Made by a program: the position numbers and the translations under genes. This document shows positions 1-40,995 of a DNA stretch of 40,995 bases, in pieces. The notes below the pieces were generated by a model. It ran no database searches and was not told the DNA's origin. It worked only from the letters and a program-made list of their open reading frames with translations. Every line of letters begins with the position of its first letter. The stretch's first letter is position 1. The stretch spans positions 1 through 40,995 of the forward strand of contig QIFK01000047.1 of the NCBI GenBank assembly GCA_003230615.1, given 5' to 3'. Source of the stretch: Nitrosospira sp. GTDB taxonomy: Bacteria; Pseudomonadota; Gammaproteobacteria; Burkholderiales; Nitrosomonadaceae.

Positions 1-1784
1 ACACCGCTTGGAGTTTTTTTGACAATAGGGAGCTTGAGTCGTCCAAACAATATCTCCTGGATTTGTTTGGGTGAATTCAGATTAAATGGTTGCCCAGCAA
101 TTACAAATGCCTTTTCCTCTAGGGAGAGCATTTTCTCACCTAGTTCGCGACTTTGGATTTCCAACATCTTTATGTCCAGCAATACGCCATTGCATTCCAT
201 CTTAAATAGCACCTCTAGCACTGGCATCTCGAGCGTACGATAAACATATTCAAACTTAGTATCATTCATAATTCGTGAATACAGGTACTGATGCAATTGT
301 AGAGTAATGTCGGCATCCTCCGCTGCATACTTCGTGGCCTGCTCTATGCCCACCTGGTCAAAACTGATTCTGTTGTTACCTTTGCCAGTAACCTCATCGT
401 AGCTGATGGTTTTGACGTCAAGATGGCGTAACGCAAGATTATCCATATTATGTAGACGATGAGATTCCAGTACATAGGATTGCAATAACGTATCGTGCAT
501 GATTCCATTTAAGGCAATGCCATGATTGGCAAAAATGTGTTTATCGTACTTAAGGTTCTGCCCGAGCTTGAGTTTGCCAGGATCTTCCAGCCAAGATTTT
601 AATTTATCTAAGACAAGGTTGATTGCCAGTTGTTGTGGAACGCCGGGATAACAATGAGCAAGTGGCAAATAAGCAGCGCGATGAGGATTAACAGAAAATG
701 AAATACCTACAAGCCTCGCTCGCATAGGATCCAATCCGGTAGTTTCGGTATCAACAGAAACTAGGGGCGCATTATTGATGCATTCAATCCATTCCTCCAA
801 TTGGCATTCGGTTAGTATGGTTTGGTAGTCTGAGGAAACAACCTCAACAAGGGCTTGTCGGCCCTTATCCGTACCCTGGCACTCAGTGATAGGTTGCGTG
901 TAGTTTATTCCCGATAAACCAGGACTTTTCTGTTCTACACTTGTATCTTGTTGTAATTCCCGCAACCAGGTTCTGAAATCCAGCCTTTCATAAAGTTCTA
1001 CAAGTTTTGTCGTATCCTGTGGTTGAAGACTTTGCAAACACACCGGCAGAACCACATCACACTTAATAGCGAGTAGTTCGCGCGATTTTTCAAGCCAGCC
1101 GATCGTTTTACGCAGATTTTCCCCAACCACACCGTCGATTTCCTTAGCATGAATAATGAGGTTGTCCAGGGTGCCGTACCGTTCAAGCCATCGTATCGCT
1201 GTCTTAGGTCCGACCTTCTCCACGCCTGGTACATTGTCTGCCTTGTCACCCACTAACGTCAGATAGTCAAGCATACTTGTTGGTGCTACACCGAACTTGG
1301 CAAACACACCTGCTTCATCAAGAATTTCGTTGTTCATGGTGTTTACCAGCATCACCTGTTTATTTACTAATTGCGCGATATCCTTATCACCAGTCGAAAT
1401 CACGCAACGCATCTTTTCTTGCTCGGCTTGTTTTGCCAACGTACCGATCACGTCGTCTGCTTCCACTCCCTCAATTATCAGCATCGGCCACCCCAAAGCA
1501 TGGATACATTCATGTAGCGGTATGATCTGTGCAATCAGATTGTCTGGCATGGGCGGGCGGTTCGCTTTGTACTCTGGATACAAATCGTCACGAAAAGTCT
1601 TTCCTTTTGCATCAAATACACACGCGCTATAATCGGCTTGGTAATCGTAGTGCAAACGACGTAGCATACTGATAACGCCTTTGATCGCACCAGTGGGCTC
1701 ATCATAACGATTTCGGAAATCAGGTAGCGCATGAAAAGCGCGATACAGGTATGATGAACCATCGACTAACAGTAGTGTTTTCAT
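1..1784 (-). CDS. polA: DNA polymerase I, N-terminal part (runs off left edge)
   Basis: Translating the minus strand from the ATG at 1784 gives an unbroken frame of 594 codons to the window edge, beginning MKTLLLVDGSSYLYRAFHA, the hallmark start of DNA polymerase I. Residues 1 to about 290 form the 5'-3' exonuclease (flap nuclease) domain. A 3'-5' proofreading exonuclease follows, with the metal-binding motif DTETTGLDP (D345, E347), so proofreading should be active rather than degenerate. The polymerase (fingers/palm) domain lies beyond the window; a full protein of roughly 900 residues is expected. It repairs DNA gaps and removes Okazaki primers. It is divergent from the LOG-family gene with only 22 bases between the two start codons, so its promoter must lie inside the neighbouring coding region. 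Confidence 0.97.
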   Translation of the reverse strand, partial: MKTLLLVDGSSYLYRAFHALPDFRNRYDEPTGAIKGVISMLRRLHYDYQADYSACVFDAKGKTFRDDLYPEYKANRPPMPDNLIAQIIPLHECIHALGWPMLIIEGVEADDVIGTLAKQAEQEKMRCVISTGDKDIAQLVNKQVMLVNTMNNEILDEAGVFAKFGVAPTSMLDYLTLVGDKADNVPGVEKVGPKTAIRWLERYGTLDNLIIHAKEIDGVVGENLRKTIGWLEKSRELLAIKCDVVLPVCLQSLQPQDTTKLVELYERLDFRTWLRELQQDTSVEQKSPGLSGINYTQPITECQGTDKGRQALVEVVSSDYQTILTECQLEEWIECINNAPLVSVDTETTGLDPMRARLVGISFSVNPHRAAYLPLAHCYPGVPQQLAINLVLDKLKSWLEDPGKLKLGQNLKYDKHIFANHGIALNGIMHDTLLQSYVLESHRLHNMDNLALRHLDVKTISYDEVTGKGNNRISFDQVGIEQATKYAAEDADITLQLHQYLYSRIMNDTKFEYVYRTLEMPVLEVLFKMECNGVLLDIKMLEIQSRELGEKMLSLEEKAFVIAGQPFNLNSPKQIQEILFGRLKLPIVKKTPSG

Positions 1785-1806
1785 AAAATTCTTCAAAAGG
1801 TTATCC

Positions 1807-2535
1807 ATGAGCCAGCAAGATAAACCAGCCAGCAACATGGCCGTTGAATACCCAGAAAAAAACTGGTCAGCACGGGAATCGTGGCGTGTATTTGGAATTA
1901 TGGCAGAATTTGTCGAGGGAACAGAGCGCCTTAATTCCATTAAACCTGCAGTTAGTATTTTTGGCAGTGCACGTACTCATGCGGACCATCCCCACTATAA
2001 ACTAGCAGAGCAAATTGCGCTGCAATTGTCTGATGCAGGTTTCTCAGTTATTTCTGGTGGTGGCCCTGGCATTATGGAAGCAGCAAATAAGGGTGCGTAT
2101 TTAGGAAAATCGCCTAGCATCGGCCTAAATATCCAACTTCCCCATGAGCAACATAGCAATAGTTACCAGAATATTAGTCAGACCTTTCGCCACTTTTTTA
2201 CACGTAAGTACATGTTTGTAAGATTTGCAACTGCCTATGTGGTTATGCCGGGTGGATTTGGTACGCTAGACGAACTGATGGAAGCGCTTACGCTGGTACA
2301 AACTGGAAAAACCCGAAAAATGCCAATTATTCTGGTCTGTTCGGATTTCTGGAGTGGCATACTTAGCTGGTTCCGACAATCACTGGTAACTGAGAATATG
2401 ATCTCTGCGGAAGATATGGACTTAATACAAGTAATAGATGAGCCTAGTCAAGTGGTTAATGCAATTTTTCAGTATTATGAAACTCGTGGTTTCGAACCTT
2501 CTGCAGCAGAGTTAGAAGTTCAACTCAATCTATAA
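1807..2535 (+). CDS. LOG family protein (cytokinin riboside monophosphate phosphoribohydrolase-like)
   Basis: A 242-residue Rossmann-fold protein of the LOG/TIGR00730 family. Visible signatures are GGGPGIMEAANKGA starting at residue 84 and PGGFGTLDE at 148-156; the second is the PGGxGTxxE motif that carries the catalytic Glu and binds the phosphoribosyl group. Characterised relatives hydrolyse nucleoside 5'-monophosphates to base plus ribose 5-phosphate. Some were once misannotated as lysine decarboxylases. An AAAGG sequence about 8 bases upstream supports the ATG at 1807. The N-terminal 45 residues (with a WSARESWRVFG stretch) are an extension typical of the longer proteobacterial type. The actual bacterial substrate is not shown by the sequence. 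Confidence 0.9.
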   Translation: MSQQDKPASNMAVEYPEKNWSARESWRVFGIMAEFVEGTERLNSIKPAVSIFGSARTHADHPHYKLAEQIALQLSDAGFSVISGGGPGIMEAANKGAYLGKSPSIGLNIQLPHEQHSNSYQNISQTFRHFFTRKYMFVRFATAYVVMPGGFGTLDELMEALTLVQTGKTRKMPIILVCSDFWSGILSWFRQSLVTENMISAEDMDLIQVIDEPSQVVNAIFQYYETRGFEPSAAELEVQLNL

Positions 2536-2583
2536 ACAATACGTGTCGATAGAATGTATAAATTAACCCATCCAGGGACCACA

Positions 2584-2943
2584 ATGCATCTAATATTCCT
2601 TGTACTGCTACTGAGTCTGGCAGTGCCTGTGGCAGCGCAGTCTACCCAAACCAGTAGCTTGAAGGAAGCTCCGCCCCCGCCAGAGCTTCCAGAATTGTCG
2701 TCAGGGTCACCCAACGCTGAAGATCCTTTGCTAGAAGAACCACTGGTCGTCATCAGGAAACGCGGGGAAGACAGGATTGAGGAATTCCACAAGGACGGAA
2801 TAATCTACATGATCAAGGTTACTCCTCGCATCGGTCTTCCTTATTACCTATTTGACGATACGGGTGATGGCACATTTTACTCAGGGGATGGCACTCTTGA
2901 CGATGGCATACGCCCGCCAATGTGGGTGATATACGAGTTTTAA
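2584..2943 (+). CDS. DUF2782-type exported protein
   Basis: A small protein lying between the polA/LOG pair and homoserine kinase, the usual place of DUF2782 proteins in betaproteobacteria. From the ATG at 2584 it has a clean signal peptide (MHLIFLVLLLSLAVPVAAQS) and a mature part of about 100 residues: a Pro/Glu-rich linker, then a basic core with RKRGEDRIEEF and a Gly/Asp-rich C-terminus. An in-frame ATG at 2554 would add ten residues in front of the signal peptide. I prefer 2584 because the signal peptide then starts properly, although neither start has a strong ribosome binding site. It is probably periplasmic; its function is unknown. Confidence 0.75.
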   Translation: MHLIFLVLLLSLAVPVAAQSTQTSSLKEAPPPPELPELSSGSPNAEDPLLEEPLVVIRKRGEDRIEEFHKDGIIYMIKVTPRIGLPYYLFDDTGDGTFYSGDGTLDDGIRPPMWVIYEF

Positions 2944-3009
2944 GTTTCCATAAATAACAAGGCAGAATAACACGTTAGCCTTTGCTTCTGCACCTTTATC
3001 ATCTTACTC

Positions 3010-3960
3010 ATGTCTGTTTTCACCACCGTTACCCAAGATCAACTTTCTGCCTGGCTCAGAACCTATTCCCTAGGTACGCTAATTAGTTTGCAAGGTATAT
3101 CTTCTGGTATTGAAAACACGAACTATTTCGTTACCACCACTCAAGGTAAATTTATTCTCACGCTATTTGAGAAACTCGTTGCCTCTGAGCTGCCTTACTA
3201 TCTTAACCTGATGGTACATCTTTCGTGCCATGGCATCCCCTGTCCCAGTCCGATAGCTAGTCTCGATAATAAATTTCTGGGTAAGCTAAATGGAAAGCCA
3301 GCAAGCCTTGTTACCTATTTACCGGGAAAACCGCTTGAACGTCCCACCCCTGCACAATGTGCACAAGTGGGAACACTACTAGCAAACATGCATTTGTCAG
3401 GCCGATCTTTTCCAGAGAAAATGAACAATCCACGTGGACCTAAATGGTGGAAAACTATAGCACCTACACTCATACCGTTTCTACCGGCAGTAGAAACAGA
3501 TATTCTTAAGGAAGAGCTGCATTTCCAATCGATGTACCGGTTTGGAAATCTCCCATGTGGTGTAATCCATGCAGACCTGTTCCGCGACAATGTACTATTC
3601 ACCAACAATACTGTTAGTGGCGTGATCGATTTTTACTTCGCCTGCAACGACGTACTTTTATACGATCTGGCTATTGCTGCCAATGACTGGTGTATGGTTG
3701 AAAACGGCAAACTGAACGAAGCCCGCATGTTGTCCCTGCTTCAAGCATATCATTACACACGTCCGTTAACCTCCACTGAACGTAATGTCTGGCCGGTGAT
3801 GTTACGTGCTGGAGCATTACGCTTCTGGATATCAAGACTATATGACTACCATTTACCACGTGCAGGAGAACTTACTTATGCCAAAGATCCTAACCATTTC
3901 AAGCACATGCTGGAAAGTCATTTATTATCTCAGTCGAAGCTGGCACAAATTTGGGTTTGA
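3010..3960 (+). CDS. thrB: homoserine kinase, protein-kinase-fold type
   Basis: A 316-residue homoserine kinase of the aminoglycoside-phosphotransferase/choline-kinase fold (the ThrB type of beta- and alphaproteobacteria, not the GHMP type of E. coli). It phosphorylates L-homoserine with ATP, the step before threonine synthase. The kinase loop [11 protein letters not shown] starts at residue 187 (catalytic D189, N194) and is followed by VIDFYFAC, whose Asp is the metal ligand. The N-terminus has the family's Gly-rich loop region ([11 protein letters not shown]). Length is normal for the family. No obvious Shine-Dalgarno sequence precedes the ATG. Its association with the upstream DUF2782 gene is conserved in related bacteria. 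Confidence 0.93.
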
Positions 3961-4026
3961 GCCGAGAATAATAGATCAAGTTTGGATAACAAATGTCCAC
4001 TCTAGGTATATAGGAGATACCAAGAG

Positions 4027-4749
4027 ATGAAAGCAAAACAAGTTGGAGCAAAACAAGGATTACAGTGGATCGTGAATGGTTTCTACCTATTCCGCTGTAA
4101 TCCGCTAATCTGGATCATACTGTGTGTTTCTTTGCTGAGTATTGCAGTCGCATTTTCATATGCTCAGACAATAGGGCAGATTATTTTTACAATACTTTCA
4201 CCAGTGTTTATGGCTGGGTTAATGTCTGGATGCAAAGCTCTTGAACAAGATAAGGAATTGAAAATTGGTCATTTGTTTTCAGGATTTCAGGTAAACACTA
4301 TGCCGTTGATCACTTTAGGAGGAATTTATCTGGTGGGACAGATAATAATCATCAGCGTAGCTATGCTAATAGGAGGTGATACATTGATGGATTTACTTTT
4401 AGAGGGAAAGAGGGTCAACGAAAATGAGCTAAAAAGTGTCTCAGGTAATATGCTATCTGCCACCCTAGTGGTTCTAGCGTTGTCTGTCCCACTGATGATG
4501 GCCACTTGGTTTGCACCGTTGTTGATAATGTTTGATCGCATGTCCCCATTTACTGCTATGCGACTGAGCTTCTTTGCCTGCCTATCGAATTTCATACCTC
4601 TACAAATTTATGCAATCTCGTTAATTATTCTAGCTATAATTTCTTCGATACCCTATGGACTAGGATTTTTCATACTCATACCAACGTTGTTTGCCTCGAT
4701 TTATGCGAGCTACAAGGCTATATTTGTTGATATATCTGAAACGGAATAA
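4027..4749 (+). CDS. BPSS1780-type integral membrane protein
   Basis: A 240-residue hydrophobic protein with about five or six membrane segments, the first at about residues 28-48 (LIWIILCVSLLSIAVAF). The N-terminal pattern (VGAKQGLQWIVNGFYLFRCNP) matches the uncharacterised BPSS1780 family of betaproteobacterial inner-membrane proteins, which often lie near polA/thrB/uvrD. An AGGAG at 4012-4016, ten bases before the ATG, supports the start. It converges on uvrD with only 30 bases between the two stops. No catalytic motif is visible and the function is unknown. Family assignment is by recall of the sequence pattern, not a search. Confidence 0.75.
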   Translation: MKAKQVGAKQGLQWIVNGFYLFRCNPLIWIILCVSLLSIAVAFSYAQTIGQIIFTILSPVFMAGLMSGCKALEQDKELKIGHLFSGFQVNTMPLITLGGIYLVGQIIIISVAMLIGGDTLMDLLLEGKRVNENELKSVSGNMLSATLVVLALSVPLMMATWFAPLLIMFDRMSPFTAMRLSFFACLSNFIPLQIYAISLIILAIISSIPYGLGFFILIPTLFASIYASYKAIFVDISETE

Positions 4750-4779
4750 TTCGGTCGATTCTTTGCCAAACTTTCTCAG

Positions 4780-7053
4780 TCAGGTAGAAGCCAGTTTGGC
4801 ATATTCTAGCGACAGCCATTTCGTTCCGGCGTGGTTGAATTTAACCTGTACACGTGCGTCTGCGCCACCACCTTCACGATTGACGATTACGCCCGCACCA
4901 AACTTAGCGTGAGTCACGTTCTGGCCTACATGCCATCGCGATGCCTCCGTATCCCGAATGTCAATTGTGCTTTCTTTCATCCTGAGTCTAGATTTCTGAG
5001 TCAGCATACCAAACACTTGATCTGTGGTTCCTGACTCTCGCCCCATAATTCCTGGAACTTGCTGCGTAATTACTTTTTTTTGCAAAGGATGTAACCACTT
5101 TAGCAAGCCATCTGGAATCTCCTGCAAAAAGCGTGATGGGATATTGTAGCGAGTTTGGCCATGTAACATACGGTTCTGAGCAAAACTTAAATACAATCGC
5201 CGCCGCGCACGAGTCAAAGCCACATACATTAAACGACGCTCTTCCTCTAAACCACCAGCTTCATTGCGACTGTTCTCGTGGGGGAACAAACCTTCCTCCA
5301 GCCCACTCAGAAAAACGCTATGAAACTCCAATCCCTTAGCTGAATGTACAGTCATCAATTGAAGCGCGTCCTGATTGTTACCACTCTGATGTTCCCCCGC
5401 TTCTAGCGATGCATGTGCAAGAAACCCAGCGAGACTATCATCCTCAGCTTCTTGAATGTAGCTAGTAGCAGCATTGATCAACTCGTGCAGATTCTCCAGC
5501 CGATTAGCCCCTTCGCGTTCGGCACGATAATAATCCACAAGTCCACTATGCTCTAGCATATGATCTACGATTTCTGGCAACGACAATTCATCACAACCTT
5601 GCTGTATCGCCTCAATCAATACTACAAAACTGTTAACCCCTTTCTTTGGTTTATCTATTTTCTTATTTCTGCTATGCAAAACTGTCTCCATATCTTCTGA
5701 GGCCTGACTGGAAACTGCTCCACTACTATATTTTTCTAGTGCCGCCTGCCATAGACTCCCGCCCAGCTGCTTGGCATCATCCTGTAACTGTTCCAAGCTA
5801 CGTGCGCCGATTCCGCGCACAGGAAAGTTGATAATTCGTAGCAACGCATTATCGTCATCGGGATTAGCAATCATCCTCAAGTATGCCAGCGCATGCTTGA
5901 TTTCCTGACGCTCAAAGAAACGCATACCTCCATATACACGATATGCCAGCGAAGCGTTAAACAAGGCATGTTCCAACACGCGTGATTGTGCATTAGAACG
6001 GTAAAGTAGCGCTATCTGAGATAACTCTACTCCCCCAGCATGCAATGATTTAACTTCATCCACAATGAACGCAGCCTCATCGAAATCAGTCGGCGCGTTA
6101 TACACTCTCAAAGGTTCACCGTGGCCCTCGGAAGTCCACAGGTTTTTATCCAAACGTCCGCTATTGTTGCGTATCAATGTATTAGCCGCATCCAATATGT
6201 TGCCGTGCGAGCGATAATTTTGTTCTAGTTTAATAATTTTTGAGATGCGAAAGTCATGCTCGAATTCCCTCATATTACCGGTATTGGCACCACGAAACGC
6301 ATAGATACTTTGGTCATCATCACCTACCACAAATACAGCGGCTCCCGCACCAGCAAATAGTTTAAGCCACTTGTATTGTAGTTGACTGGTATCCTGAAAC
6401 TCATCTACTAAAATATGACTGAATCGCCCGCTATAATGCCTCCTCAGAATCTCATTGCGAGTAAGTAGTTCATAGCTGCGCAATAAAAGCTCAGCAAAAT
6501 CTACCATACCATCCTTGTTGCACTGCTGCTCATAAACCAAATAGAACTCAACCATCTTACGTGTGAAGTCATCGTAAGCTTCGACCTGGGACCCTCGCAG
6601 TCCCTCTTCTTTTGCATTATTAATGAACCACTGAACCTGGCGTGGCGGAAATTTTTCGTCATCTGCACCGATACCCTTTAGAACACGCTTTATAACTGCT
6701 ATCTGATCAGCGGAATCGAGAATCTGGAAAGTTTGTGGTAATCCAGCGTCCTGATAATGCGCACGTAACATGCGATTGCATAGCCCGTGAAAAGTGCCCA
6801 CCCACATGCCCTGCGTATTAATTGGTAGCATGGTGGAAATGCGCGCGAGCATTTCCTTTGCCGCTTTATTGGTAAAAGTGACAGCGATTATACTGTGAGG
6901 ACTAACCTGCCTAGACTGAATTAGATACGCAATACGAGTAGTGAGCACCCGTGTTTTACCACTACCCGCGCCTGCCAGTACTAAGGCTGACTGGTGAGGC
7001 AAAGTGACCGCATTTAGTTGCTCAGTATTGAGGCCGGAAAGTAGAGTAGACAT
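4780..7053 (-). CDS. uvrD: DNA helicase II (UvrD/Rep superfamily I)
   Basis: A 757-residue superfamily 1A 3'-5' DNA helicase. Motifs appear in order: Q motif LNTEQLNAV, Walker A AGAGSGKT (K33), Walker B DEFQDTS, motif III VGDDDQSIYAFRGA, motif IV LEQNYRS, motif V TVHSAKGLEF and motif VI VALTRARRRLYL. The C-terminus carries the UvrD-type Tudor-like tail (HAKFGAGVIV), which in related helicases contacts RNA polymerase. It serves in nucleotide excision and mismatch repair. Length is slightly above E. coli UvrD (720). It lies downstream of phosphoribulokinase on the same strand, 115 bases away; a TATAAT on the minus strand at 7092-7097 may be part of its own promoter. Confidence 0.95.
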   Translation of the reverse strand: MSTLLSGLNTEQLNAVTLPHQSALVLAGAGSGKTRVLTTRIAYLIQSRQVSPHSIIAVTFTNKAAKEMLARISTMLPINTQGMWVGTFHGLCNRMLRAHYQDAGLPQTFQILDSADQIAVIKRVLKGIGADDEKFPPRQVQWFINNAKEEGLRGSQVEAYDDFTRKMVEFYLVYEQQCNKDGMVDFAELLLRSYELLTRNEILRRHYSGRFSHILVDEFQDTSQLQYKWLKLFAGAGAAVFVVGDDDQSIYAFRGANTGNMREFEHDFRISKIIKLEQNYRSHGNILDAANTLIRNNSGRLDKNLWTSEGHGEPLRVYNAPTDFDEAAFIVDEVKSLHAGGVELSQIALLYRSNAQSRVLEHALFNASLAYRVYGGMRFFERQEIKHALAYLRMIANPDDDNALLRIINFPVRGIGARSLEQLQDDAKQLGGSLWQAALEKYSSGAVSSQASEDMETVLHSRNKKIDKPKKGVNSFVVLIEAIQQGCDELSLPEIVDHMLEHSGLVDYYRAEREGANRLENLHELINAATSYIQEAEDDSLAGFLAHASLEAGEHQSGNNQDALQLMTVHSAKGLEFHSVFLSGLEEGLFPHENSRNEAGGLEEERRLMYVALTRARRRLYLSFAQNRMLHGQTRYNIPSRFLQEIPDGLLKWLHPLQKKVITQQVPGIMGRESGTTDQVFGMLTQKSRLRMKESTIDIRDTEASRWHVGQNVTHAKFGAGVIVNREGGGADARVQVKFNHAGTKWLSLEYAKLAST

Positions 7054-7116
7054 TGGAAGGATGCCGATTCCAGAATAAATTCTAAACAGGAATTATACAA
7101 CCTTCACCAATCCATG

Positions 7117-7135
7117 TAGGAAACAAAGTTTCCTA
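7117..7135. repeat. perfect hairpin between prk and uvrD
   Basis: An exact inverted repeat, TAGGAAAC-AAA-GTTTCCTA, with 8-bp arms and a 3-base loop in the 115-base gap between phosphoribulokinase and uvrD. It lacks a T-run on the minus strand (the direction of both genes), so it is not a classical terminator. It lies just upstream of a TATAAT on the minus strand (7092-7097), where a repressor site or an mRNA-stabilising stem would fit. Function is inference. Confidence 0.4.
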
Positions 7136-7168
7136 AAAATTTCTTATCAGGAAAACCCACCTAACAAC

Positions 7169-8041
7169 TTATTTCTTGTTGCTCCCCGCTACCAAATTAA
7201 GAATCAGTGGTGTCAAAATCAGCTCTATCGCCAATCCCATTTTTCCACCGGGAACAACAATAGTGTTTGGGCGCGACATAAAGGAATCATGAATCATGGA
7301 AATCAGATAGGGAAAATCCACACTTCTGGATTCTCGGAAGCGAATTACGAAGAAGCTTTCATCCAATATCGGAATTTCCCGTGCCACGAATGGGTTAGAT
7401 GTGTCAACGGTCGGCACCCTCTGAAAGTTGATATGAGTGCGCGAAAACTGGGGAGTAATATAATGCACGTAATCGTGCATGCGTCGCAAAATGGTGTGAG
7501 TTACTGCCTCCACCGAATAACCACGCGCATTCATATCGCGATGAATCTTCTGGATCCATTCCAGATTAACTATGGGAACAACCCCCACCAATAAATCAAC
7601 ATACTTAGCGACATCGACAGTGTCGCTCTTTATGCCGCCATGTAGGCCCTCATAAAACAGCATATCAGAACCATCAGCAATTGATGACCAAGGAGTGAAC
7701 GTACCTGCCTTCTGCTTGTGAGGCGCAGCTTCCTCATCATTATGTAAATACAAACGATTCTTACCGCTTCCACTCTTCCCATATTCCTTAAAAAGCATTT
7801 CAAGTTTCTCGAATTCGTTGGCCTCAGGACCAAAATGGCTGATTGGGCGATCGTTCTCTTTCTCCGATTTAGCTACGGCTTTCTCCATCGCATTGCGGTC
7901 GTAGCGATGAAAACTGTCACCTTCTACCACAGCAACATTAATTTTTTCACGACGAAAAATATGCTCAAAACTGTTTTTGACTGTTGAGGTGCCAGCACCA
8001 GACGATCCTGTGACGGCAATAACGGGGTGTTTTTGTGACAT
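7169..8041 (-). CDS. prk: phosphoribulokinase (Calvin cycle)
   Basis: A 290-residue proteobacterial-type phosphoribulokinase, which makes ribulose 1,5-bisphosphate from ribulose 5-phosphate and ATP for RuBisCO. The P-loop is GSSGAGTST (residues 12-20). GDSFHRYDR, the strongly conserved EGLHGG and the KIHRDMNARGYS region are all recognisable. The start is set at ATG 8041: it has AGGAG nine bases upstream and gives the family's usual N-terminus (MSQKHPVIAVTGSSGAG). An in-frame start at 8098 would add 19 atypical residues. No RuBisCO or cbbR gene is in the window, so the Calvin genes are dispersed. It shows the organism is probably autotrophic. Confidence 0.94.
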   Translation of the reverse strand: MSQKHPVIAVTGSSGAGTSTVKNSFEHIFRREKINVAVVEGDSFHRYDRNAMEKAVAKSEKENDRPISHFGPEANEFEKLEMLFKEYGKSGSGKNRLYLHNDEEAAPHKQKAGTFTPWSSIADGSDMLFYEGLHGGIKSDTVDVAKYVDLLVGVVPIVNLEWIQKIHRDMNARGYSVEAVTHTILRRMHDYVHYITPQFSRTHINFQRVPTVDTSNPFVAREIPILDESFFVIRFRESRSVDFPYLISMIHDSFMSRPNTIVVPGGKMGLAIELILTPLILNLVAGSNKK

Positions 8042-10994
<2,953 letters not shown>

Positions 10995-11024
10995 AAAAAC
11001 TGAGTCTGAGCTTTAGGATAAACC

Positions 11025-11507
11025 ATGAAAAAAATGTTGCTTGTTGCGCTCTGCTCTTTACTCGTAGCCTGTGGTTTTCAACTGCGTGGAACAGCTTCAC
11101 TCCCTTTTGAAAAGATATATGTCTCTGCCCCGGAAGGGCATCCCATCGGTGCAGAGCTTAGACGCGCCATCCAAAGTGGTAGCAACACACTAGTTTTGGA
11201 TAATTCGCAGGACACTGAAGCCACATTGCAAATCATTAGTGCAGTGAATTCAAAGAATCTCTTGTCAGTTTCTGGAAGCGGTAGAGTACGTGAGTTTCAA
11301 TTGCATTATCAGACTTCATTTCGCCTTACTGACGAAAAGGGACGAAAACTTATACCTACCAGTAAGATCACCGTGACCCGCGTTATCCCCTTTTCAGATT
11401 CGCTAGTTCTAGCAAAACAATCAGAGGAGAGGATGCTTGTCAGGGAAATGCGTAGCGATTCTATCCAGCAAATCATACGATGGTTGGAAAAAGTGCAACT
11501 TCAATAA
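11025..11507 (+). CDS. lptE: LPS-assembly lipoprotein LptE
   Basis: A 160-residue lipoprotein. The signal peptide ends in lipobox LVAC, with C16 as the lipidated residue, followed by the typical GFQLRGT start of mature LptE. It forms the outer-membrane plug inside LptD and helps place lipopolysaccharide at the cell surface. It starts 30 bases after leuS and is followed by holA, the classical leuS-lptE-holA order that supports the assignment despite LptE's generally weak sequence conservation. It is of normal length. Confidence 0.92.
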   Translation: MKKMLLVALCSLLVACGFQLRGTASLPFEKIYVSAPEGHPIGAELRRAIQSGSNTLVLDNSQDTEATLQIISAVNSKNLLSVSGSGRVREFQLHYQTSFRLTDEKGRKLIPTSKITVTRVIPFSDSLVLAKQSEERMLVREMRSDSIQQIIRWLEKVQLQ

Positions 11508-11600
11508 TATCTTGTTTAACATAAAATAACCTAACCCTAGACTCGCTGTGCAGCTTAAAGATAAGATCGGAAAAATTTTACGGTAAATGCCTATCTAGCC

Positions 11601-12611
11601 ATGCGCATCCACCCAACCCAACTTTCCCAGCATCTCCAAAAGCAACTCTTACCACTTTATACTGTGTACGGGGAAGAATCATTACTGGCCATCGAAGCTG
11701 CTGACATGATTCGTTCTAAGGCACACCAAACTGGTTATGTCGAGCGCGAAATTTTTACAATAGATAATCAATTCAACAGATCGGACCTTCGGCTGAGCAG
11801 TAACAGTTTGTCGCTGTTTGGCGAGCGACGAGTGATGGATCTCCGTATTCCTTCTGGCAAGCCTGGAAAAGAAGGTGGTATGGCTATCGAGGAATATTGT
11901 CGTTCGCTTCCGTCAGATACTGTCACGCTCGTTACCCTGCCTAAAATCGATAAACAAGGGCAGGCGACGAAGTGGTTCAAGGCACTTGAAAATATCGGGC
12001 CTATGATCTCAGTTTCTTTGGTGGAGCGTAACCAGCTCCCAGATTGGATTGGTCGGCGCCTAAGTATGCAGGATCAGAGAACCGACTCTAGTACTTTGCA
12101 ATTTTTTGCTGAGAAAGTAGAAGGAAATCTGCTCGCAGCTGACCAAGAAATTAAGAAACTCGCGCTACTCTATCCACCAGGAATGTTGTCGTTTACTCAG
12201 GTAAAAGACACAGTGCTGGAAGTAGCACGATATGATGTTCTTAAATTGTCGGATGCGATGGCTACAGGTGATATCACTCGCTACATTCTCGTACTAAAAG
12301 GATTACAAGGCGAGGGCACAACCGCTCCATTTATTCTGACAATACTAGCAGCACAGATTCGCTCATTGATCATTCTTCGCAAAGGGCTGGATTCTGACAG
12401 ACCACTCACACAATTGATGAACGAAGCTAAAATATGGGGGAACCGTCAGAAAGTAATGGAAAGCGCCGCCAGACGAATCGGCCTTAAACTACTGGTACAT
12501 GCATTATTACATACCGCAAAAATTGATAAAATCATTAAGGGTGTCGCAACAGGGGACACCTGGGTCGAATTTTTACAACTGGGATTACGCTTTTCGCTCA
12601 ACAAGCGCTAG
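11601..12611 (+). CDS. holA: DNA polymerase III subunit delta
   Basis: A 336-residue delta subunit of the clamp-loader complex, which opens the beta clamp during replication. The N-terminus has the family pattern LYTVYGEESLL, followed by SLFGERRVMDLRIPSGKPGKEG and the helical collar domain (LLAADQEIKKLALL, APFILTILAAQIRSLI). It lies directly after lptE, 93 bases downstream, as in most proteobacteria. It belongs to the AAA+ fold but lacks a functional P-loop, as expected for delta. Length matches the E. coli protein (343). Confidence 0.93.
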   Translation: MRIHPTQLSQHLQKQLLPLYTVYGEESLLAIEAADMIRSKAHQTGYVEREIFTIDNQFNRSDLRLSSNSLSLFGERRVMDLRIPSGKPGKEGGMAIEEYCRSLPSDTVTLVTLPKIDKQGQATKWFKALENIGPMISVSLVERNQLPDWIGRRLSMQDQRTDSSTLQFFAEKVEGNLLAADQEIKKLALLYPPGMLSFTQVKDTVLEVARYDVLKLSDAMATGDITRYILVLKGLQGEGTTAPFILTILAAQIRSLIILRKGLDSDRPLTQLMNEAKIWGNRQKVMESAARRIGLKLLVHALLHTAKIDKIIKGVATGDTWVEFLQLGLRFSLNKR

Positions 12612-12903
12612 CTAAATACATTAAATACCTCAACATATAAAATGAATAGGGTGTTTTCATATTGTATTGCATGTTGCTGCAAATAAGTAGATATGCTCCC
12701 CATTCACCTTACGCGAAATCAATCAGGTCGTTTTTATACATATTTTACTTATGTTTTTATTGTAGCTCCTTCGTCCATTAGCTTTGGCTTACTACACCAT
12801 AGCAATAACGTGAGTTAGCTTGACTTGCTAGCTGTATCAACAGCAGCATATCGGCGTTAAAATAAACTATCTGTAGATTTACTAGAAAACTTGGAACTGT
12901 GAT

Positions 12904-14169
12904 ATGGATACTGTAGAAATTAAACCTTACATGCAGGCAGTTGGTCGTGAAGCTCGTGCTGCATCTCATGTGATGGCAAAAATTGAAACCGCCTCCAAAA
13001 ACCAAGCACTTACTGCAATAGCTGCGGCTATCAGACGAAACGAAAAGAAATTATTGGCTGCTAACAACACTGATTTGGTTGCAGCAGAGATCCAGGGATT
13101 CGATTCGGTCTTGATAGACCGCTTGAAACTTACCTCCAAAGGCGTTGCCAGCATGGTAGAAGGATTGTTGCAAATCGCATCACTTGCTGACCCCATTGGG
13201 GAAATCAGTGATCTAAATTACCGCCCCTCTGGAATCCAAGTTGGAAAAATGCGAGTGCCGTTAGGAGTAGTTGGTATTGTTTACGAAGCGCGTCCTAATG
13301 TTACAGCCGACGCTGCCGGGTTATGTATCAAGGCAGGTAATGCAGTGATATTGCGTGGTGGTTCGGAAGCATTCAATTGCAATCAGGCTATCGCCAAATG
13401 TGTAAAAGAAGGCTTGAAGATCGCTTGTCTACCGGAAACAGCAGTACAAGTGATTCAGACTATTGACCGCGCAGCTGTGGGTGAGCTTATTACTATGAAA
13501 GAGTTCGTCGATGTAATCATCCCACGAGGGGGCAAGGAACTGATCAAACGCATATCCGATGAAGCATGTATCCCGATCATCAAACATCTTCATGGTGTTT
13601 GCCATGTATATATAGACGAGGGAGCTAATCTGGATAAATCTATCCGTATAGCTGACAACGCCAAAACTCAACGCTACGGAACCTGTAATACCATGGAAAC
13701 CTTGTTGGTACACGAGAAGATTGCACGGGAAATACTGCCGCCCCTGTGTAAAATTTATCTCGACAAAGGCGTAGAATTGAGGGGAGACAAGGCCTCCTGC
13801 ACTATTGTAAAGAAAATGAAGGAAGCAACAGAAGAAGATTGGCGAACCGAGTATCTCGCACCAATTTTAAGTGTGCGAGTGGTAAATAGTTTCGATCAAG
13901 CCCTCGAACACATCACTATATACGGCTCGCATCATACCGATTCTATCGTTACTGAGGATTACTCTCGCGCCCGCCGTTTCCTACGAGAAGTAGATTCTAG
14001 CTCGGTGATGGTAAACACTTCCACCCGATTTGCCGATGGCTTCGAGTACGGCCTGGGTGCTGAAATCGGTATCTCTACCGACAAAATCCATGCTCGTGGT
14101 CCAGTGGGGCTAGAAGGGTTGACCAGCCAAAAATTTATTGTGTTGGGCGATGGCCAGATTCGGCAATAA
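12904..14169 (+). CDS. proA: gamma-glutamyl phosphate reductase
   Basis: A 421-residue NADPH-dependent reductase of the aldehyde dehydrogenase superfamily that converts glutamyl 5-phosphate to glutamate 5-semialdehyde in proline synthesis. The active-site Cys is C261 in [14 protein letters not shown]. Other family blocks are [25 protein letters not shown] and the C-terminal [20 protein letters not shown] and [11 protein letters not shown]. It follows holA after 292 bases of AT-rich DNA containing no gene, so it probably has its own promoter. The usual downstream neighbour nadD is absent; lpdA follows instead. Confidence 0.96.
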
Positions 14170-14344
14170 ATCACCCTGGTGTCATTCAGAAAAAATTCTC
14201 ACATAGAGTACCTCGAGAAAATTAACGTTATAAGCAGGCTTATTTTCTAATTTTTGGCACGACCTATGAATGTTGGCATGATGTATGGTCTGATATATAA
14301 GAAAACGCTAATAAGCAACAAAATTTTGTTTTAAAGAGATGCCC

Positions 14345-16108
14345 ATGACTCAACTTATCGAAATCAAAATCCCTGATGTTGGCGATTTCAAAGACATTCC
14401 AGTTATCGAGCTTCTGGTACAACCAGGTGTTACTGTGGAAAAGGAAACTCCACTCATCACACTAGAATCTGATAAAACGACAATGGAGATTCCCGCACCT
14501 TATGCCGGCGTAGTAAAGGAAATTAAGGTCAAAATCGGCGACAAAGTTTCAGAAGGATCGCTAATACTCACATTGGAAACAGCGCCCGAGTCGGATACTC
14601 CCCAGCCCTCTTCCAGAAAAGACATTGAAACAAAATATGTACCACCCACTGCAGCCAATTCAACCTCGACCTCCATTTGTTCTATCCCTTTTCCACACGG
14701 TAACATTCATGCTGATGTGGTCGTGCTAGGCGCAGGACCAGGCGGCTACACCGCGGCATTCCGTGTTGCTGATCTTGGTAAGAGCGTAGTATTGATCGAA
14801 CGTTATCCGGTACTTGGAGGAGTATGTCTCAATGTCGGCTGCATTCCTTCCAAAGCACTGCTGCATGTGGCAAAAGTTGTCACCGAGATGGAAGAAACTA
14901 AACATCTAGGTGTCACTTTCGGTACACCCAGGATCGAAATAGACAAGTTGCGAAGATGGAAGGAGTCGATCATCGGAAAACTCACCAAAGGATTGACGGG
15001 ACTAGCAAGACAACGCAAAGTAGAAGTATTGCAAGGCACGGGAAAATTCACCACGCCCAATATGATTCTAGTAAAAACTCCCAATGAAGAGAAAACTGTT
15101 TCATTCGACTACTGCATAGTTGCTGCAGGATCGAGTGTGACACGTATTCCCGATATTCCCCAAAATGATCCTCGCATTATGGATTCTACAGGTGCGCTAA
15201 AACTGGAGGATATCCCCAAACGTATGTTGATCATTGGTGGTGGTATCATCGGTCTAGAAATGGCGACGGTTTATGATGCGCTTGGTTGTAAAATAAGCGT
15301 AGTAGAATTGATGGATCAATTGATTCCTGGTGCTGATGCAGATCTCATCAAACCGCTGCACAGACGTATGCAGAAACGTTACGAAGCAATTTATCTCAAA
15401 ACCAAAGTTACTAAAATCAAAGCACAAGAAAACGGATTGAAAGTCACCTTCGAGGGGGAAAATTCTCCCAAGACACAAATTTACGACCGTATTCTAGTGG
15501 CGGTAGGACGTCGTCCCAATGGACATGACATCGACGCAGAAAATGCCGGCATCAATGTTACTAATGACGGTTTCATTCCGGTGGACAAACAACTACGCAC
15601 CAATGTGCCACATATTTTTGGTATTGGCGATATTGTGGGCGAACCCATGCTTGCTCACAAGGCTACGTATGAGGGCAAGCTTGCCGCAGAAATCATCACT
15701 GGACAAAAAGCTGCTTTTGATGCCCGCACTATTCCTTCTGTAGCGTACACAGACCCAGAAATTGCCTGGATGGGTTTAACCGAAACCGAAGCAAAAAAAC
15801 AAGGTATTGAATATGAAAAAACTAGTTTCTCCTGGGCAACCAGTGGTCGCGCAATTTCAATGGGACGCGATGAGGGTATGACCAAATTACTGCTCGATAG
15901 AAACACCCATCGCTTGCTCGGTGCAGGTATAGTTGGCGTTAATGCAGGAGAACTGATCTCTGAAACTGTTATGGCACTGGAAATGGGTGCAGATATGGAC
16001 GACATCAGCCTCACTATCCATCCGCACCCAACGTTATCAGAAACAATTTTCCTCGCTGCTGAAATAGCAGAGGGATCAATAACCGATCTTTATTTGCCAA
16101 AGAAGTAA
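14345..16108 (+). CDS. lpdA: dihydrolipoyl dehydrogenase with N-terminal lipoyl domain (E3)
   Basis: A 587-residue flavoprotein disulfide reductase with its own lipoyl domain. Residues 1-80 are a lipoyl domain with the modified lysine K44 in LESDKTTMEIPAP. A Ser/Thr/Pro-rich linker follows, then FAD-binding VVVLGAGPGGYTAA and the redox disulfide C161/C166 (GGVCLNVGCIPSK). The NAD site is IIGGGIIGLEMA and the catalytic His-Glu pair is in HPHPTLSE (H561, E566). It reoxidises dihydrolipoamide in pyruvate and 2-oxoglutarate dehydrogenase complexes. ATG 14345 has AAAGAG six bases upstream, whereas the in-frame ATG at 14339 is too close to it. No aceE or aceF genes are adjacent, unlike the pdh clusters of Neisseria and relatives. 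Confidence 0.96.
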   Translation: MTQLIEIKIPDVGDFKDIPVIELLVQPGVTVEKETPLITLESDKTTMEIPAPYAGVVKEIKVKIGDKVSEGSLILTLETAPESDTPQPSSRKDIETKYVPPTAANSTSTSICSIPFPHGNIHADVVVLGAGPGGYTAAFRVADLGKSVVLIERYPVLGGVCLNVGCIPSKALLHVAKVVTEMEETKHLGVTFGTPRIEIDKLRRWKESIIGKLTKGLTGLARQRKVEVLQGTGKFTTPNMILVKTPNEEKTVSFDYCIVAAGSSVTRIPDIPQNDPRIMDSTGALKLEDIPKRMLIIGGGIIGLEMATVYDALGCKISVVELMDQLIPGADADLIKPLHRRMQKRYEAIYLKTKVTKIKAQENGLKVTFEGENSPKTQIYDRILVAVGRRPNGHDIDAENAGINVTNDGFIPVDKQLRTNVPHIFGIGDIVGEPMLAHKATYEGKLAAEIITGQKAAFDARTIPSVAYTDPEIAWMGLTETEAKKQGIEYEKTSFSWATSGRAISMGRDEGMTKLLLDRNTHRLLGAGIVGVNAGELISETVMALEMGADMDDISLTIHPHPTLSETIFLAAEIAEGSITDLYLPKK

Positions 16109-16245
16109 TCTAGCTCTACTGGATTTTATTAAAAATTACTTTTTGGTATTTAACACTAGAAACTATGCTATTTTCCGTGATGTTGCAAACTTTATTATGT
16201 CGTTAGAACTCTGTAAGTTTGCCAATTAATCCCCAGCAGAAAAAA

Positions 16246-17442
16246 TCATGCTTCTCTCTTTAATTGACGACCTTTATCGCCACTACTAAACCCAACAAGA
16301 GGCTGCTGAATATCTTTACCGAAAGCGATGACTTTGAAAAGTTCGCCCATTTCGGTGGGGCTTACTAATTTCTGTAATTGATTAGCCAAGGGTAAATAGT
16401 TATCTGTATTTTCTGCCGGTATTCGTGCAAGAATTTCGGTGATGCCACAGTTGATGAGGAAATGTGCCTGGGAAGTATATCCCAACAACTCTAGCCCCGC
16501 ACCTGTCGCCGCCTCGGTAACTGCACTAAAATCTACATGACTAGTGATGTCCTGCAGACCTGGAAAATAAAAAGGATCGTCATGGGTACGGTGACGATAA
16601 TGGCACATCAGAGTTCCACGATTTCGCTGGGAGTGATAGTACTCTTTGTGCGTGAAACCGTAATCGATCAACACTATTGCGCCCTGTTGTAAAATGGCTG
16701 CGAGACTTCGCATAAATCCACGTGTCAAGAGACTGATTTCACTAATATAAGTCCTAATTTTATTGCCATCAGAATTAATCTGAGAACTTAGCTCACGTGC
16801 AATCTTGACAAGCTCCTTGTTAATCAGCAAGCGGTCGCTCCACTCGAATGCACCACCATTCCACGCCACACCACGCTCGAACAAACTGGTACCACGCCAT
16901 ACAACCAAATGTACTGGCATAGCGTCTAGCACTTCATTTGCAAGTATCAGGCCTTTGAATTTAGCAGGCATATGTTCCAACCAGTCAACCCGAGACAAAA
17001 GCTGTGGTGCAAACTTTTCGAATAATTCTTTCTGCCGCTTTTGCAATCCTCCACTCACATCAAGAATAAAATAATGTTTTGGTAAACTTTCAAGTCTCTC
17101 CAGCTCAAGTAATAAATCAAGCGCAAGTTTACCGGTGCCAGCCCCGAATTCTAAAATCCCACTGCTATCCTCCCCTATGCATTCAATTACCTGCGCCACT
17201 TGCTGAGCCACAGCTCTACCAAATAACGGTGAAATTTCTGGTGCAGTAACAAAATCTCCGGCGCCGCCAAACTTAGTTGTGCCGCCACAGTAATAGCCCA
17301 TACCAGGTGCATATATTGCCAACTCCATATAACGTGTAAATGGAATCCACCCTCCCGAAGCAGTAATCTCGGCACAGATCATCTCCTGCACAGCACAACT
17401 ATGCTGGAAAGCGGGCCCAGTAGGTATAGGTAGTGACAACAT
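16246..17442 (-). CDS. MidA/NDUFAF7-like SAM-dependent methyltransferase
   Basis: A 398-residue member of the COG1565 family. Visible features are the N-terminal PFTRYMELAIYAPGMGYY segment, GDFVTAPEISPLFGRAVA, the SAM-binding ILEFGAGTGKLALDLL, LILANEVLDAMPVHLV and VLIDYGFTHKEYYH. The human and slime-mould relatives (NDUFAF7/MidA) dimethylate an arginine of the NDUFS2 subunit of respiratory complex I. A role in complex I assembly is therefore plausible but not shown here. Length is typical. It converges on lpdA with a 137-base AT-rich spacer in which I see no clear terminator. Confidence 0.85.
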   Translation of the reverse strand: MLSLPIPTGPAFQHSCAVQEMICAEITASGGWIPFTRYMELAIYAPGMGYYCGGTTKFGGAGDFVTAPEISPLFGRAVAQQVAQVIECIGEDSSGILEFGAGTGKLALDLLLELERLESLPKHYFILDVSGGLQKRQKELFEKFAPQLLSRVDWLEHMPAKFKGLILANEVLDAMPVHLVVWRGTSLFERGVAWNGGAFEWSDRLLINKELVKIARELSSQINSDGNKIRTYISEISLLTRGFMRSLAAILQQGAIVLIDYGFTHKEYYHSQRNRGTLMCHYRHRTHDDPFYFPGLQDITSHVDFSAVTEAATGAGLELLGYTSQAHFLINCGITEILARIPAENTDNYLPLANQLQKLVSPTEMGELFKVIAFGKDIQQPLVGFSSGDKGRQLKREA

Positions 17443-17645
17443 CGGCGAGAGAGTTTCTTTATGGTAAATTATCGAAACCTAGTGGCTCTAAATTAACGAT
17501 TGTAGAGGGTGCCTTTAAAAACTCAAGATTCAAAATAGAACTAAGCGTATATAACTACGTATTATGACGTGACAGAATGATAGATTAATACGCAAAATTC
17601 TGATAGCCAATTTCAATTGCTAGAAATACCCTAGAGGAGATTGTG

Positions 17646-18386
17646 ATGCAAGGTAAGGTAATACTAGTTACTGGTGGCACCAAGCGCTTGGGTGAGGCTA
17701 TCTGCCGCAAACTACATACTGTGGGCATGAATCTGATGGTGCATTATCGATCCTCAGAAGGGGAAGCACGAATGTTGCAAACTGAACTCAATCAGGCACG
17801 TCCTGGCTCAGTGGCATTAGTGCAGGCTGACTTGCTCGATATCACTCAACTACCAAATCTAATAGACGAAACTATAAAACATTTTGGTAAAATGGATTCA
17901 CTTGTCAATAATGCCTCCAGCTTCTACCCCTCTCCGATGGGAGAGATAACAGAAAAATCATGGGACGAGCTCATTGGCAGCAATTGCAAGGCACCTCTCT
18001 TTTTGTCTCAAGCAGCAGTGCCGCATCTTAAGAAACAGCATGGCTGTATTGTTAACATTGTCGATATTCACGCTAAATGGCCGCTAAAAAAGTACGTGAT
18101 ATATAGTTCTGCAAAAGGTGGGCTGGCTACACTTACTAGATCTCTGGCGCTAGAACTTGCACCAGAGATCCGAGTAAACGGTGTTTCTCCAGGCTCTATT
18201 CTGTGGCCAGAGAATGGTGAATGGTCAGACGAATTAGCTCGCAAACATATCATTGGAAAGACGCTCCTTAAACGAATAGGCGAGCCGGATGATATTGCTA
18301 AAACAGTACTTTTTTTGATTTCAGATGCGCCTTATATAACTGGCCAAATCATAGTAGTAGATGGTGGACGCAGCATAAATTTATAG
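17646..18386 (+). CDS. pteridine reductase-type short-chain dehydrogenase (FolM-like)
   Basis: A 246-residue SDR. The cofactor loop TGGTKRLG (residues 9-16) has the Lys-Arg typical of NADPH-preferring pteridine reductases. The NNASSF motif and the catalytic Y153 and K157 (YSSAK) are present. FolM/PTR1 relatives reduce dihydrofolate or dihydromonapterin. The start at ATG 17646 is preceded by AGAGGAG at 17633-17639 with six bases of spacing; a GTG at 17643 is in frame but too close to it. The gene appears to be transcribed alone. The exact substrate cannot be told from sequence. Confidence 0.85.
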   Translation: MQGKVILVTGGTKRLGEAICRKLHTVGMNLMVHYRSSEGEARMLQTELNQARPGSVALVQADLLDITQLPNLIDETIKHFGKMDSLVNNASSFYPSPMGEITEKSWDELIGSNCKAPLFLSQAAVPHLKKQHGCIVNIVDIHAKWPLKKYVIYSSAKGGLATLTRSLALELAPEIRVNGVSPGSILWPENGEWSDELARKHIIGKTLLKRIGEPDDIAKTVLFLISDAPYITGQIIVVDGGRSINL

Positions 18387-18540
18387 AGAACCAGGCATTG
18401 AATGCGCTTGCCCATAATGGGTTTCCCATTCTCTACACCCCAGAAACAACAAATTTTTGATTTTGCATAAAGTGATCTGATCCAGACCAGCTAGTGAATA
18501 TAGGATAAAATGAACTCTTAATTACCATGCAACTTTCACT

Positions 18541-19752
18541 ATGAAAAAATCTCACCTCCCTCACCGCACAAAATTTCCACGTGCTGTACAGGAACTTACC
18601 CGTCTAGCTGCAGGACTTGCAGCTTCTGGTAGTCACATAGAAGATACCTTTTGGGAAAATCAACTGGAGGTAAAAATAAACACACAGTTACGTACGGGGA
18701 ATGATCAAAACCTAGAGGCGGCATTGGAGTTACTTTATGATACCGACCAAGCTGGTTACGGAGAATTCATCTATGCCATTGAGGCTGCGATTGAGTGTGG
18801 CACGTTGATACATGAAGACCGCACCTATGATGTACTAATGTTTGCTGCACCAGTTCTAACCTGGTCACGTTTTTCGATTCCTTCCGGCCCGATACCTATA
18901 GCAATTTTAAATAATCTTCGCGAGCAGTTCCAGACACATGTGTTGTTAAAAAACGTTCAGTTTTCGCTGGCAGACTACCTCTTCAGTCCTGACCAACTAC
19001 CACGCGGTTATCGCCTCACATATGAACTAGCCGGTAAGTTATGGGCTGCTGCTGCAGGTGGACAGGACTTACACATGAACCCACGCCAATTTGCTGAAAC
19101 AGGACGCTTTCTATCAGATACCCGTTATCTTCTCGGTGCGATTGCAGTACCACAGGGAGAACCTATGTTTCGCTGGCAGGAAACTAACGGAACAGGCCGA
19201 GTAAATAATGGAATTTCTAGTGTGAAGTCTTCGAAGCAGGAGATATCCCTTTCATGGAAAACTCAGTGTGGCGAAGCGCTACGCTCACTATTTCAGGGTT
19301 GTGCGTTAGAGCTGTTGTTGCCAGATGGATTCTTTTCTGCATGGCGTATGGCAGATCGCCTTGCCCGTCCCTATTCCATGCATGCCACCGTTGATTTTTT
19401 GCAATCAACCTTAAATATTCCTACAAGTGGCCTTCGTGCAGTGGTCGCGCCATTTCATGACCAGTTGCTAGAAGAATATCGTGTAAGTTTCACCCCACTG
19501 GATCGTAATGATGTGCTCTACGGTATTGTCTGGGCACTGGTTGGTGAGGAAGATGAAAACAGTGACACTGTTACACAAATAGAAACTACGCTGCAAGAAT
19601 GCAATATAGCCAACATAACACTTCTAGATAATCACTTTCCCTTAGAGTATTGTGAGGAGTGTGGTGCGCCTTTGTTCCCAAATCCAGAAGGCGAAATTGT
19701 TCATGCCGAGTTTCCTGAAGAAGGAGAAAAGATTCTAGTACATTTACACTGA
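18541..19752 (+). CDS. DUF2863 family protein
   Basis: A 403-residue soluble protein that fits the betaproteobacterial DUF2863 family by its start (FPRAVQELTRLAAGLAASGS), its central PVLTWSRFSIPSGPI stretch and the SMHATVDFL region. Near the C-terminus is a Cys pair in CEECGAPLFPNPEG, resembling half of a zinc ribbon. No signal peptide, membrane segment or catalytic motif is seen. The function of the family is unknown. Assignment is from recall of the sequence pattern. A short inverted repeat (AATGGG-TTT-CCCATT, 18416-18430) lies between the upstream SDR gene and this one. Confidence 0.72.
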   Translation: MKKSHLPHRTKFPRAVQELTRLAAGLAASGSHIEDTFWENQLEVKINTQLRTGNDQNLEAALELLYDTDQAGYGEFIYAIEAAIECGTLIHEDRTYDVLMFAAPVLTWSRFSIPSGPIPIAILNNLREQFQTHVLLKNVQFSLADYLFSPDQLPRGYRLTYELAGKLWAAAAGGQDLHMNPRQFAETGRFLSDTRYLLGAIAVPQGEPMFRWQETNGTGRVNNGISSVKSSKQEISLSWKTQCGEALRSLFQGCALELLLPDGFFSAWRMADRLARPYSMHATVDFLQSTLNIPTSGLRAVVAPFHDQLLEEYRVSFTPLDRNDVLYGIVWALVGEEDENSDTVTQIETTLQECNIANITLLDNHFPLEYCEECGAPLFPNPEGEIVHAEFPEEGEKILVHLH

Positions 19753-20082
19753 CACAAAACTGATCTTGTAAAAAAATAAGAGCCATTTCTAAATTTGATA
19801 TCGCATATTATATGAATAAAAAAGATTTACAAGTCTAAGTCTGGTTGAGTAGCATAGAATATACTGTAGCGATTTTATCTACGTACTGCATTAATTCTAT
19901 TTAATCTTCATTAGATTAATGAGATTGTTACAATACGAAAATATCTTGCTAGTAAATACATATTTATCCAATCCTTTTAAACCGTTTGAGCCACATGTAC
20001 CCAGAAATTTTATAGATTTTTCCAAACTTAGCCACCATAATCGCTTTGCTCAACCAATGACAAACTTTACCACTCTATATTT
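19753..20082. other. AT-rich intergenic region before yciB
   Basis: A stretch of 330 strongly AT-rich bases between the DUF2863 gene and yciB. I see no coding region, tRNA or strong hairpin terminator in it. It presumably carries the promoter of the yciB-yciI-bolA-ppiC run, but I could not pick a convincing -35/-10 pair. Confidence 0.5.
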
Positions 20083-20628
20083 ATGAAATTTCTTTTTGAT
20101 CTGTTCCCGGTCATCCTATTTTTTGTCGCGTTCAAGCTTTATGGAATTTATGCTGCAACTGCTGTAGCCATTGCTGCTACTTTTGTTCAAATTATCTGGA
20201 CTTGGTTTCGTCACCGTAGGGTTGAAAATATGCAGTGGGTAGGTCTAACGATCATTGTCATTTTCGGTAGCGCAACACTGTTACTACAAGACGAGACTTT
20301 TATCAAATGGAAACCAACCGTATTATATTGGGTGTTCACTAGTGCGCTACTCGTTTCGCATTCAGTATTTAAGAAAAATCTGATTCGTACCATGCTGGAA
20401 AAGAATATCTCGCTGCCAGAAGGTATATGGAACAACCTTAATCTCAGTTGGGCAACATTCTTTGCCTTAATGGGCGTAGTTAATCTCTATGTGGCTTTTA
20501 ACTACTCCACTGATACCTGGGTAAATTTCAAACTATTTGGGGCAACGGGATTAATGCTGATATTTGTAGTATTACAGGGGCTTATGCTGGGAAAATTTAT
20601 AACGGAGAATGAGGACAGTAACACGTGA
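20083..20628 (+). CDS. yciB: inner membrane-spanning protein YciB (septation protein A)
   Basis: A 181-residue integral membrane protein with about five membrane segments, starting [20 protein letters not shown], the diagnostic N-terminus of the YciB/IspZ/septation protein A family. Other family blocks are [15 protein letters not shown] and [21 protein letters not shown]. It affects cell-envelope and septum formation in Shigella and E. coli, but the molecular mechanism is unsettled. Its stop codon overlaps the start of the next gene in a TGATG arrangement, which points to translational coupling. Confidence 0.93.
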
Positions 20629-20930
20629 TGCTTTACGTGATAAATGGCGAAGATACTCCAGATAGTCTAGAAAAACGTATGGCGTCTCGTTCTGCTCATC
20701 TGGAACGCGTTAAAGTTTTACAAGAGGAAGGGCGCCTTATCCTGGCTGGTCCATACCCTGCGATTGATAGTTTTGATCCTGGCCCAGCTGGATTCTCTGG
20801 CAGCCTGATCGTAGCGGAATTTGCGTCGCTGGAGGCAGCGTGCACTTGGGCTAGGGCTGATCCATATACTACTTCTGGCGTGTATGCGAAGCTCGCGATT
20901 AAGCCATTTAAGAAAGTTTTGCCAATATGA
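20628..20930 (+). CDS. YciI-like protein
   Basis: A 100-residue protein of the YciI family (ferredoxin-like alpha+beta barrel). The conserved His/Asp active-site region appears as RSAHLERV and DPYTTSGVY. The ATG at 20628 overlaps the yciB stop by one base (TGATG) and has GAGGAC upstream. A GTG at 20625 is in frame but less likely. Its stop overlaps the bolA start as ATGA. YciI relatives include dehydrochlorinases and dioxygenase-like enzymes, but the physiological role of this one is unknown. The yciB-yciI-bolA-ppiC order is common in betaproteobacteria. Confidence 0.87.
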
Positions 20931-21190
20931 GCACAATCAAATTAATCAAGCAAAAACTTGCCGCTCTTAATCCAGAGAAAATTGAAATATTGGATGAAAG
21001 CGCCAAACATGAAGGTCACGAGGGGGCTAAGAACGGTGGGGGCCATTTCTCTCTTACCATTGTATCGTGCAATTTTTTAGAAAAATCGACCATGGCCCGA
21101 CATAGGATGATATATGCCGCTCTGGGAAAAATGATGGACAAGGATATTCACGCACTAAGTATAAAGGCGTATACTCCCGAAGAAATTTAG
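20927..21190 (+). CDS. BolA family protein
   Basis: An 87-residue BolA-type protein. It shows the helix-turn-helix-like [18 protein letters not shown] segment, [13 protein letters not shown] with the conserved Arg-His, and the C-terminal [13 protein letters not shown] block. BolA proteins partner with monothiol glutaredoxins around an Fe-S cluster, using a conserved His. The start overlaps the yciI stop (ATGA). The downstream gene ppiC follows after 30 bases. The protein is of normal length for the family. Which BolA subtype it is cannot be decided from sequence alone. Confidence 0.9.
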
Positions 21191-21220
21191 TTTGATTCAA
21201 CTAACTGAGAGGAAAACCTA

Positions 21221-22012
21221 ATGCACCTAATGAAATTTTTACAACTAATAGTACTCTGTATTTCTGGTCTATTAGCCGTTACCACGACTCATGCAGCGCC
21301 TATGGCCAAAGTAAATGGGGTTGCCATTCCAAACGCGCGTCTCGAGTTAGTGATGAAGGGACTCACTGCTCAGGGTCAAAAAGATACTCCGGAAGCAAGG
21401 AAGGTTGTACGCGATGACCTTATAAAGCAGGAAATACTCTCTCAGGAAGCCGTAAGAAAGAAACTCGATAAAACTCCAGATGTTCAAACTCAGATGCAGA
21501 TTACCCGTCAGACTGTCTTGATCAGAGCACTTCAATCTGATTTTATAGCGAGCCATAAGCCATCCGAAAAAGAACTGCGTAAAGAATATGAGGCGGTGAG
21601 CGCAGCTTCGATGGGTGATCAGGAATACAACCCACGTCACATTCTAGTCAGTACCGAGGCAGAAGCAAAAGACGTTATTGCAAGTATCAAGAAGGGCGCT
21701 AAATTTGAACAGCTCGCTAAAGATAAATCTACCGATGATGGATCCAAGAACAAGGGTGGCGAACTTGGCTGGTCCTCTGCCAGGAGCTATGCACAACCCT
21801 TTGCCGAAGCCTTGGTCAAATTGAAGAAAGGTGAAATAACCCAAAAACCTGTAAAAACTTCCTTCGGTTGGCACGTAATTCGAAATGATGGTATGCGTCC
21901 CCTCAAAATACCACCTTATGAGGAAGTTAAACCAAAGGTTGTACAGCGTGTGCTGCAGCGTCAATTTGCAGCTTATCTCGAAGAACTACGTAGTAAAGCT
22001 AAGATCGAATAG
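21221..22012 (+). CDS. periplasmic parvulin-type peptidyl-prolyl isomerase
   Basis: A 263-residue exported PPIase. Residues 1 to about 28 form a signal peptide ending in THAA. A SurA-like N-terminal helical part follows, with KVNGVAIPNARLELVM, and then a parvulin domain at about residues 135-230. The domain has the family blocks NPRHILVSTEAEAKDV, FEQLAKDKSTDDGSKNKGGELGW and TSFGWHVIRND. It helps fold secreted and outer-membrane proteins. GAGAGGA at 21207-21213, seven bases before the ATG, supports the start. It is the last gene of the yciB run and is followed by a strong terminator. Confidence 0.93.
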   Translation: MHLMKFLQLIVLCISGLLAVTTTHAAPMAKVNGVAIPNARLELVMKGLTAQGQKDTPEARKVVRDDLIKQEILSQEAVRKKLDKTPDVQTQMQITRQTVLIRALQSDFIASHKPSEKELRKEYEAVSAASMGDQEYNPRHILVSTEAEAKDVIASIKKGAKFEQLAKDKSTDDGSKNKGGELGWSSARSYAQPFAEALVKLKKGEITQKPVKTSFGWHVIRNDGMRPLKIPPYEEVKPKVVQRVLQRQFAAYLEELRSKAKIE

Positions 22013-22038
22013 TCGCAACATTTGGGAATTTTGAAGCT

Positions 22039-22068
22039 AAAGAGGGCGGTCATTTGACCGCCCTCTTT
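22039..22068. terminator. bidirectional intrinsic terminator between ppiC and alr
   Basis: A perfect inverted repeat with 14-bp arms (AAAGAGGGCGGTCA / TGACCGCCCTCTTT) and a minimal loop, GC-rich in the stem and ending in A- and T-runs on its two flanks. It sits exactly between the convergent ppiC and alr stops, so it should end transcription from both sides. Confidence 0.88.
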
Positions 22069-22083
22069 CAAATCATATTTCAC

Positions 22084-23157
22084 TTACGTCTCTATCCGTA
22101 TTCTTGGTGCCAGCGAACATAATAACTCATAGCTGATCGTACTAGCTGACTGTGCTACTTCGTCTATGGGCATTCCTTTCCCCCAAAGTGTTACTGGACT
22201 CCCCACATCTGCACTCTCAATCCCACTCAAATCAACATGCAGCATATCCATAGACACACGCCCAAGAATACGGGTGCGCCTACCGTTTACTAATACTGGT
22301 GTACCAATGGACGCATGTCGCGGGTACCCGTCAGCATAACCCCCAGCAACAATACCCACACGCATGGGCCGATCCGCATGAAAAATGTGTCCATAACCAA
22401 TCCCATCTCCCGAACGAAGATTCTGTACCGCGATGATTCTGCTAGATACTGTCATGGCTGGACATAAATCCAGTTCGCTAGCAGTTGTATCAGAAAATGG
22501 TGATGCGCCATAGAGCATGATGCCGGGACGCACCCAGTCAGCATGTGTTTCAGGGTAGCGTAAAATTGCTGCAGAGTTGGCTAATGAGCGTGACAAATTA
22601 CATCCTGCGGTAGCAGCATTAAAACATTGTAGTTGCCTTGCTACCTCCCTCCCCCCGTTAGGTTCATCAGCGCAAGCAAAATGTGTCATCAATGTAATTT
22701 GACCAACGGCAGGATTGGACTTCAGTGACTCTAGTGCAGCAGGAAATTGCTCAGGAGTAAATCCTAAACGGTTCATACCAGTGTTGAGCTTCAGAAATAC
22801 ATCCAACCCTCCAGCTCGTCTATAAACAGGTAACATCTCCAACTGCTCACTGTGATGAATTACAGTACCAAATTGGTAGCGCTCGAACAACGCCAATTCC
22901 GATATAGAGAAAAAACCCTCAATTAATAAGATAGGCTGGCGATAACCGGCTTCTCGTAGACGAATTGCAGCGTCTAATTCCAACATCGCAAAACCATCTG
23001 CGCTCTTAAACGCTTCGGCGGCACGCAGCAATCCGTGGCCGTAGGCGTCAGCTTTGATTACCACCATCACTCTTGAGCGGGGGGTATGGCGACGAACTAC
23101 GGAAAGATTGTGTTCAAGCGCAGTTAAATCAATCAGGGCATGGATGGGGCGCGACAT
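22084..23157 (-). CDS. alr: alanine racemase
   Basis: A 357-residue PLP-dependent fold-III enzyme that makes D-alanine for peptidoglycan. The PLP lysine is K35 in VVIKADAYGHG. The second catalytic base is Y255 in GIGYGHIF. Other blocks are LKLNTGMNRLGF, MTHFACAD, RPGIMLYGASPF and GRVSMDMLHVDL. The length is normal. It is divergent from the transporter gene at 23262 and converges on ppiC at a shared terminator. Confidence 0.96.
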   Translation of the reverse strand: MSRPIHALIDLTALEHNLSVVRRHTPRSRVMVVIKADAYGHGLLRAAEAFKSADGFAMLELDAAIRLREAGYRQPILLIEGFFSISELALFERYQFGTVIHHSEQLEMLPVYRRAGGLDVFLKLNTGMNRLGFTPEQFPAALESLKSNPAVGQITLMTHFACADEPNGGREVARQLQCFNAATAGCNLSRSLANSAAILRYPETHADWVRPGIMLYGASPFSDTTASELDLCPAMTVSSRIIAVQNLRSGDGIGYGHIFHADRPMRVGIVAGGYADGYPRHASIGTPVLVNGRRTRILGRVSMDMLHVDLSGIESADVGSPVTLWGKGMPIDEVAQSASTISYELLCSLAPRIRIET

Positions 23158-23261
23158 TTGTTCAGTGTTTTGAAAAATTCACCACTTATCCTTTCAACAT
23201 ACAAGTAAAATTCATACTGTAGCATTCTTCAGTGCCTAACAACAATTCGGGAGAAGAGTTT

Positions 23262-24536
23262 TTGAAACGTGGTTTCTACACCATTATGGCGGCACAGTTC
23301 TTTTCGTCGCTGGCAGATAATGCACTATTGGTTGTTGCTATCGCACTACTGATAGATCTCCATGCCCCTGCATATCTCACTCCCATGCTCAAATTTGTTT
23401 TTGTATTGTTCTATGTAATTCTTGCTCCTTTTGTCGGTGCATTTGCTGACTCCATGGCAAAGGGAAGGGTAATGTTTATCAGTAATGCCATCAAGATCAC
23501 GGGTTGCGGTTTACTTTTTCTGGCCTCGCATCAGTATCTCGCTCTCGCTGCATATGCTTTTGTGGGACTAGGTGCTGCCGCATACTCTCCGGCCAAATAT
23601 GGCATACTCACTGAGCTACTGCCACCGGAGAAACTAGTAATTGCCAATGGCTGGATTGAGGGATTGACCGTGGCCTCCATTATCCTTGGCACCGTATTGG
23701 GTGGTGTATTAATTACCCCATCGGTTTCCGCTACATTTCTGGCGTTTGACTTTCCCTTCATTGATACCGGCGTGGATACTGCTCCAGAAGCGTCTATTCT
23801 CCTCATTGCTGTATTCTATGGCATTGCTGCTACCTTCAATCTATACATTCCAAACACTGGAGTTGATCACCGCATTCTCAATAAAAACCCAATCTTCCTA
23901 ATACATGAGTTTAGGCATTGCTTCCAGTTACTATGGACTGACAAGTTAGGGCAGATTTCGCTTGCTGTAACAACATTGTTCTGGGGAGCAGGTGCAACGC
24001 TGCAGTTTATCGTGCTGAAATGGGCCGAAGTAGCCCTCGGCTATCCGCTAAATAAAGCAGCGCAACTACAAGGCATAGTTGCCGTAGGTATAGCGATAGG
24101 TGCTGTGATGGCTGCACGGCTAGTATCCTTGAGGCAATCAGTCAGAGTGATCCCCCTTGGTATCGCTATGGGTATCGTAGTAATGGCTATGATAATAGTG
24201 CAAAACCTATGGATCGCAATCATTTTACTTATGCTGATTGGCGGACTGGCTGGATTTTTCGTGGTACCGATGAATGCACTACTGCAACATCGTGGACATA
24301 TCCTGATGGGTGCAGGCCATTCTATCGCGGTACAAAACTTTAATGAAAACTTGAGCATACTTGTCATGTTGACGATATATGCTTTGTTGGTAAGTTTTGA
24401 AGTGCACGTTTACTCTGTCATAATCATCTTTGGTCTATTCGTGGCAGTAACCATGACTCTGATACGCCGGTGGCACTTGCTAAACCAAAGCAAGGAAGAT
24501 TCTCTACATCTAATAGGCGCTCATAAAAAGCTTTGA
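23262..24536 (+). CDS. lplT: lysophospholipid transporter LplT (MFS)
   Basis: A polytopic major-facilitator protein with about 12 membrane segments, beginning RGFYTIMAAQFFSSLADNAL, the characteristic LplT N-terminus. In E. coli LplT flips lyso-phosphatidylethanolamine inward for reacylation by Aas. The frame can start at GTG 23232, but that has no ribosome binding site and adds ten residues. The TTG at 23262 has GGAGA at the right distance and gives the family's usual start (424 residues), so I prefer TTG. The partner acyltransferase gene aas is not in the window; lplT stands alone, divergent from alr. Confidence 0.88.
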   Translation: MKRGFYTIMAAQFFSSLADNALLVVAIALLIDLHAPAYLTPMLKFVFVLFYVILAPFVGAFADSMAKGRVMFISNAIKITGCGLLFLASHQYLALAAYAFVGLGAAAYSPAKYGILTELLPPEKLVIANGWIEGLTVASIILGTVLGGVLITPSVSATFLAFDFPFIDTGVDTAPEASILLIAVFYGIAATFNLYIPNTGVDHRILNKNPIFLIHEFRHCFQLLWTDKLGQISLAVTTLFWGAGATLQFIVLKWAEVALGYPLNKAAQLQGIVAVGIAIGAVMAARLVSLRQSVRVIPLGIAMGIVVMAMIIVQNLWIAIILLMLIGGLAGFFVVPMNALLQHRGHILMGAGHSIAVQNFNENLSILVMLTIYALLVSFEVHVYSVIIIFGLFVAVTMTLIRRWHLLNQSKEDSLHLIGAHKKL

Positions 24537-24577
24537 TAATAGCTATTTATAATCAGAAAACTACCAGAAAAATGATT

Positions 24578-25279
24578 CTACAAAATTGTCTGCATGGTTT
24601 TTCTTGCAAAACATAAATCTTCCCATACCTTTGCCTTGTCAATCTGTATACGTAACAGATAGGCTGGATGATATGTGACAATTAAAGGAATACCCGAATA
24701 TTCGTGCAACTTACCACGCAAGCTAGCAATGGTAGCGCCAGTATTCAAAAGGTTTTGTGCTGCAACTTTTCCCAGTGCAATAATAAGTTTTGGCTTAATC
24801 AATTCAATTTGCCTTGTAAGATAGGGCTCACATTGTTGCGCTTCACTAGGGCCTGGATTTCTGTTACCAGGAGGACGACATTTGACAACATTGGTAATAT
24901 AAATATTCTTACCACGCTTCAGATTAATTGCTTCAAGCATATTATCCAGTAATTTCCCAGCCAGTCCAACGAAAGGCTCACCCTTAGTATCCTCTTCTAC
25001 ACCTGGCGCCTCCCCTACACATAACCAATCGGCATTCTCATCACCTACGCCAAATACCGTCTTGTTGCGGGCCTGACACAATGAACAAGCGCCACATCTA
25101 GCTACGCTTATCTTGAGCTGAGCCCAGTTCGAGTGCAAAATTTGCAACCGCCTATCATTCATTGCAGCAACAGGTGGGCTAGGTACCTGTGACAAATTAC
25201 TGATCTGAAAATTCTTTCTAGTGCGCCACAACGGAATCAATCCCAATTCCTTGAAAATTTCTTCGCGTCTAGCACTCAT
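24578..25279 (-). CDS. type 4 uracil-DNA glycosylase (Fe-S)
   Basis: A 233-residue family 4 uracil-DNA glycosylase. Motif A is GEAPGVEEDTKGEPFVG and the C-terminal motif is TYHPAYLLR. Four cysteines fit the 4Fe-4S ligand pattern: two from RCGACSLC (C62, C65 or C68) plus C134 in VVKCRPPGNRNP and C150. It removes uracil from DNA. Its ATG overlaps the rimI stop by four bases, giving an operon tsaB-rimI-udg. The first 40 residues are poorly conserved, and an internal ATG at residue 40 is an alternative start. Confidence 0.92.
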   Translation of the reverse strand: MSARREEIFKELGLIPLWRTRKNFQISNLSQVPSPPVAAMNDRRLQILHSNWAQLKISVARCGACSLCQARNKTVFGVGDENADWLCVGEAPGVEEDTKGEPFVGLAGKLLDNMLEAINLKRGKNIYITNVVKCRPPGNRNPGPSEAQQCEPYLTRQIELIKPKLIIALGKVAAQNLLNTGATIASLRGKLHEYSGIPLIVTYHPAYLLRIQIDKAKVWEDLCFARKTMQTIL

Positions 25280-25737
25280 AGTGTCAACTCCATAACAATA
25301 GCATCCTCACACCCACCCATCGCAGGATAATAACCTGAACGAGTTGCAATCCGTGTAAAACCTATCCTCTCATACAATCTGGCAGCACCAAGATTGGATT
25401 TGCGCACCTCTAGAAATACAGATCGTGCGTGATTTTCCTTAGCAAGACAGATAAAGTGCTGCAACAATTTCTCTCCCCACCCTTCTTGTTGCCATCCTGC
25501 TGTAACACTAAGCGTAAGTAAATGAGCCTCATCTAGACCAATTGTCATCACTCCGTAACCAAAAATATGGCCACCTAACTCTAATACATAGCAATGGTAT
25601 CTGGAACTTATCGAATCTCCAAAATTACCCCGTGTCCAGGGAAAAAGAAAAACTTCCTTTTCAATGACTATAACTTCATCTAAATCTGTCACAAGCATTT
25701 GCCTGATTTCTGGCATTTCTTTTAATTGGGCGCTCAT
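25276..25737 (-). CDS. rimI: ribosomal-protein-alanine N-acetyltransferase
   Basis: A 153-residue GNAT acetyltransferase. The acetyl-CoA loop is QQEGWGEKLL, preceded by LLTLSVTAGW and followed by VFLEVRKSNLGAARLYERIGF, the RimI pattern. In E. coli RimI acetylates the N-terminal alanine of ribosomal protein S18. It is sandwiched between tsaB and udg with four-base overlaps on both sides, a common tsaB-rimI arrangement. Length and motifs are complete. Confidence 0.93.
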   Translation of the reverse strand: MSAQLKEMPEIRQMLVTDLDEVIVIEKEVFLFPWTRGNFGDSISSRYHCYVLELGGHIFGYGVMTIGLDEAHLLTLSVTAGWQQEGWGEKLLQHFICLAKENHARSVFLEVRKSNLGAARLYERIGFTRIATRSGYYPAMGGCEDAIVMELTL

Positions 25738-26405
25738 CTTTCACTTTCCTTTAAAGCTACTTTGTTGCGGACATAAATTGGAGCCACATCAACCGGTTCA
25801 ACTGCAAGCCCCTTCGCAAAACCTTGTTTAGCCAATTGTGCTATCTCCCGCGCGTGGGGTTTAAGACCACTTTCAATATGAGTAATGCAACTACCGTAAT
25901 GACTACGCAAGTCTTCGCCATATATACCAAAACCACTGCCACAACCAATCCAATTATCTCCTGATACTAACGGCGCACGACGTGGCAAACAAAGAGTTGG
26001 CTTGCTAACCGGCAGCCAATCGTCCGCAGATTTAACATAAGCAGCATGATAAATCTCGCCCATGCGGGCATCGATCGCTGTAATCACGCTATTTTTGCTA
26101 GCTTGCAATGCCAATGCTTCCAATGTAGAGATACCTATTACTGGTAGATTTGAGCCGAAAGCCAGTCCCTGCGCTACCCCACAAGCTATACGCAATCCTG
26201 TAAATGATCCGGGGCCAGCACCGAAAGCGATACCATCCAATTGCACCAGCGTCAATCCAGCCTGCGCTAGTAATTCTTGCAACATTGGTAGGAGAAGTTC
26301 GGAATGCCGCTGTCCCGCAAAAACACTTCGGCTAAGAATTTCCCCATCCATCCAAAGTGCAATCGAACAGTATTCGGAGGAGGTATCGAAAGCAAGAATT
26401 TTCAA
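25734..26405 (-). CDS. tsaB: tRNA threonylcarbamoyladenosine biosynthesis protein TsaB
   Basis: A 223-residue ASKHA-fold protein starting MKILAFDTSSEYCSIALW, with the TsaB signature GAGPGSFTGLRIACGVAQGL. It acts with TsaD and TsaE to make t6A37 in ANN-decoding tRNAs. It is the first gene of the tsaB-rimI-udg operon. It is divergent from the host-attachment-like gene across a 167-base gap in which no clear promoter pair could be chosen. Confidence 0.94.
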   Translation of the reverse strand: MKILAFDTSSEYCSIALWMDGEILSRSVFAGQRHSELLLPMLQELLAQAGLTLVQLDGIAFGAGPGSFTGLRIACGVAQGLAFGSNLPVIGISTLEALALQASKNSVITAIDARMGEIYHAAYVKSADDWLPVSKPTLCLPRRAPLVSGDNWIGCGSGFGIYGEDLRSHYGSCITHIESGLKPHAREIAQLAKQGFAKGLAVEPVDVAPIYVRNKVALKESER

Positions 26406-26572
26406 GTTATTAAGTCTATTGAATTTAGAATTTAAGTAAATTCAATGATATCCATTTCTCAGTGAATATTTGTGAAAAATTTACTGTCTACTTGATTGTA
26501 GCAGTGATATGCTGATAACAAGGGAGTTTTCTCTGCCCATATCACCGCACAATAATTTCATGGAGAGCAACT

Positions 26573-27013
26573 ATGAGTATTACGTGGATTCTTGTCGCAA
26601 ACGCAAGTGCAGCACATCTTTATGCCAACTATGGGCCAAAAAAAGGGCTTCAGAAACTCAAGGAATTTAAGCACAATGCTAGTAGAGGGAAGGCTCTAGA
26701 ATTGGTTTCAGACCGTCCTGGAAACTACAAAGGCCATGGTAACAGCCACAGCTCCTTCACGCCTGCTACTGATCCAAAACAAAACGAAGCTCAGCACTTT
26801 GCCCTAGAGCTTGCTAAAGAACTTGATCATGGACGCACTGCTAATTGTTACCAACGTCTAATCCTCGTTGCTTCTGCGCCCTTCATAGGGCTCATTAACA
26901 GCAACTTGGATAATCATGTGCGGGTTATGGTAAGCGACAGCTTCGAAAAGGATTACACCAAGGCCAGCAAAAAACAACTGACCAAACATTTAGAAAACTG
27001 TATTTATCTTTGA
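26573..27013 (+). CDS. host attachment protein-like
   Basis: A 146-residue protein matching the 'host attachment' family (PF10116), which contains Agrobacterium AtsE-like proteins. Visible blocks are ITWILVANASAAHLY, a basic Gly/Ser/His-rich middle (SRGKALELVSDRPGNYKGHG), EAQHFALELAKELDHG and LILVASAPFIGLI. The fold resembles the eRF1-domain-3/baeRF families, so an RNA- or ribosome-related role is possible. GGAGA precedes the ATG with suitable spacing. Its 3' end overlaps the convergent thpR by ten bases. The function in a non-plant-associated bacterium is unknown. Confidence 0.82.
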   Translation: MSITWILVANASAAHLYANYGPKKGLQKLKEFKHNASRGKALELVSDRPGNYKGHGNSHSSFTPATDPKQNEAQHFALELAKELDHGRTANCYQRLILVASAPFIGLINSNLDNHVRVMVSDSFEKDYTKASKKQLTKHLENCIYL

Positions 27014-27600
27014 GATTCCAAGGACCAGCGTCCGATAGGAGTATAAACCGATCTATCACTAGCTTGTTCCGATTTCACCAATATATACTCATTTACAGGC
27101 CAGACAATAGGCTCCACCAAATGTATCAATGACTTAGGTAAAACATGGCGCTGAACCTTTCTAACCAGCGTTATATGTGGCGTAAAAGTTCTGTGATCGA
27201 ACGAAAAACCATAGGCAGACAAAGTGTTCTTCAAAGAACCCACTAAATCAAAAAGTTCCAGCGGAGTCTCACCTGTTTCTGCGTAGACTAAACGGTTAAG
27301 CTTCCAGTAGCGAATTCCTTCAACAATAAAATTAAAAACCTGCCCTCTTACAGTATTAGCTGCTAAACATAGCGTATGCAGCTGACTAGTTTCCATTTCT
27401 CCCAGAAAAATCAGTGTGAGATGAATGCTCTCTGCTCTGGTTCTCCGTCCACCGCAGACTAATTCCAGCTTCTCTGATAAATCGCATAGTTGTCTCCACA
27501 CTGCCTCTTTCGGCCATATTGCAAAGAAAACACGGATAGGCTCTCCCGATGTCCGTATTTGTTTCAGCTGTCCACTTTCTCTGTACTGATGATCATGCAT
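27004..27600 (-). CDS. thpR: RNA 2',3'-cyclic phosphodiesterase (2H family)
   Basis: A 198-residue 2H phosphoesterase. The two catalytic HxT motifs are HLTLIFLG (H60, T62) and HITLV (H142, T144), and RVFFAIWP is the typical N-terminal strand. ThpR relatives open 2',3'-cyclic phosphate ends of RNA; older names call them 2'-5' RNA ligases. The only in-frame ATG is at 27600, which overlaps the upstream ispF by 37 bases, so it is probably translated in one operon with ispD and ispF. Confidence 0.9.
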
Positions 27601-28055
27601 ACTGCCTCCGCCTTGATACCCTCACCCCGGCCTATTGGACCAAGATGCTCAGCGGTCTTAGCTTTAATGTTGATATCCTTAGTCTCAACCCCAAGATCAT
27701 TTGCAATGTTAGTAATCATGGCTGGAATGTGCGGTGACATTTTAGGTGCCTGAGCGATAATCGTCGCATCAACATTGATCAGCTTGTAGTTATTTTCTCC
27801 CAGTAAATGGCAGACTTCCCGCAGTAAAACTCGACTGTCAATATTCTTGTAGCTCGGATTAGCATCTGAGAAATGCCTGCCAATATCTCCCAGCGCAGCC
27901 GCACCTAATAATGCGTCACAAACTGCATGCAACAACACATCGGCATCGGAATGCCCAAGCAAACCCTTCTCATAAGGAATCGTTATACCACCAATGATAA
28001 GCTTACGTCCTTCGACCAATTGGTGCACATCAGAACCTTGCCCAATTCTAATCAT
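27564..28055 (-). CDS. ispF: 2-C-methyl-D-erythritol 2,4-cyclodiphosphate synthase
   Basis: A 163-residue IspF, which makes the cyclic diphosphate in the MEP isoprenoid pathway. The N-terminal zinc-site motif is GSDVHQL (D9, H11), followed by [20 protein letters not shown] and DIGRHFSD. The C-terminal [10 protein letters not shown] block is present. The ATG at 28055 has AGAGGGG ten bases upstream; the in-frame ATG at 28064 would be too close to it. It overlaps the end of ispD by eight bases, giving a coupled ispD-ispF pair that supplies isoprenoids for undecaprenol, quinones and hopanoids. Confidence 0.95.
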
Positions 28056-28767
28056 ACTCACCATACCCCTCTAGTTGCGCTCGTAGTATCAGCTCCGCTA
28101 AAATCATGTCCTGTGGGTAAGTGATTTTTAAATTACGTGCATCGCTAAGCACCAATTTAGGATGTAAACCTAATTCCTCGACTGCGCTAGCGTCGTCAGT
28201 CATGGCTATGCTGCTAGGCCTACTCAAAGCATCCACTAGCAGCTTGTAGCGAAACATTTGCGGCGTTTGTGCCTGCCACAAACCTTTCCTGGATTCGGTG
28301 TGCTCAACCCTATTACTAACATCACTTCGTTTTAGTGTATCTGCCAAGGGAACCGCCAACAACCCGCCCACTGCATCGTCAGCAAGTTCATTCATTAACT
28401 TATTTAGTAACGCTTCACTCAAACAAGGCCGTGCTGCATCATGCACTAGCACCCAATCACTATCAACGATGGACGATGCATCGGGTGCTGCTTTGAGACC
28501 ATTGAGTATGCTCATGGAACGAGTTACACCACCATAATTAAACACAACTAGCTTACCAGAAAATTCCGACCAGTCATGCCTTAACCACTCGCTATCGTCA
28601 GGCGCAAGAACTACAAAAACACTAACGATTCCTGGAGAACGACAAAGTGTGCGCAAGGCGTGATAAATCATTGGCCTACCAGCTAGCGGCAAATATTGTT
28701 TGGGCAGTTTGTTCTCCATGCGCGAACCGGAACCCGCAGCTGGAATTAATGCAAAAAATTTTGACAT
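28048..28767 (-). CDS. ispD: 2-C-methyl-D-erythritol 4-phosphate cytidylyltransferase
   Basis: A 239-residue nucleotidyltransferase starting [17 protein letters not shown], with the CTP-binding PAAGSGSRM and [12 protein letters not shown], and later [11 protein letters not shown] and [11 protein letters not shown]. It couples CTP to methylerythritol phosphate. In-frame starts further up (28812, 28830) would add up to 21 atypical residues and run towards the prfB promoter region, so I place the start at 28767. No start has a strong ribosome binding site. It is divergent from prfB. Confidence 0.95.
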
Positions 28768-28918
28768 CTTGTAATTGTAACGAAAAAATAGATCTTCTTC
28801 CTGATAAGTCATTGAAGCTATCTTTTTCAAATCTTAGAATCCAAAATAATAGAGGCAGATGCAGCCTATTCGGCTTACTGTATAATTTAATGTTTTCGTA
28901 TTTTTGGATAAAGCACAT

Positions 28919-30023
28919 ATGGAAACAGAACAAATCAACGCCATTGCCAACCAACTCGCCAATCTCAATAGTCGAGCGACAGAGTTGCGGGGGTATCTTT
29001 GACTTTGACGCCAAGCAAACGCGTCTGAAGGAACTCTCCCAGCTAGCAGAGGATCCCGCAATATGGGGTGACAGTAAACGCGCTCAGGAATGGGGGCGCG
29101 AGAAGAAAATGCTGGAATCTATAATCTTTACTCTAGAGGCAATTGGACAGCAATTGCAAGATGCTAGTGATCTATTCCAAATGGCAAGAGAAGAAGATGA
29201 CAATACAATGCTAGAAAGCATCTGCAGCGATGTGAATAAACTGGAAATGACCATGGCAGACATGGAGTTTTGCCGTATGTTCTCCAATCCGATGGATCCC
29301 AATAACTGCTTCTTAGAAATTCAATCTGGTTCTGGCGGCACAGAAGCACAGGACTGGGCAGCAATGCTAGAACGAATGTATCTGCGCTATTGCGAACGAC
29401 GTGGTTATAAGGTGGAAATACTCGAGGAATCTTCTGGTGAAGTCGCGGGTATCAAGAGCGCTTCTCTCAAAATATCTGGCGATTACGCCTATGGTTATCT
29501 GCGCACCGAAAGTGGCATTCACCGGTTAGTGCGCAAATCCCCATTTGACTCTGGCAATCGCCGCCATACTTCATTTGCCAGCATATTTGTTTATCCAGAG
29601 GTGGACGATACTATTGAAATAGAAATTAATCCCGCAGATTTGCGCATCGATACTTACCGTGCTTCCGGTGCAGGTGGCCAACACATCAACAAAACTGATT
29701 CAGCCATTCGCATAACTCATAATCCTTCCGGTATTGTGGTGAGATGCCAGAATGACCGATCACAGCACCGTAATCGTGCAGAAGCAATGGCAATGCTAAA
29801 ATCACGCCTATACGAAGAGGAATTACGTAAACGAAGTGACGAAAAACAAGCAATGGAAGACTCCAAGTCTGACATCGGTTGGGGGCACCAAATACGTTCT
29901 TATGTGCTGGACCAATCTCGTATCAAGGATCTACGCACAGGTATAGAGATCGGTAATACTCAAGGTGTTCTCGATGGCGGCTTGGATGATTTTATTCGGG
30001 CAAGTTTAAAACAAGGCGCCTGA
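28919..30023 (+). CDS. prfB: peptide chain release factor 2 (programmed +1 frameshift)
   Basis: Release factor 2, read in two frames. The ATG at 28919 opens a 27-codon leader frame ([16 protein letters not shown]...) that ends at the in-frame TGA at 29000. Slipping by one base at CTT-T continues in the frame starting GAC at 29001 for 340 codons, giving a protein of 367 residues, equal to the usual RF2 length. The peptide-anticodon SPF lies at about residues 207-209 and the catalytic GGQ at 252-254. It recognises UGA and UAA. A TATAAT at 28881-28886 is a candidate -10 for its promoter, without a clear -35 box. Confidence 0.97.
28988..29003 (+). promoter_or_regulatory. RF2 autoregulatory +1 frameshift site
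   Basis: The sequence CGGGGG-TAT-CTT-TGA-C carries the elements of the RF2 frameshift cassette: an internal Shine-Dalgarno-like G-run at the right distance, the slippery CTT codon and the UGA stop followed by C, a poor termination context. When RF2 is scarce, ribosomes slip +1 at CTT and make full-length RF2. The internal SD begins with C rather than the more common A. Confidence 0.95.
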
Positions 30024-30127
30024 CCTGTAGCTAAAAAAGATGCCACTACTATTTTGTGCCGTTTTTTATTCTAGTTATCGACAACTTTCGAATCGGCGCC
30101 CAAAGATATCCTACAAAATGTTTAGAT

Positions 30128-30613
30128 TCATTTCTTCAATTTATTTACACTCGTTTTAACTGAATCTGGTTTTGTAAATATATCTAAATAAGCTTCGTAA
30201 CCTTCCTCATTTATCCTCTCTACCGGGATAAATCGTAAAGATGCCGAGTTAATACAGTAGCGCTTCCATGTCGGCGCTGGGCCGTCATCAAACACGTGAC
30301 CCAAGTGCGAATCTGCCTGTCGAGAACGCACTTCTGTCCGCACCATACCGTATTTATAATCTTGCTTCTCCACAATTCCACTACACTTAACTGGACGCGT
30401 AAAACTCGGCCAGCCAGTACCAGAATCAAATTTATCCAGTGAGCTAAAGAGCGGCTCACCTGATACCACATCTACATAAAGCCCCGGCTCATAAATGTTC
30501 CAATACGCGTTCTTGAAAGGTTGCTCCGTACCATTTTTCTGTGTGACCATAAACTGTTCAGTGGACAATTTTAGCTTCACCTTAGACAGATCTAATTTCT
30601 GGAAATTATTCAT
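30128..30613 (-). CDS. msrB: peptide-methionine (R)-S-oxide reductase, zinc-less type
   Basis: A 161-residue MsrB, which reduces the R-epimer of methionine sulfoxide in proteins. Family blocks are [46 protein letters not shown] and the catalytic Cys C120 in RYCINSASL. The only other Cys is C77. The two CxxC pairs that bind zinc in many MsrBs are absent; the first would sit where VDVVS is. The usual recycling Cys before GWPSF is Thr. C77 may take over resolution. No signal peptide is seen, so it is cytoplasmic. Confidence 0.92.
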
Positions 30614-30921
30614 AGAATTTACTGATTGATTAGAATGCGATCACGCTCTGGTATGTTGTCTTCTCTGCTCGATACTAGTTTAATACGTACTATTAACAAA
30701 GTAGTAGTAGCCATTTTAAGATTAGAGACAATTTTATGTTTTTAATATTTTGAGTGCCAAAAAAAGATGATCAACTATACAATAAATCAAATATTATATG
30801 TAACGTAAGAAATAAATTGATACGTATTCGACTTGGTAAGATGATAGCGTTGAGTGTGGCACAACGCTATAATTGCGTGCCACATGTAGATAATGAGGCA
30901 ATTAATTTTTAGGGACAGGGA
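30614..30921. other. intergenic region between msrB and lysS
   Basis: A stretch of 308 AT-rich bases between two divergent genes, with no coding region supported. The notable element is the inverted repeat around a TATAAT just before lysS. The half next to msrB shows only AT-rich sequence with no clear promoter pair. Confidence 0.5.
30855..30884 (+). promoter_or_regulatory. inverted repeat enclosing a -10 box upstream of lysS
   Basis: TGTGGC and ACGC (30855-30860, 30864-30867) pair with GCGT and GCCACA (30875-30884), a ten-base-pair interrupted palindrome with a 3-base bulge. The loop holds TATAAT (30868-30873), about 48 bases before the lysS ATG. A second small repeat, AGCGTTG/CAACGCT (30846-30852, 30862-30868), overlaps it. 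There is no good -35 box. It fits a promoter with a repressor site over the -10, or a hairpin in the leader. Which one is inference. Confidence 0.45.
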
Positions 30922-32427
30922 ATGGGCGAACTGGAAGACAAACCACAACAAGACACCAATCAGATTATTGAAGAGCGTCGGGCTAAATTGGCTGCGTTGC
31001 GTGAAGTGGATAATGCCTTTCCAAATGACTTTCGCCGTAATAGCCTAGCATTAGATCTCCATAAAAAATATGACGAACAATCGAACGACATTCTAGAGGC
31101 AAACCCTATAACCGTGCGAGTAGCTGGACGCATGATGCTAAAACGCGTGATGGGCAAGGCAAGTTTCGCTACCATTCAAGACATGAGTGGACATATTCAA
31201 CTGTACATCACTAACGATATTGCTGGCGAATCCACTCATGCTAAATTCAAGCATTATGATTTGGGTGATATTTTAGGTGCACAAGGAACATTGTTCATTA
31301 CCAAAACTGGCGAGCTCTCAGTGCGTACTACAAGTCTGCGCCTATTGACCAAATCATTGCGCCCTCTGCCTGAAAAGTTCCATGGCCTGATAGATCAGGA
31401 GCAAAAATATCGCCAGCGTTATCTTGACCTAATTACCAATGAGGACACACGTAAAGTATTTGTCGTACGCTCTAAGATTATTCAGTCTATTCGTGATTTT
31501 TTTGTCAATCGTGGATATCTGGAAGCAGAAACACCAATGATGCACCCTATCCCCGGTGGTGCTACAGCACGACCTTTTACCACTCATCATAATGCGTTAG
31601 ATATGAACCTTTATTTACGCGTTGCACCAGAACTGTATTTAAAGCGTCTGGTTATAGGCGGAATGGAAAAGGTTTTTGAAATAAATCGCAGTTTTAGAAA
31701 CGAAGGAATTTCCATCCGTCACAATCCCGAGTTCACAATGCTAGAGTTTTATGAGGCCTACCAAGATCACATATATCTGATGGATCTCACAGAAACTATG
31801 CTTCGTGATATAGCGGTGAAGGTTCTAGGTACAACTAAAATCTCTTATCAGGGGCATAAAATAGATCTGGCGCATCCTTTCTCGCGACTGTCTATCACTC
31901 AAGCAATCCAAAAATTTCATCCTGAATATACTGATGCGCAACTTAACGACCGTACATTTTTAATCAGCAAATTACAGTCACTTAATATAATTCACAAACC
32001 AGATGATGGGATTGGCGTATTACAACTTTCCCTATTTGATGAAACAACTGAACATTTACTAATGGATCCGATTTTTATTGTTGATTATCCAGCAGATGTC
32101 TCTCCTCTAGCACGCCGAAATGACAAAAATCCAGAAATAACTGACCGCTTTGAGCTCTATATTGCTGGTCGTGAAATTGCTAATGGCTTTTCTGAATTGA
32201 ACGATCCGGAGGATCAGAATACACGCTTCCTTGTGCAATTGCTTGCCAAGGAATCGGGTGATGCGGAGGCCATGCACTATGACGCCGATTATATTCGCGC
32301 ACTAGAACATGGGCTTCCCCCTACTGCAGGTGAAGGTATCGGTATAGATCGATTAGTTATGTTGCTTACCGATAGTCCTAGTATTCGTGACGTAATACTT
32401 TTCCCTCAATTACGACGGGAAGATTAA
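30922..32427 (+). CDS. lysS: lysyl-tRNA synthetase, class II
   Basis: A 501-residue class II synthetase. The N-terminal OB-fold anticodon-binding domain is visible ([23 protein letters not shown]). Motif 1 is [21 protein letters not shown], motif 2 [23 protein letters not shown] and motif 3 [13 protein letters not shown]. It charges tRNA-Lys. An AGGGA just upstream of the ATG supports the start. Length matches E. coli LysS (505). It converges on the hpnA-like gene with 93 bases between and no clear terminator. Confidence 0.97.
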
Positions 32428-32520
32428 CTTATTACGACAAAGTAGTTCTAGACTTAACCAATTGTATTTTTCCTAAGGCTATTTGCTCGGTAGCAGATTA
32501 AGAATCTCTCTCACAAGGTT

Positions 32521-33534
32521 CTAGTGAGTGAGTGAATTTATATATCCGTTGCAATAACCATTATTCTCAAACCAAGTTACCGCATCTTTAATCCCCTCTG
32601 TTGAAGGTCGGTATTGATAACCTAGCTCGCGTATGGCTTTTTCACTGGAGAAGAACATCTTTTTCTGCGCCATACGAATACTGTCTATTGATGCACGGGG
32701 TTCAACATTCGTAATAATTGCAATTTTCTCCATTATCCACGCTATAGGGAAGATTAGCATCGCAGGAATTTTTATTCGTTTCATCTTTTTTCCACTTATC
32801 TTGTCTATAGTCTGCAAAATTTGTAATAAGTCCATGTCCTCGCCTCCCAGGATATAACGCTCTCCTGGCTTCCCATACATATACGCCAGTAGATGACCCC
32901 GTGCAATATCATCAACATGTGCAATGTTCAGGCCAGTATTCATGTAAGCCGGCATCCGGCCACAAAGCGTATCAACCACTATCCGCCCTGTAGGTGTCGG
33001 TCTAATATCACGTGGTCCTATTGGAGTACTAGGATTAACAATAACTAAAGGTAGCTCATGTTTGTTGGTGAGATGTTGAACTACCTGTTCCGCGATGAAT
33101 TTTGAACGCTTATAGTGCCCAGTCATATTGACAAGGCTGGAGGGTGTCTCTTCGTTTGCTGGGCTACCATCAGAATTTAATCCCATGGTAGCTACACTAC
33201 TAGTATATATTATGCGTCTAAGGCCAGCTTCGGCTGCAGCAAGTATCAGTGTCTGTGTCCCTTTGACATTAATGTCATACATGGTGTCTGGATTCGGCAC
33301 CCAAAGGCGATAATCTGCAGCAAGGTGAAACAAATTTTCACAATTGGTGATTGCTCGCTTCAGTGATCCAATATCACGTAAATCGCCTTCTGAAATTTCA
33401 ATGGGTAGCCCATCAATGTTACTCCGGTCGCTTCCTGGTCTGATTAAACACCGTACTTCGTGACCAGCAGCCAGTAAACAGCGTGTAACAGCTGAGCCGA
33501 TAAAACCATTTGCGCCAGTAACTAGTGATTTCAC
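32521..33534 (-). CDS. hpnA: hopanoid-associated sugar epimerase HpnA-like
   Basis: A 337-residue extended SDR. The NAD(P) motif is GANGFIG (residues 7-13) and the active-site pair is Y141 and K145 in HYKRSKF. Overall it follows the HpnA family (TIGR03466), with FHLAADYRLWVPNPDTMYDINVKGT-like spacing, VIVNPSTPIGPRDIRPTPTG and HVDDIARGHLLA. HpnA is thought to act on sugar groups during hopanoid decoration. No other hpn gene is in the window. It starts with GTG (33534). A promoter candidate lies about 80 bases upstream. A more general dihydroflavonol-4-reductase-like role cannot be excluded. Confidence 0.85.
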   Translation of the reverse strand: MKSLVTGANGFIGSAVTRCLLAAGHEVRCLIRPGSDRSNIDGLPIEISEGDLRDIGSLKRAITNCENLFHLAADYRLWVPNPDTMYDINVKGTQTLILAAAEAGLRRIIYTSSVATMGLNSDGSPANEETPSSLVNMTGHYKRSKFIAEQVVQHLTNKHELPLVIVNPSTPIGPRDIRPTPTGRIVVDTLCGRMPAYMNTGLNIAHVDDIARGHLLAYMYGKPGERYILGGEDMDLLQILQTIDKISGKKMKRIKIPAMLIFPIAWIMEKIAIITNVEPRASIDSIRMAQKKMFFSSEKAIRELGYQYRPSTEGIKDAVTWFENNGYCNGYINSLTH

Positions 33535-33612
33535 GACAATTTAATCTTTAGCCTTTGGGGCTTACAAAACATTACAAGGTAAGGCTAGGAATTTTGCTTC
33601 GTCATGACTTAT

Positions 33613-33642
33613 TTTATACTCGACCGAATGTGTGCTAGCCAA
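33613..33642 (-). promoter_or_regulatory. candidate sigma-70 promoter for hpnA
   Basis: On the minus strand TTGGCT (33642-33637) and TATAAA (33618-33613) are separated by 18 bases, four and five matches of six to the consensus, about 80 bases before the hpnA GTG. A second TATAAT on the same strand (33664-33659) lacks a partner box. Whether hpnA is transcribed from here or by read-through from the exporter genes is open. Confidence 0.35.
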
Positions 33643-33756
33643 TCACAGTTTTACCAGAATTATACCCATCTATCTGTAGTACTTCCATCAAGAAAATAGT
33701 AAGGTGCCGAACTTGTTATGTTGAATACGAAACCTAACGATGACGGGAAAAATAAA

Positions 33757-35889
33757 CTAAAACCCGCTCTCTCGAATTGCTACAGCACTAATTCGTTCAA
33801 GAATAGTTGGTAGCCATGCTCTAGCCTCGCCACTAATTACTACATTTCCAGTTTTCATTTGGCGACTCTCAGGCGGAGGGCTATCTAACTTCACACGTAC
33901 GCGATATATTGCATTTCGAGGGACATTTTTCTCGTTTTCCAAAGTAACAATATCACCACCTGACTTCGCATCTAAACTGTAATGCGGAAGCACTGTCGTC
34001 CGAGTAGCATCAACCTCAATGACTTGTCCTTGAAGCACACCAAGCCTTAAAGGCCTGTATACACGTGCTTTGTCACCCGGGCTTATTCGATGAACGTCCT
34101 CCTCAGTAACGTATGCATCAACTACCCATTGTGAATAGTCTACTAAGGTAGCTAAAGGTTGACTGGGTCGAATCCACACACCTGGTGCAAGATCAGAATC
34201 CAAATCTACAATCGTCCCAGAGAATGGCGCTGATATCTTTAATCGCGCTTGCTCTTCCTGAAATAGTTTCTCTTCGGCAACATACTGTTCTTGCTGTGCT
34301 CGTACTTGCTCTCTGCGCGCCTCGCCGTCTGGTAATCCCATTAAACCAATCAATTCTTTAGCGCGTGCTTGAGCAAGCCCCCTTGCTCGCTCTGCAGACA
34401 ACCGCAAGTCTGGAGACTCAAGAATAAACAATGGTTGTCCACTAGTTACATTTTCACTTTCTGGCAAACTAACTAGTCGCCCGGGTAAAGGCGAATAAAG
34501 AACATGTAAACGCTCTGGGTGCACCCATCCTGGTCCCCTAATCCCCGTATGCCATGGCACTAGCATCACCACCAGAATGATCCCAAGTAGCGCATAAGCT
34601 ATCCACACGCGACTGGTTTTAATTTCCGATTTTCTTTCACGCCACACACTTAATTCTGACCATATAGGTCGCCAAATAAACCAAATAAGCTCTACCACCA
34701 TAAGAATAATACCCAAGACCTTAAAGAAGAAATAATAAACCAATAACGCAAGACCAAGAAATACTACCAGTCGATACAGCCAAGTCATAATCGCAAATAC
34801 AATTAAAAATGTCCTGCCATTACCTTGAATGTCTTCAGGCCAGCCATCATTAAAACCAAACAAAACACGTCTAAGCCAAATACGGGTAAATTCACCAGAT
34901 CTCTGGTGCAAATTCGGGAAATCTATTGCGTCCATCAGGATAAAGTAGCCATCAAAGCGGAGAAATGGGCTTACATTCACTAATAACGTAAGCAACCAAC
35001 TTGTCGTAGCCAGAAAAAATAATGCACTTTTGATAGCCCCATCTGGTGATAGACTCCAAGCGAAAGTAGCTAAGCCTGCTAAAGCAAGCTCTGTGATGAT
35101 ACCGGCGCTTGCAATTGCCAAACGTTGTCGTGGGTTACTTAGTTTCCAGCTTTCACTGGTATCGGTATACAACATAGGAAACATTACTAACAATGCGACA
35201 CCCATGTGCGCTACTCTCACACCATAACGGGTTGCGGTTACTGCATGCCCCATTTCATGCAAAGCCTTTGCGAAAACTAGTGCCACCGAATACCCTAGCA
35301 AACCTGACCAAGTTAGCTGATCAACAAATGTATTAGAGAACGTTTCCCATTGCCGTGCAACTAGAAAAATTCCGACCAAGGTAAGAAAAATAACTGCAAT
35401 TGCAGTAGTACGAGTGAATATCCAATCAAGCCAGGGTATTAGGCTTGCTAACCAAACTTGCGGATGAAATAGAGGAATACGAAAAAAAAGATAGTGATGC
35501 AGCATCCAATTGATAAAACCTTTATTCAGTAATTTAGCATGCTCTCTAAGCTGATCAATAGCTTCCTGGCTGCTCGCTTGGAGCAAACCATTCTGCTCCA
35601 AAAAATGCTTTAAATCATTTACATCTGTAACCTCGATATCTAATGTGGTTTCGTTATTAACCGAATTTACGATTTTCTCTGGCGAACCGCAGGCCCAGCG
35701 CAATAACATCTCAAAATCAAGCCACCCAATACGAAAAAAACTATTATTAATGGGGTCTTGCACCATCCAAGCTAGCGATCCATCATGATTAGCTGCTGCG
35801 GGAAGCAATTTAAGCTCCTCACGCAGCGGAGGAAGAAAAATCTGACTATTCGACTCTGGGTGTACGTATGTACTCACAGGCCAGTCCAT
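33757..35889 (-). CDS. membrane M50 metalloprotease fused to HlyD-like adaptor domain
   Basis: A 710-residue fusion. Residues 1 to about 135 are soluble and contain a short winged-helix-like region (VQDPINNSFFRIGWLDFEML) reminiscent of PqqD-type peptide-binding domains. Residues about 160-445 hold roughly eight membrane segments with the site-2-protease signature HEMGH (211-215) and the distal NVSPFLRFDGYF (third metal ligand D313), so all zinc ligands are present. From about 450 on there is a barrel-sandwich/alpha-hairpin adaptor domain (YSPLPGRLVSLPE, LKISAPFSGTIVDLD) as in HlyD proteins. It probably works with the adjacent TolC and HlyD proteins. The ATG at 35889 overlaps the upstream gene by 16 bases; a GTG at 35877, overlapping its stop as GTGA, is an alternative start. 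Confidence 0.85.
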   Translation of the reverse strand: MDWPVSTYVHPESNSQIFLPPLREELKLLPAAANHDGSLAWMVQDPINNSFFRIGWLDFEMLLRWACGSPEKIVNSVNNETTLDIEVTDVNDLKHFLEQNGLLQASSQEAIDQLREHAKLLNKGFINWMLHHYLFFRIPLFHPQVWLASLIPWLDWIFTRTTAIAVIFLTLVGIFLVARQWETFSNTFVDQLTWSGLLGYSVALVFAKALHEMGHAVTATRYGVRVAHMGVALLVMFPMLYTDTSESWKLSNPRQRLAIASAGIITELALAGLATFAWSLSPDGAIKSALFFLATTSWLLTLLVNVSPFLRFDGYFILMDAIDFPNLHQRSGEFTRIWLRRVLFGFNDGWPEDIQGNGRTFLIVFAIMTWLYRLVVFLGLALLVYYFFFKVLGIILMVVELIWFIWRPIWSELSVWRERKSEIKTSRVWIAYALLGIILVVMLVPWHTGIRGPGWVHPERLHVLYSPLPGRLVSLPESENVTSGQPLFILESPDLRLSAERARGLAQARAKELIGLMGLPDGEARREQVRAQQEQYVAEEKLFQEEQARLKISAPFSGTIVDLDSDLAPGVWIRPSQPLATLVDYSQWVVDAYVTEEDVHRISPGDKARVYRPLRLGVLQGQVIEVDATRTTVLPHYSLDAKSGGDIVTLENEKNVPRNAIYRVRVKLDSPPPESRQMKTGNVVISGEARAWLPTILERISAVAIRESGF

Positions 35890-37232
35890 TCACGTACCGC
35901 AGTTACTGGTCTTCTAAAAAAATAATACCCTAGTGTGGCCCAATGACCAGAAATGCGAACGGTGCCGCGCAAACCAATACGTGGCTTCACCACACCCTCC
36001 TCAAATTCACCTTTTATTCGATATGCAGATACACCTTCTGGACTCATCACAGGTTGAAAACTGGTTTGCAATAATGCTGCAGACAATGGGTTAAGTGGGT
36101 CAATATGCAAAAATAAGCGCATTGGTGCACCAATATCTAAGTTTAATGCCTCGTGCACTGGTAACCATACCAGCACACCCGCATCTCTCGGATTCGCCAG
36201 TTGCATCACGCGTTCACCGGTTTGCACGGGCCTTCCTATCCAATCATTTGAGTCACCGTAGATTACGATACCATCACGCTCAGCCCTTACTTCTCCTCGT
36301 GCCATTAATGATTTTAATGATGCCAACTCAGCCTCTTTCTCGCGGACACGACCTATTGCAGAAGCAATCTCACCCTTACTTTTCAGATCATTAAACGCGC
36401 GCTGTTGTGCATTTAAAGCATCAGCACGTGCTATTGACAATGCCTTGGCTGCTACATCCAGCCTACTAGTTACAGTGGTGTTATCTAATGAGAACAATAA
36501 ATCGCCAACATTAACTACTGAGTTTGGTTGCACGTAAATTTTACTAATTACACCATCTTGTGGAGCCGCAACAGCAAACGCATTTAAAGCTATAATCTCA
36601 CCAGGAGCTAAAACAGATAAACGAACAGGAATAGACAATCCTACAAAAATTGCAATTACTGCCCAGTAACTGACTGCCTTACTCATCCATCCACGTAGTC
36701 TTGTAATAAAATTAACCTTTACTTCGCTTAAAAAGCCAAGACAAGACCCGTAGATCTGATGTATGTGATCCAACTTCTCAAGTTCATGGGGAAGCCATGA
36801 TTCTTCTCTGGCATACATCACCATCCCCAGACAAGTGCCAGTTTGGCTAAACAACTCCGCGAACAGTAAATGTTCGGGTAACCACTCCTCCCAACCATCT
36901 TTAAATTCTTCTGGCGCCTCTGCAAAATCAAGCTTATGACAACCAGCTTCTTTTGGAAGTATTTTTAAGACAGTTTTAATAAAACCGCTAAGCCATATAG
37001 CGTAGGGCGAATCTTCTGCCACGCTCACCAAACCTGATGCGGTGGTTAGCTTACGCTCTCCAATAGCCGATACTGTAAAGAACGCTGCTTGCCGATATGG
37101 CACCAAGGCTATTGTTTCATTAACAATAATAAAAGACAGGTCTACCGGATTGATAGCTTTTACAGAACGTAAATCTAAGCTGAGAAGTGCGTCTAATGCG
37201 GGCTGCTTTGGAGCTTCGTTGACATTATCCAT
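35874..37232 (-). CDS. membrane-anchored HlyD-type adaptor with large N-terminal cytoplasmic domain
   Basis: A 452-residue protein. Residues 1 to about 185 are soluble and contain a regulatory-looking, possibly GAF-like fold (ALVPYRQAAFFTVSAIGER ... LFAELFSQTGTCLGMVMYA). A single membrane segment follows at about 190-212 (WAVIAIFVGLSIPVRLSVL). After it comes a periplasmic adaptor: first lipoyl half APQDGVISKIYVQPNSVVNVGDLLF, a helical hairpin, second half VRAERDGIVIYGD, and a beta-barrel. It is thus an unusual membrane-fusion protein with a sensor-like N-terminus. It lies 49 bases after the smaller HlyD gene and overlaps the M50 fusion gene. The GAF assignment is tentative. Confidence 0.8.
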   Translation of the reverse strand: MDNVNEAPKQPALDALLSLDLRSVKAINPVDLSFIIVNETIALVPYRQAAFFTVSAIGERKLTTASGLVSVAEDSPYAIWLSGFIKTVLKILPKEAGCHKLDFAEAPEEFKDGWEEWLPEHLLFAELFSQTGTCLGMVMYAREESWLPHELEKLDHIHQIYGSCLGFLSEVKVNFITRLRGWMSKAVSYWAVIAIFVGLSIPVRLSVLAPGEIIALNAFAVAAPQDGVISKIYVQPNSVVNVGDLLFSLDNTTVTSRLDVAAKALSIARADALNAQQRAFNDLKSKGEIASAIGRVREKEAELASLKSLMARGEVRAERDGIVIYGDSNDWIGRPVQTGERVMQLANPRDAGVLVWLPVHEALNLDIGAPMRLFLHIDPLNPLSAALLQTSFQPVMSPEGVSAYRIKGEFEEGVVKPRIGLRGTVRISGHWATLGYYFFRRPVTAVREWTGL

Positions 37233-37281
37233 CTTGCAGTATAAATATCACTATGAAGTGCATCGAGGTTGTCATTAAGTG

Positions 37282-38274
37282 CTACATTGCAGGTATTATT
37301 GCTGTACCACTCATTCCTGCAAGTAGTTCAGGAAAATCCTGAGACATCAAACCTTCAATCTCAATTGTTTGACTAACAGAGTCAACACGACTGTTAATGG
37401 CTACCACACTTGCTTGGTATGTTTTCCCGGTCTCATCGATTTTTACTTCAATCTTCGAGTCAACCTTAAGTTGATTCAGTAATCTGGATGGAACGTTCAC
37501 TTTCAACCTTAACGGACCAGACTTCACCAAATCAAGCATCGGTTGCCCAGGTGTAACGGTCATGTGGTTACGTACGTAAACTTTTGCAACACGACCAGCC
37601 CAAGGTGCTTTGATCGAGCAATATCTTATTTGCAATTCTGCTAAGCTAACATCTGCACGAGCTTTAGCTACAACACTTGCCGCCAGTGAAACTTCGACAT
37701 CACCCGCTTGATCTAAACCCTGCATTCTTAACTTTGCTGTGTGCGTCTCTACAGCACCTGATAGTTCTGCTTTAGCCATATCCCGTCGTGCCCGTGGATC
37801 ATTACAATTAAAGGTGATTAGTGTATTACCAGATTTAAACGTGCTGCCCAAGGTTACATTCAATTTGTTGATTCGAGCGGCTGCCAGGCTGGAACCTGAC
37901 CGAGAAACAGTTGTTTCTTGGTCAGGGATAAGCAAAACGCGCACTATTTCAGTTCCAACAGTACTCGTTTCTTTTACCTGATTTTCGTAAACATCATCTC
38001 TATCGGAATTAGAATCGACTAAAGTTTCCGCATTTTTAGTGTCAGAGCCTGTAGTTTTAAGACCTACGCCAGTCTGACTCTTTTCCGAAGATACATTAAT
38101 TGATTGAGCTGGACTATTAGTAACCGCTTTAGTATCAGTAGCAACTGTAGTTTTAACTACTTTACCGTTCGTGGCCTTATCTGCATCCACTTCAGTTGAT
38201 TCAGTAGATTCAGGCGTAAGCAATACGGTCACTAAAATCAGGATTGCCAAGCTACCACTAAGCCAATATATCAT
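37282..38274 (-). CDS. HlyD/RND-type periplasmic adaptor protein
   Basis: A 330-residue adaptor. Residues 1-20 form an N-terminal membrane anchor (MIYWLSGSLAILILVTVLL), followed by about 90 residues of Thr/Ser/Asp-rich linker. Then comes the adaptor core: first half LNVTLGSTFKSGNTLITFNCNDP, a hairpin, and the second half APWAGRVAKVYVRNHMTVTPGQPMLDL, with a C-terminal barrel. The start at ATG 38274 overlaps the TolC stop (ATGA) and has AAAGGAG five bases upstream; ten residues of upstream frame are therefore not used. It probably bridges the inner membrane components and the TolC-like channel. Confidence 0.87.
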   Translation of the reverse strand: MIYWLSGSLAILILVTVLLTPESTESTEVDADKATNGKVVKTTVATDTKAVTNSPAQSINVSSEKSQTGVGLKTTGSDTKNAETLVDSNSDRDDVYENQVKETSTVGTEIVRVLLIPDQETTVSRSGSSLAAARINKLNVTLGSTFKSGNTLITFNCNDPRARRDMAKAELSGAVETHTAKLRMQGLDQAGDVEVSLAASVVAKARADVSLAELQIRYCSIKAPWAGRVAKVYVRNHMTVTPGQPMLDLVKSGPLRLKVNVPSRLLNQLKVDSKIEVKIDETGKTYQASVVAINSRVDSVSQTIEIEGLMSQDFPELLAGMSGTAIIPAM

Positions 38275-40172
38275 TGATACTCCTTTCCTAACTCTACCAG
38301 CCATGAGCGGAGTTCAGGGAGTGTGGAAGTTACTGCCGCAATTAATGCGCTTTCATATGCCAAGTCACGTGAGTCACTTGGTATTGTGGTTACAAATTTT
38401 GCTGATTTTTTATTCATGCCGTCGTGGTCTTCTAGCACTAGTGCCCAGGAAGCTGTCTCTATCTCGTCATTCGGGATACGTTGTAATATAAGTACGAAGG
38501 GAAAACCTTTGTCTGCATCCAAATCGATCTGATGACGTGCTAATAATACGGCCACTTGTGCTTTCATGCGAACCTGCATGACCGGATCCTCAACTCCTAC
38601 AAATGTAATCGAAATTGTTGGCAAATGGCCAAATAAATTAGATGTCATTCTAAGCGTATCTTCTTCGGTTGCTTTAATGTGCTCACGAATACGCCCAGTT
38701 AAAATTTCCAGAGTATCATCTTCAAAATTATCAGGAAGTGGATCAAAACCTAGTGTATTGTAAAGACGCCCAAAGGCAATCTGTGCATTCGCGTATGCAT
38801 TAGCTCGTTGGTAAGCGCCCAATACTGCTCGTGCATTGGTTCTGATTGCTTCTAATTCACTACTCAGTCTGGCTGTAACAGAGGCACGCATATTGGAAGC
38901 TAAGCGCTGATCTACTTGAGCACCGATATCTGCCAGTTTGAAATCTAGTATTGCTAATCGATATCGCTCTGCACTTACACGCAATTGGGTCATAATCGCC
39001 ATCGACAAGGCCATTCTTCTTGAACGATCGACTTCGACTTGCCCTTCTTGAGTTTTAAGAAGGGTAGGTAAGGTTGCAAGGCGCATTATATTCCAGGACA
39101 CCCTAATACCACCCTGGAACCAGTTGTTGTTATAAAGAAGGTTATTGGAATCAAAACTAAATCCATAGTCTAAGCTTACGGATGGCAGCATACTAAGTAA
39201 TTGTTTGCGTGTCTCATCTGCGGTAATGCGTTTCTTGGAGTCCTCTTGACGCAACTCTGGGCGCTGAAGCAATGCCAGCTCTTCGAGCTTACGGATATCA
39301 GTTGGTGGCGCAGGTAGTTTAGATTCTTCCGATTCTTCCAGAATGAAAACTACACCTGGCTCAACGTTCATCAATGCAGCCAGCTCTCGCTTGGCAATCT
39401 CCAGGTCTTGTCGACGCAAATTTAGCAAAGAAATCGCATCTAATAGAGCCCGTTGATAGTTTAAGGCAAGCGCTGGTGGAATAAGACGCTGTGCCTCAGC
39501 TTCACGTGAACGGGCTAATGCCAGATTAGCTTGGTCAAGAATCTCTTTTGCATCTTTAGAAAGCCTCTGTGCACCCAATGCACGCCAGAAGGAGGTGCGC
39601 ACATCTTGCACCATGTTTTGAACAACTTTACGACGGCGTTCTTCAGCAATTAGGAATTTATCTGCTTGCTGACGTGCACGATAATAGGAAACACCAAAGT
39701 CGAGCAAGTTCCAGGAAAATTCAGCAGCCGCTTGTGCATGATTTTTTTGTGTTGCCCTAGATGGTCGCAATGAAATCTGTTTATCTATGATACCTATAGA
39801 CGTACCACCCGGCTCGTTTTGGCGCGTACGATAGCCTGCTGAGGTGAGTAGCTTAGGTAACATGTCATAGGTGGCTAATCCCGTGAGACCTAATTCAAGC
39901 GCTGATTCCATCTGCTTCAACCGATAATCAAGGTTATATTTCAGTGTACGCGCTATGGCTTCCTCAACTGAAACCGGCCCGTTGATGGGTTCCTGGTTTA
40001 GATACATACCAGCGGTATCTTCATCAACCCGGGCCCTTACCTCTTCTTGAGTAAATGGCTTAGGTATAATAGCGCACCCTGAAAATAATAGAGGTAACAC
40101 TAAACCAATTCCAACAAGAAGTTTCTTAGAAGTCACCGTTGTAGCTGAAGTATTCAATAGTGCTCCCATCAT
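38271..40172 (-). CDS. TolC-family outer-membrane lipoprotein with C-terminal extension
   Basis: A 633-residue outer-membrane efflux channel. The signal peptide ends in a lipobox (LLFSGC), so the mature N-terminus is probably lipidated. Two OEP repeats follow, with long amphipathic helices (LKYNLDYRLKQMESALELGL; LNLRRQDLEIAKRELAALMN; AYQRANAYANAQIAFGRLYNTLG). TolC-like proteins usually end near residue 450-500. Here about 130 further residues form a mixed alpha/beta tail (LPTISITFVGVEDPVMQVRM ... PFVLILQRIPND) that I do not recognise. Its start overlaps the stop of the surface-protein gene (ATGATG), so the two are translationally coupled. ATG 40169 is an equally good start. Confidence 0.88.
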   Translation of the reverse strand: MMGALLNTSATTVTSKKLLVGIGLVLPLLFSGCAIIPKPFTQEEVRARVDEDTAGMYLNQEPINGPVSVEEAIARTLKYNLDYRLKQMESALELGLTGLATYDMLPKLLTSAGYRTRQNEPGGTSIGIIDKQISLRPSRATQKNHAQAAAEFSWNLLDFGVSYYRARQQADKFLIAEERRRKVVQNMVQDVRTSFWRALGAQRLSKDAKEILDQANLALARSREAEAQRLIPPALALNYQRALLDAISLLNLRRQDLEIAKRELAALMNVEPGVVFILEESEESKLPAPPTDIRKLEELALLQRPELRQEDSKKRITADETRKQLLSMLPSVSLDYGFSFDSNNLLYNNNWFQGGIRVSWNIMRLATLPTLLKTQEGQVEVDRSRRMALSMAIMTQLRVSAERYRLAILDFKLADIGAQVDQRLASNMRASVTARLSSELEAIRTNARAVLGAYQRANAYANAQIAFGRLYNTLGFDPLPDNFEDDTLEILTGRIREHIKATEEDTLRMTSNLFGHLPTISITFVGVEDPVMQVRMKAQVAVLLARHQIDLDADKGFPFVLILQRIPNDEIETASWALVLEDHDGMNKKSAKFVTTIPSDSRDLAYESALIAAVTSTLPELRSWLVELGKEYQ

Positions 40173-40995
40173 TCTACGTTTGGTGCACTATCTGAAGGTG
40201 CAGGCTTATTTGTGGCGATTTTTTGTAGCTCGCCAAGTAACTGGCTACTAAAGCTTTTAGCGGGTTTTTTCTTATCCAGATTTTCTCCTGAATCTTCTTC
40301 TTGATCCAATTTAGTGATTGGTTCTGGCTCAACGGTATAACTCCGCTTAGCTTGGGAATCGTCTAGATTCAACTGAGGCCTCTCACTTTGAATAGCTGTC
40401 TCGCTCACCAGATTCTCAGCAGCAGCTCGTTTTATTTGGTTATCTCCTCCATTTATTGGCTGTTTAGGATCAACCAATTGTTTATCAGTTGCAGATAGAT
40501 TTAATGGTGCGAATGGATCAATAATACTTGCTACTGCTGGAATAGCGGTATTGTCAACAGATGCAGCATGTATTCCCTGTGCGGTCGATTCTAGCTGCGA
40601 TGCCTTAACCGCTTGCTGTACGGATGATGAAGAACTTTCCAAAACTACATGCCTCACAGCATTTTGCACGTATGTTGGCGTATTAGATTCAGAACCCGTT
40701 CCAGCAATTAACTCAGCTCTAGTAGCGCTATCCGTTTCAAACACCCCTAGCCGCGAATTTAAGGCAGTCTCGTTACGAATATTATGGATAGCGGACAAGA
40801 TAGGTGACATTGGATCGTTAGCTACTTGCCATTCATGTATAGCCTCGTTAATTGAATCGATATTCAAAAAACTTTCCGGTTCCAAGAAACGACGTTCTGG
40901 ACCTGGCGCATCGTCGACTGGGGTCACATTAATCGTGACGTCATCGCTATCCGTTAGTGGTGTACCACTACTGTCAGTAGAGAGAACCGTTAAGG
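40169..40995 (-). CDS. C-terminal end of a large VCBS/cadherin-like surface protein (runs off right edge)
   Basis: The frame is open to the window edge. It reads in with LTVLSTDSSGTPLTDSDD followed by VTINVTPVDDAPG, the typical closing strand and linker of VCBS/cadherin-like adhesin repeats. After that comes a tail of about 250 residues that is Ser/Ala/Glu/Asn-rich and probably disordered. It ends in KSFSSQLLGELQKIATN and a Pro/Ser-rich C-terminus. No RTX nonapeptides (GGxGxDxxx) are seen in this part. The GTG at 40927 is not a real start. It is the probable substrate of the export genes that follow. The full size and N-terminus lie outside the window. Confidence 0.82.
   Translation of the reverse strand, partial: LTVLSTDSSGTPLTDSDDVTINVTPVDDAPGPERRFLEPESFLNIDSINEAIHEWQVANDPMSPILSAIHNIRNETALNSRLGVFETDSATRAELIAGTGSESNTPTYVQNAVRHVVLESSSSSVQQAVKASQLESTAQGIHAASVDNTAIPAVASIIDPFAPLNLSATDKQLVDPKQPINGGDNQIKRAAAENLVSETAIQSERPQLNLDDSQAKRSYTVEPEPITKLDQEEDSGENLDKKKPAKSFSSQLLGELQKIATNKPAPSDSAPNVE

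Follow-up and report, generated by a model that had tools for sequence, protein, structure and literature searches.

The window analyzed here, a stretch of 40,995 nucleotides from Nitrosospira sp. (contig QIFK01000047.1), encodes on its minus strand a single chain in which a PqqD-like region, a site-2 protease core and a HlyD adaptor are joined; the first-pass annotation had read this architecture from the sequence, and open reading frame analysis, Pfam, AlphaFold and VIA-align confirm it. Co-occurrence and gene order strongly support a partnership of the fusion family with giant adhesins carrying a LEPR motif, and the fusion protein is probably a leader-guided protease-adaptor dedicated to these LEPR-XLL adhesins, which it would trim at the cytoplasmic face of the membrane during export. 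The gene and its parts are as follows.

33757..35889, minus strand: RRE-M50-HlyD fusion gene, 710 aa from ATG (ORF and translation)
35575..35835, minus strand: RRE/PqqD-fold domain, residues 19-105, predicted to be leader-binding (AlphaFold model, VIA-align)
34720..35316, minus strand: site-2 protease (M50) membrane core, residues 192-390 (Pfam M50, RseP alignment)
35245..35259, minus strand: HEMGH, residues 211-215, two zinc ligands and the catalytic Glu (invariant H, E, H)
34948..34977, minus strand: NVSPFLRFDG, residues 305-314, with the third zinc ligand D313 (invariant N305, P308, R311-Y315)
33823..34554, minus strand: periplasmic adaptor (barrel-sandwich, short hairpin), residues 446-689, nearest to MacA (Pfam, VIA-align)

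Within the 710-aa protein, the Pfam models Peptidase_M50 (residues 201-277), HlyD_D23 (478-626) and HlyD_3 (551-631) all exceed their cut-offs, and the full-chain AlphaFold model, built from an alignment of 62 sequences, has a mean pLDDT of 88.3. Residues ~446-689 align to MacA with Z 15-16 in VIA-align, making the adaptor MacA/AcrA-like; together with the HlyD models this bears out the proposal of a barrel-sandwich domain behind the protease in the same chain. The best 50 matches of a full-chain Foldseek search were adaptors only, and RseP and the RREs surfaced with VIA-align. The novelty implied by presenting these parts as one polypeptide is weaker than it seemed, since the fusion is widespread and labelled an ordinary HlyD-family adaptor in public genomes.

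RseP of E. coli and of Aquifex aligns with the protease core at Z 10.1-10.3 over 162 residues (rmsd 4.1), and a single-sequence search with the M50 stretch gave no match. H211, E212, H215, N305, P308 and R311-Y315 are invariant in the 62 aligned sequences, in which the relatives are 36-87% identical to the window protein, and both HExxH and PF[ML]RFDGY are intact in the loci of 78/78 relatives, so the motifs are not there by chance. The earlier assignment of a complete set of M50 zinc-site residues, with HEMGH at 211-215 and D313 as the aspartate ligand, is thus correct. The domain folds and catalytic residues of the fusion are, in sum, supported by computation. Hydropathy indicates six strong transmembrane segments plus a less hydrophobic helix bearing HExxH, about 7 transmembrane helices altogether, and the predicted topology has the N-terminus with the RRE inside the cell and the HlyD part in the periplasm. 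In this prediction each of the two zinc motifs lies where its helix ends on the cytoplasmic side. With the zinc-ligand motifs on the cytoplasmic side, beside the RRE, the enzyme should act there, and we infer from the residues and the predicted topology that M50 cleavage would occur at the cytoplasmic face. RseP shares the core fold and the zinc motifs but has periplasmic PDZ domains and an anti-sigma factor as its substrate, whereas the fusion has an RRE in front, an adaptor behind and an adhesin as partner.

The best-scoring protease models in NCBIfam were those of the daptide M50 protease (NF041824; 176.9 bits, E 6.5e-52, below the curated cut-off of 300 bits) and of YydH/LiaK (NF058609; 40.5 bits, E 2.5e-10, below the curated cut-off of 225 bits). 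The YydH/LiaK epipeptide and daptide proteases resemble the fusion in their RiPP leader-processing logic, yet the fusion scores far under both cut-offs and has a periplasmic adaptor, and it is paired with a protein thousands of residues long, whereas they have a short RiPP precursor.

At the N-terminus, residues 27-99 form a bbb-aaa arrangement, three strands followed by three helices, in the AlphaFold model. When this region was modelled alone from a 51-sequence alignment, the mean pLDDT was 77.3, with ~87-91 over residues 21-100. Its top matches in VIA-align, over 80-82 residues, were 6jx3 (Z 11.0), 5v1u (10.6) and 5v1v (10.4), which are leader-binding RREs of lasso-peptide B1 proteins, and the next matches were mostly RRE-bearing RiPP enzymes. 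The first-pass annotation had described the N-terminal ~135 residues as a peptide-recognition module and had suggested comparing their predicted structure with PqqD/RRE folds; that comparison gave a three-strand, three-helix winged fold with Z 11.0 to 6jx3, and the part of the claim that stands is a predicted RRE/PqqD fold over ~100 residues. No credible Pfam match, PqqD included, was found for the region, and its sequence gave chance matches only against the PDB; PqqD was touched weakly by 2 of 51 relatives (best E 0.0028). Judged by sequence, a PqqD assignment of the window protein was weak and fell short of significance; the predicted structure then made the fold clear. The lasso-peptide B1 domains such as TbiB1 have the same bbb-aaa fold (Z 10-11); in contrast, the window protein lacks a PqqD Pfam match, and leader binding by the cytoplasmic RRE is what the fold would suggest here.

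The fusion gene is the last of an operon read from the minus strand in the order adhesin 3' end, outer membrane factor (OMF), membrane fusion protein (MFP), HlyD adaptor with a cytoplasmic domain, and fusion, with stops and starts that overlap or almost touch. The overlap is 4 nt between the adhesin stop and the OMF start, and 16 nt between the HlyD adaptor gene and the start of the M50 gene.

40169..40995, minus strand: 3' end of the giant adhesin gene, the contig ending at 40995 (translation)
40214..40255, minus strand: region near the adhesin C-terminus with an imperfect version of the family motif, SFSSQLLGELQKIA (translation)
38271..40172, minus strand: TolC/OprM-type OMF, 633 aa, with signal peptide and lipobox LLFSGC (Pfam OEP, E 1.8e-20)
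37282..38304, minus strand: RND-type MFP, 340 aa as a mechanical ORF (TIGR01730, 96.8 bits, cut-off 94.9)
35874..37232, minus strand: HlyD-family adaptor, 452 aa, with a ~190-residue cytoplasmic domain and one transmembrane helix at 191-209 (Pfam, hydropathy)

The true start of the MFP is possibly an internal ATG near 38274. Residues 1-190 of the HlyD adaptor form a conserved cytoplasmic domain for which Pfam gave no match, and the sister-type homologue described below has a weak GAF match there (E 7e-4). The OMF carries a C-terminal extension of ~150 residues (~480-633) past its OEP-like part. The window adhesin is of the cadherin/VCBS type, its 5' part lying outside the window. The family motif at its C-terminus, [SGA]Fxx[QR][LVI]xxx[AG] (SFxxQLxxAA), occurs in the last 70 aa of 31/48 window-type adhesins as against 5/1193 internal windows of the same length, at a median of 26 residues from the end among the adhesins of loci L033-L108, and it may possibly serve as an anchor or plug.

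Relatives were sought in one genome per species across 84,980 species (GTDB), and at least 587 loci encode one. Of these, 80 loci were kept, in most of which the order large ORF, OMF, MFP, HlyD, M50 is the rule; they come from Beta-, Gamma- and Alphaproteobacteria and others, and Azospirillum has the same genes in a different order. E. coli IncF plasmids carry the whole operon (L021, L024, L031) with a 4,459-aa adhesin of the Ig/cadherin type, the relative being annotated merely as a HlyD adaptor; its gene is present in 24/5,426 complete E. coli genomes, and the M50 gene is also found on Citrobacter plasmids. Neither the fusion nor the operon is therefore unique to this locus. A PAS-GGDEF-EAL gene lies within the operon of two relatives (L029:15026-18046, L164:5055-8075) and an EAL pseudogene lies upstream of the operon on the E. 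coli plasmid; control by c-di-GMP is possible where GGDEF-EAL genes accompany the operon.

The adhesin starts encoded next to the protease genes carry LExR-x-[hydrophobic]-[FYL]-D-[AG], or a form that differs from it at one residue, usually 8 to 83 residues from the listed start. Two of the four adhesin N-termini tested pass the cut-off of 17 of the NCBIfam model LEPR-XLL (NF012209), with 17.4 and 18.5 bits; the name of that model gives no partner. The nine leaders measured lack a Sec-like hydrophobic core: their best 11-residue hydropathy is 0.5-1.8, whereas two true signal peptides reach 2.6-2.7.

In a class-wide sample of 370 genomes, with the protease called at E <= 1e-100, the window-type protease was present in 20 genomes of about 15 families. 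For the adhesins we used the strict DNA pattern LEPR..[FY]D[AG] and counted it only near the start of a large ORF, because the raw pattern includes chance matches: outside the protease-positive genomes nearly all raw matches lay inside unrelated ORFs or in no ORF, and the reversed pattern also gives background. An ORF with this N-terminal motif was found in 10/20 protease-positive genomes versus 1/350 others (Fisher p 1.7e-13, a significance overstated by the shared ancestry of the genomes). In the one exception, G166, the ORF with the motif sits on a contig of 4 kb. In 7 of the 10 double-positive genomes the motif gene is on the contig of the protease, within 40 kb; half of the 20 have no strict motif, and there variants (LEKR, for example) or contig breaks are found. 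In one genome (G417) a single protease locus was detected, while LEPR proteins are encoded at two further places (contigs C5 and C12, loci L150 and L151); a protease may thus have more than one substrate.

In the source genome the LEPR pattern has a single match, in an ORF on another contig (G000:C46:12712; L138:4566-7937) that reaches 1124 aa before it runs off the contig end. It begins with an ESPR region, followed shortly by LEPRIVFDGA and then by DUF4347, without a hydrophobic signal core, and its repeat contains INVTPVDD, as does the adhesin end in the window. Judging from these sequences, the ORF is probably part of the same gene as the adhesin 3' end of the window.

A second, divergent M50-HlyD subfamily, at 25-33% identity and mostly beginning with SWYRVA, is present in 4 of 61 relatives (G027, G041, G046, G051). 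A LEPRxLLSA partner was guessed for it beforehand, and the pattern matched 4/4 subfamily genomes versus 0/57 others, each time near the N-terminus of a large ORF. Repeated class-wide, LEPRxLLSA was found in 11/29 subfamily-positive genomes versus 0/341 others, a count that leaves out G359, whose match is internal to an unrelated ORF. Fisher tests gave 1.9e-6 for the 61 relatives and 1.0e-12 class-wide (the internal match still counted), both overstated by kinship, and the positives of both motif/protease surveys are spread across many families. A SecA paralogue of 650-730 aa stands beside the M50-HlyD gene in 10/14 further loci of this subtype that were sampled. Loci with the paralogue (L172:3695-5800, L171:4298-6433, L145:327-2306, L201, L203-L205, L207-L211) show SecA_DEAD, preprotein cross-linking and P-loop domains, and none was found at L199, L200, L202, L206 and L177. 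A third, divergent M50-HlyD variant (L215:5915-8425) adjoins an 836-aa protein starting MRKLEQRVVLDAAAVA, together with an OMF and adaptors.

How the adhesin crosses the inner membrane is the least certain step. The window operon has two components of type I secretion systems (T1SS), a HlyD-family adaptor and a TolC-type channel, but encodes no ABC transporter, and an ABC signature was present in almost none of the 80 loci. Membership of an ordinary T1SS was set aside because the module encodes no ABC transporter. Among the 20 protease-positive genomes, the LssB model was over its cut-off in one and the PrtD model in four (G010, G022, G034, G036 and G407 being the genomes concerned), three further genomes had strong sub-threshold LssB matches, and the remainder, the source genome included, were far below the cut-offs, scoring as housekeeping ABC exporters would be expected to. 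In the source genome, a 95.6% complete draft, the top LssB match scored 274.7 bits and the top PrtD match 222.6, both well short of the cut-offs, and neither the single-contig genome G258 nor the near-complete G162 and G205 had a match near either. The surroundings of the 80 window-type loci yielded no SecA paralogue, and in the genomes searched that have the window subtype alone only the housekeeping SecA is present. ESPR is an extension seen before the Sec signal peptides of type V substrates. Since the module normally has no ABC transporter and most of the genomes checked have no recognisable LssB/PrtD-type one, passage is probably by SecA, a guess that leans on the SecA paralogues of the sister subtype, on ESPR and on the scarcity of such ABC transporters.

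In the mechanism that we favour, the cytoplasmic RRE would bind the LEPR..FDGA leader of the adhesin, and the M50 site, which faces the cytoplasm by predicted topology, would cleave within the leader or close to it when export begins. The fused adaptor, the HlyD with the cytoplasmic domain and the MFP would connect this site to the OMF and couple processing with outward passage; the coupling of protease and tunnel is suggested by the fusion and the operon. Inner-membrane passage would be driven by SecA, the housekeeping enzyme here and the paralogue in much of the sister subtype. The first-pass annotation had proposed cleavage coupled to transport, either removal of a leader or release of an anchor: leader removal fits the giant adhesin partner and its conserved N-terminal tag, and anchor release fits less well with an active site that is cytoplasmic by predicted topology.

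The same components could also belong to a T1SS whose ABC transporter is encoded elsewhere, in which case the M50-HlyD protein would be an accessory adaptor and clip the leader as well. HlyD and TolC relatives next to a giant repeat adhesin are hallmarks of such systems, DDxP adhesins usually lie near T1SS genes (PMC7730722), and there are the five genomes over the T1SS ABC cut-offs and the three with strong sub-threshold matches. We nevertheless regard this as unlikely in view of the near absence of ABC signatures at the 80 loci, the low LssB and PrtD scores of most of the 20 genomes and a sister subtype that brings a SecA paralogue and no ABC transporter. T1SS adhesins such as LapA, SiiE and the RTX/DDxP proteins share with the present system the giant repeat adhesin, HlyD-family adaptors and a TolC-type channel, but here the module is without an ABC transporter, the adhesin has an N-terminal LEPR tag, and there are several adaptors, one of them fused to a protease.

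Release of an envelope-placed adhesin from its anchor, in the way that LapG acts on LapA, seems more improbable still. The partner is a surface adhesin, and the GGDEF-EAL genes in the operons of L029 and L164 are reminiscent of the c-di-GMP control of LapG; but LapG is periplasmic, whereas both the M50 site and the RRE are predicted to be cytoplasmic, and the conserved tag lies near the adhesin N-terminus, with no transmembrane segment. Among the Pfam matches of the window operon genes there is no LapG-type protease family. There is, finally, very little likelihood that the M50 domain serves solely as a scaffold or regulator in the membrane, with the fusion acting as an ordinary periplasmic adaptor, as its public annotation as a HlyD-family adaptor and the fusion of another adaptor of the same operon to an extra domain might suggest, because a scaffold would not need catalytic residues that are kept in 78/78 relatives at identities down to 36-39%.

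By analogy, the fusion would work much as a RiPP leader protease does, with a tripartite export tunnel attached to it. What is new here is the tie between LEPR-XLL adhesins and the M50-HlyD family, together with the matched switch of motif and protease subtype; no description of the pairing was found in the literature searched, where coverage of subscription journals and preprints was thin. LEPR-XLL, a named yet orphan signal found on some of the largest proteins in bacteria, now has a candidate receptor and processing enzyme. More tentatively, it could be a non-classical export signal that RRE-M50-HlyD proteins read. With the cytoplasmic-domain HlyD, the MFP and the OMF, these would then make up a separate secretion pathway for giant surface proteins, one that SecA and not an ABC transporter drives and whose motif and protease subtypes match across many proteobacteria, the E. 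coli plasmid version included. The family may thus represent a possible route of adhesin export that carries no ABC transporter, and hundreds of genes annotated simply as HlyD adaptors may code for leader peptidases.
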